Source: Thermodesulfobacteriota bacterium (GTDB taxonomy: Bacteria > Desulfobacterota_D > UBA1144 > Nemesobacterales > UBA2774). From it: DNA of 64,000 bases. Positions within the stretch are counted from its first letter, which is position 1; each line of letters begins with the position of its first letter. Position numbers and translations under genes: made by a program. The notes beneath the pieces were generated by a model. It did not search any database, was not told where the DNA came from, and was given only the letters and a program-made list of their open reading frames with translations. Location: the NCBI GenBank assembly GCA_021604765.1, contig BQJP01000001.1, positions 62,001 to 126,000 on the forward strand, in the 5' to 3' direction. Positions 1-64,000 of the stretch are shown here, one piece after another.

Positions 1-924
1 CCACCGTCTGCTCTAAGGAAATCAAAAACAACAAAATATGATAAATATTCGGGTATTACTCTAGAGCTATCTTACCGTCCTCCATTTTTATGGGATGATC
101 ATTTAAGATTTTACAACTCACATAAAATAATAGGGGTAGAAAATGTTACTGAGGGGTCTTATTCCCGATCTTTTAATAAATACGGCACTTCGGGACATAT
201 CAGAGTGTCTCAGGTGCAACATAAGCCGTCGTTGTCAGTAACTGTTATGGCTGAGGATATGAAATGCCTATATCCTCTAATGCAGCATATTAGGCAAATG
301 TTTGATCTAAATGCTGACCCCGTAGTTATTGCTAATTTTTTAGAGAGAAGTAATTCTATTTCTAAGATAGTAAGTTTGTCTCCAGGGCTTAGGCTCTCGA
401 GGTTCTGGGATCCTTTTGAGGGAGCAATATGCACTATATTAGGCCAGCTGGTTTCTGTAGACCAAGCCAGGAAAGTGATAGGTAAACTAGTAGCTCAGTA
501 TGGAGAGACAGTGACCAGTTTCGAGACTGGGGAAGATACAAAACTTTTCCCAACTGCAGAAATTCTATCGCAAGCCAAGATTGAAAATCTTGGAACTACA
601 AAAGTAAGGGCAGAAGCTATTAACAAATTGTCTCGGATGGTAGCTGACGGCTCTCTTTGCTTAGACTCCGGAGCTGACTATGCTTTATTGAGAAGAACTC
701 TTTTGTCTATTAAGGGGATAGGGTCTTGGACTGCTGATTATATTTCTCTTAGGGCCTTAGGTGAACCTGATGTCTTTCCTTCGAAAGATTTGATATTAAA
801 AAGAGCTCTCGAACGATGCCCCGATATTAATACTGAGGACTATGCCCCTTATCGTTCATATTTAGCGGCTTATCTTTGGCATCAACATATAAAACATTCT
901 TCAAAAAAGGAGAAAGTGGAATGA
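1..924 (+). CDS. alkA: Ada/AlkA-type DNA-3-methyladenine glycosylase II, 5' end outside window
   Basis: Excises alkylated bases from DNA (base excision repair). The reading frame is open from base 1, so the gene begins left of the window; a GTG at 205 is internal. The first codons (PPSALRK) look like the end of an AraC/Ada helix-turn-helix, so this may be an Ada-AlkA fusion. Next comes an AlkA N-terminal domain (LSYRPPFLWDDHLRFYN, then GVENVTEGSYSRSF). The HhH-GPD fold follows, with the hairpin LLSIKGIGSWTADY and the catalytic Asp in FPSKDLIL. The last codons overlap the start of ogt, so the two repair genes are translationally coupled. The glycosylase call is firm; the Ada part is inferred from a few residues. 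Confidence 0.93.
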   Translation, partial: PPSALRKSKTTKYDKYSGITLELSYRPPFLWDDHLRFYNSHKIIGVENVTEGSYSRSFNKYGTSGHIRVSQVQHKPSLSVTVMAEDMKCLYPLMQHIRQMFDLNADPVVIANFLERSNSISKIVSLSPGLRLSRFWDPFEGAICTILGQLVSVDQARKVIGKLVAQYGETVTSFETGEDTKLFPTAEILSQAKIENLGTTKVRAEAINKLSRMVADGSLCLDSGADYALLRRTLLSIKGIGSWTADYISLRALGEPDVFPSKDLILKRALERCPDINTEDYAPYRSYLAAYLWHQHIKHSSKKEKVE

Positions 925-1409
925 AATATTATTACACAGTTATGGGAAGCCCAGTTGGAGATATTACTTTGATTTCAGATGCACACAGTCTTTGTGCTAT
1001 ATATTGGCCAAATCAAAAACCAGATAGTAAAAAATTCCCTGAACTTGAAAAAAAAGATAGTAAGGTTTTAAGATCTGCGGTCAAACAATTAAATAGCTAT
1101 TTTGAAGGTCAGAGGAAGGAGTTTGATTTGCCACTAAGACCAGTTGGTACGGATTTTCAAGAGCAGGTCTGGGAAGCACTAACCACTATCGGGTATGGGG
1201 AAACGGTTTCTTATGGTGATATTGCCGACCACATTAAGAACCCCAAAGCTGTGCGGGCTGTTGGAGCAGCTATCGGTCAAAATCCCATCTCGATCATAAT
1301 ACCTTGTCATCGTGTAATAGGTTCTAACGGCAAGTTGACTGGTTTCGCGGGTGGTCTTAGTACTAAGGAATTTCTCCTTAATCTGGAAAACAGATTGGGA
1401 CTTAAATAA
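921..1409 (+). CDS. ogt: Methylated-DNA--protein-cysteine S-methyltransferase
   Basis: Suicide repair protein that removes the alkyl group from O6-alkylguanine onto its own cysteine. The protein is 162 aa and contains the active-site motif IIIPCHRVIGSNGKLTGFAG with the acceptor Cys. The DNA-binding stretch FQEQVWEALTTIGYGETVSYGDIA lies just before it, broken here as FQEQVWEAL and GETVSYGDIA. I chose ATG at 921, which overlaps the alkA stop (ATGA) and follows GGAGAAAG. An in-frame start at 876 would add 15 residues encoded inside alkA and is unlikely. With alkA it forms an alkylation-repair operon. Confidence 0.96.
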   Translation: MKYYYTVMGSPVGDITLISDAHSLCAIYWPNQKPDSKKFPELEKKDSKVLRSAVKQLNSYFEGQRKEFDLPLRPVGTDFQEQVWEALTTIGYGETVSYGDIADHIKNPKAVRAVGAAIGQNPISIIIPCHRVIGSNGKLTGFAGGLSTKEFLLNLENRLGLK

Positions 1410-1469
1410 TCTATTAGTGATTGTTTTATTTGAACAAATCCATTTTCAATATAGCCTGATAATCTATAT

Positions 1470-2066
1470 ATGATTGAAAAACCATTTAGCCAGTCCTCAG
1501 AAAATAATAAAGATTATATTCTTGGGGTATTACGAGAAGCCTTTGAGAATTCCGACTCAGTTTTGGAAATTGGGAGTGGTATCGGTCAGCATGCCGTATA
1601 TTTTGCAAGTAACCTTTCTTATCTAACATGGCAGCCCTCTGATTTAGATACTGATCTATCCGGAATAAAGTTATGGTTAGATGAGGCTAATTTACCTAAT
1701 ATAAATAATCCGATTAATCTTGATGTTAATAATTTGCCATGGGATATTGGCGAGTACAGAGGGGTTTTCACTGCTAACACTCTACATATAATGGGAAAAC
1801 CTGAAATAGAGAATCTGTTTTTAGGAATAGAACAAGCGCTTCTTTCTAAGGGCATTCTCTGTATCTACGGTCCTTTTAACTATGATGGTAAATACACTAG
1901 CGAGAGTAATGAACGGTTTGACGGATGGCTTAAAAAACAGAATTCCCAAAGTGGAATCAGAGATTTTGAGTGGGTCAATTCACTTGCTGAAAAAATTGGA
2001 TTGGAATTAATCAAAGACCATACAATGCCCGCAAATAATCGGCTACTTGAATGGAGAATGGAGTAA
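1470..2066 (+). CDS. DUF938 SAM-dependent methyltransferase-like protein
   Basis: 198 aa. Resembles the DUF938 family, class I Rossmann methyltransferases of unknown substrate. The SAM-binding loop is visible as VLEIGSGIGQHAVYFA near residues 32-47, followed by WQPSDLD. A family-typical NTLHIM segment lies near residue 105 and a YGPFNYDG segment near 134. No Shine-Dalgarno is evident; GATAATCTATAT immediately precedes the ATG, so a leaderless transcript is possible. It is transcribed away from the neighbouring membrane gene. Family assignment is good; the reaction is unknown. Confidence 0.85.
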   Translation: MIEKPFSQSSENNKDYILGVLREAFENSDSVLEIGSGIGQHAVYFASNLSYLTWQPSDLDTDLSGIKLWLDEANLPNINNPINLDVNNLPWDIGEYRGVFTANTLHIMGKPEIENLFLGIEQALLSKGILCIYGPFNYDGKYTSESNERFDGWLKKQNSQSGIRDFEWVNSLAEKIGLELIKDHTMPANNRLLEWRME

Positions 2067-2074
2067 CATCACAA

Positions 2075-2578
2075 TTACTTCCCAGAGTTTAAAATCTTTC
2101 CTGTAGAAAATACTGCAGAGTATGTCATAGAAAAGGCAACAAGCGCTGCAAATATTCCAACAATCGGGATTACAATACTTACAGAGAGTTTTGCATATGT
2201 CGGGAACAAGAGTCGGAGAATATATGCTAATATAATCACAGCGATAAATGCTATCAGAGCTTGTATCAAAGCTTTTCTAAGAGCTATCTTTATCCAGGAT
2301 GATTTCTTTAACTTAAGATATATATCTTCTGATTTGTTAGAAACTTCTTTTACTGTAGCAAACATTGTTGTTACAGTTATGATGAAACTTATAAATATTG
2401 ATCTAGGTATTAGAGCTCCAATTAGAGAGTGATTCCATATTTCTGCCACTGAAGCAAAAAGAGGAACTTCTCCATCTGCTCTCAATGCAAAATATACTAT
2501 TATTAAATTGACAATTCCAGCAACACAAGCGCTAAAGATGGCGCGCTTTAGAGCAAATTGTTTAAGTTTTAGACCCAT
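2075..2578 (-). CDS. Four-helix membrane protein of unknown function
   Basis: 167 aa with four hydrophobic segments, at about residues 9-28, 48-70, 100-125 and 130-155. The loops are basic (LKLKQFALKR, KSSWIKIALRK). No motif I recognise. It converges on the methyltransferase gene, with only 8 bases between the two stops. Because it is a compact integral membrane protein without charged residues inside the helices, it may be structural or a small permease subunit, but nothing in the sequence decides this. Confidence 0.65.
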   Translation of the reverse strand: MGLKLKQFALKRAIFSACVAGIVNLIIVYFALRADGEVPLFASVAEIWNHSLIGALIPRSIFISFIITVTTMFATVKEVSNKSEDIYLKLKKSSWIKIALRKALIQALIAFIAVIILAYILRLLFPTYAKLSVSIVIPIVGIFAALVAFSMTYSAVFSTGKILNSGK

Positions 2579-2665
2579 ATAATTATTAACTTATTCATAA
2601 AGTGGTCTGGTTGCAACAAAGATGGTCCCTAAACTTGAAAGATTAGTTTGTAATCTAGTATCATA

Positions 2666-3745
2666 ATGAACATGGCAGCCAAACATCCCAAACATCCTGA
2701 CGAAATAACACTTGAATGGCTGACTTATGCGCTCAGAGAAGTAGGCATCATTACAACTTCTTCTGTGAAAAGCATAGAGAAGGAGACTCTAGCTGAGGGG
2801 AAAGCTTGGCTCAGTACTATTGTTAAATTAAAAGTAGAGTACGATTTCCCTGATGGGAATGTGCCTGATTCTTTTGTGCTAAAGATGCTTTCAGAGTCGC
2901 GCATGTTCCGGGAGTTTAGTTATGAGCTGCAAGCGTTTGATCGTGAAATTAGGTTTTACAAAGAGCTAGCCGATCAGGTTCCCATCCGGCTTCCCAAACT
3001 CCATTATTCAGACAATGGAGATAATTGCAATCTGATGCTAATGGAAGACTTAACCTATCTCACACCCGGCGATCAGGTTGTTGGTATGAAACACGAACAA
3101 GTATTAATAACTCTTGAATCATTGGCGAAAGTTCATGGTGCTTACTGGCAAAACCCGATATTAGATACATTAGGGTGGATACCAACCACTAACAATATAG
3201 AAAGTGATTATAGTGAAAACTGGGATTCGTTTGTCGAGCTGTGTTGTTACTTTATTGATCCCAAGGGATTAATAATTGGGGAGAAACTAAGACCTCATAT
3301 ATCTTGGTTATTTGAACAAATTGATTCAAGACCTAAAACATTAACTCATGATGACATGAAAGAGGACAATTTGCTTTTTGGGAAACCAGGGACTGATGAA
3401 GCTGTGATTCTTCTCGACTGGCAATTTTCAATACGAAGTATGGGAGCTATGGATGTTGCCAGATTAATTGGAGGAAGCGAACTTCCAAGTGAGCGAGAAG
3501 GTAGACAGTTCGAAGCACTTAGACACTGGTACGATAGGCTTCTTCAAGAAGGGGTTAAGGACTATAGTTGGACTGAGGCACAAAGGGATTTTAGACTAGG
3601 CGCGCTATCTTGCTTAACATTTCCTGTTCATTTTCACAAAGGGATTGTTAGAGCGGAGGGTAGGGCTCTTGAATACGTCATAGCAATGTACAGCAGACTT
3701 TTCTCTCATGTCGTGGAGATAGAAGCTGATTCTGTTTTGCCTTAA
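2666..3745 (+). CDS. APH/ecdysteroid-kinase-like phosphotransferase
   Basis: 359 aa protein of the aminoglycoside phosphotransferase/EcKinase-like fold, predicted to phosphorylate a small molecule with ATP. The catalytic loop is LTHDDMKEDNLLFG (residues about 223-236), where His-Asp-Asp replaces the usual HGD and Asn is retained. The metal-binding Asp is in ILLDWQFSIRSMGAMDVARLI. A hinge-like LMLMEDL is near residue 120. The start is ATG at 2666; ATG at 2672 is also possible. Substrate is unknown. It stands alone between a membrane gene and an oxidoreductase-like gene. Confidence 0.82.
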   Translation: MNMAAKHPKHPDEITLEWLTYALREVGIITTSSVKSIEKETLAEGKAWLSTIVKLKVEYDFPDGNVPDSFVLKMLSESRMFREFSYELQAFDREIRFYKELADQVPIRLPKLHYSDNGDNCNLMLMEDLTYLTPGDQVVGMKHEQVLITLESLAKVHGAYWQNPILDTLGWIPTTNNIESDYSENWDSFVELCCYFIDPKGLIIGEKLRPHISWLFEQIDSRPKTLTHDDMKEDNLLFGKPGTDEAVILLDWQFSIRSMGAMDVARLIGGSELPSEREGRQFEALRHWYDRLLQEGVKDYSWTEAQRDFRLGALSCLTFPVHFHKGIVRAEGRALEYVIAMYSRLFSHVVEIEADSVLP

Positions 3746-3799
3746 TTCTTATGGTATCGTTTCAACAAAAATACGAATTAGAGGAATGAGATTAATAAA

Positions 3800-4537
3800 A
3801 TGAAGATTTTAGTAGTTGGTGCAACTGGTGCTACAGGGCAACTTCTTGTTAAGCAGCTTTTAGAGCGCGGGCATGATGTTAAGGTTATAGTACGCTCAAC
3901 CGGAAAATTTCCAGAAGAAATTCGAACCCATAAAAATATATTCATCATCAAAGCAGCAATTTTAGATATGAGCAATACCGATATGGCGCAGCATTCTCGA
4001 GGCTGTGATGCGATTGCGTGCTGTTTAGGACATACTATGAGCTTTCATGGGATTTTTGGATCTCCCAGAAGACTTGTTACAGATTCAGTACGGCGTTTAT
4101 GTCATGCACTTCAAGCCAATAATCCGCCTAAACCAGTAAAATTCGTTTTAATGAATAGTGCGGGATGTTCAAATCAAGATATACCGGAAGATGTTTCATT
4201 TGCTCAGTGTTGTGTGATAGCAGTATTACGGCTATTGCTTCCGCCCCATGTTGATAATGAGCAAGCGGCGGACTATTTCAGAATTGAAATTGGCCAAAAC
4301 CATCCTGCCATTGAATGGTCGGTTGTACGCCCTGACAATCTAATTGATGAAAACACTATTAGTCCTTATAAAGTGCATATCTCTCCTATCAGAAGCGCAA
4401 TATTTGATCCTGGAAAAACCAGCCGAATAAACGTCGCACATTTTATGGCGGATCTTATGTCAGACCCTGCTATATGGTCAGTGTGGAAAGAACAAATGCC
4501 GGTGATCTATAATCAGTTGACTCATAATAAGAACTAA
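3800..4537 (+). CDS. NAD(P)H-binding atypical short-chain dehydrogenase-like protein
   Basis: 245 aa. An N-terminal Rossmann fold is clear: MKILVVGATGATGQLLVKQL carries GATGATG, followed by a basic VIVRS that suggests NADP(H) preference. It resembles NmrA-like or NAD(P)H-binding (PF13460) proteins, which act as redox sensors or reductases. The later WSVVRPDNLID segment is typical of the family. There is no obvious operon partner. Function beyond dinucleotide binding is unresolved. Confidence 0.85.
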   Translation: MKILVVGATGATGQLLVKQLLERGHDVKVIVRSTGKFPEEIRTHKNIFIIKAAILDMSNTDMAQHSRGCDAIACCLGHTMSFHGIFGSPRRLVTDSVRRLCHALQANNPPKPVKFVLMNSAGCSNQDIPEDVSFAQCCVIAVLRLLLPPHVDNEQAADYFRIEIGQNHPAIEWSVVRPDNLIDENTISPYKVHISPIRSAIFDPGKTSRINVAHFMADLMSDPAIWSVWKEQMPVIYNQLTHNKN

Positions 4538-4560
4538 ATAAGTGTGACAATGAGAAGCAC

Positions 4561-4637
4561 TGGCGCGCCCGGAGGGAGTCGAACCCCCAACCTCTTGATC
4601 CGTAGTCAAGCACTCTGTCCAGTTGAGCTACGGGCGC
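4561..4637 (-). tRNA. tRNA-Arg (anticodon ACG)
   Basis: On the minus strand the sequence folds as a cloverleaf. The acceptor stem is GCGCCCG paired with CGGGCGC, the anticodon stem is CTTGA/TCAAG, and the seven-base loop CTACGGA gives anticodon ACG. The T loop is GGTTCGACTCC-like, with discriminator G. The terminal CCA is encoded (bases 4561-4563). ACG is read as ICG after A34 deamination and decodes CGU/CGC/CGA. Confidence 0.97.
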
Positions 4638-4752
4638 GCAGCGAGCTAATTAGTTTACTGATAATACTCACCACATCAATATACTGCACTTTTCAGGGTA
4701 TAAAATCTTCTATTGCCTAGTCAATGAATTCATATATCATATAGTCCAAATT

Positions 4753-5379
4753 ATGAATAGCCTTGAAGCCAAACTAGACATGGAAGTTATAGCATATCTT
4801 TCGAAAGTTGAAGATATGCCTGAAGTAAAAGCCCTTCTTAGTGGAAGTATCTCCATAGAAGATTACACCAGATTTCTCAAAACTTTTTATATTATTGAAG
4901 ATATAAGCCAGCGAGCTGTTAACCTTGCAAGCGAGGTGACTAAGGAGGCTCATCCCTACTTAAGCCAAAGGTTTGATGTGTGCGCCAAAGGAGAGCTGGG
5001 CCACGCAGAGATAGCCCTTAAAGATTTAGAAGAACTAGGGGTGGGAGGAGGAGTCGATATATCTGAGATATCTGAAGCAGTAGAATACGACACTCTCCTA
5101 CAAGAATGCGCCCAAAAATTTCCTCTTGGTGTTTTAGGACACTCATATCTTTTTGAAAATGCTTCAGGCGTTATGTTCCCAAAACATAAACCCATAGATT
5201 TTCCTTCCAGATTTGTAGAAGTTCATGCTAAAGAAGACCCAGGTCACTCAATTGCTATTAAAAGAACAATTAGACACATTGAGAATGATATTAGTCCTGA
5301 AGATCAAACCCGAATGATTAATTTTGCAAACAAGAGTGGAAAATATTTGCTCGAATTATTTAATAATATTTCTTCATAG
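4753..5379 (+). CDS. Haem-oxygenase-like / iron-containing redox enzyme
   Basis: 208 aa, all-helical. The pattern fits the TenA/haem-oxygenase-like iron-containing redox enzyme superfamily. Metal-ligand candidates are E in YIIEDISQR (about residue 50), the ExxH in GELGHAEIALKDLEEL (about residues 82-85), and EVHAKEDPGHS (about residues 156-166). Members include diiron oxidases, demethylases and haem-degrading enzymes, so the substrate cannot be named. No Shine-Dalgarno is visible before the ATG. The tRNA-Arg gene lies just upstream on the other strand. Confidence 0.75.
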   Translation: MNSLEAKLDMEVIAYLSKVEDMPEVKALLSGSISIEDYTRFLKTFYIIEDISQRAVNLASEVTKEAHPYLSQRFDVCAKGELGHAEIALKDLEELGVGGGVDISEISEAVEYDTLLQECAQKFPLGVLGHSYLFENASGVMFPKHKPIDFPSRFVEVHAKEDPGHSIAIKRTIRHIENDISPEDQTRMINFANKSGKYLLELFNNISS

Positions 5380-5396
5380 TTGAAGCTTCAATAGTT

Positions 5397-5656
<260 letters not shown>

Positions 5657-5760
5657 GTATTAGTTCTGTATGAGGGGATTGATTATACCAGTATGAGAAA
5701 AAATATCTAACTGCTTGCAGATTTCAATATGAAGTAAATTATATGCGGGATTAAATAAAA

Positions 5761-5822
5761 CATATCCCACCTTGCTTGAGACCCGTAACTTAAATAATTA
5801 ATATTGCGCAAGGTGAGATATG
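5761..5822 (-). terminator. Inverted repeat, likely terminator of the hic locus
   Basis: CATATCCCACCTTGC (5761-5775) and GCAAGGTGAGATATG (5808-5822) are inverted repeats matching at 14 of 15 positions with a 32-base loop. They lie just past the stop of the HicA-HicB fusion. Read on the minus strand, the stem is followed by TTTTATTT, as in an intrinsic terminator. The loop is longer than usual, so a miniature mobile remnant cannot be excluded. Confidence 0.55.
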
Positions 5823-5830
5823 TTCACACT

Positions 5831-6253
5831 TCAGGAGGCTTGCTTTAACTCAATATAACTAGCAGCATTTCCGGGCTCGGGGACAATAAGGCCCTCTTGT
5901 TTAAGGCCTTCCAAGTGGAGCTTTACTGCTCCCATCATTAACTCCTTGGTTTCTTCTACTGTATCACCTACTACTACGCAACCGGGCAAATCCGGGCTAT
6001 AGGCCGAGAAACAGTTAGAAGATTCCTCGATGGTAAATTCATAATGGTCCTTTCCTACTATTTCTTTTGATTCAAAACATTGGTTGATCGAATGGAATAA
6101 GGCTCCTTCAGCTAACTCTTTATCCATTCTACAGTTAATAGTCAGTCTGCTCTTTTTGCTTCTTAGTTTGAATTGTCTGTGGCATCCGCAAATCCTTACA
6201 AGATACCAACCCTTATTCTCGACTAAGAACTTAATCATCTCTCTAACTCTCAT
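5831..6253 (-). CDS. Natural HicA-HicB fusion (toxin and antitoxin domains in one polypeptide)
   Basis: 140 aa. Residues 1-60 match HicA, a double-stranded-RNA-binding-fold mRNA interferase: VREMIKFLVENKGWYLVR, then GCHRQFK, where His25 is the catalytic His position. Residues about 69-140 match HicB: the IEES..FSAYSPDLPGC motif, then GDTVEETKELMMGAVKLHLEGL and LIVPEP. The linker is only about eight residues. HicA and HicB are normally separate genes. The HicB part lacks a C-terminal DNA-binding domain, but a ribbon-helix-helix gene lies 41 bases upstream in the same operon. GCHR replaces the common GSHR, and the usual second His-rich segment is absent, so toxin activity may be reduced. AGGA about 9 bases upstream supports the ATG. 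Confidence 0.85.
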   Translation of the reverse strand: MRVREMIKFLVENKGWYLVRICGCHRQFKLRSKKSRLTINCRMDKELAEGALFHSINQCFESKEIVGKDHYEFTIEESSNCFSAYSPDLPGCVVVGDTVEETKELMMGAVKLHLEGLKQEGLIVPEPGNAASYIELKQAS

Positions 6254-6294
6254 TGTAACATCCTCTCTCTCTTGAGTTTCCTTCTTTACCGTCC

Positions 6295-6513
6295 TTATTC
6301 GTCTTTTTGATACATGAGCACATTATCGTACTCTTTGCCCGTCATGTGTTCGTCAAGATAACTGCCTAGAGCTTCTTCTATGATCTTTGACTGACTTGTT
6401 CTACTCATAAATGAATAAAGGCGCAGCCTCTCATAAAGCAAAGCTGGTATATATAGTGAGCCTCTATGCATTTTATTGGGATTGGCTCTTTGTTGTATGG
6501 TTCTTTCAGTCAC
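6295..6513 (-). CDS. Ribbon-helix-helix regulator of the hic locus
   Basis: 72 aa. Residues about 19-55 (SLYIPALLYERLRLYSFMSR, then SQSKIIEEALGSYLDEH) fit a CopG/Arc-type ribbon-helix-helix: one beta strand, then two helices. It precedes the HicA-HicB fusion and probably supplies the DNA-binding function missing from that HicB domain. The GTG start has no Shine-Dalgarno and coincides with the expected transcription start of the promoter at 6520-6548, so the message may be leaderless. An alternative ATG is at codon 15. The regulator identity is inferred from pattern and context. Confidence 0.75.
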   Translation of the reverse strand: MTERTIQQRANPNKMHRGSLYIPALLYERLRLYSFMSRTSQSKIIEEALGSYLDEHMTGKEYDNVLMYQKDE

Positions 6514-6519
6514 AATTCA

Positions 6520-6548
6520 TTTATAACATCATTACGTAATGATGTCAA
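6520..6548 (-). promoter_or_regulatory. Sigma-70 promoter with palindromic operator in its spacer (hic operon)
   Basis: On the minus strand TTGACA (6543-6548) and TATAAA (6520-6525) are separated by exactly 17 bases. A perfect 20-base palindrome, acatcattacgtaatgatgt (6526-6545), fills that spacer. This is the expected layout for autoregulation by the adjacent ribbon-helix-helix protein: binding would block RNA polymerase. The predicted transcription start is near 6513, the first base of the GTG codon. Confidence 0.82.
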
Positions 6549-6645
6549 CCCGTTTTAATGTTAAGATATAAAAAATTGCTGTAACTATCTGAAATAATTA
6601 AACATTTGCCATATTTTGAATGATTTGGGAATTTGGTCCATTGTA

Positions 6646-6677
6646 AGGCTAATTGTGTCATCTGACACAATTAGCCT
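6646..6677. repeat. Perfect 15-bp inverted repeat with 2-base centre
   Basis: AGGCTAATTGTGTCA is followed by TC and then its exact reverse complement. No U-run follows on either strand, so a simple terminator is unlikely. It lies between the promoter of the hic locus and the end of the methyltransferase-like gene. It may be an operator or a cruciform-forming element. Nothing else coding is seen in 6549-6802. Confidence 0.7.
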
Positions 6678-6802
6678 GGGGAATGTTTGTGATCCTAAGA
6701 GTGAATCATGAATAAATCAATGATTGCAGAAGGTTATGCGTGCATTGGGCTTGGTTGGTAAATTTCTCGAGTAATTAAGTGTAGTCTGCCGGATTTAGTT
6801 AT

Positions 6803-7267
6803 TTAAATCCATCTGCGGACCTGGCTTTTATATTGTAGGTATTCACTTCCGAATTTGTTTTCAAGGTATGCTTCTTCTCGCTCTATGACGCCTTTTTGCA
6901 TTACGAACATAAAAAATGGGATTAATAACGCTATCCAAAGCGCGTTTAACAATAAGGAGAATGCAATCAATAAGATAGCCATTGAGAGGTACATCGGATT
7001 TCTTGTGTAAGAATAAACGCTTTTTGTAACAATTGTGTTTGTAGGTTTTCTTACATCAACATTAGTGCCGGATTTAACCATGTAAAAGAATGCAAGACCT
7101 GCAGTGAGACCTGCATAAACAAAGAAAATAGCCGAAATAATAGTACTGAGCGGCCCCTCTAATACAGTAAGGGGATAATAACGGTTCAATACATAGCCTA
7201 GAATTAGAAAACATAGAAAAATAAGCGGTGGCGGGGCAATTACACCTGGGTTGTCTTCTTTAGTCAT
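6803..7267 (-). CDS. Isoprenylcysteine carboxyl methyltransferase (ICMT)-family membrane protein
   Basis: 154 aa with about four transmembrane helices. The family signature is clear near residues 83-95 (VYSYTRNPMYLSM), and the C-terminal cytosolic segment is IEREEAYLENKFGSEYLQYK (about residues 127-146). Bacterial members use SAM to methylate lipids or other hydrophobic acceptors; the substrate here is unknown. The start is one base after the stop of the upstream 65-aa gene, so the two are coupled. Confidence 0.85.
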   Translation of the reverse strand: MTKEDNPGVIAPPPLIFLCFLILGYVLNRYYPLTVLEGPLSTIISAIFFVYAGLTAGLAFFYMVKSGTNVDVRKPTNTIVTKSVYSYTRNPMYLSMAILLIAFSLLLNALWIALLIPFFMFVMQKGVIEREEAYLENKFGSEYLQYKSQVRRWI

Positions 7268-7268
7268 G

Positions 7269-7466
7269 TTAGTCAGTTGTATCTTTATCCTTTGTTTCCT
7301 CAGAGTCTATTAACTCGTCTTCAGGACTCCTCATTTGTTCCTGAACACTCTGTAAGTTCATTAAATCTTCAAATTCCTTTTCTTTTTGAAGAAGTTCAAG
7401 GAGTTCGGGTGATGATTTAAGAATTTCTTCTATATCTTTTCTGAGACCCTCCGGCCATTTATCCAT
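7269..7466 (-). CDS. Small acidic hypothetical protein
   Basis: 65 aa, highly charged, predicted helical (EEILKSSPELLELLQKEKEF) with an acidic tail ending KDKDTTD. No recognised domain. The stop lies immediately before the ATG of the ICMT-like gene, which suggests one transcript and supports it being real. It has no signal peptide, so it is probably cytosolic. Confidence 0.6.
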   Translation of the reverse strand: MDKWPEGLRKDIEEILKSSPELLELLQKEKEFEDLMNLQSVQEQMRSPEDELIDSEETKDKDTTD

Positions 7467-7680
7467 ATCTGATCCATAAATAGCAAGAACATCTAAGAAT
7501 CTATCCTTATCGATTTTATAATCTCCAATACCGTACTTTCGTTTATCTAATGTTTATTATAGCTGCACTATCCTAGGTGTCATCTATAATTTGATATATC
7601 GTTTTTTGAAGCTATAAGAATTTACATTTATTCCCAGTGAGTGTAGATTGACTTTATACTTTTAGTAAAGGAGAGGCCTA

Positions 7681-8286
7681 GTGGCAGACAGAAACATTAG
7701 TATAGTAGCAATTCTAGGTAGTGTGAGACCCAACAATTATACAGCTATGGCTCTCAACTTGGCTCTAGATGAATTAAATAAGCATAAAGGTGTGAAGGTT
7801 GAGCTATTTGATCCTGCAATAATGCATCTTTATCCCCCAGGTCTTAGTGGAGATTCTCCTGATCCTGTTAAAATGAGAGAAGCTGTTACAGATGCAACCG
7901 GAATAATACTTGCCACTCCTGAATATCACGGCTCTTTCTCAAGTGTTATGAAGCTTGCTATTGAAAATCTGGGATTCCCCTCTGTCATGTCAGGAAAGCC
8001 TGTTGCCCTTATGGGGGTTGCGGCTGGTGCTATAGGAGCAATTAAGTCTCTAGAAAGTCTGAGAGGAGTCTGTTCGCATATCGGAGCAATCGTACTGCCC
8101 GGACCAGTTTCAGTTGCTAACTGCAGAGAAATATTTGATGAAGATGGAACTTGCAATGACGAGAGAGCGGAAGCCCGTATTCGCAGTGCTGCTACAAATC
8201 TAATGCACTATATAGAAAATAATATCTGTCCGCGTATTTCTCTTGAAGCTATGGTTAGAGGAGAAGAATTGCCGAGTTGTGATTAG
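7681..8286 (+). CDS. NADPH-dependent FMN reductase family protein
   Basis: 201 aa flavodoxin-like protein that would reduce FMN or quinones with NAD(P)H. The N-terminal FMN phosphate loop is ILGSVRPNNYTAMAL (about residues 11-25), and the isoalloxazine-binding segment is ATPEYHGSFSSVMKLAIENL (about residues 78-97). The GTG start at 7681 follows AAAGGAGAGGC with good spacing. Monocistronic by layout. The partner enzyme and true acceptor are unknown. Confidence 0.9.
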   Translation: MADRNISIVAILGSVRPNNYTAMALNLALDELNKHKGVKVELFDPAIMHLYPPGLSGDSPDPVKMREAVTDATGIILATPEYHGSFSSVMKLAIENLGFPSVMSGKPVALMGVAAGAIGAIKSLESLRGVCSHIGAIVLPGPVSVANCREIFDEDGTCNDERAEARIRSAATNLMHYIENNICPRISLEAMVRGEELPSCD

Positions 8287-8346
8287 ACTGAGTTTGTCTA
8301 TTCAACTTCATATAAATTATTCTTAGGATTATTTAGTGTTTGATAT

Positions 8347-8778
8347 TCAATTGTTTTGTGAAGTAGGCAATCCCGCTTTTTTCCAAGCAACAATTCCACC
8401 ATCAATCATATATATATTTTCAAACCCAACCTCTTTCATTATTTCTGCGGATTTTGTGCTCCGTGCTCCAGAACGACAGTATGTGACATATATTTTCTCT
8501 TTATCAAGCTCGCTTATTTGATCTCTAAAGTTTGAAGATTTGTAGTTTATGTTTACAGAATCTGGAATATGTCCTGTCTCATGCTCTTCAATAGTTCTTA
8601 CGTCCAGTATTACAAATTCGGGATTTTTATTATTTTCCTCTATTAATTCATTTGCTTCTTGAACACTGACAATTTTTATATCAGACTCCTTCTCTTGCTC
8701 GGCGAAAAGGGTTCCTGATAAAGTTAAAAGTGTTGCAAATATTATGATAGCGTATATTGAAAACAATCTCTTTCTCAT
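8347..8778 (-). CDS. Exported rhodanese-like sulfurtransferase
   Basis: 143 aa with an N-terminal signal peptide (RLFSIYAIIIFATLLTLSGT...A). A single rhodanese domain follows: VILDVRTIEEHETGHIPDSV, then the active-site loop VTYCRSGARSTKSAEIM with catalytic Cys near residue 104. It would transfer sulfane sulfur in the periplasm. A purine-rich GAGGTGA lies before the ATG. It is convergent with the FMN-reductase gene. Confidence 0.9.
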   Translation of the reverse strand: MRKRLFSIYAIIIFATLLTLSGTLFAEQEKESDIKIVSVQEANELIEENNKNPEFVILDVRTIEEHETGHIPDSVNINYKSSNFRDQISELDKEKIYVTYCRSGARSTKSAEIMKEVGFENIYMIDGGIVAWKKAGLPTSQNN

Positions 8779-9027
8779 GTTTTAGTCACCTCGTTTGTAG
8801 TTCTTTTATGTATAAATAATAACATGCAGTTTGAATATCTGCAGGGTAATTTAGGTCAGAAATTTAGATAACCCTTCCTTATTAAGACAACTAGTTTTTA
8901 GTATAGGGACTTAATAAACAATACTATTCCTTTCATAAGGAAGTTCTAATTTTCCAATTTCTAATTTATAGTTTATTAAAGGTTTGGAGAGTTAACTGCA
9001 AGTATGCAGATTTGAAATGGGGGCTAT

Positions 9028-9558
9028 ATGAAAAAAATAATTTCGATTACTTCGTTGATTGTTTTATTTGCTTCATCTCTATTAGTTAATGCGGGTACAA
9101 AACCCAAAGATGTATATGGTTGGGATAATGTAAAGTGGGGCATGACCGCAGAAGAGGTAGAAGCTGTTTTAGGGAAAAAAGTTAAGAGAAGAAACGCTAA
9201 GCACGATGAGCGAGATAATATGTATTCTGGTCTTCAGCTGAGAGGCATAAAAATGGGGCAGAGCGAAGTTAGAGCTAGTTTCTGGATGGATGAAGAAAGC
9301 AAAAAACTTACACGGATTGTATTTGTTCCCGAGGGCCAGCCTGCTCAGTACGAATTAGCGGAAACCTTCATAAACTTAGAAAACTATTTGGTAGAAAAAT
9401 ATGGTGACCCTGATTTTGAGAAAACCTCAAACGATCCTGGAACATCCGCTGATAGGAAATGGGAATTCCCTTCAACGGAAATAGAGTTATCTTATTTAAG
9501 GATTGAAGATTCGGAACTCCTGTTATTGGTATTCTCACAAATTCGTCCTCTCTATTAG
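9028..9558 (+). CDS. Secreted protein of a local WGM-motif family
   Basis: 176 aa with a signal peptide (KKIISITSLIVLFASSLLVN, cleavage near Ala22). The mature part opens with VKWGMTAEEVEAVLGKKV, close to RANWGMSIQEVKESE (gene at 56074) and KTTWGMSKTQVKEVE (gene at 60806). The three therefore form a family in this genome, although the other two are lipoproteins. The rest alternates beta-like and charged segments, including EKYGDPDFEKT. Function unknown. Confidence 0.7.
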   Translation: MKKIISITSLIVLFASSLLVNAGTKPKDVYGWDNVKWGMTAEEVEAVLGKKVKRRNAKHDERDNMYSGLQLRGIKMGQSEVRASFWMDEESKKLTRIVFVPEGQPAQYELAETFINLENYLVEKYGDPDFEKTSNDPGTSADRKWEFPSTEIELSYLRIEDSELLLLVFSQIRPLY

Positions 9559-9963
9559 TAAAATTTTTGTTCCTTATATATATATTCAAAGCTAAGACAT
9601 CTAGAATCATTATAGGATACAGATGGTATATAAAAACTTGCGCCTAACTCCTCTGCTTTATTTGATTTAATAAAATTTGCAATACTCCAAATTTGTTTGA
9701 CCTTTAAATAATTAGTTGTCACATCCAGCTATCACAGTATAGTTATTTACAGGTGGAGAGTCTTTCTAGAAAACCCCGTATTTTCACTGACAGACTCCAG
9801 ATTTAAATAGCAGAAGTTCTGCTTTGTTTAGATTTATTGATGGATGGAAATTTATTTATATTGAATTGCATCCAACTAGCGAGCTTTGCCGTAGTAGATG
9901 TATAAACAAGCAGTAGAGGTATAAAGAAGAAGTATAAAACACTTCCGTGGAGGGAAAATATTT
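9559..9963 (+). other. Gene-free stretch upstream of the proline-repeat surface protein
   Basis: No credible gene. An imperfect inverted repeat (GGAGAGTCT at 9755-9763 and AGACTCC at 9792-9798) flanks a purine/pyrimidine-mixed loop and may be part of a leader. A good ribosome site (GTGGAGGGAAA) lies at the right end. No riboswitch family could be recognised. Confidence 0.4.
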
Positions 9964-10974
9964 ATGAGATTCCAAAGTAAGATTTTATTGTCAGTATTTT
10001 GTCTTGTATTAACGAGTTTTACCTTTATTTCATTTGGGCAATCAGCAAATGCTCAAGATTGGTGCTGTAATAACAATTCGGCCATGGGTGGCGATGGACA
10101 ATGTGTTCCAGCGCCGAATGGGGCAAAGAATTGTAATGGTGCAGCTTTAACATTCTTTGAAGATGGCATTAACGGTATTGAATTGGCTCCAATGGGTCCA
10201 CCACCTAATTTTCCACAATCAGGTGACTTATGTCCTAAACCGTCTCCTCGAAGAGATACCTGTATGTGTATAGATGGAAATGGCGCTACAGTTCCCTGTC
10301 AAGATTTACCGCCGCCACCTACAAATCCACCACCTACAAATCCACCACCTACGAATCCGCCACCAACAGATCCGCCACCTACAGATCCACCACCTACAAA
10401 TCCGCCACCTACGAATCCGCCACCAACAGATCCGCCACCTACGAATCCACCACCTACAGATCCGCCACCTACGAATCCACCACCTACGAATCCACCACCA
10501 ACAGATCCACCACCTACAAATCCGCCACCAACACCTACACCACCACCAGTTTCAATTGATGGATGTTGTGTAGAGGCTGTGGGGCGTTGCGCCATTACTG
10601 AACAAAGTGCGTGTGCTACACCTCCCAATGTTGAATTTCTGGGAATAGGGACTACATGTGGTAGAGTGCCCATGTGCGAGCCGGTTCCAACGCCTACACC
10701 ACCACCATTTACTACAAGTGGATGTTGTGTAGAGGATCCGGGTGTTTGTAAAGTTGTTGAATCCTCCAACGCTTGCCCTGTTCCGCCTTATTTCGATTAT
10801 GTGGCGGATGTATCTTCATGCGAAAATGTAGAAGTTTGTAATCTACCACCACCTGTAACATCTGTGCCAACAATGAATCAGTGGGGACTTGTCGCAACTG
10901 CTGTTATGCTTGGACTTTTTAGCCTGATAACAGTGAGAAGAGGCTTCAGGATCAACAATAAAGAAAACAACTAA
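9964..10974 (+). CDS. IPTL-CTERM surface protein with PPPT(N/D) stalk and Cys-rich modules
   Basis: 336 aa. In order: signal peptide (to about residue 30, SANAQ), a Cys-rich stretch with DWCCNNN, a stalk of 14 PPPTN/PPPTD units plus a partial unit (residues about 116-190), two related modules of about 40 residues beginning GCCVE (about 199 and 254), then an IPTL-CTERM tail. The tail is VPTMNQWGLVATAVMLGLF followed by a basic TVRRG. IPTL-CTERM tails are recognised by an exosortase-like enzyme (none in this window). It probably sits on or beyond the outer membrane. Confidence 0.85.
   Translation: MRFQSKILLSVFCLVLTSFTFISFGQSANAQDWCCNNNSAMGGDGQCVPAPNGAKNCNGAALTFFEDGINGIELAPMGPPPNFPQSGDLCPKPSPRRDTCMCIDGNGATVPCQDLPPPPTNPPPTNPPPTNPPPTDPPPTDPPPTNPPPTNPPPTDPPPTNPPPTDPPPTNPPPTNPPPTDPPPTNPPPTPTPPPVSIDGCCVEAVGRCAITEQSACATPPNVEFLGIGTTCGRVPMCEPVPTPTPPPFTTSGCCVEDPGVCKVVESSNACPVPPYFDYVADVSSCENVEVCNLPPPVTSVPTMNQWGLVATAVMLGLFSLITVRRGFRINNKENN
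10309..10548 (+). repeat. 15-bp tandem repeats encoding PPPT(N/D)
   Basis: Fourteen full units of about 15 bases (pattern CCACCTACRRATCCR) and a partial one. The third position varies between A and G at several codons and AAT/GAT alternate, which gives the Asn/Asp alternation. Tandem copies this similar can expand or contract by slippage, so stalk length may vary between strains. Other frames here also stay open, but only as a by-product of the repeat. Confidence 0.9.
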
Positions 10975-11013
10975 AAGCAGACGTTAAGTAGGTTCTTGCC
11001 TAGAATAAAATTA

Positions 11014-11054
11014 AAAGCCCCGAGAGATTTAAAAGATCTCTCAGGGCTTTTTTA
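11014..11054 (+). terminator. Intrinsic terminator after the proline-repeat gene
   Basis: AAAGCCC(C)GAGAGAT and ATCTCTCAGGGCTTT form a long stem with a short A-rich loop, followed by a T-run. It lies 40 bases past the stop and may act in both directions, also serving the minus-strand gene that ends at 11078. Confidence 0.9.
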
Positions 11055-11077
11055 TCTCTGAAATTTTATTTTTTCAG

Positions 11078-11395
11078 CTATATATTGCTTTGATTATTGC
11101 TGCTGGAAATTTTTACACCAAACACATTTAAATGCTCCTCAGCTGATGTTGTAATATTCTCCTTGTTCTCAGCTAGAATGAGAGGCTCGGATTGCTCTCT
11201 GTCTTTGTCCGAAATGTCATGAGAGATATATATTCTTTTAATATCCTTTTCTGACTTACTTTCTTGAACTGTCTCCCCTTCCTCGACTACTGACAAAGCT
11301 TCCTTTAAACTCGGTACTTCATAAAGCGTCAATGATGTAGAAAAGATGCTAAGTACTGCTGACGCAAAAACTGTGATATTTAGCAGATTTTTCAC
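11078..11395 (-). CDS. Small secreted protein under a sigma-54 promoter
   Basis: 105 aa from GTG at 11393-11395, chosen because AAGGAGG lies 8 bases upstream; a GTG at 11404 would overlap that site. It has a signal peptide (KNLLNITVFASAVLSIFSTS) and an acidic, polar mature part. It ends LNVFGVKISSSNNQSNI, and that VFGV ending resembles the C-termini of the secreted family at 14380, 33269 and 42892. A perfect -24/-12 element at 11451-11467 would start its transcript near 11440. Function unknown. Confidence 0.65.
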   Translation of the reverse strand: MKNLLNITVFASAVLSIFSTSLTLYEVPSLKEALSVVEEGETVQESKSEKDIKRIYISHDISDKDREQSEPLILAENKENITTSAEEHLNVFGVKISSSNNQSNI

Positions 11396-11450
11396 TAATA
11401 TCACCTCCTTTTTATATTTCCTCTATCTCCTAATGTTTGTGTTTATTAAT

Positions 11451-11467
11451 TGCAATAACAGTGCCAG
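11451..11467 (-). promoter_or_regulatory. Sigma-54 (-24/-12) promoter, minus strand
   Basis: On the minus strand CTGGCACTGTTATTGCA matches TGGCACR-N4-TTGCW, with exactly ten bases between the invariant GG and GC. The predicted start is about 12 bases downstream, near 11440, ahead of the secreted protein gene at 11395. It is divergent from a second sigma-54 element at 11653, leaving about 185 bases that could hold shared activator sites (a short inverted repeat AACAAT/ATTGTT is at 11542-11558). Confidence 0.8.
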
Positions 11468-11652
11468 AGTATGAATTCTTAATAATTAAGGAAGGATAGC
11501 CAAAATCATCAGTTTCTAATTAGCTTCAATTGTGCTATATCAACAATCTCTTATTGTTTATATCCCACAGAATAGCTTGTTTATTTGTTCTCTAAAAGTG
11601 CTGCATTTCTCTAACTACTATAAATCACAAGATAATTTATCTTTGCTAGCTT

Positions 11653-11669
11653 TTGGCATGATCGTTGCA
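11653..11669 (+). promoter_or_regulatory. Sigma-54 (-24/-12) promoter, plus strand
   Basis: TTGGCATGATCGTTGCA matches the RpoN consensus with ten bases between GG and GC. The expected start is near 11681, giving a leader of about 54 bases before the secreted protein at 11735. Sigma-54 promoters need an ATP-dependent enhancer-binding protein; none is encoded in this window. Confidence 0.8.
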
Positions 11670-11734
11670 AATATAAGAAAGTGCCAGCCACAAATATTTT
11701 GTGTCCGGCAAATAAATATCAGGAGGTGATAGAA

Positions 11735-12013
11735 ATGAGAACATCAATACTTTCTATCCTCATAGCATTAACAGTAGTAATTGCAGGTCCGCTTGCATTT
11801 GCAGGTCAGGATCAGGTTGAAGATCAGGTCACACAGAGCACGGAAACTCTAACTGAAACTCAAGAAGCAGTAGACATGTCTGAAACAGCAGACAAACTGG
11901 CTGCTGAAGCTACAGAAGACTGCTCAAATAACGCTGATGACGACGGTGATGAAAGAATAGACTGCGAAGACACTGATTGTGTAGAAGATCCTAACTGCAA
12001 AGGTGGTTATTAG
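11735..12013 (+). CDS. Small secreted protein with C-terminal Asp/Cys calcium-like motif
   Basis: 93 aa from ATG 11735, preceded by AGGAGGTGATAGAA. The signal peptide is TSILSILIALTVVIAGPLAFA. A Gln/Thr/Glu-rich helix-prone stretch follows, then a C-terminal unit DCSNNADDDGDERIDCEDTD with more Cys after it. This unit resembles the Asp-rich, EF-loop-like Cys-bounded repeats found in surface proteins of delta-type bacteria, and would bind calcium. A sigma-54 promoter lies 66 bases upstream and a strong terminator follows, so it is a single-gene unit. Confidence 0.75.
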   Translation: MRTSILSILIALTVVIAGPLAFAGQDQVEDQVTQSTETLTETQEAVDMSETADKLAAEATEDCSNNADDDGDERIDCEDTDCVEDPNCKGGY

Positions 12014-12102
12014 ATTTAAGAGTTTGCCTATATAGGCGGGCTTAAGAAAAGCAAAAAACATTAAATTTGAAGGACGGTAGTCCTTCTCCTCCACCATCCT
12101 CA

Positions 12103-12140
12103 AGCCCCGGATTTTTAGAGAGAAATCCGGGGCTCGTTTT
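12103..12140 (+). terminator. Intrinsic terminator
   Basis: AGCCCCGGATTT and AAATCCGGGGCT form a 12-bp stem with loop TTAGAGAG, followed by CGTTTTAT. It ends the sigma-54-driven unit. A small hairpin AAGGAC-GGTA-GTCCTT lies just upstream at 12070-12085. Confidence 0.92.
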
Positions 12141-12291
12141 ATCTGATTAATTTTAGAATTTTCTTACTTCCCAAGACATATCTATCTGATAATGATTTTC
12201 TATTCTGATAGTATCTTGCTATGGTTGACAATCAGCCCGCAGTTATTACAGTTTAATGATTACATCCCATTTTTAGGCGAATACCAGATAA

Positions 12292-13806
12292 TTGTCAAAA
12301 CAAGAACAAACGCATAAGTGGCTAACTTTAATAGCTATGACCGGCTCTCTATCTATGATTTTCATTGATCAGACTGTGGTCAGTGTAGCGCTTCCAGTAA
12401 TGCAGCGAGATTTAGGGGTCTCTCAATCGGGTCTCCAGTGGATAGTAAATGCCTATGTGCTTGCTCTCGCATCTACAGTAGCACTAGGTGGCAAGCTTGG
12501 TGATTCTCTCGGTAGGGTAAGAGCTTTTATAACCGGTGTGATCCTCTTTGCTATTGCATCCACTATCTGCGGATTTGCTCCAAATCAGATGATTTTAATC
12601 GCTGCGCGTGTATTTCAAGGTATTGCGGCGGGCCTTATGATCCCTGCATCAGCTGCCATCGTTGTAGACTCTTTTGATATACATGAGAGGGGTAAAGCTA
12701 TGGCTATTTATGTTGGGGTAGCTCAGGCATTCCTGGCGATTGGGCCACTCTTAGGGGGAGCACTAACTGAATATCTATCCTGGAGATGGGTGTTTTGGAT
12801 CAACATACCGGTTGGTATAGTCGCCATTCTTCTAACTTATTTCTCAAAGCCGCTTCAGACTATTTCAGAGAAACAAAAAGTAGACTTGCGATATGCACTA
12901 ATGTTAATCCTGGGCTTGGTTGGCTTAGTTGTTGGAATTCAACAGGGCCATACTTTTGGATGGACATCCTATTTAACACTTGGGTTAATATTTGGGGGAC
13001 TTTTGATATTAGTACTTTTCGCATATATTCAAACCAGGAGTGAGACCCCATTAATTCAATTTCGATTATTTGATGACCCTGCATTTACTGCTGATACTAT
13101 TCTGCTTTTTTGCATACAATTTGCAATGATAAGTATTATTGTCTTCGGGGCAATATATCTCCAGGACATATTGCACTTTACTCCGCTTGAGGCGGGTTTT
13201 GCTCTAATGCCGATCATTGTATCTGTTGTCGTTATGTCTCAAGTTTCTGGACGGCTGCTTGATAGAGTGGGGGTTAGAATTCCAGCTTTGTTTGGTACAG
13301 CTTTAATTGCTGCCGGTTTTTTAGGACAGGCTCCTTTTCTGGAACGAGCTGAGTTTCTATGGATATTACCAGGAATGATTTTGCTTGGCTTAGGTATTGG
13401 GCTGGTTATGGTCGCAACAAACACGGATGCTCTCAACAGAGCACCTAGCCAATACAGAGCTCAGGCTTCGGGCGTAGTGCAAACTATAAGGCAAATGGGT
13501 GCTACAATTGGGCTTGCATCAATAGGTGGACTTGTTACAACTATATTAGCTTTGGAAACGGATGAGATAATTGATAAATATAACGGTCAAGAAATCATAA
13601 AAACTCTGCTATCTAAGGCAGAGTTGGGACAAACTGATGCTATTAAAGAGCTTATGGCAAATTATCCAGCGGTACTAAGTCAATTCCACCTCTCTTTGTC
13701 AAAGAGCATCGCGGCTGGTTATTACTTTGCCGGTGCAGTATCCGTACTTGCTTTTTTTGTAGCTCTTTTCTTAATGAGTTCAGGAAAACAGTCTGAAGAT
13801 CATTAA
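12292..13806 (+). CDS. DHA2-family MFS drug:H+ antiporter
   Basis: 504 aa, about 14 transmembrane helices. The DHA2 signature of TM1 is IDQTVVSVALPVMQRDLG, MFS motif A is GGKLGDSLGRVRAF (about residues 63-76), and the motif-C-like region is AIGPLLGGALTEYLSWRWVF. The family exports lipophilic cations and drugs in exchange for protons. The start is TTG at 12292, needed to keep the whole first helix; the ribosome site is weak. A second DHA2 gene is at 44580. Confidence 0.9.
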   Translation: MSKQEQTHKWLTLIAMTGSLSMIFIDQTVVSVALPVMQRDLGVSQSGLQWIVNAYVLALASTVALGGKLGDSLGRVRAFITGVILFAIASTICGFAPNQMILIAARVFQGIAAGLMIPASAAIVVDSFDIHERGKAMAIYVGVAQAFLAIGPLLGGALTEYLSWRWVFWINIPVGIVAILLTYFSKPLQTISEKQKVDLRYALMLILGLVGLVVGIQQGHTFGWTSYLTLGLIFGGLLILVLFAYIQTRSETPLIQFRLFDDPAFTADTILLFCIQFAMISIIVFGAIYLQDILHFTPLEAGFALMPIIVSVVVMSQVSGRLLDRVGVRIPALFGTALIAAGFLGQAPFLERAEFLWILPGMILLGLGIGLVMVATNTDALNRAPSQYRAQASGVVQTIRQMGATIGLASIGGLVTTILALETDEIIDKYNGQEIIKTLLSKAELGQTDAIKELMANYPAVLSQFHLSLSKSIAAGYYFAGAVSVLAFFVALFLMSSGKQSEDH

Positions 13807-13929
13807 TCTCACTTTGTTTTTTATTCATAGCCAATTGCTTTAAATCTAAGTTCTTGTTGAAAACGGTAATGCCGTACAATATTTTTATATAAGAAACCAA
13901 ATTACATTCTTTAGAACAGGAGAAATATA

Positions 13930-14286
13930 TTGGACATTAAGTTGAGGTCTTTATTGACTGGGTTAATAGTTTTTTCAATTGCTTTAGGATTTGGATCTGA
14001 AGGTTTTACCATGGATCAGTATGGAGAAATGGTTGTAGCGCAGAGTAATCATGGAGAGCAGTCCGAGAGAGGTAAACGAAGAGGCCCGCCACCGGAAGCT
14101 GTTGAAGCGTGCGAAGCGCAGTCGGTTGGAGATACGTGCGCTTTTATTTCGCCCAAGGGTGATTCTATTGCGGGTGTATGTGAAATAATGAGAGGAGATG
14201 TTATTGCTTGTTTGCCGGATAACAGGCCACCACATGACAAAGGAAAACCAGGCGGTGCTCCATCTTCTGAAGAATTTGATAATTAA
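13930..14286 (+). CDS. Secreted PPPEA-domain protein with four cysteines
   Basis: 118 aa from a TTG start at 13930 preceded by AGGAG. Signal peptide near residues 5-24. The mature domain reads RRGPPPEAVEACEAQSVGD, then CAFISPKGDSIAGVCE and CLPDN, with four cysteines. Similar short PPPEA-x-ACxxxxxGxxC domains occur in secreted proteins of many environmental Gram-negatives; their role is unknown. The tail is Pro/Gly-rich and acidic. It converges on the small secreted gene at 14380. Confidence 0.7.
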   Translation: MDIKLRSLLTGLIVFSIALGFGSEGFTMDQYGEMVVAQSNHGEQSERGKRRGPPPEAVEACEAQSVGDTCAFISPKGDSIAGVCEIMRGDVIACLPDNRPPHDKGKPGGAPSSEEFDN

Positions 14287-14328
14287 TAGTTAAGTCTGCT
14301 AATGGAAAATGTGTTTAGTGAAAAATAC

Positions 14329-14364
14329 AACCTAAAAGTCCGTATCAATACGGACTTTTAGGTT
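14329..14364. terminator. Bidirectional terminator between convergent genes
   Basis: AACCTAAAAGTCCGTA, loop TCAA and its exact complement give a 16-bp perfect stem. The minus strand continues GTATTTTT. It lies between the PPPEA-domain gene and the small secreted protein gene and probably serves both. Confidence 0.88.
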
Positions 14365-14379
14365 GGTAGCCAGGTCATG

Positions 14380-14655
14380 TTAGATAACCTGATCTCCGCT
14401 AATGTTGATGCCAAAGACTGAATAAACATTCTCTGGAACTGAATCACTCTCTGATTTTACAGCTTCTTTATTATAAAGCTCCTGAGCGTTTAAAGAATCG
14501 CTAAAATCAGAAGCTACATATCCGCCCCTGATGTTATCACTAACTTCAGCCCTTTCTACTGGTAGCTGAACTCCAAAAGCACTTACCTCAGCCTGAGAGC
14601 TGAGTGGAAAACTAAGTCCTACTGCTAATGCTGATGCTAAAAGTAACTTCTTCAT
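14380..14655 (-). CDS. Small secreted FGV-family protein (copy A)
   Basis: 91 aa. The signal peptide KKLLLASALAVGLSFPLSSQ ends SQA. The mature part begins EVSAFGVQLP, then EVSDNIRGGYVASDFSDS, and ends NVYSVFGINISGDQVI. Signal peptide, the AFGVQLP segment, the GGYVA core and the VFG ending recur in genes at 33269, 33607 (no VFG end) and, more loosely, 42892. GGAGG lies 8 bases before ATG. A MarR-type palindrome is 53 bases upstream, and a short leader hairpin (GGG/CCC) precedes the ribosome site. Function unknown; it is exported, small and rich in polar residues. Confidence 0.8.
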   Translation of the reverse strand: MKKLLLASALAVGLSFPLSSQAEVSAFGVQLPVERAEVSDNIRGGYVASDFSDSLNAQELYNKEAVKSESDSVPENVYSVFGINISGDQVI

Positions 14656-14707
14656 TTTACTGCCTCCTATGTTGTTGGGTCTAGCCCGTTTTTTGTATTC
14701 ACCAATT

Positions 14708-14725
14708 TAGTTGCAAATGCAACTA
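14708..14725 (-). promoter_or_regulatory. MarR-type palindromic operator of secreted protein A
   Basis: TAGTTGCA-AA-TGCAACTA, perfect 8-bp arms with a two-base spacer. The same site occurs before the secreted genes at 33870 and (core only) 43173 and twice beside the marR gene at 52718. Conservation continues on the promoter side as CTAAATTGGTGAA. Confidence 0.82.
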
Positions 14726-14783
14726 CAAAGGATTCAAGCAATTATTCAATTCATTGGGAAAATATTTCTGAGACATAAAATAG

Positions 14784-14822
14784 GACCCTGAATAAACTCA
14801 GTTAGGAGTTCCATTCAGGGTC
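14784..14822 (-). terminator. Terminator of the three-gene operon 14859-15882
   Basis: GACCCTGAAT and ATTCAGGGTC form a 10-bp stem with a 19-base loop. On the minus strand the stem is followed by CTATTTTAT. It lies 37 bases past the stop of the membrane protein gene. Confidence 0.75.
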
Positions 14823-14858
14823 TGGGATAGAGAGGTTGAAGGTATAGGATGTTCGAGT

Positions 14859-15332
14859 TTAAAATGTATAAGCAAAACTTGAATGAATAACCTGTATTTT
14901 GCTTATGGCATAAATTACTCCCACTGTGAGCCCAAAAATTACATGACCAGCTATATGAGATGAAGCCACAGTTAAGCCTGCCTTTCTAAATTTTGCAATT
15001 GGGTGATGTTCTGCAACAGTAATTACGAGGGCAAAACCAACTACTATTCCGTGGAATAGGCCAATTATTAGACCCCCAAGTATTCCGCTAAGGAGGGTCG
15101 GCGTGAAAAAGAAGTTCATTACCATGAAATAAGCGAATGCAAAAAACATTCCAGAAAGAAATTGTATTACTAGTCCTGGAATAAGCGCATTCTCATATGA
15201 GCCTGTGTACAGACTGCCTATAGCTCTTACCATGTCCGCATTAGCTAGTTTTGACTTGGTGATAAATTCAAGCAGCAAGCACATGAATCCTGTAGCTATA
15301 AATCCTGTTGCTAAAATAATGAGAAAGTTCAT
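14859..15332 (-). CDS. Four-helix membrane protein, unknown function
   Basis: 157 aa with four hydrophobic segments (about residues 3-23, 48-75, 80-108 and 125-147). Conserved-looking polar positions are GLFHGIVVGFALV, EHHPIAKFRKAGL and SSHIAGHVIFGLTVG; several His residues in or near helices suggest metal, haem or proton contact. No family recognised. It is last in a three-gene operon, 32 bases after the preceding stop. Confidence 0.7.
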   Translation of the reverse strand: MNFLIILATGFIATGFMCLLLEFITKSKLANADMVRAIGSLYTGSYENALIPGLVIQFLSGMFFAFAYFMVMNFFFTPTLLSGILGGLIIGLFHGIVVGFALVITVAEHHPIAKFRKAGLTVASSHIAGHVIFGLTVGVIYAISKIQVIHSSFAYTF

Positions 15333-15364
15333 TTTGACGCCTCCTTTGCTAAATTTACTTTTTT

Positions 15365-15562
15365 TTAAATTCGATAAGCAAAATAAAAGTATTCGTCAGA
15401 AAAATACTTTTTTGATCTTTTGTTAAATTTGCCCCCTGTGACTTTGGAATTCTGGTTAACAGAGGACTTGTCGGGGATTATGGTTGTAATAGATTTTTCT
15501 ATAAAGGATAAATCTAAAAAGCTTTTTGCTTTACCCGATGACTTAGATCTAATATTTTCCAT
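15365..15562 (-). CDS. Small basic hypothetical protein
   Basis: 65 aa, Ser/Lys-rich (RSKSSGKAKSFLDLSFIEKS, later KFNKRSKKYF). A strong AAAGGAGG ribosome site 9 bases before ATG makes translation likely. It is the middle gene of the operon 15882 to 14859. No domain or membrane segment. The basic composition would suit nucleic-acid or membrane association, but nothing specific can be said. Confidence 0.6.
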   Translation of the reverse strand: MENIRSKSSGKAKSFLDLSFIEKSITTIIPDKSSVNQNSKVTGGKFNKRSKKYFSDEYFYFAYRI

Positions 15563-15615
15563 TTTAAGCCTCCTTTGTTAATTAACTAGTGGTTTTTAAT
15601 TTAACTTTCGCCGGC

Positions 15616-15882
15616 TTATATAGGCGCATAACCATAATTAATTTCGCCATTCTGTAGCATCTTTCCGTATTTTGATATTCTTAGCAGAGATCCGTTGGCA
15701 TTCTCTATCATGTTGCTCTTTTTGAGATGGTAGTACATAGCTTCTATCTCATCTTTTTTGAGGCCGATTTTCTTGCCTACATTTTTTATGTTAAACAAGC
15801 CACTCCTGGTCACTTGAGCCTCTTTAAATATTTGTGACACTTTATGATCGTATGATTCTATATCTGGTAATGTTTTAAGCAT
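15616..15882 (-). CDS. Winged-helix-like small protein
   Basis: 88 aa. The helical pattern (SQIFKEAQVTRSGLFNIKNV, KKIGLKKDEIEAMYYHLKK, then NANGSLLRISKYGKML) resembles a winged helix of the kind in small regulators. AGACAGGAG precedes the ATG. It is first in the operon and directly follows a good sigma-70 promoter, so it may regulate the unit. The fold is inferred from pattern only. Confidence 0.6.
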   Translation of the reverse strand: MLKTLPDIESYDHKVSQIFKEAQVTRSGLFNIKNVGKKIGLKKDEIEAMYYHLKKSNMIENANGSLLRISKYGKMLQNGEINYGYAPI

Positions 15883-15913
15883 TTAAATTCTCCTGTCTAA
15901 TTGATGTATAGTA

Positions 15914-15942
15914 ATAGTATAGCAATGTCGTAGTTTTGTCAA
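15914..15942 (-). promoter_or_regulatory. Sigma-70 promoter of the 15882-14859 operon
   Basis: Minus-strand TTGACA (15937-15942), 17 bases, TACTAT (15914-15919), placed about 30 bases upstream of the first gene. The rest of the interval to 16205 shows no gene or clear structure. Confidence 0.75.
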
Positions 15943-16205
15943 GCATTTTGTAAAAATAATTTTAATTTCATAAAATATGTGTTATAACAGTGGGTTAGAT
16001 AGATATTTGGTGTCTAAATAGCATATGTTTTGCTTCTTTTGACAATTTTATTGCTAGACATATATTAGACATTATCTATTTTCCTGTTGAGAACAACTCT
16101 CAATGCCAAACTTAATGCGTTGCCTTACTATGTTCAATGTTATGATCGTAAGGTAAAATTTGCTTATCAATTGAATATTGCATTTAAACGGATAAAGACT
16201 ATTCG

Positions 16206-16904
16206 ATGATAATTTCACATAAATACAAGTTTATTTTTATTAAGACTCGTAAAACGGCTGGGTCTAGTATTCAGATATATCTCTCTGACCACTGTGGGCA
16301 GGATGATGTTGTAAGTACCATTGATCGGCCGGAACGTCCTTATAGTCCAAGGAATTACAGGGGGTTCTATAATCCACTTCCCGAACTTTGGGAACGCCGT
16401 TCCCCAGCTAAGATTGCCAGAACATTAGGGCGGTTCGTTACCCTTAAGAAGTTTCAATCCCACATTAAAGCAAGAGAAGTAAGAGAAAGAATCCCTAACG
16501 AGATCTGGGATAATTACTACAAATTTACAGTCGAAAGAAATCCTTGGGATAAAGTACTCTCACATTATCACTTTGTAAGGCAGCGTTACAGTAAATACGA
16601 TCAGAATATATCATTTGATGAATATTTGGATGTTGCTGAACTCCCTTACAACTACCCTAAATATACTGATCTTGACCAAAATATTATGGTAGACCGTGTA
16701 GTTAGGTATGAGCATTTAAATGAAGAACTTGGTGAGATATTTGAGGAGCTTGGAGTTCCTTTTGCTGGTTCTCTCGGACCGACTGAAAAATCCCACTATA
16801 GAAAAGATAGGAGGCCTTATCAGGAAGTCTATACTCCTGAGCAGAAGTCAAAAGTTGCTAAACTTTTCGATCAAGAAATTGAAATGCACGGTTATGAGTT
16901 CTAA
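16206..16904 (+). CDS. Sulfotransferase family protein
   Basis: 232 aa, Sulfotransfer_2-like. It transfers sulfate from PAPS to a hydroxyl or amine, often on carbohydrates or lipids. The 5'-phosphosulfate loop is FIKTRKTAGSSIQIYL (about residues 12-27). The 3'-phosphate-binding segment is ERNPWDKVLSHYHF (about residues 111-124). No signal peptide. No other carbohydrate gene is nearby, so the acceptor cannot be inferred. The gene ends 22 bases from the stop of the convergent lipoprotein gene. Confidence 0.88.
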   Translation: MIISHKYKFIFIKTRKTAGSSIQIYLSDHCGQDDVVSTIDRPERPYSPRNYRGFYNPLPELWERRSPAKIARTLGRFVTLKKFQSHIKAREVRERIPNEIWDNYYKFTVERNPWDKVLSHYHFVRQRYSKYDQNISFDEYLDVAELPYNYPKYTDLDQNIMVDRVVRYEHLNEELGEIFEELGVPFAGSLGPTEKSHYRKDRRPYQEVYTPEQKSKVAKLFDQEIEMHGYEF

Positions 16905-16925
16905 ATATTTAGTGAATGGCGGGGT

Positions 16926-17354
16926 TTACTGTCCGCAAGAAGTACGGCTTAGGCATGTAAAAACTATATCTTCATTTAAAATACCACTTACGTTTAACTG
17001 TCCGTCCTGATTTATAGTTACATTGAGTTCGCTATAAATATTACTGTTTGTACATTCAATTGTACTACAATCCATAGCCTTACAATCGCGCTCACATTCA
17101 GGAAGAGTGTAATCAGTGGCTAATTCTATTTCGTCTTCCAGGCTTTGACCCGGAGCTACTTTGCATAGGAAAGGGTCGCATACAGCGGTCAATTCAATAG
17201 CAGGGCAATCGCTATGAGCGATCTCTATGTCCGTAGCACAGCCTTGTTCAATTTCCCTAGGAATAGTTTCAGAACTGACGTTTCCAGTAATTTCGCTGTC
17301 GCATGAATAGAGTAGAACAATACCTATCAACCCGATGAACAACCAATGACTCAT
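16926..17354 (-). CDS. Cys-rich lipoprotein
   Basis: 142 aa if started at the ATG giving MSHWLFIGLIGIVLLYSCDS, a lipoprotein signal with lipobox LYSC. An in-frame start 18 codons upstream is less likely. The mature part holds about ten more cysteines (CATDIEIAHSDC, CDPFLCK, CERDCKAMDCSTIEC), suggesting disulfides. No recognised domain. It overlaps nothing and is convergent with the sulfotransferase. Confidence 0.65.
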   Translation of the reverse strand: MSHWLFIGLIGIVLLYSCDSEITGNVSSETIPREIEQGCATDIEIAHSDCPAIELTAVCDPFLCKVAPGQSLEDEIELATDYTLPECERDCKAMDCSTIECTNSNIYSELNVTINQDGQLNVSGILNEDIVFTCLSRTSCGQ

Positions 17355-17418
17355 GGAGTTATTATAATGAAAAAAAGAGTAAAAATCGAGTACCCACTTT
17401 TTTAGCAATAAAGTTGGT

Positions 17419-18114
17419 TTAATGAGCCTTCTCCATTACAAATCCATTAATGAGAAGTGATTTCCAGAAATGTTGTATATTTACGAATCCACAACTCTTT
17501 AGCAAAGTACTCGTTTCTTCTACCGTAATATAATTTAAGTCTTTTCTAACATGGCTGAACATTTCTTCTACTTCCTTTTTATCTCTTGTTTGGAGTTGAA
17601 AGGATTCCCAGGCAGATAAAAATTCTTCAAACTTCTTGGAGTCAACATCGTTGCAAACATCTGCGATTATAAACTTAGCTCCAGGTTTAAGTCGAAAATA
17701 TATCTGTTTAATAAATTCTTCTTTTTCTTCTTTAGGAATAAAGTGGGCAACTAAAAGTGAAGTCGCACCGTCAAAATCTTCCTGGAGAACATCGTTGATC
17801 CCGCCGTGGATCAGTTCAATTCTATGGCTTAACTCATTTTGCTCAATTTTCGATGAAGCTTTTTTTATCATTTCCTCAGCAATATCAAAACCTGTAATTT
17901 TCCACCCAGGATTCTCAATTGCGTATCCTATAGATTCTTTGCCTGTGCCCGAGCCTCCTACCAATACATATGCATCATCTGGTAATGTGGTTTTTAAGAT
18001 ATGGTGTGAGATATCATGAAGAGCTCTGTAGCCGGGGATGATTTTGTCTATTTCATCATCATAAATTCGAGCTCTTTCATTGAATCGTTTTTCTGGATCG
18101 TAAGTTTCACTCAT
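17419..18114 (-). CDS. Class I SAM-dependent methyltransferase
   Basis: 231 aa from the ATG giving MSETYDPEKRFNERARIYDD; a start 23 codons upstream adds a sequence unlike the family. The SAM loop is VLVGGSGTGKESIGYA (about residues 50-65), followed by ITGFDIAEEMIKKA, which places the ribose-binding Asp. A second core strand is KFIIADV (about residues 155-161). It resembles small-molecule or tRNA-modifying methyltransferases; no substrate can be assigned. It is upstream of the lipoprotein gene on the same strand. Confidence 0.85.
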   Translation of the reverse strand: MSETYDPEKRFNERARIYDDEIDKIIPGYRALHDISHHILKTTLPDDAYVLVGGSGTGKESIGYAIENPGWKITGFDIAEEMIKKASSKIEQNELSHRIELIHGGINDVLQEDFDGATSLLVAHFIPKEEKEEFIKQIYFRLKPGAKFIIADVCNDVDSKKFEEFLSAWESFQLQTRDKKEVEEMFSHVRKDLNYITVEETSTLLKSCGFVNIQHFWKSLLINGFVMEKAH

Positions 18115-18234
18115 ACTTATATAGTCTATATTATTGGATGAGTTGTGAAATAGAAGAGATTCTAATAATATTAAAAGATTCACTCTGAGGATTCGTGCTT
18201 AGTTAGAGATATCTGGTAAACTAACCACCTGAAT

Positions 18235-18645
18235 ATGAACAATAAAGACCTTAGGGACATAGAAAACAGACAAGATATAGATAATCTCATGTGGAGTTTT
18301 TATGACCGCATGATGGTCGACCCTGTGATCGGCTATATCTTTACTCATTATGCAAAGCTCGATCTAAAAGCGCATATTCCCATAATCGCCGATTTCTGGG
18401 AGACTATTTTATTCCAGAATCATGTATATAAAAGAGGACCTAAAGCGATGGAAGTGCACTATGAACTCAATAAGAAGGTCCAGCTCAGAAAACAGCATTT
18501 CTCCCGCTGGCTATATCTGTTTCATCAAACCATAGATGAGCTCTATTGTGGCACAAAAGCTGGGCTTGCAAAAGAACGCTCAGTCTCAATAGCCAAACTT
18601 ATGCAGAATAGGATAGGTACTCTTCCTGACTGTACAGAGATGTAG
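18235..18645 (+). CDS. Group III truncated haemoglobin
   Basis: 136 aa, matching group III (P-type) 2/2 haemoglobins. The start region is DIDNLMWSFYDRMMVDPVIG, the mid region is HIPIIADFWETILF, and the proximal histidine is in KQHFSRWLYLFHQTIDEL (about residue 86). Such proteins bind O2 or NO, probably in NO detoxification or electron transfer. No Shine-Dalgarno is obvious. Divergent from the methyltransferase gene. Confidence 0.9.
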   Translation: MNNKDLRDIENRQDIDNLMWSFYDRMMVDPVIGYIFTHYAKLDLKAHIPIIADFWETILFQNHVYKRGPKAMEVHYELNKKVQLRKQHFSRWLYLFHQTIDELYCGTKAGLAKERSVSIAKLMQNRIGTLPDCTEM

Positions 18646-18763
18646 ATTTCTCACAAAGTTATACAAGTTTGAAGTTTAAATAGCTTGGCTGCTTAGATTT
18701 CCTTTGTTTTTAAAAACCAACTGTGATATATTGGCATCAACATTAAAAAGTGAGGTGATTTAA

Positions 18764-19174
18764 ATGAGTAGAAGCGCAATGGACACAGTTGTAGAGTTTT
18801 ACCAGCATGTTAACGGAGACCCTACAGGGCTTCCCGGAGTACTACATGCAGATATGAAATGGGAAATAATTGAAGGTTTCCCTTATGGTGGCGAATATAA
18901 CGGACTCGGTTCAATATTTGAAGATTTCTTTGGGAATGTAATGCAGCATTTTGAATTTTGGAATGCAAACCCTGATGAATATATTGACGCTGGGGATAAA
19001 ATTGTTGTGCTAGGGCATTACAAAACAAAAGCCAAAGAATCAGGGATGGAAATAGAACCTTCTTTTGCTCATATATGGACGGTGCAAGATGGCATGATTA
19101 CAAGACTTCAGCAATATGCTGACTCAGCTGTGGTATCACGAGCACTTAATCACAACGTGCCAACCAAAGCTTAA
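18764..19174 (+). CDS. SnoaL-like / NTF2-fold protein
   Basis: 136 aa single NTF2-like domain: VVEFYQHVNGDPTGLPGVLH, MKWEIIEGFPYGGEYNGLGS, IVVLGHYKTKAKESGMEIEP, then HIWTVQDGMITRLQQYAD. The fold includes isomerases, dehydratases and many proteins of unknown ligand. AGGTGATTTA precedes the ATG. A related but different NTF2-like gene is at 48272. Confidence 0.85.
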   Translation: MSRSAMDTVVEFYQHVNGDPTGLPGVLHADMKWEIIEGFPYGGEYNGLGSIFEDFFGNVMQHFEFWNANPDEYIDAGDKIVVLGHYKTKAKESGMEIEPSFAHIWTVQDGMITRLQQYADSAVVSRALNHNVPTKA

Positions 19175-19250
19175 AATATTAGAGAGGGCTGTTGTCGGTC
19201 AATAATAAAATCCGATATCCTGAGTAAAGCATTTGTGACTAATGAATTTA

Positions 19251-19928
19251 TTACACCTTAATTGATCTGGGTCTAAGAAAATTCTTAATTCTTGTAAATA
19301 TAAATCCAAGAATCATGCCACCTATGAATCCGTCAACAAATCCCCAAAGCCCCCATTCAAATACACCCTTATAGCTCTCTGGGAACATAAGATAAGATTT
19401 GCTAATAGCGCCTATTGTAGAGGCATCTGTTATTTGAGTAATATTGGAGATTCCCTGGAAGGTAAGGTAGATCGGCCTTATTGCGAATCCAAAAGAGTCT
19501 ATTTCAAAGTTGTACAGCATGCTGACTAGGGCAAGCAAGCCTGAGCAGATTGCGAGTACTATCCCAGTGGCTATACCGAATTTGATTGTTGTCGGAAAGT
19601 TTTTCCCCTCTGATATGATTGATAGGAAATTATAGAAGATAGCTATAAAAAACCCACTTACAAATCCATCTATAAAGCCTGTAATTATAGCGATTATGCT
19701 ATTTATCGCATTAATCGGCATTCCAAACTGTGAATACTGAATTAACCCTGATAAGCTGGTCTCCATATCAAGGGCATGGAGTATTACTAAAGCAATTCCG
19801 CTTAGAAATCTGAAATCCAGCTCTACCCACGCGGTAGCAGCGCCCTCCATTAAAGAGATCTCTATTAATAGTACTGATGCCAGAGCCCATATTATCCCGG
19901 CATATAGACCAAATCGGATTGCGTTCAT
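19251..19928 (-). CDS. Six-helix membrane protein, unknown function
   Basis: 225 aa, about six transmembrane helices in three similar pairs. Glycine-rich turns such as GFIDGFVSGFF and GFVDGFIGGMILGFIF recur, so an internal duplication is plausible. The C-terminus is basic (TRIKNFLRPRS). No family recognised. It stands alone with AAGGGAAATTT before the ATG. Confidence 0.65.
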   Translation of the reverse strand: MNAIRFGLYAGIIWALASVLLIEISLMEGAATAWVELDFRFLSGIALVILHALDMETSLSGLIQYSQFGMPINAINSIIAIITGFIDGFVSGFFIAIFYNFLSIISEGKNFPTTIKFGIATGIVLAICSGLLALVSMLYNFEIDSFGFAIRPIYLTFQGISNITQITDASTIGAISKSYLMFPESYKGVFEWGLWGFVDGFIGGMILGFIFTRIKNFLRPRSIKV

Positions 19929-20083
19929 AAATTTCCCTTAATGCTTATGACGATGTTTATATTACCCAGCACTTAGGTGAAATAAAGTTGGTAGTTAGAA
20001 ATGTCTAAAGAGAAAGAAAATAAAAAAGCCGCAGATCAGTTTTAAACATCCCCGGTTCTGTAACTAAATTTATTGTCGAAAAT

Positions 20084-20362
20084 TTATTTGCCTACAAACG
20101 ATCTAGCTCCTATGTATATACCATCCTGATCGAGTCCCACCCCTCTAAACGCTACAGCCCCTCCTCCAATAGATACGAATCTAACATCAAAATAATCAAA
20201 ATTTCCTTTTCCACCTGGTATCGGGGTGTTCTTGTCAGCAACCATTTGTAGGTTGTAAGTATCTTGAGCATACAGTTTTGTGGAGGCAAATAAAGGAGTT
20301 AATAGTATTAAAGCCAATAACGTTAAAGATAATAATTTAAAGTTGATCTGCATCCTTCTCAT
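20084..20362 (-). CDS. Truncated paralogue of the VADxxTPIPG repeat protein
   Basis: 92 aa. Signal peptide (FKLLSLTLLALILLTPLFAS) nearly identical to that of the adjacent 474-aa protein. One and a half repeat units follow (MVADKNTPIPGGKGNFDYF, then GAVAFRGVGLDQDGIYIGAR), then a stop. It is a shortened tandem copy. It has its own stop and start, so it may still be secreted, but it is too short to form the full repeat fold. 78 bases separate it from the larger gene upstream on the same strand. Confidence 0.65.
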   Translation of the reverse strand: MRRMQINFKLLSLTLLALILLTPLFASTKLYAQDTYNLQMVADKNTPIPGGKGNFDYFDVRFVSIGGGAVAFRGVGLDQDGIYIGARSFVGK

Positions 20363-20440
20363 AATGGATACTCTCTTAAGATTAATAATAATGATTTTTA
20401 ATTAGGTCTTATAATTCTTACCAGTCTCATTGAAATTACG

Positions 20441-21865
20441 TCACTTCGTTATAACTGCTCTGTATACTCCTGAGTTGGTGTTTGGTGATACACCACTCCA
20501 TCCTGAGAAAATAAATTCATTTCCATTTATTTCCATAACTTCTAACCTAAAAAAACTAAAGTTTCCACTGTACCCAGGTATTGGCGTATCCCTGTCAGCA
20601 ATTACTGAGTATGTCCCATCTCTTAGTGAATATGAAATGAAAGCTTCTTTATTTTGTCCGGTATAATAAACTTCTGCTTTAAAAACAATATTGTTATTTA
20701 GTATTAGGGGATATGTACCTCTTCCGGCACTTATGAAATTTCCATCAGATATAGGTTCTAGTGTATCGTATTTGACTGAATATAAATAAATCTCATTTCC
20801 TGCTGTGAATGCTATATTCCCTTGTTTGATATCAGTTGTTATATGTTTTGTAAAGTCTTCGAGAGTCTCTCCTGAACCATCTGGAATTAAGGTGTTCTGA
20901 TTAGCTATTACAACAAGCTCTCCATCTATGAACCCAAGTAGACCTTCTTGCTCTCCATCTGAAAATTGCTGAACGTGTCTGAACATGAAATTTTGTCCTC
21001 CTAAGTGCTTCAGGTCTGAAAAGTATTTAGGATAATTTGCGTCTGGAATTGGACTGTCATCCTCAACTAACAAGCTATACTGGCCGTCTATAAATAGATA
21101 AATACCAGATTTTTGAGGTAATGTCTGTTTAATAATATGGATGCCTAAATCTAACTCATCATTAAGAACTACGAAGTCATTAAAATCTGCCAAAGTACCA
21201 GATCCAGGTATTGGGGTATTTTTGTCTACTACTAAAGAAATTCTACCGTCTTTATATGCATATATACCCTGCTGATGATGAGTGCCGTTAAGACCACGAA
21301 ATAAAATATCATTTCCTCCAATACTTGTTATGTTGGTGAATTGTGAAAAAGTATCCGTTCCTCCCGGCATGGGGGTGTCTTTATTTGCAATGACTGAAAG
21401 CCTACCATTGTCAAACAAGTATAATCCTTCTCTGTAAGATTGGTCACGCCCTACAAATACCACTTTTCCATCTCCTAAGGATGCAATCTTGTTATTAAAA
21501 AGTGAGAATGAGCCAAAGTTCTCCTTTTCTTCAATACCTGGTATTTGTGTATTTGTATCTGCTACCTTTAAGAGCCGGCCTCGGTTGAATAAATATATTC
21601 CATTGTGTCCCGATGAACCATATCCATCATATCCATAAAACAATGGCTCTCCTACTATTGGAGCTCTATGTAAATTAAAAGCTGTAAAGTTACCCTTCCA
21701 ATTCGGTATTGGAGTGAACTCATCAGCCACTAGCCGTATATTAGAGCTACTGGCATTATCACTAATTTGAGCATACAGTTTTGTGGAAACAAATAACGGA
21801 GTTAAAACTATTAAAGCTAATAATGTTAAAGCAAACAATTTAAATTTAATCTGAAATCTTTTCAT
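20441..21865 (-). CDS. Secreted repeat protein with VADxxTPIPG units
   Basis: 474 aa with a signal peptide (residues 1-32, LYAQ). The rest is built of about seven units of roughly 55-60 residues, each with the pattern LxxVAD(K/R)(N/D)TPIPGxxGxFxxF, xxGGxxxxFRG, and GIYLFxxGR. This arrangement resembles DUF7453-like repeats of secreted proteins in environmental bacteria, probably a beta-propeller. No sorting tail is present. The role is unknown; binding of a surface ligand is a reasonable guess. Confidence 0.7.
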   Translation of the reverse strand: MKRFQIKFKLFALTLLALIVLTPLFVSTKLYAQISDNASSSNIRLVADEFTPIPNWKGNFTAFNLHRAPIVGEPLFYGYDGYGSSGHNGIYLFNRGRLLKVADTNTQIPGIEEKENFGSFSLFNNKIASLGDGKVVFVGRDQSYREGLYLFDNGRLSVIANKDTPMPGGTDTFSQFTNITSIGGNDILFRGLNGTHHQQGIYAYKDGRISLVVDKNTPIPGSGTLADFNDFVVLNDELDLGIHIIKQTLPQKSGIYLFIDGQYSLLVEDDSPIPDANYPKYFSDLKHLGGQNFMFRHVQQFSDGEQEGLLGFIDGELVVIANQNTLIPDGSGETLEDFTKHITTDIKQGNIAFTAGNEIYLYSVKYDTLEPISDGNFISAGRGTYPLILNNNIVFKAEVYYTGQNKEAFISYSLRDGTYSVIADRDTPIPGYSGNFSFFRLEVMEINGNEFIFSGWSGVSPNTNSGVYRAVITK

Positions 21866-22135
21866 TATTCCTCTCCTCTATAATGCTATGATCGATTATG
21901 ATTACGCTACAATTAGTCACCGATTTTTAATTATGATTACTTTAACACATTAATTATCGAACTCCAATATTGTAAATTTTTTAAATCTTTGAGCATGAAA
22001 ATTGTTGTTGCTTTCAAGCTTAAAGAAAATTCTATGATTGGTCGAAATTACTTAACCTCATCTTTATGGAGATTTGTTATTTGTAATGGTTTTACGTTAG
22101 ATTATTAGAAATGCAGATGGTTGTAAGGAAAATTT

Positions 22136-23848
22136 ATGTTTGAATCTAGACTCAAAGGCTTAAAAATTAACTGGATTAAAACTTCTCCCGAAAGACGAGA
22201 GGCGGTTGTGAAGGATGTTACCTCAGGGTCGGAACCGGGAGTAAGGTTTTATTTGCTCTTAACTACATCTGCGCTTATTGCGGCGTTTGGCCTAATCGCA
22301 AACAGTACGGCAGTCATAATAGGAGCTATGCTAGTATCTCCACTAATGACTCCAATAATAGGGTCATCACTTGGGCTTGTGATAGGAGACGGCAGACTTT
22401 TTGCAAACTCTTTAAGATCAGTTGTAGTGGGCACCGTTTTAGCTATTTTATTTTCATCGCTATTAGGTTTTTTGCCTTTAGCTCTTGAAGCTACACCAGA
22501 GATGCTTTCAAGGGTGCGGCCAACTTTGCTGGATCTATTCGTAGCCGTTCTTGCCGGTTTTGCGGGTGCCTATGCTATGATAGACGAAAAGGTTAGCCCG
22601 GCTCTGCCGGGTGTGGCAATTGCGGTTGCGATTGTTCCTCCGTTATCAAATACGGGCATTTGTCTTTCCTTAGGTTATTACGAGGGGGCTTTTGGTTCTT
22701 TTATGCTCTTTTTCGCCAATTTCCTGTCCATCTTGCTTGTTGCTTCAGCCACTTTCATCGCCGCCGGATTGACACCTGCTGCTAGTCTGAAGAAAGATAA
22801 GAATTTTCTCAGAAGTTTTCTCCTTGCATTTGCGGGCTTTATTGTAGTAGCTGGTTTCCTTACTTATTCACTTGTAACACTAGTTCAAGAAAGAAAACTT
22901 AAGGACACGATTGAGGCTGCTCTGAACATTGAATTTGATAAGCTCCACTCTACATCAGTAGACGATTATGTCTATGATAAGCATGATGGAAAGCTCTATA
23001 TACTCGCATCAGTCCGCTCTCCTATTATAATGACTCCAAGAGATATCAAGAAGCTGCAAGATTCATTTCAAAATCAGATTGAGATGCCTGTTGAGTTAAT
23101 AGTTAGAAGTATTCTTTCAAAAGATGTTAGCGCTACAGGTAGTGTCAATGAAGTAGTAGATCAGAATCTGGACGGCTTTTTTATTAATAAGACATTGGAT
23201 GCTGATCAAGTCTTGCTACGTAAAGCTGAGCAGGTAATACTGGAAGAACTTGCCCACTGGCCCAAGATGAATCTCCTAAATACTGAATATGTTCATTTGC
23301 AAAGAGGAGATACCATAATAGCCACAGTTACAGGATTTAGAGTGCTTACGGATAGTGAAATCAGTGGTATTGAAGAAAGGATTAAAGAAACTGTTGGGAA
23401 TGATGATCTCAATTTAATGATTAGAACTGTTAAGACAAGTATTTCTGATCATAATGGACAGCTGCTTTATGGTTGGCTGTATACTGAGAATCTTGACGAT
23501 AATACTAAGCATGAAATGTTGGAATTAGAAGGTAAAGTTAAGGAGAAATTTAAGAAGTACAAAAAACTCTTCCTGGTTAATATACATGTCAGTTCTCATG
23601 ATAATACTTTTAATGTAATTGTTGAGGCTTTGGGTATAGAACCTATAACCCCAAAAGATGTTAATGAGCTTCAAATAGAACTTTCCCAGCAGATGAACAG
23701 TGTGGTAAATCTTGATGTATGGTATCGAACCGACGTTGTAATTACGAGAGATGGTTACAGATCATTTGAAGAGTATAATGAAAATAATATTTATCGTTTT
23801 GAAAAAGAGTTAAGGGAAACGCTGAATAATAAACCTTTAGAAAAATAG
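22136..23848 (+). CDS. DUF389 membrane protein
   Basis: 570 aa. Residues about 35-250 form the DUF389 membrane domain: SEPGVRFYLLLTTSALIAAF, NSTAVIIGAMLVSPLMTPI, DEKVSPALPGVAIAVAIVPP and related Gly/Ala/Pro-rich helices. A long soluble C-terminal part has repeated alpha/beta segments like those of OmpH/BON-type domains. The function of the family is not established; it is often considered a transporter or signalling protein. AAGGAAAATTT precedes the ATG. Confidence 0.88.
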   Translation: MFESRLKGLKINWIKTSPERREAVVKDVTSGSEPGVRFYLLLTTSALIAAFGLIANSTAVIIGAMLVSPLMTPIIGSSLGLVIGDGRLFANSLRSVVVGTVLAILFSSLLGFLPLALEATPEMLSRVRPTLLDLFVAVLAGFAGAYAMIDEKVSPALPGVAIAVAIVPPLSNTGICLSLGYYEGAFGSFMLFFANFLSILLVASATFIAAGLTPAASLKKDKNFLRSFLLAFAGFIVVAGFLTYSLVTLVQERKLKDTIEAALNIEFDKLHSTSVDDYVYDKHDGKLYILASVRSPIIMTPRDIKKLQDSFQNQIEMPVELIVRSILSKDVSATGSVNEVVDQNLDGFFINKTLDADQVLLRKAEQVILEELAHWPKMNLLNTEYVHLQRGDTIIATVTGFRVLTDSEISGIEERIKETVGNDDLNLMIRTVKTSISDHNGQLLYGWLYTENLDDNTKHEMLELEGKVKEKFKKYKKLFLVNIHVSSHDNTFNVIVEALGIEPITPKDVNELQIELSQQMNSVVNLDVWYRTDVVITRDGYRSFEEYNENNIYRFEKELRETLNNKPLEK

Positions 23849-24073
23849 TTACCAGAAGACTAAAACCTCGATTTTTTTATTTGATTTCGTAAATATCAAC
23901 TACCTATGAATTCCTCTTAAAATCAGAGGAATAAACACTAAAATTATGAAAGTTAATTGAAGCTATCTCATATAACTACATATTTAGTAATACTCTAAAT
24001 ACTATATTTATATCTCAGACTATAAATAACCTTTACAAAAATATTCATGTGTACTAAACTCAGAATATATGGC

Positions 24074-24137
24074 GGTAGGAGAAAGCGACATTCATAGAAT
24101 GTTTCCTATTTGTCTTAATTTATATCCACTCTCCTAC
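24074..24137. other. Structured intergenic element in a 355-base gap
   Basis: GTAGGAGA (24074-24081) pairs with TCTCCTAC (24130-24137), and an inner hairpin ACATTC-ATA-GAATGT lies between them. It lies about 36 bases upstream of a perfect TATAAT (24174-24179) that probably drives the 24205 gene. It may be an operator, a remnant or a small RNA end. Otherwise nothing coding is seen in 23849-24204. Confidence 0.35.
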
Positions 24138-24204
24138 AATATTTTGATTTGCTAGCTTTACGTGCGTTAGCGTTATAATATTAACTACTAGAAGGGGATT
24201 TTAG

Positions 24205-24435
24205 ATGTATGAAACTAAGACTAATAATCTTGGTCTCGATCTGTTAATCCGCTTAAATCTTTTCATAGAGTATTTGAATTTCCTCGGCGGTAAGACTCAG
24301 AGACCAAATAAAAATAATCAGAGCAATGCTGCAACTGCTCCAGATCCCAAGTATACGGCTCATCTTGATTCCAAGAAAGTAAGTAGAGGTGCTTTTGATA
24401 TAGGTTTTTTAAGAGGAATGCAAACAACGTCATAA
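24205..24435 (+). CDS. Small hypothetical protein
   Basis: 76 aa, soluble, with LGLDLLIRLNLFIEYLNFLG near the N-terminus and an Asn/Ala-rich polar middle. No domain recognised. AGAAGGGGATTTTAG gives a ribosome site, TATAAT sits 26 bases upstream, and an intrinsic terminator follows at 24469, so it is a complete transcription unit. No signal peptide. Confidence 0.55.
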   Translation: MYETKTNNLGLDLLIRLNLFIEYLNFLGGKTQRPNKNNQSNAATAPDPKYTAHLDSKKVSRGAFDIGFLRGMQTTS

Positions 24436-24468
24436 TTGCTGAAATAATAAATTTTTTGTCCCCTTCTC

Positions 24469-24520
24469 GACTCTTCTCCCTTTGTTGCCGGTAGGTACAG
24501 AGGGAGAGGGGTCTTATTTT
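24469..24520 (+). terminator. Intrinsic terminator after the 76-aa gene
   Basis: GACTCTTCTCCCT pairs (with G-U) with AGGGAGAGGGGTC across a 19-base loop, followed by TTATTTTTT. Confidence 0.8.
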
Positions 24521-24702
24521 TTGAGACGCTAGAGTATGCAGCAGAATAAGTTATGTATGTTTTGGAAAACACGTTAACTAAGTATTAAAAAGTTGTGTAA
24601 TTGGTTGCAATTATAAGAGAATTATTATATATTCGATATTTGAATCATTATTGCTTAATAACATTAAAATTTATTTAGTTTGTCCAGTGGAGGATGGTTA
24701 AA

Positions 24703-26691
24703 ATGAGAAAGGGACTTATATTTGGCTCAGTATTTTTATCGTTTATCTTTCTAGTGGTAGTTGTATTTCTTTTATTCCCAAATAGCAAGTTGGATGAGCA
24801 AAGTGCCCAGGTTTCTTCCGAACCATCTCAATTTGAAGAAGTCCCTAAATTAATGCTGCCGGTATTGGCTGAAACTCTAGGGCGGAACAATGATACTTAT
24901 CATATAGAAAGAGAAAGCACCAAGTTTAAAGCTGTTACCGCATCTCAGGGTTTTGAGTCAGAGTTTGGTAAAAATGGCGTTACATTCTCGAGGGACAATA
25001 AGAATCTCATAATGCGTTTAGTTGGCTCTAATGAGATCGATCCTATTACTGTTTCAAAAAACAAAGTTGAATATAACAGAGGAAATATTACAGAGTGGTA
25101 TGTAAACAGCCCGCTTGGAATTGAGCAGGGGTTTACACTAAATAACTCGCCAGAAAAAAGAAGCTCAGATGGCAAAGTAGTGCTAGAAATTGGTCTTGAA
25201 ATAGATGATGAAATGCAAGTTCGACAAACAGAAGATGGAAACTCAATTAATTTTATCAGTAGCGATAACAATAAAGAGGTCTTTAGGTATAGAGGCTTGT
25301 TTGCTTTCGACTCTTCTGGAAAAGAACTACCTTCTGAAATGAAGCTTCTAGATTCCAAGATAAAGATATTAGTAGATGACCGAGGCGCTGAATATCCGAT
25401 AGTAATAGATCCATTCATAGAGATTCAAAAAATATTGCCGAGTGATGCAAAGCCCAATGTTCCTCCATCCTGGCAGTTCGGTGGTACTGTCCATATTTCT
25501 GGAAATACTGCTATTGTAGGTGCGATTCACGCTAATGGATTTTTAGGTGAAGCATATATTTTTGACCGCGATACCAGAGGGTTTTGGTCTGAGACGCAGA
25601 TTTTACAAGGTAGCAATGTTAATACTTTTGGAGATTTCTTTGGTAACTGTGTTCATATAGATAGGAATACTGCAATTGTAGGAGCTTCACATGTATTAAA
25701 CGCAGCATCACCGGGTGAGGCTTATATTTACGAGAGGGACACAACCACTAATCTGTGGAGTGAAGTTGATATTCTTACTGGAAGTACTTCTGCTCCAGGG
25801 TCCTTTTATGGAATATCCTGCACACTCGAAGAGAGTTCGGGTATTGCAATGGTTGGAGCAAACAGGGCTTTTGCAGTAGAGGGGCGGGCGTATGTATATC
25901 AAAGAGACACGATGGGGATGTGGAATGAGACACAGGTTCTAAGCCCTAGCGGCGGAATGCCGAATTTTCAGTTTGGTTTTAAGATTAATTTCCAAGGAGA
26001 CATCGCTGCTATTGGAGCTCCTGGATTAATTGGATTTCCAGTTGGTGACAGGGTGTATATATATCAAAGAGACTCTAATACCGGTCTTTGGATTGAGAAT
26101 CAAATTATTACGGGCTCTGATACAATGGCGGGTGATGCATTTGGAGTTGATGTGGATTTTGATGGTGACAATATGGTTATCGGCGCCTCTCAGTTTAACA
26201 TGAATGAGGGTAAAGCATATTTCTTTGAAAGAGATCCTATGACAAATATGTGGTTTGAGGTTGATATTGTTACTGCTGATATGCCGGTTATGGGCGAATT
26301 CTTTGGTAGTAATGTATCCATTTCGGGCGATATTGCTATTATTAGCGCAGCTCTTCTTATCACAACTAACGGTAGGGTTTTAGTATATGAAAGGGATAAT
26401 ATGGGAATGTGGTCTGAAGTCCAAGAATTGACCGCATCCGATGGGATGGTGGGGGATCAATTTGGTGTTGAGACATCTATTGATGGAAACCAGCTTATAG
26501 TGGGAGCTAATGGGGTTGACGGAGCTGCCGGCCCTCTTACTGGAGCAGCATACCTTTATGGTAATCCTGTGCCGCCAACTAGAGCGGTACCTACGCTTAA
26601 CGGGTGGGCAATAATTGCAATGACAGGGTTTTTGGGACTTTTTGGAGTGTATGCGATTAGAAAACGAATGTTAGCTGATCACCAAAACTGA
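24703..26691 (+). CDS. IPTL-CTERM protein with FG-GAP repeats
   Basis: 662 aa from the ATG at 24703; an ATG three codons earlier is too close to the GGAGG at 24689. An N-terminal hydrophobic segment acts as signal anchor. Residues about 30-240 are a beta-rich region ending GAEYPIVIDPFI. At least six FG-GAP/beta-propeller units follow (FGxxVxxxGNTAIVGAxxxxxxxGEAYIFERD). The C-terminal sorting tail is VPTLNGWAIIAMTGFLGLF, then AIRKR. Predicted surface protein, possibly adhesive or calcium-binding. The sortase-like enzyme is not in this window. Confidence 0.85.
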   Translation: MRKGLIFGSVFLSFIFLVVVVFLLFPNSKLDEQSAQVSSEPSQFEEVPKLMLPVLAETLGRNNDTYHIERESTKFKAVTASQGFESEFGKNGVTFSRDNKNLIMRLVGSNEIDPITVSKNKVEYNRGNITEWYVNSPLGIEQGFTLNNSPEKRSSDGKVVLEIGLEIDDEMQVRQTEDGNSINFISSDNNKEVFRYRGLFAFDSSGKELPSEMKLLDSKIKILVDDRGAEYPIVIDPFIEIQKILPSDAKPNVPPSWQFGGTVHISGNTAIVGAIHANGFLGEAYIFDRDTRGFWSETQILQGSNVNTFGDFFGNCVHIDRNTAIVGASHVLNAASPGEAYIYERDTTTNLWSEVDILTGSTSAPGSFYGISCTLEESSGIAMVGANRAFAVEGRAYVYQRDTMGMWNETQVLSPSGGMPNFQFGFKINFQGDIAAIGAPGLIGFPVGDRVYIYQRDSNTGLWIENQIITGSDTMAGDAFGVDVDFDGDNMVIGASQFNMNEGKAYFFERDPMTNMWFEVDIVTADMPVMGEFFGSNVSISGDIAIISAALLITTNGRVLVYERDNMGMWSEVQELTASDGMVGDQFGVETSIDGNQLIVGANGVDGAAGPLTGAAYLYGNPVPPTRAVPTLNGWAIIAMTGFLGLFGVYAIRKRMLADHQN

Positions 26692-26907
26692 AAGTGCTGA
26701 TTAGTTTGAATAGCAAATCGAACGGAACTACGACTTTAACTATGAATTAATATATAAGTATATAATCTTCTCTAGAATTAATACACTGCCTATAATTTAG
26801 GACTATGTGTGCGGTTCATAAGCATGTATTCAAAGCGCAAATCTCTCTGTAGTTGACTCAAATCAGTAATCCCCACATAACAAACAATTTTTTCCGTAAA
26901 TCCCAAG

Positions 26908-26924
26908 TTGGCACGGTAGTTGCA
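26908..26924 (+). promoter_or_regulatory. Sigma-54 promoter ahead of a gene-free region
   Basis: TTGGCACGGTAGTTGCA is a textbook -24/-12 element with ten bases between GG and GC. The only downstream feature for about 290 bases is a strong hairpin at 26984-27026, so it probably drives a short RNA. It overlaps TAGTTGCAACTA, which looks like the MarR half-sites but with the wrong spacing. Confidence 0.8.
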
Positions 26925-26934
26925 ACTATTGTTA

Positions 26935-27030
26935 ATAACATAAGAAAGAAATGGTGAGCTCATTTCTCAACTTATCTCCTTTTATAGATGGGGGCCGGAA
27001 TTAGGGACATTCCAGCCCCCATCTATTATT
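26935..27030 (+). ncRNA. Putative sigma-54-dependent small RNA
   Basis: Predicted from a -24/-12 promoter (start near 26935) and a terminator-like hairpin: ATAGATGGGGGC (26984-26995) pairs perfectly with GCCCCCATCTAT (27015-27026), with inner GGAA/TTCC and tail TATTATTT. A second smaller hairpin (AGAAATG/CATTTCT) lies near the 5' end. Length about 95 nt. A 17-codon frame starting ATGGTGAGC lies inside but lacks a good ribosome site. Family unknown; mRNA pairing is a reasonable guess. Confidence 0.6.
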
Positions 27031-27060
27031 TAAGATTCGCAATAATGCACCTTTAACCAA

Positions 27061-27111
27061 GCCCCGGAATATGTTTATCCTATCCTCTAAGAGTCTTAAG
27101 AGATCCGGGGC
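27061..27111. other. GC-rich hairpin upstream of the Anbu operon
   Basis: GCCCCGGA (27061-27068) pairs with TCCGGGGC (27104-27111) around a 35-base loop. The same stem core occurs in the terminator at 12103. No U-run follows, so it may be a weak second terminator for the small RNA or a leader element. Confidence 0.45.
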
Positions 27112-27218
27112 GCATAGTTTCGTATATCGGAATTAGTTTTTTAATTGCATAAACGACTATAAGCATTGGCTACAAGGTATGACAACATGTATAAAGAGTG
27201 TTAAGATAATTGTTGAAA

Positions 27219-28664
27219 ATGGACTTTGATTCTTACGATCCCGAAGATTTCTATGATGAGCTTTTTAAAAGCAAGGGCAAGCCGCGTCCTGGCACTGAAA
27301 TATTAATTAACCGCTTGAAGTCATTCCCACAAGGAGAAATACTGAGAAGGCAAAAGGCGGCAGAAGCTGCGCTCTTTAATATGGGTGTGACGTTTACGGT
27401 TTATAGTGACGAGTCCGGCATAGAAAAAATATTCCCTTTTGATATTCTGCCAAGAATCGTAGAACCGGGTGACTGGATACAAATAGAAAAGGGACTTAAA
27501 CAACGCATCTATGCACTTAACCTTTTCATCGACGATGTATACCACGACCAGAAAATTGTAAAAGATGGCATTATTCCAAAAGACATACTTTATTCCAGTA
27601 AATGTATTCAGCCCAAATGTGTAGGCCTAAATCCACCAAAAGGAATATGGTGTCATATTACCGGGACAGACCTGGTTAGAGATAAAGATGGACGATTCTA
27701 TGTGCTAGAGGATAATTTGCGTTGCCCTTCAGGTGTATCATATGTTTTAGAGAATCGGCAAGTGTTAAAAAGAACGTTTCCACTAGTTTTCGAGAAATCA
27801 AGCATTCTACCTGTTGATGATTACCCCAACCGACTTTCCCGCATGCTTCAGTTCCTTGCGCCCGACAATGTGGAATCTCCAAATATAGCGCTTCTAACAC
27901 CCGGCATATATAACTCAGCTTATTTTGAGCATTCTTTTCTGGCCCAGCAAACTGGCATAGAGCTTGTTGAAGGAAACGATCTTGTCGTTAAAGACGGCTT
28001 TGTCTACATGCGGACAACCAAAGGTTTTGAGAAAGTCGATGTAATTTATAGACGAATTGATGATGATTTCTTGGACCCTCTTGCATTTAACCCTGATTCC
28101 TTACTTGGAGTACCCGGGATTATGGATGTTTATAAATCCGGTCGGCTTGCATTGGCTAATGCCCCAGGAACGGGAGTTGCTGATGATAAGGTTGTCTATG
28201 CATACGTCCCTAAGATAATTAAGTATTATTTGGGTGAAGATCCTATATTGCCTAATGTGCCAACATATATATGCTGGGATGATAAAGATAGAGAATATGT
28301 TCTTAACAATCTCGAGAAATTAGTAGTTAAACCGGCAAATGAGTCCGGTGGCTATGGAATGCTTATGGGCACCCATTCTACAGCGGAAGAAAGAAAAGCT
28401 TTTGCAGAAAGGATAAAAGAGAATCCTAGAAACTATATAGCCCAGCCTACACTTTCTCTCTCTCTCGTTCCGGTGATAGTGGATGACGATCACTTTGAGG
28501 GAAGGCATGTAGATTTGCGCCCATATGTGTTGTACGGAGAAGATATATATGTGATGCCGGGAGGACTCACAAGAGTTGCTCTCAAAAAAGGCTCACTTGT
28601 AGTCAATTCCTCACAGGGTGGGGGCAGCAAAGATACTTGGGTGTTGAGTAATTTGCCAAAATAA
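27219..28664 (+). CDS. Circularly permuted type 2 ATP-grasp protein (Anbu operon)
   Basis: 481 aa, DUF404/DUF407-type circularly permuted ATP-grasp. Predicted to form amide bonds between amino or carboxyl groups using ATP. Visible signatures: [36 protein letters not shown] (near residues 155-173), [16 protein letters not shown] and [19 protein letters not shown]. The ATG at 27219 is used; TTG codons lie just upstream. It is first of four genes, with 28 bases to the alpha-E gene. Comparative work groups this cassette with a proteasome-like peptidase; the product is not known. Confidence 0.9.
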
Positions 28665-28692
28665 TTGAGAATTAATATGAAGAGAAGATATC

Positions 28693-29676
28693 ATGCTTAG
28701 TAGGGTTGCCAATTCAATATACTGGATGGCCCGATATATAGAAAGGGCTGAAAACACCGCTCGATTTGTAGACGTGAACCTTCATCTAATGTTAGATGGT
28801 CACGTTGATAGTGAGGAACAATGGGAGCCGTTGGTTATAATCTCGGGGGACGTGGATCAGTTTAAGGAAAGGTATGGTGCTCCAACTAAAGATAATGTCA
28901 TAAACTTCTTGACTTTCGACCTAGAAAATCCTAATTCAATAATTTCATCAGTAAGTAGCGCTAGAGAAAATGCCCGGACTGTTAGGGAAGTTATCTCTTC
29001 TGAAATGTGGGCTCAAGTTAATAAATTTTACTACACATTATTAGATGCAGAAAAATCTGGTGTTGCACTTGATACCCCTTATGACTTTTATAACGAGGTA
29101 AAGCTGAGAAGTCACATGTTCATTGGAACTACAGACACTACAATGTCACACGGTGAAGCCTGGCATTTTGAGCGATTAGGCAGACTCTTAGAGAGAGCTG
29201 ATAAAACCTCCCGTATACTAGACGCTAAATATTATATGCTGCTTCCAAGAGTTGAAGACGTGGGTACACCGATTGACAATATTAGTTGGGTGGCATTACT
29301 TAAATCTGCGAGTGCATTTGAGATGTACAGGAAAAAATTTAGGAAGATTACTCCTAAAGATGTAGCCTTGTTTCTAATTCTGGATTTAAAGTTTCCACGT
29401 TCTATAAGATATTGTTTGCTTAAAGCTCAAGTATCGCTTCATGAAATCACTGGAACAGTGATAGGGACATTCACAAATAAGGCGGAAAGAAGATTAGGTC
29501 GCTTGCGCTCAGATCTTGATTACGCTAATATTGATGAAATAATTTCTGTTGGACTACATGAATTTTTAGACGGATTTCAGACGAAGCTTAACGGAGTAGG
29601 GGACGCAATTTTTGACACCTTCTTCTCTCTTAGACAAACTGAAAAAGACGAAAAAATTACTGAGGTTTCACAATGA
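28693..29676 (+). CDS. Alpha-E domain protein (Anbu operon)
   Basis: 327 aa, DUF403/alpha-E family, all-helical. It opens MLSRVANSIYWMARYIERAE, the hallmark of the family, and contains WAQVNKFYYTLLDAE and HFERLGRLLERADKTSRILD. It is always linked with the circularly permuted ATP-grasp and is thought to act as its partner. The last four bases overlap the ATG of the peptidase gene. Confidence 0.92.
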   Translation: MLSRVANSIYWMARYIERAENTARFVDVNLHLMLDGHVDSEEQWEPLVIISGDVDQFKERYGAPTKDNVINFLTFDLENPNSIISSVSSARENARTVREVISSEMWAQVNKFYYTLLDAEKSGVALDTPYDFYNEVKLRSHMFIGTTDTTMSHGEAWHFERLGRLLERADKTSRILDAKYYMLLPRVEDVGTPIDNISWVALLKSASAFEMYRKKFRKITPKDVALFLILDLKFPRSIRYCLLKAQVSLHEITGTVIGTFTNKAERRLGRLRSDLDYANIDEIISVGLHEFLDGFQTKLNGVGDAIFDTFFSLRQTEKDEKITEVSQ

Positions 29677-30434
29677 CGTTTTGTGTTGGAATGAAAGTAA
29701 GAAAAGGGCTTGTAGGTATAGCTGACACCCTTGTTACAACAGGGACGGAGTCTATAACTGCAAGGAAAGTTACAATACATCAGTATGGTAGACATTCGCT
29801 TTTTCTTATGACCTCTGGACTAAGATCTGTCAGAGATAAAGCGCTTACTTATTTTGATGAAGTGTTAGAAGAAAGTGATCAGGAATTTGATAAACTTTAC
29901 AAAGCTGTAAACGCGTTTGCGGCACAGGTGCGTAGAGTGGCTGATGAAGATAAGAAGGCTCTAGAAGAGAGTGGTTTGCCTTTCAACCTATTTTCTATTA
30001 TTGGTGGCCAACTCGAAAATGATAAAGAGCACAAGCTGTATATGCTCTACCCGCAGGGCAACTGGGTAGAGGTAAGCCAGGGCACTCCTTATTACCTTAT
30101 CGGAGAGTCCAGTTATGGAAAACCTATAATGGACAGAGCTCTTTCTTATGACGTTAATCTGGAGATGGCTTTGAAAATAGGCTATCTTGCCTTTGATGCT
30201 ACAAGGACTAGCGCTGTAGATGTGGATTTCCCAATAGATGTGGTGCTTTATAAGGCTGACACTTATCACATTGTTGAATATCGCTATAATGCTAAAGAGC
30301 TTATGGAAATATCCGAGTGGTGGCAGAAAATAATAAGAGAAGCCATAAGGGAACTCCCGCGTGATTGGATTGAAGCGGTCTTTTCAAAACTAGAAGATAG
30401 CCCTATCCCTATAAAAAATGCTATACAAGATTGA
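29673..30434 (+). CDS. Anbu proteasome-like peptidase
   Basis: 253 aa Ntn-hydrolase of the proteasome/HslV superfamily, matching Anbu (bacterial proteasome homologue). The sequence starts MTFCVGMKVRKGLVGIAD, with Thr2 as the presumed nucleophile after Met removal. The Asp of GIAD and the Lys of TARKV fit the catalytic set. It overlaps both neighbours (4 and 17 bases). In other genomes Anbu assembles into an open helical ring; here it would process a peptide or isopeptide made by the operon's ATP-grasp. Confidence 0.9.
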   Translation: MTFCVGMKVRKGLVGIADTLVTTGTESITARKVTIHQYGRHSLFLMTSGLRSVRDKALTYFDEVLEESDQEFDKLYKAVNAFAAQVRRVADEDKKALEESGLPFNLFSIIGGQLENDKEHKLYMLYPQGNWVEVSQGTPYYLIGESSYGKPIMDRALSYDVNLEMALKIGYLAFDATRTSAVDVDFPIDVVLYKADTYHIVEYRYNAKELMEISEWWQKIIREAIRELPRDWIEAVFSKLEDSPIPIKNAIQD

Positions 30435-31260
30435 GCACATAACCCGGTATTCTTTTAGTAAGGAGGTTTTCTTAGAACCCCATATTATTAGACTCCGCCC
30501 GAGATCAGATTCATCTCAGACACTCAAAAACTTTGATATAGATGTTAGACCTACTCCTATTGGTACAACTAAGATTGTAGATGTGGGAGGGGATTCGATA
30601 TTTCTTTGGTTTGAAGAGTTGACTGATTCTCTTGAGATTATATCCCGTTCAGAGGTCGAGACCCATAGATCTAATCCCTTTGACTATATTCTTGCCTCAG
30701 ATAGGGCTCATCGACTGCCAATGGAGTACGGAGCTCCTTATGAGACGGTTCTTGAGCCATATAGAATTCCATCATCTGAGTTTGGTGATAAATTTGAAGG
30801 GTTCGTCGCCAAGATAATGCTCGAATCGGAAAACAGTTCCCTTAAATTTCTATCCTCCTTAACATCCTATATTAATCAGAATTTTGAATATGAAACCAGA
30901 GAAGAGGGCATAGCTCAAGAACCTGAGGATACTTTGTTCAAAATGAAAGGAACGTGTAGAGATTTTGTAGTGCTCTTTGCCGAAGCGTGCAGGAGTATGG
31001 GATTTGCGGCTAGGTTTGTAAGCGGCTACACACAGGGTGATCTGAATAATATGGAGAACTACCTCCACGCCTGGGCTGAAGTATATTTGCCTGGGGGAGG
31101 GTGGAGAGGTTATGATCCAACCTTAGGACTAGCAGTAGCAGACCAGCATATATCTCTTGCTTCAGGAGCGACTCCTATTGAGGCTTCGCCTGTAGCGGGC
31201 TCATTCCGCGGCACAGATGCAGTAGCCAATATTGAATATGATCTGGCTATTAGCACTTAG
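30418..31260 (+). CDS. Transglutaminase-like protein (Anbu operon)
   Basis: 280 aa. An N-terminal bacterial transglutaminase-like domain (YKIEHITRYSFSKEVFLEPH) precedes a papain-fold core. The catalytic triad is Cys in FKMKGTCRDFVVLFAEACR (about residue 181), His in NYLHAWAEVYLPG (about 215) and Asp in GGWRGYDPTLG (about 232). It is the last gene of the four-gene operon; the start lies inside the peptidase gene. It would cleave or form amide bonds. Confidence 0.93.
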   Translation: MLYKIEHITRYSFSKEVFLEPHIIRLRPRSDSSQTLKNFDIDVRPTPIGTTKIVDVGGDSIFLWFEELTDSLEIISRSEVETHRSNPFDYILASDRAHRLPMEYGAPYETVLEPYRIPSSEFGDKFEGFVAKIMLESENSSLKFLSSLTSYINQNFEYETREEGIAQEPEDTLFKMKGTCRDFVVLFAEACRSMGFAARFVSGYTQGDLNNMENYLHAWAEVYLPGGGWRGYDPTLGLAVADQHISLASGATPIEASPVAGSFRGTDAVANIEYDLAIST

Positions 31261-31334
31261 CATTAATAATTGATATTAAATATGATTCGATTTAAACTTC
31301 TCTTGGTAGTTCAATAAAGTCTAAGAGCAGATAA

Positions 31335-31595
31335 ATGTCTCACTATATAAACAAAATAACATTAGCAACTTGTATTTTTTTAATAACTGTTTTGATCTCA
31401 TTCTCGATTTCATTTGCTTCAGAAATAGACGAAGAAGAAGTACAACTTCCCGAGCATCAAGGGGCATGTTCTTCAGACTCATGCAGCCCCGCAACACCTT
31501 GTCCTAGCAAAGATGAGATGTGCTACTCATCAAATGGTGTCTTTTACTGCTGTGTAGAGCCCCCATTCCCAGGTGCCGAAGCTGTAGGCAATTGA
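31335..31595 (+). CDS. Small secreted Cys-rich protein
   Basis: 86 aa. Signal peptide (YINKITLATCIFLITVLISF). The mature part has nine cysteines (ACSSDSCSPATPCPSKDEMC, then YCCVEPPFPG), which suggests a disulfide-knotted fold. No family recognised. The leader shows only a weak ribosome site (AAGAGCAGATA). It follows the Anbu operon by 74 bases and may be an independent unit with its own terminator. Confidence 0.6.
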   Translation: MSHYINKITLATCIFLITVLISFSISFASEIDEEEVQLPEHQGACSSDSCSPATPCPSKDEMCYSSNGVFYCCVEPPFPGAEAVGN

Positions 31596-31619
31596 TATTA
31601 TTAATAAAAGGAGTGGGCG

Positions 31620-31652
31620 TAGATAGAGTCCACACCCACTATCTAGTTTTAT
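31620..31652 (+). terminator. Terminator after the Cys-rich secreted gene
   Basis: TAGATAG and CTATCTA form a 7-bp stem around AGTCCACACCCA, followed by GTTTTAT. It lies between convergent genes. Confidence 0.6.
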
Positions 31653-31655
31653 AAT

Positions 31656-32423
31656 TTACGCAGTATTTCTACCTGCTGTTACGCCACCGTCTACAGGGAT
31701 TACTGCTCCAGTGATCCAGCCTGATTCATCACATGCAAGATAACTAATTGCTGAAACTATATCCTTTGGCTGACCTATGCGTCCTAGTGGATGAAAGCCA
31801 TTAAAGCCTGCTAACACCTCTGACACTTGGTCCTCCGGAATAAAGCTTCCGTATACAGGGGTCTCAACCACTGCCGGAGCCACAGCGTTTACACGAATGT
31901 TGTCTTTAGCAAATTCGATTGCAAGATTTCTTGTTAGTGTGTGAACCCCGCCTTTAGCTGCAGAATAAGCACTCGAGGGAGTAGCCTCTATTGCCTGCGT
32001 TGCCCACATTGATCCTACGTTTACTATCGCTCCACCACCTCTTTTCTTGATCTCGGGTATGGCTGCTTGTGACAGATAAAATGTTCCTTTTAGAATAATA
32101 TCTATATAACTTGCAAGACCTTCTTCTGTCTCATCTAAAAAGGGTTTTGGGGAGAAAATACCGGCATTATTAACTACAATATCGACCCCTCCGAATTCGT
32201 TAACCGCAGTATCGACTATTCTTTTCGCGGTCTCAGGGTTACCTATATCCCCTGGGGCATACTTCACGTTGCCATTATAATCTTTAAAAGCATCAGCCAA
32301 TACTGATTCCCTTCTTCCGTTTACTACTACTTTGGCGCCTTTGGAGAGAAAGTCGTATGCTGCTTCTTTTCCAATACCACTCCCAGCTCCTGAAATTACT
32401 ACTACTTTATTTGTAAATGACAT
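31656..32423 (-). CDS. SDR-family NAD(P)-dependent oxidoreductase
   Basis: 255 aa classical short-chain dehydrogenase. Cofactor motif SGAGSGIGKEAA (about residues 10-21), NNAG at about 88, catalytic Ser in VNVGSMWATQA and YSAAKGG (Tyr/Lys at about 154/158). A final GAVIPVDGGV is typical of FabG-like members. Substrate unknown. A TetR-type palindrome lies 26 bases upstream of the ATG and matches that of the tetR gene, so the pair is a regulated unit. Confidence 0.92.
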   Translation of the reverse strand: MSFTNKVVVISGAGSGIGKEAAYDFLSKGAKVVVNGRRESVLADAFKDYNGNVKYAPGDIGNPETAKRIVDTAVNEFGGVDIVVNNAGIFSPKPFLDETEEGLASYIDIILKGTFYLSQAAIPEIKKRGGGAIVNVGSMWATQAIEATPSSAYSAAKGGVHTLTRNLAIEFAKDNIRVNAVAPAVVETPVYGSFIPEDQVSEVLAGFNGFHPLGRIGQPKDIVSAISYLACDESGWITGAVIPVDGGVTAGRNTA

Positions 32424-32448
32424 ATTTACTACCTCCTGTTTAGTCGTT

Positions 32449-32466
32449 AAGATGACCAGTCGTCTT
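32449..32466. promoter_or_regulatory. TetR operator upstream of the SDR gene
   Basis: AAGATGACCAGTCGTCTT: arms AAGATGAC/GTCGTCTT match at 7 of 8 positions around CA. The core GACCAGTCGT recurs in inverse orientation before the tetR gene at 33102-33111. Confidence 0.8.
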
Positions 32467-32493
32467 GTTAAGATTCAAAAAAATATATTTCTT

Positions 32494-33090
32494 TTAATTT
32501 ATTAGTGCATAGTTCAAAAATGTTCTCTTCATTTGTTTAAGTGGATTAGTATCAGATTCTATTTTCATTCTTATTAATGATCCTTCAAGGAAATTCAATA
32601 AGAAATCAGCGAGCTCATCAGCGGATATATCGTCTCTGACAACCTTTTTTTCTTGTCCTCTAATCATTATCTTTTTGAATATATCTTTCCACTCACTAAT
32701 ACATTTCTGCATAGTTTCTCTGCCGACTATGCTACTGTCGCTAATTTCTGCTGCGAAATTTCCTATTAAACATCCGTCTCTACAGTTTTTATCATCAAAT
32801 AGTTTGGTTAATTGATCAAAGAATTGATTTAGACTCTTCAGAGTATCTTTTTTTGATACCTCTAAGATTGAAATTAGGAATTCTTTGAATTGATCTGAGT
32901 AATGGATAATAGCCTTTGAGCCAAAGTCTTCTTTACTTTTAAAATAGTTGTAGAATGAGCCTTTTGGTATCCCTACTTTATCTACTACTTCCTGAATGCC
33001 GGTTCCATGATAACCCTGCTCCATAAACATCACTACACCCTGGTCCAGGAGTTTGTTTCTAAGATGTTCACTTTGACTCCTTCTAGCCAT
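32494..33090 (-). CDS. TetR/AcrR-family regulator
   Basis: 198 aa. N-terminal helix-turn-helix: LLDQGVVMFMEQGYHGTGIQ, then VVDKVGIPKGSFYNYFKSKEDF (about residues 30-50, split here). The C-terminal part is a helical ligand-binding domain. Probable repressor of itself and the SDR gene downstream on the same strand, since both carry the same palindromic core. The ligand may be the SDR's substrate. Confidence 0.93.
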   Translation of the reverse strand: MARRSQSEHLRNKLLDQGVVMFMEQGYHGTGIQEVVDKVGIPKGSFYNYFKSKEDFGSKAIIHYSDQFKEFLISILEVSKKDTLKSLNQFFDQLTKLFDDKNCRDGCLIGNFAAEISDSSIVGRETMQKCISEWKDIFKKIMIRGQEKKVVRDDISADELADFLLNFLEGSLIRMKIESDTNPLKQMKRTFLNYALIN

Positions 33091-33093
33091 AAT

Positions 33094-33119
33094 ATTAATA
33101 TACGACTGGTCATATTAAT
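33094..33119. promoter_or_regulatory. TetR operator upstream of tetR
   Basis: ATTAATAT and ATATTAAT flank ACGACTGGTC (perfect outer arms); the centre is the reverse complement of GACCAGTCGT seen at 32454-32463. It sits 4 bases before the tetR start, so binding would block its own transcription. Confidence 0.8.
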
Positions 33120-33206
33120 GTCAAGAAACATTTTCAATAATCGGGAGTTTGCTTAGTGTATAGTGGATGAATTGTCCTTTGTGAATTATGAATATGTCTG
33201 AAAAAG

Positions 33207-33239
33207 AAAAGCCTGGTGAATTCAATCACCAGGCTTTTT
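33207..33239. terminator. Bidirectional terminator of secreted protein B
   Basis: AAAAGCCTGGTGA, loop ATTCAA, TCACCAGGCTTTTT. It is followed on the plus strand by TTGGATGGAGGAT-TGTATG, a segment almost identical to that beside the terminator at 42808. Confidence 0.9.
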
Positions 33240-33268
33240 GTTGGATGGAGGATTGTATGATCGATATT

Positions 33269-33538
33269 TTATATGGCATTGTCACCGCCCAGTTCTACTC
33301 CGAATACATAATAGGTGTTGCTATCTAATGATTCAGCAGATACTTGGCTTGGATTCTGAAGCTTCTGTACCTGAAATGTATCGGAAAGATTCTGGGCTAC
33401 GTAACCACTATTAATGTTGTCACTTACTTCTGCTTGCTTAAGCGGAATTTGAACTCCGAAAGCGCTAACCTCTGCTTGTGAGGTAAGTGGAAAGCTTAGT
33501 CCTACTGCTAATACTGATGCTAAAAGTAATTTTTTCAT
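33269..33538 (-). CDS. Small secreted FGV-family protein (copy B)
   Basis: 89 aa. Signal peptide KKLLLASVLAVGLSFPLTSQ is nearly identical to copy A. The mature part is EVSAFGVQIP, then EVSDNINSGYVAQNLSDTF, VQKLQNPSQ, and ends TYYVFGVELGGDNAI. ACAGGAGACAG precedes the ATG. The leader carries CGGGT-CAA-ACCCG. It lies 69 bases after copy C and probably shares its promoter and MarR-type operator. Unknown function. Confidence 0.8.
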   Translation of the reverse strand: MKKLLLASVLAVGLSFPLTSQAEVSAFGVQIPLKQAEVSDNINSGYVAQNLSDTFQVQKLQNPSQVSAESLDSNTYYVFGVELGGDNAI

Positions 33539-33606
33539 TTTACTGTCTCCTGTATTATCGGGTTTGACCCGTATTTTTTGTACTCGTAAATCTATTTATA
33601 CTTCGA

Positions 33607-33870
33607 TTAAGAGTTCCTTAGTTTTTGTACAACAAAGGAATCTGCGGCACTACTTGCTACATGAGTTCCAGAGCTCACTTTATTAGACTGTAGTCTTTGC
33701 ACTACTAGAGTGTCTGTGGAGCTTGATGCCACATAACCGCCCCTTAGGTTGTCGCTTACTTCTGTACTCTGTGCTGGTAGCTGAACGCCGAAAGCATTGA
33801 CCTCAGCTTGTGATATTGCTGGAATGCTAAGTCCTACTACTAATGCTCCTGCTAAAAGTAACTTTCTCAT
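33607..33870 (-). CDS. Small secreted FGV-family protein (copy C)
   Basis: 87 aa from the ATG at 33868-33870 (CAGGAGGCAGTAAA before it); a start at 33921 would read through the leader. Signal peptide RKLLLAGALVVGLSIPAISQ. The mature part is EVNAFGVQLP, EVSDNLRGGYVASSSTDTL, VVQRLQSNK, then a second copy of that core (THVASSAADSFVVQKLRNS). It has lost the C-terminal VFG end and instead has this internal duplication. The leader hairpin is GCAGCT-ACA-AGCTGC, and a perfect MarR-type palindrome lies 57 bases upstream. Confidence 0.8.
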   Translation of the reverse strand: MRKLLLAGALVVGLSIPAISQAEVNAFGVQLPAQSTEVSDNLRGGYVASSSTDTLVVQRLQSNKVSSGTHVASSAADSFVVQKLRNS

Positions 33871-33926
33871 TTTACTGCCTCCTGTTTTAGCAGCTTGTAG
33901 CTGCCATTTTTTTGTTTTCACTAATT

Positions 33927-33944
33927 TAGTTGCATTTGCAACTA
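33927..33944 (-). promoter_or_regulatory. MarR-type palindromic operator of secreted proteins C and B
   Basis: TAGTTGCA-TT-TGCAACTA, perfect arms. Promoter-side conservation (CTAAATTAGTGAA) matches that of copies A and D. No such site lies before copy B, consistent with an operon C then B. Confidence 0.82.
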
Positions 33945-34036
33945 CAAAGGATGCAAGAATTTTGAAAAAGTTTATAACTTTTATTTAAAGCATATGTATG
34001 ATCCCAGATATAAACAGAAAACGAGCGGGCTAATAC

Positions 34037-34449
34037 CTACCTGGCTTCGGCCCTTTGCGGAATAATATTATTGGTGCCTGAGAGATCTATAACTCTTGCA
34101 GCAGCTCTTATTCTTGCGCTATTTCCGAAGGTTCTGAATTTGCAGAAAAATTCAGTCCCAGGTGGTAAATTGCCATCTATAATGGATGTTCTGTTGGGTA
34201 GTACATTAAGTTCGGCAGAGAAAAATACTGCACCATTAGCAATTAATTGAACATCCACTCTAATACTATTGTTGCTTCTATTTGAGACAGCACATTCCGC
34301 CAGTTGATCAGAGTTGCCAATAACTAGCGCTGAAGTGGCTAGTCTATTTGACCCTTGTGCCCAGGCATCAATCCCTAAAGGAACTAACACAAAAATTACT
34401 AAACTGAAAAAAAAAATACAAACCTTTTGTTTATTAGATTACCGCGCAT
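34037..34449 (-). CDS. Secreted protein interrupted by a T10 run (frameshift or slippage)
   Basis: The mature frame (ATSALVIGNSDQLAECAVSN, later FFCKFRTFGNSARIRAAARV) is open from a GTG at 34390. Yet the strong start is an ATG at 34447-34449, preceded by AAGGAGG at 8 bases, giving MRGNLINKRFVFFF. These two frames are out of register by one base. They meet at a run of ten T (34107... on the minus strand, bases 34407-34416). One extra T would give a normal signal peptide MRGNLINKRFVFFFFSLVIF ending DAWAQ. So the gene is either phase-varied by slippage, dependent on transcriptional slippage, broken, or affected by a sequencing error. Function unknown. Confidence 0.6.
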
Positions 34450-34562
34450 CTTGTAAACCTCCTTAGGTTTTTTTACATTATAAACCAAATAATGAATGTA
34501 TCGCAAGATATGAAAAAATCTTAAATTTATAGGTAATCTTAGAATTTAAAAATAACTAGGAA

Positions 34563-34880
34563 TCAATGTTTTAAAGCTTGATTTTGGTCAGTATTAGTTA
34601 AGTTTGGTTCTTTTTGAGTAATTTCAATCTCATCATTATCTCGTTGAGTGAACTCGTAATTTTTTTGAAAAAATCTGTCGGCAAAGATTTTTATTTTTTC
34701 TTCTGATGTCTTAATTATAATTTTTGCAATTACATTGTCCTCTCTGACTTCTAGAGGTTTGAGGGTACAAGCATGCTGTTTCTCAAAAAGTTTCGATATA
34801 TAGGAATTCAGCTTAGTTGTGTATTCAATTATTTCATCTCTTGGGATAGAGATCGCAAAAAAGTAGGTTTTTTCAGTCAT
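34563..34880 (-). CDS. Hypothetical protein, possibly leaderless
   Basis: 105 aa, soluble, Lys/Glu-rich, with alternating strand and helix patterns (TYFFAISIPRDEIIEYTTKL, VIAKIIIKTSEEKIKIFADR). No family recognised. No Shine-Dalgarno is present. A TATAAT lies 8 bases before the ATG (34889-34894), which would place transcription start at or just before the start codon, as in leaderless messages. Confidence 0.55.
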   Translation of the reverse strand: MTEKTYFFAISIPRDEIIEYTTKLNSYISKLFEKQHACTLKPLEVREDNVIAKIIIKTSEEKIKIFADRFFQKNYEFTQRDNDEIEITQKEPNLTNTDQNQALKH

Positions 34881-34962
34881 GTCTAATTATTATAATGTTT
34901 TTAGAAAAATTTTCATTTTTACTGTAACATACTAAAAATCAACAACTCCATTAGGAATATAA

Positions 34963-35469
34963 ATGACATCACGCGAAGAGCTTATTAAAGAATGGGATAT
35001 TCAAAAAGACAAATGGGGTCTCTCTGATTGGGAGCTTAGCTTCTCGAACCAAAAGAGACATCTGGGTTACTGTCGACCCCGTAAGAAGATTATCTCTATA
35101 TCACAGGCTTTTATGAAGAACAACCCATTTCCCGTAATAAAAGATACACTGCTCCACGAGATTGCGCATGCACTACACTTTCTAGAAACGGGGAAGACTA
35201 ATCATAATAATGGTTGGAAGAAGTTTGCCCTTAAAGTTGGATGTGAGCCCAAACGCTGCGCGACAGGGGAGGGGCTAAATATGCCTAAAGGCAACTATGT
35301 TGGAGTTTGCCCTGTATGCGGAAAGGAAACACATTTTTACAGACGAATTAGGAGAAGCTACTCTTGTAGCCACTGTACTAATAAATATGATTCAAAGTAT
35401 AAACTCGAGATAACGACTTTTGCCGAGTATTCAACAAATCATAGAGTGAAATTTGAATCTCAGGACTGA
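34963..35469 (+). CDS. SprT-like zinc metalloprotease domain protein
   Basis: 168 aa. A gluzincin-like HExxH motif (TLLHEIAHALHF, about residues 63-74) with a following His in NHNNGWKKFA, then a C-terminal zinc ribbon (CPVCGKE and CSHCTNKY). Bacterial SprT-like proteins resemble the DNA-protein crosslink protease SPRTN; the role in bacteria is not settled. No Shine-Dalgarno is visible before the ATG. Confidence 0.88.
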   Translation: MTSREELIKEWDIQKDKWGLSDWELSFSNQKRHLGYCRPRKKIISISQAFMKNNPFPVIKDTLLHEIAHALHFLETGKTNHNNGWKKFALKVGCEPKRCATGEGLNMPKGNYVGVCPVCGKETHFYRRIRRSYSCSHCTNKYDSKYKLEITTFAEYSTNHRVKFESQD

Positions 35470-35556
35470 AACTTTTATATTTATATAGCATCAAATATTT
35501 ATAAACTGAACACATTATTGAATAATTAACTTTTCCAGTTCTGAGGAGGAAGGAAA

Positions 35557-36693
35557 ATGGATGGATTTCATAGATTATTTTCAAGATTCGGCATTTGTTA
35601 TTTCCTAATAGCGGCCTCATTCATGCTTCCCAATCTAGGTTTCGCCGCTACTGTGACAATTGACATGGAAGTACCCTTTGATGGAATAGCTCACATTGCA
35701 GACGGTGGATTTGTTACACCGGATGTGATATCTTCCAGCCTACTGTCAACGGATCAAAATTTAACAAATCTTTTAGATAATAATCCAAACACTTTTTATC
35801 AACCTGCAGCCGGATCTAATCCCGGTGCAATAGGAAGTGATGTGCTTCTAGATTTTGATTTTCCTCCAATACCTGATAATGCCACAATAGAGAGCGTTAC
35901 ACTCAGAGTCGGTATAAGTTCAGATACTACGGATGACCCATTCTTGAGAGGGTTTTTCTTTGCTGCTTACAGCCGTCTGGATTTAACAACTTATCTTAAT
36001 GTAGATCTTGGTCCAGGCATTGTAGGTGGATTTCTTGTATCTCCTCAGACCCCTGTCTTTGTTTTTCCTCCTCTATTGGTAGTACAGGTCCCTCGCGGCA
36101 CAGTTTTTGAGATGGATCTTGCTCCCGAAGAACTAACTCTGGATAATGTTCGTAATCTAAGCGTTTCAGTTGCGGGTTTAAATGAAGCTCCATTGCTGTT
36201 TGATAGGACTACATTGGTAAATGCTACAGTTGTTTATAGTGTTCCCGATCCGCTTATTCTTTCTTTACTCCCTTTAACAGCTACAAACGAAGTAATTTCG
36301 CAGCCGGAGCACACCGTTACTGCAACGGTTGAAAGAGAAGGGGTTCCGGAAGAAGGAGTTTTGACAGATTTTAGAGTTACTTCAGGCCCAAATATCGGAC
36401 AAGTAAGTGATCCATTTAGTGGCGAATGTGTACCTGATGATTGTAGAACTGATTTAAATGGTCAAGTTTCCTGGACATACGAGACAAATAAGCAGATCGG
36501 AACTGACCTGATAGAGGCATCCACTTTTGATGAGGTAACATTTCAGGTTGTAGAATCAAACACGGTTGACAAGGTCTGGATACTTCCACCAAGTAATGTT
36601 CCAACACTATCGCAGTGGGGTCTAATAGCAATGGCGAGTATTCTCGGAATAGTTGCTTTAACAGTAATGAGAAGAAGGAAAGTTGTTGCTTAA
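35557..36693 (+). CDS. IPTL-CTERM secreted protein with Ig-like region
   Basis: 378 aa. Signal peptide to about residue 30 (PNLGFAA). Residues about 40-230 are beta-rich (TIDMEVPFDGIAHIADGG, NATIESVTLRVGISSDT). A bacterial Ig-like segment follows at about 240-340 (EHTVTATVEREGVPEEGVLT, and a DLNGQVSWTYETNKQIGTD unit). The tail is VPTLSQWGLIAMASILGIVA, then RRRK, an IPTL-CTERM signal. GAGGAGGAAGGAAA precedes the ATG. Predicted surface-exposed or released. Confidence 0.85.
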   Translation: MDGFHRLFSRFGICYFLIAASFMLPNLGFAATVTIDMEVPFDGIAHIADGGFVTPDVISSSLLSTDQNLTNLLDNNPNTFYQPAAGSNPGAIGSDVLLDFDFPPIPDNATIESVTLRVGISSDTTDDPFLRGFFFAAYSRLDLTTYLNVDLGPGIVGGFLVSPQTPVFVFPPLLVVQVPRGTVFEMDLAPEELTLDNVRNLSVSVAGLNEAPLLFDRTTLVNATVVYSVPDPLILSLLPLTATNEVISQPEHTVTATVEREGVPEEGVLTDFRVTSGPNIGQVSDPFSGECVPDDCRTDLNGQVSWTYETNKQIGTDLIEASTFDEVTFQVVESNTVDKVWILPPSNVPTLSQWGLIAMASILGIVALTVMRRRKVVA

Positions 36694-36717
36694 GTTGTAA
36701 TAGTAAAAAGATAAGAT

Positions 36718-38001
36718 TTATCCAAGCTTATTTTTATATGTCTCTTTTATTGTAAGCACTGCGATGAGAGATATAATCGAGCAAATAGATAGATAAATAC
36801 CCGGTGCGTTTATGCTTCCAGTGCTTGAGATTAAGTAAGAAGCAACCAGAGGGGCTGAACCACCAAAAACTGAAAACCCAATTACATTTCCCAATGATAT
36901 ACCACTCATTCTTACCCGTGTAGGGAATGACTCGACCATAAAGGGCGCAAAGGCTCCGGCAAATAGAACCATAAATAATCCACCACCCAACTGGACAATT
37001 ATTTTATGTATTAGATCATCGCCGGAGAATGTAGTGAATAGAAAAAAGCCAATCAAGATCATTCCTGAGCAACCCACTATTAGAGAGGGTTTTCTTCCTA
37101 CTCGGTCTGATAGATATGCGGATGCAGGGAATAGCAGAGTCACTATGCCAAGAATTATTGTGTTTATATTTAAAATTTGTGAAAGGGGCATGTCACCATA
37201 TCTGATACCAAATGTAATGATGTAGACGAATATCAGATAAAAGCTTACCGCGAACATAATTGTGGCCGAGAGCACTACAAGCACAGAACGCCAGTGTTTA
37301 ATAAGAGATTCTTTGACCGGAGATTTTGAGGCTTTTCCTGATTCAACTAAATTTCTAAATATTTCTGATTCTTCAATGATTTTTCTAAGAAAAAGTGCGG
37401 CTATTCCTGTTAATGCTCCGAGTAAAAATGGGATACGCCATCCCCATGAAATAAGATCTGGTTCTGACATAGAACTCGACACCAAACCGCATATAGCAGA
37501 GGCAAGCAGTATTCCTGTAGTAGTGCCAAAGAGTGACATACTACCATAAACCCCTCTTAAATTGGGTGGCGCAAGCTCTGTAAATAGAGATAATGTTGCA
37601 GAACGCTCTCCTCCGACAGAGAGTGCTTGGCCAATCCTAAGAATTATAAGAAGCACTGTTGCTGCAATTCCAATAGTTTCATAAGTGGGTAATAAGCCAA
37701 TTAGTACAGTCGGAAATGTCATCAAAACTACAGTCAGAATAAATGCGTTTTTTCTGCCGAACCTGTCTCCTATACTGCCTATTATCAATGATCCTAAAGG
37801 TCGGAAAAGGAAGCTAAGAGCAAATATCATAAACGTGGACAATATGGCGGTTGTTTCACTTGCAAAAGGGAAGAAGAGCTTTGAAAGTATTATTGCATAA
37901 AACCCAAATAGTGAGAAGTCATACCATTCCAGTATTATGGCAAGTGTGCTTGCAATAATAGTCTTCTTGTTGGGAAGCGCGTTTTGTTGAGTATCTGACA
38001 T
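36718..38001 (-). CDS. MFS transporter of the metabolite:H+ symporter (MHS) family
   Basis: 427 aa, 12 helices. TM1 carries the MHS signature ASTLAIILEWYDFSLFGFYA. The motif-A-like loop is IGDRFGRKNAFIL, and GRKPSLIVG is the second copy. MHS members import osmolytes or organic acids with protons (ProP, KgtP). No substrate evidence. It is convergent with the IPTL-CTERM gene, 24 bases apart. Confidence 0.9.
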   Translation of the reverse strand: MSDTQQNALPNKKTIIASTLAIILEWYDFSLFGFYAIILSKLFFPFASETTAILSTFMIFALSFLFRPLGSLIIGSIGDRFGRKNAFILTVVLMTFPTVLIGLLPTYETIGIAATVLLIILRIGQALSVGGERSATLSLFTELAPPNLRGVYGSMSLFGTTTGILLASAICGLVSSSMSEPDLISWGWRIPFLLGALTGIAALFLRKIIEESEIFRNLVESGKASKSPVKESLIKHWRSVLVVLSATIMFAVSFYLIFVYIITFGIRYGDMPLSQILNINTIILGIVTLLFPASAYLSDRVGRKPSLIVGCSGMILIGFFLFTTFSGDDLIHKIIVQLGGGLFMVLFAGAFAPFMVESFPTRVRMSGISLGNVIGFSVFGGSAPLVASYLISSTGSINAPGIYLSICSIISLIAVLTIKETYKNKLG

Positions 38002-38157
38002 AATTTAGGGCAGTGATTTTTAGCAACTGAGTATAGTAGTTTTATGGAATTAATGCAAAGGTACTATATATGGATTGTGTTTGGGTATAAAGATTTACTA
38101 TACGCTGACAAGCGTTAATTATAAGTTTAAAAAATAATAGATCGAGTCAATTGATCT

Positions 38158-38460
38158 CTATGATCTAACTTGTTCAACAAGCTGTAATACAAATTCTTCT
38201 CTCTCTTCTTCCGACATGCGAACAGAGCCTTTGTCTACTAAAATGGAGATCATCTCTAACGCGAATTCGACCCGGTCTTCCTTAGACAGCTTAGGGAGTA
38301 AAGTATCAAGACATTTAGGCATTAAACTGGCCATAATCTGAGGCATTCTGCCTCGACTAGTCTTTATGTTAGATGCCATAAGCCTTGGCATCATAGCCTC
38401 TATTGCAGTATCCTTTCTTTCCCTAGACATCCATTTTGATAATTCTTGGATCTCACTCAT
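38158..38460 (-). CDS. Hypothetical helical protein with Met/Arg-rich repeats
   Basis: 100 aa from the ATG that follows GAGGAGGCTTTAT; a start five codons upstream overlaps that site. Heptad-like helices contain IEAMMPRLMASNIKT, MPQIMASLMPKCLDTLLPKL and RVEFALEMISILVDK. The pattern of MPxLM units and the C-terminal EEEREEF suggest a cytosolic helical bundle. No family identified. It stands alone. Confidence 0.6.
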   Translation of the reverse strand: MSEIQELSKWMSRERKDTAIEAMMPRLMASNIKTSRGRMPQIMASLMPKCLDTLLPKLSKEDRVEFALEMISILVDKGSVRMSEEEREEFVLQLVEQVRS

Positions 38461-38694
38461 ATAAAGCCTCCTCACACAGAGTGTGCTTTAATGACGATTG
38501 TCCCCATCCTTCTCTTGCTAAGGGTTTATTACGGTTGTCGCAAAAAAACTAGTTCTGGCACCCCTACCTATATAATAGTATGCACTTTTTTGTGTTAAAA
38601 AGAAAGTGTTTTTTTCTTTAAAGAACTTTAGGCTTGATGTTGTAATAGAAATTATTCTAAGTGTCTTCAGTAGGTTAGGTGGGAATTGATAATC

Positions 38695-38737
38695 CCTAAG
38701 ACTATAAGGCTTGAGTCCCCTATAGTCTTAGGTTTTT
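38695..38737 (+). terminator. Plus-strand terminator without an upstream gene
   Basis: CCTAAGACTATA and TATAGTCTTAGG form a 12-bp stem, followed by TTTTTG on the plus strand. No plus-strand gene precedes it in 38476-38694. It may end the thaumatin-gene transcript in reverse (the minus side lacks a U-run) or stop an unannotated plus-strand RNA; TATAAT is at 38573-38578. Confidence 0.6.
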
Positions 38738-38744
38738 GCGTTAT

Positions 38745-40766
38745 CTACATCATATTTCTAAAGATTCGTCTCCAAATCACAATTGCTGGAATAAGCATTA
38801 ATATTAGAATTGAAGAAGATTGTCCTTTTGAGGAAAGCGAGCAGCCGCCGCTTCCATCCGAAGCGTCTAATCTGTCGGGAAGTCCATCACCATTTGAATC
38901 AACTATTGTAAGTGGAGTTCCTCCGAAATCAGGATCAAATATGTCCAGATATCCGTCGCCATTTGAGTCGGTCTTGTCATCAACAAGCCCATCCCCGTCA
39001 TTGTCTCCAATGCCTCCGCTTTCTTCAAAATCCGTTTTTCCATCGTTATCAGAGTCTATATCCAGGGTGTCTGGAATTCCGTCCCCATCTGTATCTGGAG
39101 CTATTAATGCTTGTCCACCTTCAGAAGGGTCTCCCACGTCTGCAAGTCCATCTCCGTCCTGATCAGTATTGTCATCTACCCGTCCGTTAAAGTCCTGATC
39201 AAGCGCTACTCCCCCTGCTTCAACCAGATCCGGCACTCCATCATTATCAGAATCTAGGTCGAACTCGTTAGTGACTCCGTCTGAGTCGAGATCTATGCCA
39301 ATTACTTTTCCTGAGGTTGTAACTTCTTCGTCTATAATATCAATTTCCTCACTGTTCGTGATTCCGTCATTGTCTAGATCTGTATCACTATCATTACAAA
39401 TACCATCCCCGTCGCTGTTTATACAACAAAAGTTGATTGTGTAATTAGTAACACTGCCTGTTTTAGCCTGGCAAGCAAATAGCTTAATTGCATCATCAAA
39501 CGGAAATGCGTAGGCAGTTGGGCTTGCATCATTGAATACTGAGAATACAGGTTGCGCATTAGATCCCCAGTTTGAGTTGTTTCCCGCTACACATGCTCCA
39601 TCCGGAGCAGCGTTTGGAAACCCTGGGGCCCAGTTGGGGCATCCGCAGCAGTTGGCATCAGTAGTCCCGGTTGTAAAGCAGGAGCCGGCATTCACACCAG
39701 TACATGCCCAGAGTTGTTCATTAGTTGTGTTTCCTACAGTAGTGTCGCAATCTGCGCCTAATACAGTTCCTGAGGTATCTTCACAATATCCAGAAGTTGT
39801 TCCACAGTTGAAAGTATAAGGAGGTCCACAGTCACCATCGGCGCTGCATGATTTTCTGCAAAACTTTTGTGGCGCAAAGCATCCTACATATGTAGTTCCC
39901 TGATTTTGATCGTTTGTTAGCTGCATATCTGCAGGGCAGTTAGATTGAGATATTGCCAATTCTGAACTACCTCCCCAAGTCGAAGGGGATAAGGTTGATT
40001 GAGTTAAGCCCTCAGGGGCGCAACCTTTTGAATCCGTGCAGCCTGGGCTTCCACAAAAGAAAGGATTAACGCACATCTTCATATTAGGGTCACATTTCCA
40101 CTTATAGCCAAAGCCAAAAAGCGGGTAACAGTCTGAGTCTTGAGAACAAGTCGAATTATTTTTTCCTGGAAGGTTTCCAGTAAAGATACAGTTTCCATTA
40201 TTAGTGCAGTCGTATGTGCTTGGGTCAGGAATCATATCAACAGAAATATTCCCACCATCAACCATGCTTACGTCATAGCTGTCTTGTCCGTTTTGTACGA
40301 AAGTAATTTCCGCAAGTGTCGCAGGGGGTAGTCCGGTATTTACACAGTCTAGAGCGAAATCTCCACCTGAGTTAGTACAGCCCCCAGTGTCGCAGCAATT
40401 GGCAATAGTGTACTCAACGCCATTTACTGTTACTTTTTGACTATCACATGTGCCTGTTGTATTAAAGTTGCACCCGGTTCTTGCCCAGAACCTTCCGCTG
40501 TTGTAACTAAGTGGAACTAGAACTGTTGCCGACTGGCCTTTTGTCATCTCCCAGCCGCCTAAAGTTGTTTGACTTACACCACCCACGGATACTGATTGTA
40601 CAGGAGGAACTGCTCCCACATGTATGGTGTCTGAACAATTGTTGTTAATAGTTATTGTGTGCGTGGATTGCGCGAAAGCAGTATTGCTTTGTGCGTTCAT
40701 AAGCATTGGCATGAATGAAGCGAGAAACAATAAAGAAAATAGCTTGGTAACAGTTTTGAATTTCAT
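38745..40766 (-). CDS. Thaumatin-like protein with thrombospondin-3 calcium repeats and a GGC sorting tail
   Basis: 673 aa. Signal peptide to about residue 33. A thaumatin-family fold spans about 35-440: THTITINNNCSDTIHVGAVP, GRFWARTGCNF, NCCDTGGC, TLAEITFVQNGQDSYDVSMV, PDMQL-type cores and many cysteines. Residues about 450-640 are calcium-binding DxDxDGxxD units (DSDGDGICNDSDTDLDNDGI). The end is SGGCSLSSKGQSSSILILML, hydrophobic, then WRRIFR. This resembles Gly-Gly/Cys CTERM signals (GlyGly-, MYXO- or JDVT-CTERM type), unlike the IPTL tails elsewhere. Predicted large surface protein. Confidence 0.8.
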   Translation of the reverse strand: MKFKTVTKLFSLLFLASFMPMLMNAQSNTAFAQSTHTITINNNCSDTIHVGAVPPVQSVSVGGVSQTTLGGWEMTKGQSATVLVPLSYNSGRFWARTGCNFNTTGTCDSQKVTVNGVEYTIANCCDTGGCTNSGGDFALDCVNTGLPPATLAEITFVQNGQDSYDVSMVDGGNISVDMIPDPSTYDCTNNGNCIFTGNLPGKNNSTCSQDSDCYPLFGFGYKWKCDPNMKMCVNPFFCGSPGCTDSKGCAPEGLTQSTLSPSTWGGSSELAISQSNCPADMQLTNDQNQGTTYVGCFAPQKFCRKSCSADGDCGPPYTFNCGTTSGYCEDTSGTVLGADCDTTVGNTTNEQLWACTGVNAGSCFTTGTTDANCCGCPNWAPGFPNAAPDGACVAGNNSNWGSNAQPVFSVFNDASPTAYAFPFDDAIKLFACQAKTGSVTNYTINFCCINSDGDGICNDSDTDLDNDGITNSEEIDIIDEEVTTSGKVIGIDLDSDGVTNEFDLDSDNDGVPDLVEAGGVALDQDFNGRVDDNTDQDGDGLADVGDPSEGGQALIAPDTDGDGIPDTLDIDSDNDGKTDFEESGGIGDNDGDGLVDDKTDSNGDGYLDIFDPDFGGTPLTIVDSNGDGLPDRLDASDGSGGCSLSSKGQSSSILILMLIPAIVIWRRIFRNMM

Positions 40767-40872
40767 TCGAATCCTCCTTTAAGTACCATCAAAATAATAT
40801 AATACCTTAATAATAAGTAGTACGTATGTAGAGGGTTTGGTGGATTGAATTAAAAAGACAGTATTTATTATA

Positions 40873-41844
40873 TTAGCTTGCTTGATTTATCGAAACGATA
40901 GACTGATACAACATTTCACGAACAAATATTTCTAATTCTTCAGATAGTCTAGAGACTTCGGTAATAGTAGGAAGATCTTTATCCTTATGTATTAATTTGC
41001 TTCTAACAGCATAACATTTTTTGAAAAAGTCAGAAGCAGATAGATTCATATATTTCTTCTCTCTTAGATATTTAGATGCTAATTCAGCACCTGATTGACT
41101 AATTGATTTCTTTTTTAGTTGACCAATGGATGATACCAACGATTGTTTTTCTTTTTCATCTAAATTTGATTTTTGGGTCAACTTAATTATTTCATCTATA
41201 TGTTTTCTGGCATTCTGTGATCTTCTTTCTTGATCTATTAATGCTTCTAGAGACATAATTCTAAGTAAAAATCTAATGTCTGAATTTTCTTGAAAAAAGG
41301 AGGAGTTATATGCTTCAATAGAAATAATTTGGTTCTCTGTTATTGAATAATTGTTTTCAATTATGTAATCAATATTCTTTTCTATATTTTTCATTTCTTC
41401 AATATCTGAGAAAATCAATACATCTTGTTTTCCTGATCTTGGTATATTAGAAAAATCAATTGTTTCCATAACCATAACACCGTGTATATCTTCAGTTGGA
41501 GCCTGCAAAGCAAGACCTTTTGAGATATATTTGTATTGTTTGGATGTATCTTTTGTTCGAAATACTCTTACTCCATAATCATGCCCTATACCTTGTAATG
41601 ATAGAGATATTTTGAATGCTTGTAAAAACGCATATCCACTTTGTCTAGCTTTTTCTTCAGATTCCCATCCAGAGCTTTTTAGGATGAATTCAGTTGACTT
41701 TCTAATACTCGTTTTAAGATTTTTAGATAGCAATTCTACATTCATATTGATACTGTCTAAATTAAATTTATAAACTTTTGATTCAATATCAAAACGCTGG
41801 TGGGGACTGATAATAAACTTTATTATAAAACTATAATCTGTCAT
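40873..41844 (-). CDS. ApeA-like HEPN-domain protein
   Basis: 323 aa from ATG 41842-41844; a TTG at 41892 is possible, and neither has a Shine-Dalgarno. The C-terminal half is an ApeA-like HEPN: RIMSLEALIDQE near 210-221, then an RxxxxH motif in YAVRSKLIHKDKDL (Arg281/His286), followed by helices to the end. HEPN domains are metal-independent RNases in many defence and toxin systems. The N-terminal region (about 1-190) is unrecognised and may sense or bind a target. It lies 65 bases downstream of its DUF3800-like partner. The pair is noticeably AT-rich relative to neighbours. Confidence 0.8.
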   Translation of the reverse strand: MTDYSFIIKFIISPHQRFDIESKVYKFNLDSINMNVELLSKNLKTSIRKSTEFILKSSGWESEEKARQSGYAFLQAFKISLSLQGIGHDYGVRVFRTKDTSKQYKYISKGLALQAPTEDIHGVMVMETIDFSNIPRSGKQDVLIFSDIEEMKNIEKNIDYIIENNYSITENQIISIEAYNSSFFQENSDIRFLLRIMSLEALIDQERRSQNARKHIDEIIKLTQKSNLDEKEKQSLVSSIGQLKKKSISQSGAELASKYLREKKYMNLSASDFFKKCYAVRSKLIHKDKDLPTITEVSRLSEELEIFVREMLYQSIVSINQAS

Positions 41845-41909
41845 TGTGATTTGTCTTAAAGTAACAAAAAACGAATAGGTTAAAATAGTCAATAAAGACT
41901 AAGACAACA

Positions 41910-42758
41910 TTATACGATTATTAGAGATTTATCTTCAATTTTTGTACTCTGGATGTCGTCATATAAAGACTCATGAAGAAATATTATTGTATCATTGGTA
42001 ATATCCTGGAATGAAAACCTTTTATCTAAACCTTGTTGAATTATATTTCTTGGTTCAAGATCATATTTGTCAGACTTGCTATCTAAAATAGACCTGCTAA
42101 TTATACTATTTAAACAGTCTATTAGTCGTTCACGTTTCACCATGCTCTTTGTAAAGAATTCTAATGGCTCTATGAATACATTTTTATTGTTTATTGATTC
42201 ATCTTGAAATTTCTGTACGTGTTTTTGTAGATTTTCTGAACAGTAATCAAGGACTATATATGAATCAGATTTTGGGTAGCTGAAACTGTCAATGAATATA
42301 TAGAAACGATAATTGTCACCATCATTGCAATCAAGAAATCTAACTATATTATCAAATACACAGCTTAATAGTATTTGACTATGAAGTAAATGAACATCTT
42401 TACGTTCCTTAACACCTCTGAATATTTTACGACCTAGGTTGCTCACATTTAAATAGTTGATACTAGTTTCTTCTAGTTGTTCATTGTTTAAGTCAAGGTA
42501 TCTTGCTGTAATATATAAATTGTTTAAGCTGACTTGACTTGCAATTTTATTAGCACGATTTTTTGTTATTCTGTTGTTTTTTACAGGTTGACTATTTGAT
42601 AAGCCCATGGATGTACCGAGAGATCTAAATATCTTTACTTCATTGTTTGCTGTATAAAGAGCGGAAACCCCCAAAAAGTTTCCTGAGGATGTTGTATCTT
42701 TAAATGATGGAGTACCAAATTCATCGAAAAGTACAATGACTTCTTGTATCTGAGGCAT
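41910..42758 (-). CDS. DUF3800-like protein, partner of the HEPN gene
   Basis: 282 aa. It begins QEVIVLFDEFGTPSFKD, then NFLGVSALYT, the pattern of DUF3800 (D-E-x-G near the start), a family predicted to have an RNase H-like fold and often found in defence islands. Further acidic residues are in RFYIFIDSFSYPKSDSYIVL (about residues 150-169). It forms a two-gene unit with the HEPN gene. A promoter candidate TTGAAA-N17-ATATTA lies just after the terminator at 42808. The family call is moderate. Confidence 0.65.
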   Translation of the reverse strand: MPQIQEVIVLFDEFGTPSFKDTTSSGNFLGVSALYTANNEVKIFRSLGTSMGLSNSQPVKNNRITKNRANKIASQVSLNNLYITARYLDLNNEQLEETSINYLNVSNLGRKIFRGVKERKDVHLLHSQILLSCVFDNIVRFLDCNDGDNYRFYIFIDSFSYPKSDSYIVLDYCSENLQKHVQKFQDESINNKNVFIEPLEFFTKSMVKRERLIDCLNSIISRSILDSKSDKYDLEPRNIIQQGLDKRFSFQDITNDTIIFLHESLYDDIQSTKIEDKSLIIV

Positions 42759-42807
42759 TTTCTATCTAAATATTAATATATACATTAACTTTATGTTTTC
42801 AATAAGG

Positions 42808-42843
42808 AAAAGCCCGGGGAGCGGTTAGGCTCCCCGGGCTTTT
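42808..42843. terminator. Bidirectional terminator of secreted protein D
   Basis: AAAAGCCCGGGGAG, loop CGGTTAGG, CTCCCCGGGCTTTT: 14-bp perfect stem. The following TTGGATGGAGGAT-GGTATG matches the flank of the terminator at 33207. Confidence 0.92.
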
Positions 42844-42891
42844 GGTTGGATGGAGGATGGTATGGCGTTGCGCACTGTGTGCGCTGGACTC

Positions 42892-43173
42892 TTAAATATT
42901 TATTGCGCTATCGATGTTTAAAAAATCTCCGAAAGCATAGTATGTATCTTTATACGTTGTATCTGAGGATTCAGATTCATTTGTGTTTTGGACATGAAAA
43001 CTGTCTAAGAGGTTCTGGGCAAGATAGCCCCCGCAGGCATCAGTGTTTAAATCAAAATTTACTTCTGAGTTTTTGGCAGGGACTTCATAGTAGAAAACGC
43101 CGGCCTTTTCTTGTGATAGTAGCTGAAAACTAAGTCCCAGAAACAAAGCTGATGCCAAAACTAAACTTCTCAT
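42892..43173 (-). CDS. Small secreted FGV-family protein (copy D, divergent)
   Basis: 93 aa. Signal peptide RSLVLASALFLGLSFQLLSQ. The mature part is looser: YEVPAKNSEVNFDLNTDACG, GGYLAQNLLDSFHVQNT, and ends DTYYAFGDFLNIDSAINI. The GGYLA core, YYAFG end, leader (TGCGG-ATCAAA-CCGCA) and the upstream palindrome identify it as a member. It lacks AFGVQLP and has one Cys. TAGGAGAG precedes the ATG. Confidence 0.72.
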   Translation of the reverse strand: MRSLVLASALFLGLSFQLLSQEKAGVFYYEVPAKNSEVNFDLNTDACGGYLAQNLLDSFHVQNTNESESSDTTYKDTYYAFGDFLNIDSAINI

Positions 43174-43230
43174 TTTAATCTCTCCTATGTCTGCGGTTTG
43201 ATCCGCATTATTTTCATGTTCACTAGTTTA

Positions 43231-43244
43231 GTTGCAAATGCAAC
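43231..43244 (-). promoter_or_regulatory. MarR-type operator of secreted protein D
   Basis: GTTGCA-AA-TGCAAC, a perfect core; the outermost bases differ from the longer palindromes at 14708 and 33927 on one side. The promoter-side conservation CTAAACTAGTGAA is retained. Confidence 0.75.
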
Positions 43245-43347
43245 GAAGAAGGATTCAGAATTATTTTAAACGAAGAGGATAGGGGATCTGTATCGTTATA
43301 GACAGTTGTTTAGCGAGATAATTATAGTTACTTAGAGTAAATGTCGA

Positions 43348-44385
43348 CTAGTCGTCGCTCTGGGTTTGGTTTTGCAGTATAGGGAAGTTGTCTTCTCTGT
43401 CTATATCTTTATTCATAAATACGATGATTTTCTTAACAGCCATAGTCATAGGAACTCCCAGTATAGCCCCAATTGGTCCTAGCACCCATCCCCAAAATAG
43501 GAGTGATACGAATACCATTAGTATAGATATGTTAAATTCCTGTCCTAAAAACTTAGGCTTTAATATATTATCTACAAGACTGTTTATAACTATAAAGCCT
43601 ACGACCACAATAAGACACTGAGGCCATCCATATTCCAGAAGTGCTATTAAGGCAGGTGGAATAACGCTAAGGATAAAACCCAGGTTGGGTATAAAGCTAA
43701 ATAGAAAAGATAGAAATCCCCACATAATTGCAAAATCTACTCCTACAACAAGAAGAAGAATAGTATTGGATACTGCAGCCATGAGACCTGACAAGGCAGT
43801 AATTGAAATATATCTTTTCAAGTCATTTGTGATTTCGCTGAATCTTAATTGCCAAGAATCTTCTTCGTATTCCTTACGTGCGGCCTTCAATTGAATCTGA
43901 GAAAACTCGATGAGTATAAAAATCATCAGTAGTAGTACAAAAAAGAAGTTGCCAAATGTTGAGAGAATGCCCTCTATAAAAGTTGATCCAACCGAAACGA
44001 GTTTATCAGGACTGAATAGCTCAAGACTTTGAACATCTTCAATATTGATTCCCTTAGAAGAGATGTAGTTTAATCCCGATTGATATATTTCAGCTATACG
44101 GTCTTTATAAAAAGGCGCTTTCTGTGCCATATTGTTAATTGCGAGTCCGAGTATGGATGTAAGAGATGCACCAATTACTATTACAAAGAGTATCGTTAGA
44201 CCTAAAGCAAGCGTTCTAGGCCAGCCCCTGTTGAGCTGCCAGGCAACAAGCGGCATAATGCTCACGGCAAGAAGAAGTGCCACCAAAAACAAGTTTAATA
44301 CCGGAGCTATGGCCTGCATGCCTGCTACGATTATAACAATGCATGCAACCGCTAGAAGAGGGTGAATTTTTAGTTTTCCACTCAT
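43348..44385 (-). CDS. AI-2E family transporter (PerM/TqsA-like)
   Basis: 345 aa, about eight helices. Signatures: LLAVSIMPLVAWQLNRGWPR, GFLSFLFSFIPNLGFILSVIPP, ILKPKFLGQEFNISILMVF and GWVLGPIGAILGVPMTMAVK. The family exports autoinducer-2 or exchanges Na+/H+ in different members; the substrate here is undetermined. Single gene. Confidence 0.9.
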   Translation of the reverse strand: MSGKLKIHPLLAVACIVIIVAGMQAIAPVLNLFLVALLLAVSIMPLVAWQLNRGWPRTLALGLTILFVIVIGASLTSILGLAINNMAQKAPFYKDRIAEIYQSGLNYISSKGINIEDVQSLELFSPDKLVSVGSTFIEGILSTFGNFFFVLLLMIFILIEFSQIQLKAARKEYEEDSWQLRFSEITNDLKRYISITALSGLMAAVSNTILLLVVGVDFAIMWGFLSFLFSFIPNLGFILSVIPPALIALLEYGWPQCLIVVVGFIVINSLVDNILKPKFLGQEFNISILMVFVSLLFWGWVLGPIGAILGVPMTMAVKKIIVFMNKDIDREDNFPILQNQTQSDD

Positions 44386-44579
44386 AGGAGTAAGCCCGAT
44401 AGTCTGAATTATAACACTTTCAAGTGAATTAATCCTCTTATAGCATTGAACTTATTACTCTATCCGTAAGGCTTATTACGATTTCTTTAGTTCTAGATAA
44501 ATAGCAGCTTGTATATTTAGTAGAAATACATCGAAGTAATTTACATTTAGAATTAGTTAGGGTTAATTAGTCCTTAGTC

Positions 44580-46163
44580 ATGGGAATAATAGGCAAACCT
44601 CCATCAGTTCTCCCTAACGTAGAATCTGATACAGCTACCGCTAAGTCTAAAAAAGTAACCGGGTATTGGGTCCTTACTGCTACCATTTTAGGTGCAAGTA
44701 TGGCTTATATAGACGGTACGGCTGTAAACGTTGCTCTGCCGGTGCTTCAGGAACAATTAGACGCCACAATTTCTGATATGCAGTGGGTTATCGAGGCTTA
44801 TGCTCTATTTTTAGCTTCGCTAATCTTAGTAGGTGGTGCTCTGGGTGACCGCTATGGTAGAAGATTAATTTATGGAATTGGAATAGCTTTGTTTGCGATA
44901 TCTTCTGTTCTTTGCGGTATTTCTGAAAATGTGACAGAGCTTATATATTTCAGAGCGCTTCAGGGAGTAGGGGGCGCAATGATGATCCCCGGCAGTCTTG
45001 CCATAATAACGGTCTACTTCAATGAATCAGAGCGTGGGAAAGCTATTGGGACCTGGGGTGCATTCTCAGCAATAACAACGGCATTAGGACCGGTGCTTGG
45101 TGGTTGGCTTATAGAAGAGGTGTCCTGGAGGTGGATATTCTTCATCAATGTTCCTATTGCAATTGTTGTATTAGCTATCTTGTTTCTCCGTGTGCCTGAA
45201 TCAAAAGGTGAGCTCGCTAAATGTAAGATTGATTACTGGGGCGCTATTTTTGCGACTGTTGGGCTTGGCGGAGTTGTATATGGTTTCATTGAATCAGCAG
45301 CATTAGGATTTACAAATCCAATTGTTATAGGTTCGCTTTTAGTAGGTGCAGCTTCACTCATAGCTTTTGTAATTGTAGAGAATAGGGTTGAAGCCCCAAT
45401 GATGCCTCTTAAGTTGTTCAAATCTAAGACCTTTAGCGGAGCAAACATAGTTACATTGCTTATGTACGCGCCTTTAGGCGGAGCGCTATTTTTCCTGCCT
45501 TTTGCAATGATTCAGATTTTTGATTACTCAGCTACTGGTGCTGGTGCTTCATTTATGCCGATCATTATTCTCTTATTTCTTTTTTCACGCTGGTCGGGAG
45601 GTTTAGTTGATAAATATGGGGCAAAATTACCTCTAGTATTCGGCAATATAATTCAGGCAGTTGGTTATATATTATTTGCACTATTTGGTGGTGGAGGTAA
45701 TTATTTTTACACATTTTTCCCTGGTATGTTCGTATTAGGACTTGGACTTGCTTTGAGCGTGGCTCCACTCACTACAGCTGTGATGAACGCGGTGGATACT
45801 GCTTTTTCAGGTACTGCTTCAGGCATAAACAATGCCGTCTCCAGAGTTTCAGGGCTGATAGCCATCGCCATTTTAGGAATAGTAATGCTTTTTCTATTTA
45901 GTAATGGCATGGATAGCGGTATGCATCTACAAAGCATTCCTGAAGAAATTCAGATCGCTTTTAAAAGTGAGTACATAAATTTAGCAAATGCGGAGATGCC
46001 AATTGGTATTTCTCCAGAGATTGAGCAAAAATTAAAAGAACTTATAGAGATTTCTTATGTAAGCAGCTTTAATATATTGATGTATATTGCAGCGGCGCTT
46101 TCTTTTCTCAGCGCTCTGATAGCGTGGTTGATGGTTCGGGACGAAAAACGATTTAGAAAATAA
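44580..46163 (+). CDS. DHA2-family MFS transporter
   Basis: 527 aa with 14 predicted helices. TM1 has YIDGTAVNVALPVLQEQLDA, motif A GGALGDRYGRRLIYG, and the TM5 region LGPVLGGWLIEEVSWRWIFF. Drug or toxic-metabolite exporter by family. It is followed after 16 bases by a ChrR-type cupin gene, suggesting a co-transcribed detoxification unit. No strong ribosome site precedes the ATG. Confidence 0.9.
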   Translation: MGIIGKPPSVLPNVESDTATAKSKKVTGYWVLTATILGASMAYIDGTAVNVALPVLQEQLDATISDMQWVIEAYALFLASLILVGGALGDRYGRRLIYGIGIALFAISSVLCGISENVTELIYFRALQGVGGAMMIPGSLAIITVYFNESERGKAIGTWGAFSAITTALGPVLGGWLIEEVSWRWIFFINVPIAIVVLAILFLRVPESKGELAKCKIDYWGAIFATVGLGGVVYGFIESAALGFTNPIVIGSLLVGAASLIAFVIVENRVEAPMMPLKLFKSKTFSGANIVTLLMYAPLGGALFFLPFAMIQIFDYSATGAGASFMPIIILLFLFSRWSGGLVDKYGAKLPLVFGNIIQAVGYILFALFGGGGNYFYTFFPGMFVLGLGLALSVAPLTTAVMNAVDTAFSGTASGINNAVSRVSGLIAIAILGIVMLFLFSNGMDSGMHLQSIPEEIQIAFKSEYINLANAEMPIGISPEIEQKLKELIEISYVSSFNILMYIAAALSFLSALIAWLMVRDEKRFRK

Positions 46164-46179
46164 GACTTAGAGGAATCAT

Positions 46180-46869
46180 ATGAGTAATAATGAAAGTATA
46201 AACGGCGATATGTCCAAGTTTGTATCAGTGGATACGAACTCTATGAAATGGCAGGAAAGTCCAAGTGGGACTGTGTGGAGAAAGAGACTTCATTTGGTGG
46301 GACCGAGTGAAGCAGGGCAGGTTACATCATTAGTAATGTATGAGGCAAATGCTGACTTCCATGCACATGCTCATCCTGGAGGAGAAGAAATTTTGGTTCT
46401 AGGTGGAACTTTTTCTGATGAGCGTGGGGATTTTACTGCCGGTACCTATTTGCTAAATCCTGAGGGTTATGAACACACGCCATTTTCTAAAGAGGGTGGT
46501 CTTATCTTTGTAAAACTTAGGCAGTATCCCGGACAAGATAGGAGTCAAATTATTGTTGAATCACAGGATAAGGATTGGATTGAATCAACGGTGCCGGGAA
46601 TATCTATAAAAATGCTTTATTCGGAGCATAACTATCCTGAAGAGGTAAGTCTTCAGAAGTGGGGTAAAGGGATATCCCCGGGAAAATTAACTTACCCTGA
46701 TGGTGCAGAGATTCTGATTTTAAAAGGAAATCTTCAGGATGAATTCGGCTCTTATAGTGAGATGACATGGCTCAGGTACCCAGCTGGTGCCCTACACACA
46801 CCTGTATCGCCTGAAGGATGTGAGCTTTACATAAAAAGGGGAGGGGTCTCTTCTCTTGATCGGACTTGA
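46180..46869 (+). CDS. Tandem ChrR-type cupin protein
   Basis: 229 aa, two cupin domains of the ChrR anti-sigma/oxidoreductase type. The first has DFHAHAHPGGEEILVLGG, with metal ligands His-His-Glu (about residues 64-72) and a later GYEHTPFS. The second (about 130-225) has YPDGAEILILKGNLQDEFGS and GALHTPVS but keeps fewer ligands. Cupins of this type can be metal-dependent lyases or dioxygenases. It lies in an operon with the DHA2 exporter. Confidence 0.85.
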   Translation: MSNNESINGDMSKFVSVDTNSMKWQESPSGTVWRKRLHLVGPSEAGQVTSLVMYEANADFHAHAHPGGEEILVLGGTFSDERGDFTAGTYLLNPEGYEHTPFSKEGGLIFVKLRQYPGQDRSQIIVESQDKDWIESTVPGISIKMLYSEHNYPEEVSLQKWGKGISPGKLTYPDGAEILILKGNLQDEFGSYSEMTWLRYPAGALHTPVSPEGCELYIKRGGVSSLDRT

Positions 46870-46944
46870 TGCGTCTCTAAATAAAGACTATAGCCCGAAT
46901 AGTTATTTTCGAGCTATAGTTAAAGTTTAGTTTAGATTTCTGAT

Positions 46945-48048
46945 TTACTCATCAGCTTTCAACTCTGATGTTATATCTACTACCCCAGACCCCAGACCAT
47001 TAACAGGGAATTTGAGCCTTTTTCCATTTGAGCTCATATCCAATTTGTTCATATCAACTGATCTTAATGACATATTTTCATATGAGCGGTAATAGAGAAT
47101 TTTATTGGTAAGGTCTTTTATGACAACCCACTGTGTATAGTCGTGGAAAGTTTCTCCATCTTCAAAATCTCTGACTAGTCCTATTGGGATGTCTACGTTG
47201 TTAAGGATGTGCTCTGATAGATTTACTATATCAGCTGCGGTGTCTCCTTTCTCAGATAGATAAGCTATTGCTGCTGCTCTTACAAATCTTGAAGGTGGGG
47301 TAGGGTCACCAGGAATGCCTTTAAGTCCAGTTCCCTGGCCCGTACCTGCAAAGCTTACACCATCTATCACTGCTGGTGGGACATTCTCCGCATTCAGATC
47401 TACATAGTTCCTTAGATTAGTTACATGCCAATCGTACCTAGGAGAATTGGTCATAACACCAACACTGTCAAAAATTGTAAGTCCTTGATCAGTATATTCT
47501 ATAACTATTCCCTTTCCGTCAGACTGATAAACAGCATAATGGACAGGTACGACAATGTTATTTAAAACTTCAAGTTGTTCTCCCCATACAGTTAATTGGG
47601 GAAGCTCCTTCTTAACTTCTTTGATTGTGGCAAAGTTTTGAAGAATATATAAAGGGAGGTCAAGATTTGAAATAGCTTTAGATTTGTTTTTCTTGGGAGG
47701 CTCAACAAACTTAGCTTCACCTGGGAAATACAATTCTCCAACTGAAAGACCTGCTTCGTTAAATCCGTCAGCAGCTATGTCTAGACCAAAACCATCAAGA
47801 TAAATGACCCCATATTTTGAAGTCCATTCCTTACCGTTGCTTCCATCTGGAAGTTTTGAAGTTCTTTTTTCTCCTTTGGGTTGAACAATGACATTGGAAT
47901 TTAATTTTTGCGCAAATTCCATGCTACGACCTATTACTACAGAGTTGTCTTTCGATGTTAATCTGAATTCGGTACATGCGTTAGCGCTGAGAGGTGATGT
48001 GCTGAAAAGAATCAACAAAATTGAAATATAGAGAAACACTGTTCTCAT
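46945..48048 (-). CDS. Secreted choloylglycine-hydrolase-family amidase (Ntn)
   Basis: 367 aa. Signal peptide ends SANA, directly followed by CTEFRLTSKDNSVVIGRSME; the exposed Cys is the Ntn nucleophile and the Arg in GRSMEF is conserved. Family members hydrolyse linear amides such as conjugated bile acids, penicillin V or acyl-homoserine lactones. No substrate evidence in the neighbourhood. GAGTC... before the ATG is a weak ribosome site (AAAGGAGA is present slightly upstream). Confidence 0.88.
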   Translation of the reverse strand: MRTVFLYISILLILFSTSPLSANACTEFRLTSKDNSVVIGRSMEFAQKLNSNVIVQPKGEKRTSKLPDGSNGKEWTSKYGVIYLDGFGLDIAADGFNEAGLSVGELYFPGEAKFVEPPKKNKSKAISNLDLPLYILQNFATIKEVKKELPQLTVWGEQLEVLNNIVVPVHYAVYQSDGKGIVIEYTDQGLTIFDSVGVMTNSPRYDWHVTNLRNYVDLNAENVPPAVIDGVSFAGTGQGTGLKGIPGDPTPPSRFVRAAAIAYLSEKGDTAADIVNLSEHILNNVDIPIGLVRDFEDGETFHDYTQWVVIKDLTNKILYYRSYENMSLRSVDMNKLDMSSNGKRLKFPVNGLGSGVVDITSELKADE

Positions 48049-48271
48049 ATGAGTCTCCTTTATTACTAAATTTTAGGAATAAGAAAGTTGGATCATCCGC
48101 TTCATCCTATTTATAGAATACCTAAATTATAGAGAAACCGCTCTTAGACTGTTGTCTTTGCTTAATTTTATATTGCAAATCTGGGAAGGCTGTAAATATT
48201 CAGGTAAAATCCTTGTCGAATTAGTCGCGTACATTAACATCTCAAAAACATGAAAATAAAAAGGAGTTGCA

Positions 48272-48649
48272 ATGACTGATAATTATAAACTTGAAGCGGA
48301 AGTCCTAGAGCGCAGCAGACAATGGGTGGAGGATTTTAATAATAAGAATGTAAAAGCATGTGTTGATGCTTACAGTATAAATGCAGTTATGGATGCAAAG
48401 CCTCTGGGGACTTTCAAAGGGATAAGTGAGATAGAAGGTTTTTGGAGACCTTTTATTGAGACTGGAGCTGGTGAGCTTGAATATAGTAATGTTGTCGTAG
48501 TTGTGGAGAACGAGAATACAGCATTGTTAAAAGCCGATTGGAAGATGAATATAGGCAGAGGGATTGTTATTCAAGAAAGATGGGTAAAGCAGCCTGATGG
48601 TAAATTGCTCCTAGAGTATGACGATTTTGAAGTGCAGGAACAATACTAG
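48272..48649 (+). CDS. SnoaL-like / NTF2-fold protein
   Basis: 125 aa. Pattern WVEDFNNKNVKACVDAYSIN, AVMDAKPLGTFKGISEIEGF and a C-terminal VIQERWVKQPDGKLLLEYDD. This is an NTF2-like fold of the SnoaL type; ligands range from polyketides to steroids. AAAAGGAGTTGCA gives a strong ribosome site. A second, distinct NTF2-like gene is at 18764. Confidence 0.85.
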   Translation: MTDNYKLEAEVLERSRQWVEDFNNKNVKACVDAYSINAVMDAKPLGTFKGISEIEGFWRPFIETGAGELEYSNVVVVVENENTALLKADWKMNIGRGIVIQERWVKQPDGKLLLEYDDFEVQEQY

Positions 48650-48735
48650 AATATCAAGCCTAACTGCAACTAATTAAGTGCAGATAACAAAAAATAATAT
48701 GTCAAATATAGTTTGGGTTTGCAGACAATATTTCT

Positions 48736-49452
48736 CTACGTGGCAGACTCCTTAGTCCTAGGCTTAGATATATGTAGCCCAACTAACCTAGCTACCATTA
48801 CAGTCAAATAAAGCTGTCCGGTTAATGCTTCTAGCGAGGCAAAGGATCGTGCTTGATCAGTAATTGCCTCTATATTCCCATATCCAACAGTTGTAAGAGT
48901 TACATAGCTAAAGAAAAGAAAGTCAGGGCCGTCCTGAAGGGCTCTCCCATCAGTATCAATAAATGATCCGGGGTAAAACATATTAACTATCACATAGAGA
49001 GTGGCCCAAGTGAGTCCTATAAGCAAGTACACGCATATTGATGCCGAAAGAATCTCGGCAGTCACATCTCGGCTTTTAATTATATGAATAAATATTCTAT
49101 ATGTGGTGTAAGCAAATAGTAGGAAAGCGAATACTATTTCATCATTAACCAATTGAGTAGCATCTACTGGTATGAGAGGAACCTTAAGGAGTAAAAGTAA
49201 AAACCAGGGAGCCGCAAATAATAATGCAATTACTGTGTGACTCTTCTTATCTCCAACCGCAATTACAGACATTATCATAACCAAGGTTGCAAGTAAGCTT
49301 AATAAAATTTGTCCCCCCATATCCCCCTGTACATAGGGGTAGGCTACAATTAGAAGCAGCAGTGATTTTGTAAGATAGGCGAATCTTTTTTTCCTAATGC
49401 GATTTATAATTCTTGTTAAGGCATTACTTTGCTTATTCTGTGTTTTTTCCAT
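48736..49452 (-). CDS. Two-pore-helix type potassium channel protein
   Basis: 238 aa, about six hydrophobic segments. The pore loop holds the selectivity filter TLTTVGYGNIEAIT (about residues 180-193), with GPDFLFFSY before it and a final helix TGQLYLTVMVARLVGLHISK. It therefore belongs to the ion-channel (PF07885) family and probably conducts K+. The C-terminus lacks an RCK domain. Single gene. Confidence 0.88.
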   Translation of the reverse strand: MEKTQNKQSNALTRIINRIRKKRFAYLTKSLLLLIVAYPYVQGDMGGQILLSLLATLVMIMSVIAVGDKKSHTVIALLFAAPWFLLLLLKVPLIPVDATQLVNDEIVFAFLLFAYTTYRIFIHIIKSRDVTAEILSASICVYLLIGLTWATLYVIVNMFYPGSFIDTDGRALQDGPDFLFFSYVTLTTVGYGNIEAITDQARSFASLEALTGQLYLTVMVARLVGLHISKPRTKESAT

Positions 49453-49635
49453 GGATTCCTCCGTCTGCTATATGTTCTATTTGATTAATATAACAACATT
49501 CGGCATAACAAAATAGAAAGAATAGTAGAAGAATGAATATCTTGTTCGTGAATTTGTGCCGAATAATTGTATTTTTGCGGCATCTAGGGCATAAATATAT
49601 ATAGGTCAAACGATCTCGTTGAGGATGGAAAAACT

Positions 49636-50037
49636 ATGAATATATATAAATTTAGCTTCTATATTTTTGCGCTTTTCTTTTTACTATCTTTGAGCTGTTC
49701 CGATGATAGGAGCGAAGGTGGCGTGGGTCATGGAGAAGTTGTAGAATCAGCTGAAAATGTGGGTACTGTAGAAACTAATGGTGGACCAGAGCTCTGTGGT
49801 GGGATACAGGGTCTTCAGTGTAGCGAGGGTCAGTTTTGCGAGCTCCCCGCCGGACAATGTATGGTTGCAGATTCCCAAGGAACCTGTGAATTTCAGCCTC
49901 AGGTTTGCACAAGAGATTATCGCCCGGTATGTGGATGTGACGGAAGGACTTATGGTAACGATTGCGGGCGTCAGAGCGCAGGTGTACAAAAGGATTATGA
50001 TGGTGAGTGTGCAAAAGACAGTCTGAGCGGAGACTGA
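49636..50037 (+). CDS. Lipoprotein with Kazal-type inhibitor domain
   Basis: 133 aa. Lipoprotein signal (FALFFLLSLSCSDD, lipobox LSLSC). Two Cys-rich modules: CGGIQGLQCSEGQFCELPAG, and the Kazal signature CTRDYRPVCGCDGRTYGNDC with a final YDGEC. It may inhibit serine proteases at the cell surface. It lies 150 bases before the haem peroxidase lipoprotein on the same strand; a joint role in resisting grazers or hosts is conceivable but unproven. Confidence 0.85.
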   Translation: MNIYKFSFYIFALFFLLSLSCSDDRSEGGVGHGEVVESAENVGTVETNGGPELCGGIQGLQCSEGQFCELPAGQCMVADSQGTCEFQPQVCTRDYRPVCGCDGRTYGNDCGRQSAGVQKDYDGECAKDSLSGD

Positions 50038-50187
50038 ATTAAGCTTGAGGTAATTAAAAGTTAGGTTTTTGAGAATTGCCTAACTTGCAATTGATTAATT
50101 ATATAAATAGATTTAAGATTATACTTGTAGTGAGGGCAGCTAAGGTAAAAGTTAAGTTCTAGATGAGTTTAAGAAAGGGGATAGAAT

Positions 50188-51810
50188 ATGAAAAAATTAA
50201 ATAGCTATCAGTTTGCTCTATTTATAGTATTGCTTAGCATTTTGGCAGTTGGTGGTTGCAATGAAAATTCAAATAACAATGGTGATCAAACAAGATCAAT
50301 TGACGGATCTGGAAATAACATAAACCAACCCTTAATGGGAGCGACTTTTACTGAACTTGTAAGGTATATCTTCTCAGATTATGAAGACGGTATTTCAGAA
50401 ATGCAGGAAGCAGGGTTTCCAAGCGCAAGACTGGTGAGTAACATTGTGTGCTCTCAAGAACAACTAATACCCAATCCCTTAAATGCCAGTGACTATATAT
50501 GGCAGTGGGGTCAATTCTTAGACCATGATATAGATTTCACTAATGGTGCTGACCCTGTAGAACCTGCTGATATTGCAGTCCCTGTGGGGGATCCGTTTTT
50601 TGATCCGTTTGATACAGGAACGCAAGTAATAACTTTTAACAGATCTGCTTTTAATACTTCTACAGGTACTGGAGTTGATAACCCGCGTCAGCAGATCAAT
50701 ACGATAACAACTTGGATAGATGCATCAAATGTTTATGGTTCAGATGTTGAAAGAGCAACCGTGCTGAGAACTAATGACGGCACTGGAAGGTTGAACACAA
50801 GTGCTGGGGATCTTCTTCCTTTTAATACAGAGGGGCTTCCGAATGACGGCGGCGATGATGATCCTTTTTTATTCTTAGCCGGAGATTTCAGAGCTAATGA
50901 GCAGGTTGGGCTCACATCTATGCATACACTCTTTGTGAGAGAGCATAATAGATATGTGACTGCGCTTGCGATCGATAGACCCGGGTTAAGTGGTGAGGAA
51001 CTCTATCAAAAAGGGAGACGCTTTGTAGGGGCGCTTATGCAGGCTATAACTTATAATGAGTTCTTGCCGGCTCTTATGGGTAATGGGGCAATCTCTGCTT
51101 ACAATGGCTATAATCCAAGTGTTGACGCTTCTATCGCAAATATATTCTCTACCGCTGCATACAGGTTTGGACATAGTATGTTAAGCCCTGTGCTTCAGAG
51201 GCTTGATCAAAATCTCAATGTAATACCACAGGGTAATTTAGAATTAAGAGATGCATTTTTCACTCCAGAGACAATAACAGATGAAGGCGGAATAGATCCG
51301 ATATTAAGAGGACTTGCAAAACAAGTTGCTCAACGTCTAGATACTTTAATTGTGGATGATGTGCGCAATTTTCTTTTTGGGCCTCCTGGCTCGGGTGGTT
51401 TTGATCTTGCATCACTAAATATGCAAAGGGGCAGGGACCACGGACTTCCCCGTTATAACGACGTAAGGGAACAGATGGGACTTTCAAGAGTAACCTCATT
51501 TCAGGAAATAAACTCAGACCCTGATATTGAGATGAAACTACAAGAGGCTTACGGGAATGTAGATTCAATAGATCTCTGGGCTGGTGGGCTTGCTGAAGAG
51601 CCGCTTGCAGGATCACATCTAGGAGAGTTGTTTCAGCTTATAATAAAGACTCAGTTTGAGGCATTAAGAGACGGAGACCGTTTTTGGTACGAGCGCAAGC
51701 TTGGCAATGCAGAGCTTTCGGAAGTTCTAGCTACGAAGCTGTCTGATGTGATCAAAAGAAACACTGGGATCGGCGCTGAATTACAAGATAACGTATTTAA
51801 TGTCCAGTAA
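50188..51810 (+). CDS. Animal-type haem peroxidase lipoprotein
   Basis: 540 aa. Lipoprotein signal to Cys24 (ILAVGGC). The peroxidase-cyclooxygenase superfamily fold follows: distal His113 in WGQFLDHDIDFT, the FRANEQVGLTSMHTLFVREHNR region with catalytic Arg (near 238), proximal His in YRFGHSMLSP (about 330), and LNMQRGRDHGLPRYNDVREQ. Members oxidise halides or organics with H2O2. AAGAAAGGGGATAG precedes the ATG. It would be anchored in the periplasm or outer membrane. Confidence 0.92.
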   Translation: MKKLNSYQFALFIVLLSILAVGGCNENSNNNGDQTRSIDGSGNNINQPLMGATFTELVRYIFSDYEDGISEMQEAGFPSARLVSNIVCSQEQLIPNPLNASDYIWQWGQFLDHDIDFTNGADPVEPADIAVPVGDPFFDPFDTGTQVITFNRSAFNTSTGTGVDNPRQQINTITTWIDASNVYGSDVERATVLRTNDGTGRLNTSAGDLLPFNTEGLPNDGGDDDPFLFLAGDFRANEQVGLTSMHTLFVREHNRYVTALAIDRPGLSGEELYQKGRRFVGALMQAITYNEFLPALMGNGAISAYNGYNPSVDASIANIFSTAAYRFGHSMLSPVLQRLDQNLNVIPQGNLELRDAFFTPETITDEGGIDPILRGLAKQVAQRLDTLIVDDVRNFLFGPPGSGGFDLASLNMQRGRDHGLPRYNDVREQMGLSRVTSFQEINSDPDIEMKLQEAYGNVDSIDLWAGGLAEEPLAGSHLGELFQLIIKTQFEALRDGDRFWYERKLGNAELSEVLATKLSDVIKRNTGIGAELQDNVFNVQ

Positions 51811-51830
51811 TTTAACTAAGAATTGTTTTT

Positions 51831-52136
51831 CTAATACTCAGTTTCAGGCTCTGGCTCGTAAGGTGCGCTTTCGTTAGATATACACTCAACTTCGCATTCA
51901 GAAAGTGTAAGCAAATTAACCAAAGTAGCCTTTAGACAAGTGATTGGGCTTTCTGAGAATGAGACCTTATCTTCAGGTTTAATCCCCTCACACTTGGTGA
52001 GCATCTTGTAAGGTTTTTCTCCAATAATTACATAATTGCCCTTTATTGCAGTGACTGTATATTCGCTTGCATTTTGAGCATAAGTATTTACAGATAGAGC
52101 AGTAATAACTATTAGAGCTGTAATAAAGGTTCTCAA
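51831..52136 (-). CDS. Small secreted protein, unknown function
   Basis: 101 aa from TTG 52134-52136, chosen because AGGAGGGA lies 8 bases upstream; frames opening further upstream would read through that site. Signal peptide RTFITALIVITALSVNTYAQ. The mature part is short, beta-like, with four cysteines (CEGIKPEDKVSFSESPITC, SECEVEC) and an acidic tail. No family recognised. Confidence 0.65.
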   Translation of the reverse strand: MRTFITALIVITALSVNTYAQNASEYTVTAIKGNYVIIGEKPYKMLTKCEGIKPEDKVSFSESPITCLKATLVNLLTLSECEVECISNESAPYEPEPETEY

Positions 52137-52229
52137 GATAACTCCCTCCTGAATTTGATAAGTACCGAGTATACTCAATGTCAGCAAATAGCTCAATGAT
52201 TATTTATAAAGCTCTAGACTTATTGCTAG

Positions 52230-52718
52230 TTACTTTTGCGCCGTTTCCGCAAGTCCGCTTGCCTGAATTCTCTCAATGAAATTTGTTAGTTCCTTAAGCT
52301 CCTTACTGTTGAATTTGCATAGAAAGTTTTCCCTGACTACTTTCTCATAGACCGGCCACATCTTTTTCCTTAACTTTTTGCCCTTATCGGTAATGGTTGC
52401 TGTGATGCCTCTACCATCGTTGGGGCATTGGTCTCTAGTTAATAGTCCTTCATCCTCAAGTCTCTGCGCTAATCTTGTTACATTGTACTTATCAAGAAGC
52501 ACACGCTTTCCCAGATCGTTTAACCTGAGCCTGCCTCCTTCAGAACGCTCAAGTTCCCAAAGAACATCGTACCAGCTAAGAGATGGAAACCCTTCTTTCT
52601 TAAGTTCTTCTTCGACCTTGTCAACTAAGGACTGCTGTGCCTGAACGAGTCCTATCCACGCGCTAGCTTCGGTTTCAGTCCATTTCTTGTTCTTGTTTGT
52701 ATCTTTTTCCCCCTTCAT
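52230..52718 (-). CDS. MarR-family regulator with widely placed operators
   Basis: 162 aa. Winged helix: LSWYDVLWELERSEGGRLRL, NDLGKRVLLDKYNVTRLAQR and LEDEGLLTRDQCPNDGRGI, then a helical dimerisation tail. MarR proteins usually repress until a phenolic, oxidant or other ligand binds. Divergent from a rhodanese/DoxX operon. Two palindromes TTGTTGCA-NN-TGCAACAA and TATAGTTGCA-NN-TGCAACTATA lie between them. The same site precedes three secreted-protein loci, so its regulon may be wide. Confidence 0.93.
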   Translation of the reverse strand: MKGEKDTNKNKKWTETEASAWIGLVQAQQSLVDKVEEELKKEGFPSLSWYDVLWELERSEGGRLRLNDLGKRVLLDKYNVTRLAQRLEDEGLLTRDQCPNDGRGITATITDKGKKLRKKMWPVYEKVVRENFLCKFNSKELKELTNFIERIQASGLAETAQK

Positions 52719-52750
52719 CTTGTACCTCCTGATTAGACTATAATATAAAA

Positions 52751-52768
52751 TTGTTGCATTTGCAACAA
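52751..52768. promoter_or_regulatory. MarR operator 1 (marR side)
   Basis: TTGTTGCA-TT-TGCAACAA, perfect arms. It lies about 33 bases upstream of the marR start, overlapping where its -35 should be, as expected for autorepression. Confidence 0.85.
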
Positions 52769-52786
52769 TAATCTGATATACATATA

Positions 52787-52808
52787 TATAGTTGCAATTG
52801 CAACTATA
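52787..52808. promoter_or_regulatory. MarR operator 2 (rhodanese side)
   Basis: TATAGTTGCAA followed by its exact complement, a 22-base palindrome that contains the TAGTTGCA-NN-TGCAACTA consensus. It overlaps a TATAAT (52805-52810) that probably serves the rhodanese gene. Its centre is 38 bases from operator 1. Confidence 0.87.
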
Positions 52809-52844
52809 ATAGATTCAAATATATTGCATAGGAGGTATTGCAGC

Positions 52845-53177
52845 ATGATAAGAATTAGCCGAGAAGAACTCAGGGATAAATTGATATTAGGTGAGGCGAT
52901 TACCTTGATTGAAGCTCTTCCTGATAAGTACTGGCAGGAGTCACATCTGCCCCACGCTTTACAGATGGACTATACAGAGGTGCAGCACAAAGCGCATTTA
53001 TTGCTGCCTGACAAAGAAGCTGGCGTTGTTGTTTATTGCGCAAGCACAGAATGCCAAAACTCAGCCAAAGCAGCGCGTATCTTAGAGGATTTGGGTTATA
53101 CAAATGTGCGTGAGTATGCTGAGGGAAAGCAGAATTGGCTCGAGGCTGGGCTTCCGGTTGTTGTAGGCAAGAATTAG
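52845..53177 (+). CDS. Rhodanese-like sulfurtransferase
   Basis: 110 aa from ATG 52845 (TAGGAGGT upstream); an upstream TTG is unlikely. Rhodanese fold with the Cys loop VVYCASTECQNSAKAARIL (about residues 65-83) and WLEAGLPVVVG at the end. No signal peptide, so cytosolic. It sits after two MarR operators and before a DoxX gene, suggesting a role in sulfur or redox stress. Confidence 0.88.
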   Translation: MIRISREELRDKLILGEAITLIEALPDKYWQESHLPHALQMDYTEVQHKAHLLLPDKEAGVVVYCASTECQNSAKAARILEDLGYTNVREYAEGKQNWLEAGLPVVVGKN

Positions 53178-53262
53178 AGTTGCTAAGTAGTCAAAGATAA
53201 TACAACGGCGAAGTTTTGTTTGTGTTGTTTGCTGCTCTTAGTAAATAGATAAGGAGGAAAGA

Positions 53263-53715
53263 ATGATAGAGACAATTTTCAAAACAGATAAGAGGGATTG
53301 GGGGGCTTTAATAGCAAGGATTTTCCTAGGATTAGTGATATTGCCTCACGGACTTCAGAAGCTGCTGGGTCTGTTCGGAGGCTACGGGTTTAGTGCTACG
53401 GTTGAATATTTTTCTACCACGGGGATACCAAGTGCGATAGGTGTATTAATTGTTTTAGGAGAGTCTGTTGGCGCTTTATTTTTGATACTTGGTCTCTTTA
53501 GCCGTATCTCGGCAGCAGGTATCGGGTTAATCATGCTTGGGGCAATTGTTATGGTGCATTCACAGTTTGGTTTTTTCATGAACTGGTTTGGCTCTCAAGC
53601 TGGTGAGGGATTTGAATATCACCTGCTTGTTCTGGGGCTCTCCCTTGTAGTTTTGATAAAGGGTGGAGGCAAATGGGCTCTTGATAGTGCTGTTTCTAAT
53701 ATGTTTTTTAAGTAA
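53263..53715 (+). CDS. DoxX-family membrane protein
   Basis: 150 aa, four helices. DoxX signature: RIFLGLVILPHGLQKLLGLF, GVLIVLGESVGALFLILGLF and GLIMLGAIVMVHSQFGFFMN. DoxX proteins associate with quinone or oxidative-stress pathways; the role is often unclear. GGAGGAAAGA precedes the ATG. Probable operon with the upstream rhodanese gene under MarR control. Confidence 0.88.
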   Translation: MIETIFKTDKRDWGALIARIFLGLVILPHGLQKLLGLFGGYGFSATVEYFSTTGIPSAIGVLIVLGESVGALFLILGLFSRISAAGIGLIMLGAIVMVHSQFGFFMNWFGSQAGEGFEYHLLVLGLSLVVLIKGGGKWALDSAVSNMFFK

Positions 53716-53728
53716 ACTCTATGATATA

Positions 53729-53767
53729 AAAAGCCTCTTCCCTTTTGTCATAAGGAGAGGAGGCTTT
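53729..53767 (+). terminator. Terminator of the rhodanese-DoxX operon
   Basis: AAAGCCTC-TTCCCTT and AAGGAGA-GGAGGCTTT form a stem with a few mismatches, followed by TCC; the A-rich side precedes it on the minus strand. Confidence 0.7.
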
Positions 53768-53939
53768 CCAACTTGCCGTATTATTTTGTCGATTAATTGG
53801 CTTAATAGATATTTATAGATGATTATTGAATGATTTTTCTACTCTCATTTTGGTATGAGTTTGGCATTCTGCATCATTAAATATTATAATAAACAGGTGT
53901 ATGCAGAAATTAATTTCGCAAAGAGAGGGCAATAGCAAA

Positions 53940-54338
53940 ATGAAAAAAGTAATCCCCGGTTTCTTGGTAGTTGGTTTCCTTGTTTTTTTAATCTCCGTAA
54001 GCATCGGAGGGTGTAATGATACTCCATGTGATTTTGATCTTAATGCATTTTTTAATGGAACATCAATTTTAGATCAAAACTCGGAGTGGGATTGTAAACG
54101 AGGTGGAGAGACCGTTTTCACACTTGGGCTTTTTGGCGACTTAACTGGCACTCGAAGTGATATTGGCGATTTTGTGTTTGATCGGCAAAAATGCAGAGTC
54201 CTCAATTTTGAAAATGAAGCAGGTTCAGGAAAACTAAAAAACTTACAAGGTAGTTCAAACATAGGCACTTTATCGTTCAAGCAGGTGTCGGATGATTTTG
54301 GAGACACCGAAGTTATTTGTGATCTAGTTGAATTTTGA
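53940..54338 (+). CDS. Lipoprotein, unknown function
   Basis: 132 aa from ATG 53940, since an ATG at 53901 lacks a lipoprotein signal and GAGAGGG lies 10 bases upstream of the later start. Signal KKVIPGFLVVGFLVFLISVS, lipobox IGGC. The mature part has four further cysteines (CDFDLNAFFNGTS, EWDCKRGGETVF, DRQKCRVLNFE, EVICDLVEF) and a beta-rich pattern. It is 41 bases upstream of another lipoprotein gene on the same strand. Confidence 0.7.
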   Translation: MKKVIPGFLVVGFLVFLISVSIGGCNDTPCDFDLNAFFNGTSILDQNSEWDCKRGGETVFTLGLFGDLTGTRSDIGDFVFDRQKCRVLNFENEAGSGKLKNLQGSSNIGTLSFKQVSDDFGDTEVICDLVEF

Positions 54339-54379
54339 AATCAGCAGGAAATAATTACATATAGAGAAAGAATAATACT

Positions 54380-54823
54380 ATGAACAAATTTAAAAATTGT
54401 ATATGCCTTTTATTAATGCTTGTTATGATTTTCGCAGCTTCCTGTGGACAGAATGATGAAGCTGAGACGGAAGCCAAATCAACTAAGACGGAGGCAAATA
54501 TTAATAAAGTAGACCCAGAAGAGGCACTTGAGAGGCGAATTGAGGAAACTAAACATCTTCAAGGACAAAGGAAGGAGCTTTTAGACGGCATGCTTGAGGG
54601 CGGTCTTGCTACAAGAATCGAAAATCCGAATGGTCAGCCTTTTGTTTATGTAACACAACCGTTCTATATGCTTACACAGGATGAGCAGGCTTCAATGATG
54701 AATGTCCTATGGTATTACTTTATAACTGAAGATAGGGATGTGGATGTGCTTTCTATATATGACAATGACACAGGAAATCAGATAGGTACATTTGGCAGAA
54801 AAGGGCTTTTGATAGCGGAATAA
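54380..54823 (+). CDS. Lipoprotein paralogous to the 58533 membrane protein
   Basis: 147 aa. Lipoprotein signal (ICLLLMLVMIFAASC). The C-terminal half reads LLDGMLEGGLATRIENPNG, then FVYVTQPFYMLTQDEQASMM and YDNDTGNQIGTFGRKGL. This matches the minus-strand protein at 58533 (IKEGIVARIEEDGN, KVYVTADFYRIP, YDDKSGDEVGTYDSNGF). It is a family of unknown role in this genome. The YedK gene starts 4 bases after the stop. Confidence 0.72.
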   Translation: MNKFKNCICLLLMLVMIFAASCGQNDEAETEAKSTKTEANINKVDPEEALERRIEETKHLQGQRKELLDGMLEGGLATRIENPNGQPFVYVTQPFYMLTQDEQASMMNVLWYYFITEDRDVDVLSIYDNDTGNQIGTFGRKGLLIAE

Positions 54824-54827
54824 TTCC

Positions 54828-55502
54828 ATGTGCGGTAGGTTTGTAAAGAAGAGCAGTAAAGAAGAACTCAGAAAACGTTTTGGATTTGATGATCCCACCC
54901 AGGGGGTCTTGCTTGAACCCAGATATAATATAGCACCATCCCAGGAATACCCAGTATTAATAGTCTCCGAGGACAGGCGTATTCTCAGAATGATGAAGTG
55001 GGGGCTTGTCCCTTACTGGTCCAAAGATCCTAAAATAGGCTACAAAATGATAAATGCCCGCTCAGAAGGGATTGAAGAAAAACCAAGTTTCAAAACTCCC
55101 CTGAAGGAAAAGCGTTGTATCATTATTGCAGATGGTTTCTACGAGTGGCACAAGCCTGATAAGAAGACTAAGATTCCCTATTATTTTAGACTCAAATCTG
55201 GCGAGCCCTTTGCTTTAGCCGGGCTCTGGGATTTATGGGACAATGGAGATCAGACTCTTCAGACTTTTACCATTATTACCACAACTCCTAACGAACTCAT
55301 GGAACCCATCCATAACCGTATGCCTGTTATTCTTAGAGAAAAGGATGAGAGCAGGTGGCTTGACCGTGAGATCATAGATCCCGAATATATTCTCCCTCTC
55401 CTGACACCATATCCCTCAGACGAGATGGAATCGTTCAAAGTCTCTACTATTGTAAATTCTCCCAAAAACGATATACCAGAGTGCATTGCCCCTGTGGATT
55501 AA
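54828..55502 (+). CDS. yedK: SOS-response-associated peptidase YedK (HMCES-like)
   Basis: 224 aa. SRAP family that shields abasic sites in single-stranded DNA by forming a thiazolidine crosslink through Cys2 (MCGRF at the N-terminus). Conserved Asn/Glu/His elements are visible: RYNIAPSQEYPVLIV, MINARSEGIEEKPSF, ADGFYEWHKPD and TPNELMEPIHNRMPVIL. The ATG lies 4 bases after the lipoprotein gene's stop, an unusual but clear overlap in spacing. Adjacent to no other repair gene. Confidence 0.95.
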   Translation: MCGRFVKKSSKEELRKRFGFDDPTQGVLLEPRYNIAPSQEYPVLIVSEDRRILRMMKWGLVPYWSKDPKIGYKMINARSEGIEEKPSFKTPLKEKRCIIIADGFYEWHKPDKKTKIPYYFRLKSGEPFALAGLWDLWDNGDQTLQTFTIITTTPNELMEPIHNRMPVILREKDESRWLDREIIDPEYILPLLTPYPSDEMESFKVSTIVNSPKNDIPECIAPVD

Positions 55503-55607
55503 ATCTGGTTGAGAAATTCTATTAATATCTAAATTAGATGCTTGTATTTGGTATATTTTGTTTTATAACTTTATATAGAGGTTTTAAATCAAGGGAGGTA
55601 TTTGGAA

Positions 55608-56030
55608 ATGCTTCGTATCATTATTATAGTAATAATTATCATATTAATAGGTATTCAATTTGTTCCAGTGAGTAAAACAAATCCTCCTGTAACAGGGGAG
55701 ATAAAAGCTCCCGATGATGTTATGCAGATACTCAGAACCTCCTGTTATGACTGCCATTCAAATGAGGTTGTTTGGCCGTGGTACTCAAATGTAGCACCTA
55801 TGTCTTGGCTTGTCGCATATGATGTAGATGAGGCCAGGGAGCATCTCAATTTCTCTGAATGGGCATCATACAGCGCAGATGATAAAGCTGAAGATATTGA
55901 AGAGATTTGGGAAGAAGTTGAGGAAGGTAAAATGCCTCTTTGGTATTATCTGCCGCTTCATCCTGAAGCAAGACTCTCAGATGCTGATAAACAAACTCTT
56001 AAGATCTGGGTAGAGAGTGGAGGGTCATAA
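55608..56030 (+). CDS. Membrane-anchored haem-binding domain protein (CxxCH)
   Basis: 140 aa from ATG 55608 (GGGAGG 9 bases upstream; a TTG at 55602 is too close). Single N-terminal helix (RIIIIVIIIILIGIQFVP), then the c-type haem motif SCYDCHSNEVVWPWYSNVAP (about residues 46-65), which is the hallmark of the Haem_bd domain. The rest is acidic helices and a final LKIWVESGG. Predicted periplasmic cytochrome-like protein; partner unknown. Confidence 0.88.
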   Translation: MLRIIIIVIIIILIGIQFVPVSKTNPPVTGEIKAPDDVMQILRTSCYDCHSNEVVWPWYSNVAPMSWLVAYDVDEAREHLNFSEWASYSADDKAEDIEEIWEEVEEGKMPLWYYLPLHPEARLSDADKQTLKIWVESGGS

Positions 56031-56073
56031 TAATCGCTAGCATTAAATCTCCACGCCTTGCTATATGTGATTC

Positions 56074-56706
56074 TTATTTATTCGATCTGTCTTCGAGTAT
56101 CTGTCTAAATCCTTCTTCGCTTAGATAGATGATAGTGAGTTTGCACTCAGAATCCTCTCCTCTTAGTATTAACTGTATATCGGTTTTAGGAAGATCCCAC
56201 TGTGTGGCATAGAGGAGGTCACCATTACAAACTGCCTCAGCTTTCTTCTCTGGGTCGATTGTTTGAGAAGGATCTATTTGTTGTTCTGTCTCAAGTATGG
56301 GTTTGCCATTAACTTCTTTAAGTTCCTCTTGTAGTTTAGTATAAGTTTCTATGTATTTATTATTTGTATCTGGCTTTGTAAGAAAAAAGAACCCTGCTCT
56401 AATAAGCTCATCGTCTTTGAAGGTATATCCAATCTGAACTTGCATGCCCATTAAGAATATGCTGTAATCAAGAGTATTCTCTGATTCAAGTACAGGCTCC
56501 ATTTCTTCGCTTTCCTTAACTTCTTGAATCGACATGCCCCAATTGGCTCGTCTAAAATCGTACTTTGCTACTGCTTCGGAATCTTCTGTATTACTTTCTG
56601 TAGTTTTGGTTTCCTCAATGTTGTTTGTGCTATTATTTTCGTTTGAGCATGCATAGATAAATAAAGCAAACCCTATCAAGGTTAGTAGTTTTAAGTAGTT
56701 CTTCAA
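56074..56706 (-). CDS. WGM-family lipoprotein (copy 1)
   Basis: 210 aa. Lipoprotein signal (LKLLTLIGFALFIYAC). The mature part begins after a Thr/Glu-rich linker with DFRRANWGMSIQEVKESEEM, the same motif as in the genes at 9028 and 60806. Later segments include DYSIFLMGMQVQIGYTFKDD and CKLTIIYLSEE. Unknown function. A possible periplasmic stress-related family in this lineage. Confidence 0.7.
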   Translation of the reverse strand: MKNYLKLLTLIGFALFIYACSNENNSTNNIEETKTTESNTEDSEAVAKYDFRRANWGMSIQEVKESEEMEPVLESENTLDYSIFLMGMQVQIGYTFKDDELIRAGFFFLTKPDTNNKYIETYTKLQEELKEVNGKPILETEQQIDPSQTIDPEKKAEAVCNGDLLYATQWDLPKTDIQLILRGEDSECKLTIIYLSEEGFRQILEDRSNK

Positions 56707-56865
56707 TTCGCAGGTCTCCTTGTGTTAGAAAAATAAATTTCGTTAATTGTACCTAATAATTTTGCTTTTATGAGTATGTTTTTACTCATGGCAAAAAGTT
56801 TTTCTAATTGTCTAAAGAAATCTCAGGCGAATGCACTCTCATAAGTTCTTAGATCGTGTTTAGCA

Positions 56866-57279
56866 CTATTGATCCAAATATTGGAACTTAGCTCGTATAT
56901 CTTGAATATATTCCTTTCGGTTTTTTCTAATTTTAGCCATTTCTTCAGGTGGTGCTTTTGTTTCGGGATCATATTTTGCTCCCCACACTGCAATTTCTAA
57001 TATGATGGGTAAAAGGTCTAAGCACTTTTTAGTGGGTGAGTAAATGAACTGTTTTTTATTATCAGGATCTTTTTCTTTAGAGATGATTCCTTCACTCTCG
57101 AGCTTCTTTAGCCTATCAGCAAGTATATTTGTAGATATGCCTTCATCAGATTCTAGGAACTCGTTGTAGTGCTGCTTATCAAAGTGCAGTATGTCCCTTA
57201 GTATAAGTAAGCTCCATTTATCTCCGAAAATCTCCAATGAGAAAAATATCGGGCAATTCTTTCCCTCTCCGTCATTCAT
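56866..57279 (-). CDS. HxlR-family regulator
   Basis: 137 aa. HxlR/DUF24 winged helix: CPIFFSLEIFGDKWSLLILR, YNEFLESDEGISTNILADRL, KKLESEGIISKEKDPDNKKQ. A conserved Cys near the N-terminus (KNCPIFF) is the redox-sensing position in several members. It is divergent from a VOC-family gene. Two ACTTGCA-type palindromes lie between them. Confidence 0.92.
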   Translation of the reverse strand: MNDGEGKNCPIFFSLEIFGDKWSLLILRDILHFDKQHYNEFLESDEGISTNILADRLKKLESEGIISKEKDPDNKKQFIYSPTKKCLDLLPIILEIAVWGAKYDPETKAPPEEMAKIRKNRKEYIQDIRAKFQYLDQ

Positions 57280-57294
57280 ATTAAGATTATATCA

Positions 57295-57319
57295 AATAAC
57301 TTGCATTTCACAAGTTATT
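57295..57319. promoter_or_regulatory. HxlR operator 1
   Basis: AATAACTTG, CATTTCA, CAAGTTATT: perfect 9-bp arms with a 7-base spacer. It is 16 bases upstream of the hxlR start. Confidence 0.82.
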
Positions 57320-57336
57320 GTGATACGTTTTTATTG

Positions 57337-57351
57337 CTTGCATAATGCAAG
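57337..57351. promoter_or_regulatory. HxlR operator 2
   Basis: CTTGCAT-A-ATGCAAG, perfect arms. It shares the ACTTGCA half-site with operator 1 and lies 22 bases before the VOC gene. Confidence 0.78.
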
Positions 57352-57372
57352 TAAAATATTTCAGGAGGAAGT

Positions 57373-57741
57373 ATGATGCAAAATAGAGTCGTATGGTTTG
57401 ACATAGCAGTAAGTGATTTGGAAAGGGCTAAAAAGTTTTACTCTAAAGTGTTTGACGTGGAACTAATTGATAACGAAATGGGTCCGAATAAAATGTCAAT
57501 GTTTCCATTTGAGCCTGGTATGGCTTCAGGTTGTCTTGTTCAGGGACCAGACTATAAGCCTAGCGCTGAGGGCGCGACGGTCTACCTTAACGGTGGAGAT
57601 GATCTTTCGGTACCACTGTCCAGGGTTGAAGAGGCGGGTGGAAAAGTTCTGCTTGATAAAATGAGTATTGGGGAGTATGGATTTATTGCATATTTCTTGG
57701 ACACCGAAGGAAATAAAGTAGCATTGCACAGTATGTCTTAA
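57373..57741 (+). CDS. VOC-family (glyoxalase/bleomycin-resistance-like) protein
   Basis: 122 aa. Beta-alpha-beta-beta-beta repeats typical of the vicinal oxygen chelate fold: VVWFDIAVSDLERAKKFYSK at the N-terminus, GMASGCLVQGPDY in the middle, and GFIAYFLDTEGNKVALHSM at the end. It could be a metal-dependent lyase, isomerase or binding protein. Two ATGs (57373, 57376) follow AGGAGG. Under HxlR control by the adjacent operators. Confidence 0.88.
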   Translation: MMQNRVVWFDIAVSDLERAKKFYSKVFDVELIDNEMGPNKMSMFPFEPGMASGCLVQGPDYKPSAEGATVYLNGGDDLSVPLSRVEEAGGKVLLDKMSIGEYGFIAYFLDTEGNKVALHSMS

Positions 57742-57810
57742 TAGTAACTAAAGTAGATTCAAACCGCTTCCGGAAGCGTAAGTTATAGCTATTCAGAATA
57801 GAAAGTTTTG

Positions 57811-58113
57811 TTAAACATCTTTGAACATTACAGGAGTTGTGCCTTCAGTTAATTGTTTGAAGAACCTTATGATGTTCTGCTCATACATATATATAAAACG
57901 TGAGAATATCTCAAAACGTCTGGCGGTTAGCTTCGTTTTACAGAGAATCTCGAGTTGATCCTCGCTTACTTCACCAAATAGTTCCACGAGTATATTCTTA
58001 GGCTCGCCCTTATGACTGAGATGAAATGTAGATACTATATCTCCATTCATGATCATATTGATTTCATCCACTGTCAAAACTAGATCGCCAAGTGTAATTG
58101 AATGATTTTCCAT
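57811..58113 (-). CDS. Hypothetical protein
   Basis: 100 aa, soluble, helical at the C-terminus (RRFEIFSRFIYMYEQNIIRF) after a strand-rich N-terminal part (HSITLGDLVLTVDEINMIMN). No family recognised. CAGGAC precedes the ATG as a weak ribosome site. Not in an obvious operon. Confidence 0.55.
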   Translation of the reverse strand: MENHSITLGDLVLTVDEINMIMNGDIVSTFHLSHKGEPKNILVELFGEVSEDQLEILCKTKLTARRFEIFSRFIYMYEQNIIRFFKQLTEGTTPVMFKDV

Positions 58114-58319
58114 ATTATGTCCTGCTGATAGTACTTAAAAATTCTACTAGCTTAAACTACAACTAAGTGCATATTTACGATCGAATAATATAATATCTTA
58201 TACTAAGAGCTATTTTATGACCAGACAGCATCTCTTATATGTTATAAAAATTATAGAAAGCATAAAATAATTTAGTCTATGTGAAATTGGCAAATTATAC
58301 TCTGTACTCTCAGTATTCG

Positions 58320-58517
58320 TTAAGGTTGTTGGCTTTGAGGTTGAGTTTCCTGAATAAGCTCTGAATCTTCTGCATCCTGGAATGACAGAGCATAGACAAA
58401 CATCACTACAACACCTAATATTATTAAAAGCCAAAAAGCTTTTTTTCTGCCCCTTTGTGAAATACTAGACTTGGCCTCATGATTAGCATGGTTTTTGTGT
58501 TTTTTTGAATGTTTCAT
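58320..58517 (-). CDS. Small single-helix membrane protein
   Basis: 65 aa. A strongly basic, His-rich N-terminus (HSKKHKNHANHE), one transmembrane helix (AFWLLIILGVVVMFVYALSF), then an acidic and Gln-rich tail. Topology is probably N-in. It lies 15 bases after the 134-aa gene on the same strand and may be in one operon with it. Unknown function. Confidence 0.6.
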   Translation of the reverse strand: MKHSKKHKNHANHEAKSSISQRGRKKAFWLLIILGVVVMFVYALSFQDAEDSELIQETQPQSQQP

Positions 58518-58532
58518 AGCATTAAATGGCCA

Positions 58533-58937
58533 TTATTTTTCTGTAAAACCATTAGAATCATAAGTCCCTACTTCATCTCCTGATTTGTCATCATAAACCG
58601 TAAATGATGTTACCTCGGGGTTCTTAGATTGAAAATCCTTATACATTACTATAAGTATATTTTTTTTATCAACGCTAGGAATCCGATAAAAATCTGCAGT
58701 GACGTAGACCTTGGGCGTGTTACCATCTTCTTCTATCCTAGCAACTATTCCCTCTTTGATAAGGTTCTCTACTAATATTTCATCTTCAGTCTCAGCAGGT
58801 TTTGAATCTCCTTCAGTTGTTACTTCTCGCTGGGTAGTTTGAGAAGATATTATCTCTTGTTGTTTATCCGAAGACTTCATATAGAAATACCCAGCTATTA
58901 CTACTATTGCAGCAATCAAAATTACGTTACGTGACAT
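58533..58937 (-). CDS. Exported membrane-anchored paralogue of the 54380 lipoprotein
   Basis: 134 aa. N-terminal hydrophobic segment (NVILIAAIVVIAGYFYMKSS) without a lipobox. Residues about 50-134 match the lipoprotein at 54380: LIKEGIVARIEEDGNTPKVY, VTADFYRIPSVDKKNILIVM and VYDDKSGDEVGTYDSNGF. GAGGGTATAAC precedes the ATG. The pair shows one domain used with two anchors. Unknown function. Confidence 0.7.
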   Translation of the reverse strand: MSRNVILIAAIVVIAGYFYMKSSDKQQEIISSQTTQREVTTEGDSKPAETEDEILVENLIKEGIVARIEEDGNTPKVYVTADFYRIPSVDKKNILIVMYKDFQSKNPEVTSFTVYDDKSGDEVGTYDSNGFTEK

Positions 58938-59091
58938 TGTTATACCCTCCTTATTTCATACTAATTGATAAACTATATATATAGTAATACGAAAACTCCA
59001 TATAGCCAATTAGGCTATCAAAAGAATGAGTTCGCATCATTGTTTAATGCAAGATGATTATGGTTAAAAGACGGCTGTTAGAAAATTTGTG

Positions 59092-59565
59092 TTAATTGAG
59101 GAATTTTTTGCAGTTTGGCACTTTAACAACTTTTCCAATAATATCACTATTGCTTTTAAGGATGTTGGTAACTATGTCTTGGAAATCATTCTCTACAGTT
59201 ACATCCTCTACTGTAAGCATACATGTCTCTGGGTTTAAAGTTCCTACTGAGTTGACTATAACGGTTCGATCATAGATTGTGGCATTAAGTGGGCGACCAG
59301 CTACTTGGCGGTTACGTAGAGCCGCTTTACCATGCACTGTATAATAATTGTTTTCAGCCGGATCTAGAGTAATGGATTTTAATGTGCCAAGTCTTTCATT
59401 TCCCAAACAATACATCGTGCAAAAAAGTGAAATCTGTTCATCAAGCGGGGTTTCTTTAATTACCTGAGCTGTAATATCTTTTGAATACGAAAGATTTGGT
59501 ATAGAGATAAACAAAATTGCGAGTGATGTCATAAAGAGAAGGTTTTTAAATTCTGGTTTTAACAT
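59092..59565 (-). CDS. Secreted protein, unknown function
   Basis: 157 aa. Signal peptide (FKNLLFMTSLAILFISIPNL). Beta-rich mature part: ITAQVIKETPLDEQISLFC, RLGTLKSITLDPAENNYYTV, RQVAGRPLNATIYDRTVIVN and a final NCKKFLN with paired cysteines (CTMYC). No family recognised. It precedes a terminator shared with the Spy-like gene. Confidence 0.65.
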   Translation of the reverse strand: MLKPEFKNLLFMTSLAILFISIPNLSYSKDITAQVIKETPLDEQISLFCTMYCLGNERLGTLKSITLDPAENNYYTVHGKAALRNRQVAGRPLNATIYDRTVIVNSVGTLNPETCMLTVEDVTVENDFQDIVTNILKSNSDIIGKVVKVPNCKKFLN

Positions 59566-59587
59566 AAATTTTACTTAAGTTTTGTAT

Positions 59588-59618
59588 AACTAGGGCACAT
59601 TTACTTTGTGCCCTAGTT
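59588..59618. terminator. Terminator between secreted gene and Spy-like gene
   Basis: AACTAGGGCACA and TGTGCCCTAGTT form a 12-bp perfect stem with loop TTTACTT. On the minus strand ATACAAAAC follows, so it terminates the Spy-like transcript. Confidence 0.75.
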
Positions 59619-59632
59619 ATGACTATCTTATC

Positions 59633-60118
59633 TTAGTTAGCCTGCTCTTCCATTTGTTTTTTGTGATGGTCTTTCTTATCTTTCATCTTATGATGTTTTC
59701 TCATCATTTTACCTTTATGGGCCTGCATAATTTCACTCAAAGAGTTTAATTGTTCCTGACTAAGTACCTCTCTCATTTCAAGAGATCGGTCTAGTTTAAT
59801 TCTTTTTGCCTTGTATTTAACATCCCACATTGTATCAAAAGCCTTAATTACATCAGCATTGCTGGTAGCTTTGTTCAATTTGGCTTCTTTATATGCGGCT
59901 TTTTTCTCGTTAGTGTTATTGCGGGCTTCTGTATATATTGGATCAAATTTTGCGGCAATATCATTAATTTGAGTTTGCTGATCTTCAGACAAATTCAATC
60001 TTTCAACAATTTTGTCATTCTCCCACCAATTCCAGCCCTTTTTTTCATGGTGAGCTGCGTTAGCGGAAAAACTAACTAGTACAATTAATAAAAGCGGTAA
60101 TATCATAAGTCTCTTCAT
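59633..60118 (-). CDS. Spy/CpxP-like periplasmic protein
   Basis: 161 aa from the ATG at 60116-60118 (CGGAGGCTTTATA before it); a start 23 codons upstream would read through that site. Signal peptide RLMILPLLLIVLVSFSANA. The mature part has LTxxQ-type motifs RLNLSEDQQTQINDIA and EVLSQEQLNSLSEI (about residues 42-57 and 106-119). The C-terminus is His/Lys-rich (MRKHHKMKDKKDHHKKQ), which suggests metal binding. Family members act as periplasmic chaperones or metal-stress sensors. Confidence 0.85.
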   Translation of the reverse strand: MKRLMILPLLLIVLVSFSANAAHHEKKGWNWWENDKIVERLNLSEDQQTQINDIAAKFDPIYTEARNNTNEKKAAYKEAKLNKATSNADVIKAFDTMWDVKYKAKRIKLDRSLEMREVLSQEQLNSLSEIMQAHKGKMMRKHHKMKDKKDHHKKQMEEQAN

Positions 60119-60310
60119 TATAAAGCCTCCGAAATATTGGTTTTGTTCATATAAACACAAGAATAACAAAAAGGTTTCAAAAAACACCTAATATTTATTT
60201 TTTCTTTGTAATAACTTGGGTTTATAGGGTTTTATAAATGGATTTCCGTCGGTTGACTAATTGACTGTATAATATTAATAGAAACTATTTAATGATATGG
60301 AGGATTTCCT

Positions 60311-60805
60311 ATGAATCATTTAAAATTGACCATCATATTCCCCGTACTTGTTCTATTGGCATTAAGTTTAGGATGTGATAACGATAGTCAAAACAATGCA
60401 AATGCTCAGCCAACACCGATGTCTGGTACAGATGTAACTGGCAAAGTTAACGCACCATCAGAGCAGACATGCCCAACTTTAATAGGTGGACTCTCGGCTA
60501 ACGATACCTTGATTGTTGAAATAAACTCAACTGGGGATATGACAGGTGATGTTACAATTACAAACTCAAGTGCTAGTACAAGTGCTGGATGTTCTGGAAC
60601 TACAGAAGATACTCTTCCACCCGCCGAAGTAAAAACATGCAAAGTAAGCAGTTCCAACATATCGGGAATTAAAGTGGATGATATATTAGAAGTCGATGTG
60701 GCTTTCACAACTCAGACTAAAGAAATTACTTTGGCTAATTTATCAGGCTCAACAGGTATCACATGCGCATTTGTAGCAATTGATACTCTTAATGCTACGA
60801 ATTAA
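60311..60805 (+). CDS. Lipoprotein, unknown function
   Basis: 164 aa. Lipoprotein signal (KLTIIFPVLVLLALSLGC). The mature part is Ser/Thr-rich, with four cysteines and a beta-rich pattern (TCPTLIGGLSANDTLIVEIN, GDVTITNSSASTSAG, ISGIKVDDILEVDVAFTTQT). ATGGAGGATTTCCT gives the ribosome site. It abuts the convergent WGM lipoprotein stop to stop. Confidence 0.68.
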   Translation: MNHLKLTIIFPVLVLLALSLGCDNDSQNNANAQPTPMSGTDVTGKVNAPSEQTCPTLIGGLSANDTLIVEINSTGDMTGDVTITNSSASTSAGCSGTTEDTLPPAEVKTCKVSSSNISGIKVDDILEVDVAFTTQTKEITLANLSGSTGITCAFVAIDTLNATN

Positions 60806-61477
60806 TCAGAGTACTTCATGTAGTTCATCCGCCAGTTTCTGATTTACTGGGATCTCGATACTTTCATAAAAGATTGATATATTACAGTCTGGCTTAGGAG
60901 CGTATTTCTTTTGATCTAATTCCAGGGACACATTTGTTCTCTTGTCTTTAGTTGGCCAAATATGCTGAAGCCCGTGCTCACCCGCACATATAGCGGCAGG
61001 GTTCTCATATGGATTAGTTTTAACTTGGTGGTCCTTATATGATGCAACCCCTTTTGCGGGCTCTCCTATCTGCTTTGTAAGTATGTTTGTTCTTTCTTTA
61101 AACAACTCTAGGTACTGCTCTGGTTCATCAAATGAATCCCTTAGATGTATGACCACCATTCCAAGCCCGTTTTCACCAAATACATAAAGCAGATCGTATT
61201 CATAGCTAATGCCCATAACTTCTGGAGGAGTTGTCTTTTCGTTCTCTTCTATCTCGGTGTCTGTTATTTCAGTTGATTCGACTTTCATAGGAACGGCTGT
61301 GCCGCCAATTCTATAAGTCAGGATATCATTACCTTCTTTTATTAGCTCAGCTGTTTCGACTTCTTTAACTTGTGTTTTGGACATGCCCCATGTTGTTTTC
61401 CTAACATCAGTTTTATCCTCTTTAGAGCAGGCAGAGAAGATAAGTAGGGTGAGCAAAATTGCTGTTAGAATTTTCAT
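60806..61477 (-). CDS. WGM-family lipoprotein (copy 2)
   Basis: 223 aa. Lipoprotein signal (LTAILLTLLIFSAC). The mature part starts DVRKTTWGMSKTQVKEVET, the motif shared with the genes at 9028 and 56074. Later parts are DLLYVFGENGLGMVVIHLRD and CNISIFYESIEIPVNQKL. Unknown function. The stop abuts the lipoprotein gene at 60805. Confidence 0.7.
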   Translation of the reverse strand: MKILTAILLTLLIFSACSKEDKTDVRKTTWGMSKTQVKEVETAELIKEGNDILTYRIGGTAVPMKVESTEITDTEIEENEKTTPPEVMGISYEYDLLYVFGENGLGMVVIHLRDSFDEPEQYLELFKERTNILTKQIGEPAKGVASYKDHQVKTNPYENPAAICAGEHGLQHIWPTKDKRTNVSLELDQKKYAPKPDCNISIFYESIEIPVNQKLADELHEVL

Positions 61478-61576
61478 TTTAAAGAGTGCCTCCAGAATGT
61501 TTCGTTTTCCGATTTATATAGAGATATATTATGGTGGGGATTAAGTTCAGATGCAAGATAATCTGAACTTATAATA

Positions 61577-62227
61577 TCAAAAAAATCCTTGTATTCCTGA
61601 TGCTGTAAACTCGACACCAATACAAATTAAAATGAATCCCATAATTCTAGTCAAAGCATCTATGCCAGTTGGCCCTAGGATTTTGATTATTTTAGTTGAG
61701 CTTCTCAGTACAAACCAGCAGATTAAAACGGTGATGAGAATGCCGAGCCCAACAACGGCATATCCGCCTAGTCTTAAAAGGATATTGTCCCCCTCTGAGA
61801 TCTGAGCTGCCATACTGATTATTACCGCAATTGATCCGGGACCGCTAAGCATAGGCATTGCAAGAGGGGTGAACGCAAGTCCTTTTGCTTGTTCATATGT
61901 ATAAATTTGGACTTTTTCTTCTTCTTTCTTGCTTTCCGGAAAGAGCATTCGAAAACCTAATACTGTTATTATTAACCCTCCAGCTATTCTGAGTGCTGAT
62001 ACACTAATACCAAAAAAACTTAGAATAAGAGCACCGGCTAGAAGAAAAATTATAAGAATTGAAAACATATAAATACATGTAAGTTTAAGTAGCTTATATT
62101 TAGACTCGGTATTGAGCTCAGAAGTAACTGCCAAAAACACTGGCGCAGTGCTAAATGGGTTTGCGATAGGTAGCAGTCCAATGACGACAATTGAGATATA
62201 GTAAAAAAATTCTGATACGGTTTGCAT
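61577..62227 (-). CDS. marC: MarC-family membrane protein
   Basis: 216 aa, six helices. MarC signature: FFYYISIVVIGLLPIANPF, TAPVFLAVT, then LAFTPLAMPMLSGPGSIAVI and GIDALTRIMGFILICIGVEF. The family was once linked to multiple antibiotic resistance but its function is unsettled. The gene symbol denotes family membership only. It is 47 bases downstream of the DJ-1 gene on the same strand. Confidence 0.9.
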   Translation of the reverse strand: MQTVSEFFYYISIVVIGLLPIANPFSTAPVFLAVTSELNTESKYKLLKLTCIYMFSILIIFLLAGALILSFFGISVSALRIAGGLIITVLGFRMLFPESKKEEEKVQIYTYEQAKGLAFTPLAMPMLSGPGSIAVIISMAAQISEGDNILLRLGGYAVVGLGILITVLICWFVLRSSTKIIKILGPTGIDALTRIMGFILICIGVEFTASGIQGFF

Positions 62228-62274
62228 TTTGTTCTAAATTCCTATTGAATGTCTGTAAGTATATCTTAGATAAT

Positions 62275-62889
62275 CTATCTGTCGTCGTTCTCAGGATAAG
62301 GATATTCCATCTCACGTGCTGTCAACCTTGCTACATCCTCTCCCAAGTATTTAGCTACAATAAATAAGGACATATCTATTCCAGCAGAAATGCCTGCTGA
62401 AGTTATAATGTTTCCGTCTTCAACATATCGTTTATCTCGTATAACCTTAATTTCCGGGAATCCTTCTTCCAATCTATCCAGAGATAGTATGTGCGTTGTG
62501 GCTTTTTTGCCATTTAACAAGGCAGCGTTTGCAAGAAATAATGCTCCGGTGCATACAGAGGCAAGTGTCTTTACTTTTTTAGCTTGGGATTTTAAGAAAT
62601 GATGAATTATTGCGTTGTTATGTTCTCTGCGTTCCCCTAATCCACCGGGGATTATTAGAATATCAACAGAAGGAAAGTCGTCAAAATCATGATTAGGCAC
62701 CACTCGCATTCCACTCATAGTTTTTACTTTGCGGTGGTGTTCTGATACAAGCAAGATCTCAAAAGGGCAGGGATCTGTAAAGTTAGGTTGTTCTAATGTT
62801 CTTGTCACGCTGAATACTTCATATGGCCCTGTAAAGTCGAGAACCTCAACATCATCATAAATAAATATTCCTACGGTGATTTTTTGCAT
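62275..62889 (-). CDS. DJ-1/PfpI-family protein (GlxA-type amidotransferase-like)
   Basis: 204 aa. Flavodoxin-like fold with VGIFIYDDVEVLDFTGPYEV, PSVDILIIPGGLGERREHNN and the nucleophile elbow KTLASVCTGALFLANAALLN (Cys about 114). Glu in DVEVLD fits the acid of the DJ-1 site. Related proteins are isonitrile hydratases, glyoxalases III or the N-terminal part of GlxA. No DNA-binding domain follows. Substrate unknown. Confidence 0.88.
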   Translation of the reverse strand: MQKITVGIFIYDDVEVLDFTGPYEVFSVTRTLEQPNFTDPCPFEILLVSEHHRKVKTMSGMRVVPNHDFDDFPSVDILIIPGGLGERREHNNAIIHHFLKSQAKKVKTLASVCTGALFLANAALLNGKKATTHILSLDRLEEGFPEIKVIRDKRYVEDGNIITSAGISAGIDMSLFIVAKYLGEDVARLTAREMEYPYPENDDR

Positions 62890-63011
62890 GCTGTATACCC
62901 TAACTTATCACAGTGTTATATTGAGTTCAATGTGAATTTTCCCGCTTTTACTAAACACTGATTAGTTAGGTTATAATTTTATAGATATATCAATAAAGGG
63001 GGACTTAGAGA

Positions 63012-63509
63012 ATGAGGACACCAAATCTATTAATAGCTTTAGCATTATTCTTTTTTGTCGGCATAACTATTGGCTGTGACAGCGACAATAACAGTAGTGC
63101 TCAGGATATGGAAGAACCGGGACCTATGGATCTTGCACCTATGGCTGTGTGTCCTTGTAATTTTGATCATGATTTTTGGACTGCAATGGGATGGATGACG
63201 CTCCAAGGCGGAGGATTGTTTAATGACTGCGGTACAGAAACTAATGTAATTGAATTGTCCGGAGGTATTAATAATCAGCTAGGAAACGTATCTATTAACT
63301 GCGTTAACCAAATTGGTACTGCTATTGAAATGGATGGAAGCCTATTTTGTGAGGCAAGTGTAGCTTGTATAGCCACTAGTGAGACAGGTATGGAAAGTGT
63401 AACTCAAGATATCTATTTTGAGAAAATTATAATAACACAAGAAGAGCAGGTTGCATGTCAGAACCTGGTTGAAGACATTGCTATGACTCTTGGGATTTCG
63501 TGTAACTAA
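63012..63509 (+). CDS. Cys-rich lipoprotein
   Basis: 165 aa. Lipoprotein signal (LLIALALFFFVGITIGC, lipobox TIGC). The mature part has nine further cysteines (VCPCNFDHDFWTAMGWMTLQ, then NDCGTETN, INCVNQ, FCEASVACIA, ACQNLVE and a terminal SCN). No domain recognised. AAGGGGGACTTAGAGA gives the ribosome site. A terminator follows directly. Confidence 0.7.
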   Translation: MRTPNLLIALALFFFVGITIGCDSDNNSSAQDMEEPGPMDLAPMAVCPCNFDHDFWTAMGWMTLQGGGLFNDCGTETNVIELSGGINNQLGNVSINCVNQIGTAIEMDGSLFCEASVACIATSETGMESVTQDIYFEKIIITQEEQVACQNLVEDIAMTLGISCN

Positions 63510-63528
63510 GGGAAATCTGAATTATTAG

Positions 63529-63555
63529 AATGCGGGGAGAAGGCTCCCCGCATTT
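63529..63555. terminator. Terminator between convergent genes
   Basis: AATGCGGGGAG, loop AAGG, CTCCCCGCATTT. The plus strand continues TTTATTG, so it serves both the lipoprotein and the OmpA-domain gene. Confidence 0.88.
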
Positions 63556-63568
63556 ATTGTTCTTCATC

Positions 63569-64000
63569 TTAACTTCTTAAATATTGGTCAAGAAACTCAT
63601 CTAGAGATGCGAATTCTTGTTGTTCAATTTCAATTGATATGAAATGCACCCGTCTGCTGAGTTCCTCAGATTCAGGTGTGGAAGTAACTGTTTGCCTATC
63701 TTGATGACATTTGCTTGAAGTGATAATCCTTCCTGATTCTACTCCCTGGCTTATCATAAAGTTTCTAACATTTTGAGCTCGTGACTCTCCTAAGAGCTTT
63801 CCGCCGGTCTCGTTTATACCCCACTCGCCCTGAATGATAACAAACATGTCCGGATTTCTTTTCAAAATGTCAGCATTGCCAGCAAGAACTTCCTTGGCGT
63901 CCTCTCTAATTATTTCGCTTTCGTAATTAAAGAAGATATCTCTTGATTGATTGCCAAAAGTTGAGTTAATTAGATTCGGGTCTGGCTCAATACAGCTTAT
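63569..64000 (-). CDS. OmpA-domain protein, 5' end outside window
   Basis: The frame is open to the right edge; an internal ATG at 63865 is not the true start. Visible part (144 residues): a linker, then DIFFNYESEIIREDAKEVLA, VIIQGEWGINETGGKLLGES, RAQNVRNFMISQGVESGRI and RRVHFISIE. This is an OmpA C-terminal (peptidoglycan-binding) domain with the usual NxxLxxxRAxxVxxxL pattern. The conserved Asp of the family (HTD) is replaced by EWG, which is unusual. The N-terminal part lies beyond the window. Confidence 0.88.
   Translation of the reverse strand: MSCIEPDPNLINSTFGNQSRDIFFNYESEIIREDAKEVLAGNADILKRNPDMFVIIQGEWGINETGGKLLGESRAQNVRNFMISQGVESGRIITSSKCHQDRQTVTSTPESEELSRRVHFISIEIEQQEFASLDEFLDQYLRS

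Follow-up and report, generated by a model that had tools for sequence, protein, structure and literature searches.

Genes for HEPN proteins were reported in 2013 in neighbourhoods with a gene for the NamA domain, which has a novel RNase H fold; RlfA of phage P1 is listed with this fold (PMC3710099). RlfA matches DUF3800 at an E-value of 3.5e-14. This result indicates that the RNase H-fold protein named in PMC3710099 belongs to DUF3800, and therefore that the combination of HEPN with DUF3800 is of an already known kind. DUF3800 is reported to be an RNase H-fold nuclease associated with Cas12a2 and VI-F loci (PMC10910872, PMC12669027). On pEK499, the plasmid that names the pEK499_p136 HEPN family, the HEPN gene and a DUF3800 gene are 3.5 kb apart and flank an IS66 element. 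The gene directly beside the HEPN gene of pEK499 was considered as a counterpart of the partner analysed here and rejected, as the two are unrelated.

The window, the whole stretch of 64,000 nucleotides that was analysed, contains an HEPN gene adjacent to a DUF3800-like gene, the product of which falls below the curated cut-off for DUF3800 membership. This small and recently acquired pair probably encodes two enzymes that cut RNA or other nucleic acids, of types with which bacteria counter viruses. It is probably a divergent example of the described combination, with a different HEPN family, and no new kind of system. Like the HEPN and NamA neighbourhoods of the pEK499_p136 type (PMC3710099), it places an HEPN RNase gene beside a gene for a putative DUF3800/NamA-type RNase H-fold nuclease. 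Three things set it apart from these neighbourhoods: the HEPN protein of the window gives no match to PF18736 and has roughly double the length, its DUF3800-like partner has diverged, and the pair is without an HTH gene. Two intact genes on the same strand, a foreign composition, a site that is empty in congeners, an HEPN domain with an intact R-x4-H motif and a partner with conserved Asp/Glu motifs are observed directly. We tentatively favour the reading that the pair arrived by horizontal transfer as a two-gene nuclease cassette of the HEPN and NamA/DUF3800 kind, which would most likely be an anti-phage (abortive-infection-type) or toxin-antitoxin-like module. The two genes are as follows.

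40873..41844, minus strand: HEPN protein gene; open reading frame of 323 aa from ATG, where relatives on three plasmids also begin
41910..42758, minus strand: DUF3800-like protein gene; 282 aa, predicted RNase H-fold nuclease, 48% identical to a protein of G030, a genome of another genus

The preliminary description of this DNA had reported a pair of genes that is more AT-rich than its flanks. Both open reading frames are found, on the same strand, at the coordinates that it gave, except that the start of the HEPN frame is corrected to the ATG at 41844. The program-listed start is an upstream TTG at 41892, which gives a protein of 339 aa; the ATG is the more likely start because the relatives begin there. 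Both reading frames are unbroken across ~1.8 kb. The G+C contents of the HEPN and DUF3800-like genes are 28.6% and 30.4%, as compared with 37-45% in the neighbouring genes, and their GC3 values are 0.20 and 0.24, as compared with 0.30-0.36, which bears out the AT-richness. With the ATG start, the genes are separated by a gap of 65 bases, which contains promoter-like matches near chance level and no terminator. By reading of translations, no gene in the surroundings of the pair in the window is recognised as a defence gene, and no integrase or transposase is recognised beside it. An Rfam scan of the cassette for DUF3800-associated RNA motifs gives no match.

The site of the pair is defined by the following features.

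40845..42807, no strand: inserted segment, limits approximate, from comparison with the empty sites of congeners
42808..42843, no strand: strong GC hairpin, called from sequence, part of a conserved hairpin and GGTTGGATGGAGGATGGTATGG element; borders the insert upstream and occurs at the empty sites of G034, G035 and G036 as well

The congeners G034, G035 and G036 (3/3) carry the same surface gene, followed by the same genes, with nothing inserted between them. At these empty sites, the promoter region of the surface gene lies close to the hairpin element, which is followed by GGTTGGATGGAGGATGGTATGG. In the window, the homologous promoter region stops near 40845-40872, at the edge of the insert. 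The empty sites indicate that the insert is ~1.9 kb long, has clean edges and is without a recombinase of its own. The hairpin upstream and the unrelated surface-protein gene downstream are where the preliminary description had placed them, and its claim that the pair was acquired is supported by the empty site in three congeners together with the foreign composition. In G030, a lone DUF3800-like gene is located upstream of the orthologous surface gene at the equivalent site (L007 7950-8849), and its G+C content is 31.8% inside a locus of 53.4%. With two occupied and several empty sites, the surface-gene site looks like a recurrent landing place for such genes.

A GC-rich hairpin with (G)GTTGGATGGAGGAT(G/T)GTATG after it is present in two copies in the genome, at 33180-33260 and 42808-42865 of the window. 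Three congeners have the 42.8 kb copy at the corresponding site, where it is better conserved than its surroundings. This hairpin and the sequence that follows it may represent a terminator together with an unknown element. The protein encoded by the surface gene (38745-40766) ends in a GG-C tail, which differs from that of three secreted proteins of the window (9964-10974, 24694-26691 and 35557-36693), which have a VPT(L/M)..W..(I/V)A hydrophobic tail with a basic end that resembles IPTL-CTERM sorting signals.

Direct scans of both window proteins against Pfam, NCBIfam and PADLOC give no HEPN or DUF3800 match and nothing else convincing, and the HEPN and DUF3800 assignments rest on relatives and profile comparison. 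The HEPN protein is divided as follows.

40963..41334, minus strand: HEPN domain, residues ~187-310 of the 339-aa reading, from hhalign to the ApeA-type HEPN profile
40987..41004, minus strand: R-x4-H catalytic motif RSKLIH, of the invariant form RSxxxH; R and H invariant in 4/4 family members
41338..41844, minus strand: family-specific N-terminal region; no Pfam domain and no match to the ApeA N-terminal region

Three relatives of the HEPN protein are found, each on a plasmid (Arthrobacter, Alteromonas and Cytobacillus). The relative on the Arthrobacter plasmid pJ349-116 belongs to the same HEPN family, with 27% identity over 93% of the length, and the Alteromonas relative is annotated as an HEPN domain protein. 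When the four-sequence profile is compared with ten ApeA-type HEPN proteins by hhalign, the score is 28.9, as compared with a shuffle maximum of 17.3 (n=60), and the alignment spans the whole domain (~107 columns) with the motif in the correct register. The C-terminal half scores 27.7 against ApeA-type HEPN, as compared with a shuffle maximum of 18.4, and none of the 200 shuffles reaches 27.7, whereas the N-terminal half scores the same as shuffles. The probability that hhalign itself gives for the HEPN match is low (9%), so that it is the shuffles and the register of the motif that support HEPN. A single-sequence model of the protein is helical from residue 198 on, with a mean pLDDT of only 36. 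The HEPN call of the preliminary description is therefore supported by a profile-profile score well above every shuffle, with no direct library match, and the intact RxxxxH motif that it had noticed is RSKLIH. Its term ApeA-like stands for the HEPN domain and not for the N-terminal region. As in ApeA (PF18739, HEPN_Apea), the window protein has an HEPN domain with R-x4-H, and the two align over ~107 columns; unlike in ApeA, its N-terminal region is shorter and unmatched, and Pfam gives no direct match.

The motifs of the DUF3800-like protein are as follows.

42720..42725, minus strand: Asp12-Glu13 of FDEFG, equivalent of DUF3800 DESG; column conserved in 8/8 DUF3800 proteins
42288..42290, minus strand: Asp157 (FIDS), probable second catalytic Asp; invariant in the pair of relatives, role read from the alignment
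42117..42119, minus strand: Asp214 (LIDCL), equivalent of Q-x-A-D; column conserved in 8/8 DUF3800 proteins

The G030 relative matches PF12686 at an E-value of 0.0021 with 19.2 bits, just below the cut-off of 21, and this match begins at the DE motif. The window protein itself does not match PF12686, and so does not reach the gathering score. Unsupervised alignment to eight accepted members of DUF3800 gives a match at seven conserved columns, a number reached by 1 of 120 shuffles. Asp157 follows a predicted strand, like the second Asp of DUF3800, according to a reading of the alignment. When profiles are compared with each other, the match to local DUF3800 sets (eight proteins) is not significant. 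These results suggest that the DUF3800 assignment is likely, though not established. The DUF3800 call made earlier is weakly supported: the Asp/Glu motifs and the E-value of the relative speak for it, and the sub-threshold score and the lack of a direct match against it. The protein resembles DUF3800 (PF12686; P1 RlfA and the TPR-DUF3800 partner of Cas12a2) in its DE motif, later Asp motifs and order of elements, but has FDEFG for DESG and LIDCL for Q-x-A-D.

None of the three HEPN relatives has a DUF3800 neighbour. The Arthrobacter relative (L003 5016-7752) adjoins a PDC-S25 SIR2 protein, where the window has the DUF3800-like protein, and is flanked by Tn3 and IS256 transposases. The Alteromonas relative (L005 1293-4417) is located beside a type VI retron RT, an HTH gene and a type I restriction-modification locus (methylase), and the neighbours of the Cytobacillus relative are a DUF4238 protein and an integrase. 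Because HEPN relatives adjoin known defence genes, a role in defence is plausible; the suggestion in the preliminary description that the partner may sense phage is unsupported. A weak DzbB match of one HEPN relative raised Dazbog as a candidate, which is rejected because Dazbog includes a DUF262 protein, not seen here. No relative of the window HEPN protein is present anywhere in the G030 genome (98% complete). Scans of genome contigs and viral contigs with single proteins and alignments give no relatives, and tblastn against phages gives no match for either protein. As these contig scans work with short peptide patterns, the lack of further pairs among their results is weak evidence. Co-occurrence of a homologous pair elsewhere, on which the preliminary description had let its defence-cassette reading depend, is not found (0/3 HEPN relatives, and a lone gene in G030). 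This reading is plausible in that HEPN relatives adjoin SIR2, retron and restriction genes, and is weakened in that the pair itself is not found elsewhere in these searches.

The chief and serious rival to the cassette is that the two genes were acquired independently at a hotspot upstream of the surface gene, the DUF3800-like gene before the HEPN gene, each acting alone and without a joint system. This has a substantial chance of being correct. The AT-rich DUF3800-like gene that stands alone at the equivalent place in G030, the occurrence of HEPN relatives without DUF3800, and the gap between the genes with its near-chance promoter-like matches agree with it. However, the genes are adjacent on the same strand with no terminator between them, their G+C and GC3 values are nearly equal, and both are absent together from the congeners. 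Neighbourhoods of HEPN with NamA/DUF3800 are, moreover, already recorded (PMC3710099). The pair may instead be a decaying or neutral remnant of a mobile element that is currently functionless. The lack of a recognised integrase or transposase beside it (by reading) and its clean insertion in a housekeeping region are compatible with a remnant, but the frames are unbroken and the catalytic motifs are shared with relatives at 22-48% identity, so that this explanation is improbable.

HEPN toxins are commonly accompanied by an adjacent partner gene. This arrangement (PMC3710099) and the position of the DUF3800-like gene as the first of the two, as is often so for antitoxin genes, would fit a toxin-antitoxin pair, in which the HEPN RNase is a toxin bound and restrained by the DUF3800-like protein. 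Such a pair is nevertheless unlikely. The partner retains its Asp/Glu motifs, which suggests that it is an enzyme rather than a plain binder; HEPN relatives occur without the partner, and the partner is present without the HEPN gene in G030.

If the two genes form the favoured acquired cassette, the HEPN protein would receive a trigger through its N-terminal region, and would then dimerise and cut RNA without metal. The DUF3800-like protein would be a nuclease of RNase H fold that needs metal and cleaves RNA or RNA-DNA hybrids. The joint damage by both enzymes may be hard to repair, or the DUF3800-like protein may gate the HEPN enzyme. It is doubtful that the pair is a new two-component defence system, in which a divergent DUF3800-type RNase H-fold nuclease processes phage RNA or RNA-DNA hybrids into the trigger and either licenses an HEPN RNase that has an undescribed sensor region or works in series with it.

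The locus adds a divergent HEPN family, seen on plasmids by retron, SIR2 and restriction genes, to the likely defence RNases. As the NamA domain of 2013 is tied to DUF3800, the HEPN-NamA and DUF3800-CRISPR observations become one question, namely which target DUF3800 cuts and why it keeps company with RNA-targeting effectors.

Two further loci of the window are noted by reading of translations. A four-gene cluster at 27210-31260 encodes ATP-grasp-like, alpha-E-like, proteasome-type protease-like and transglutaminase-like proteins, and the gene at 50188-51810 encodes a protein similar to animal haem peroxidases.
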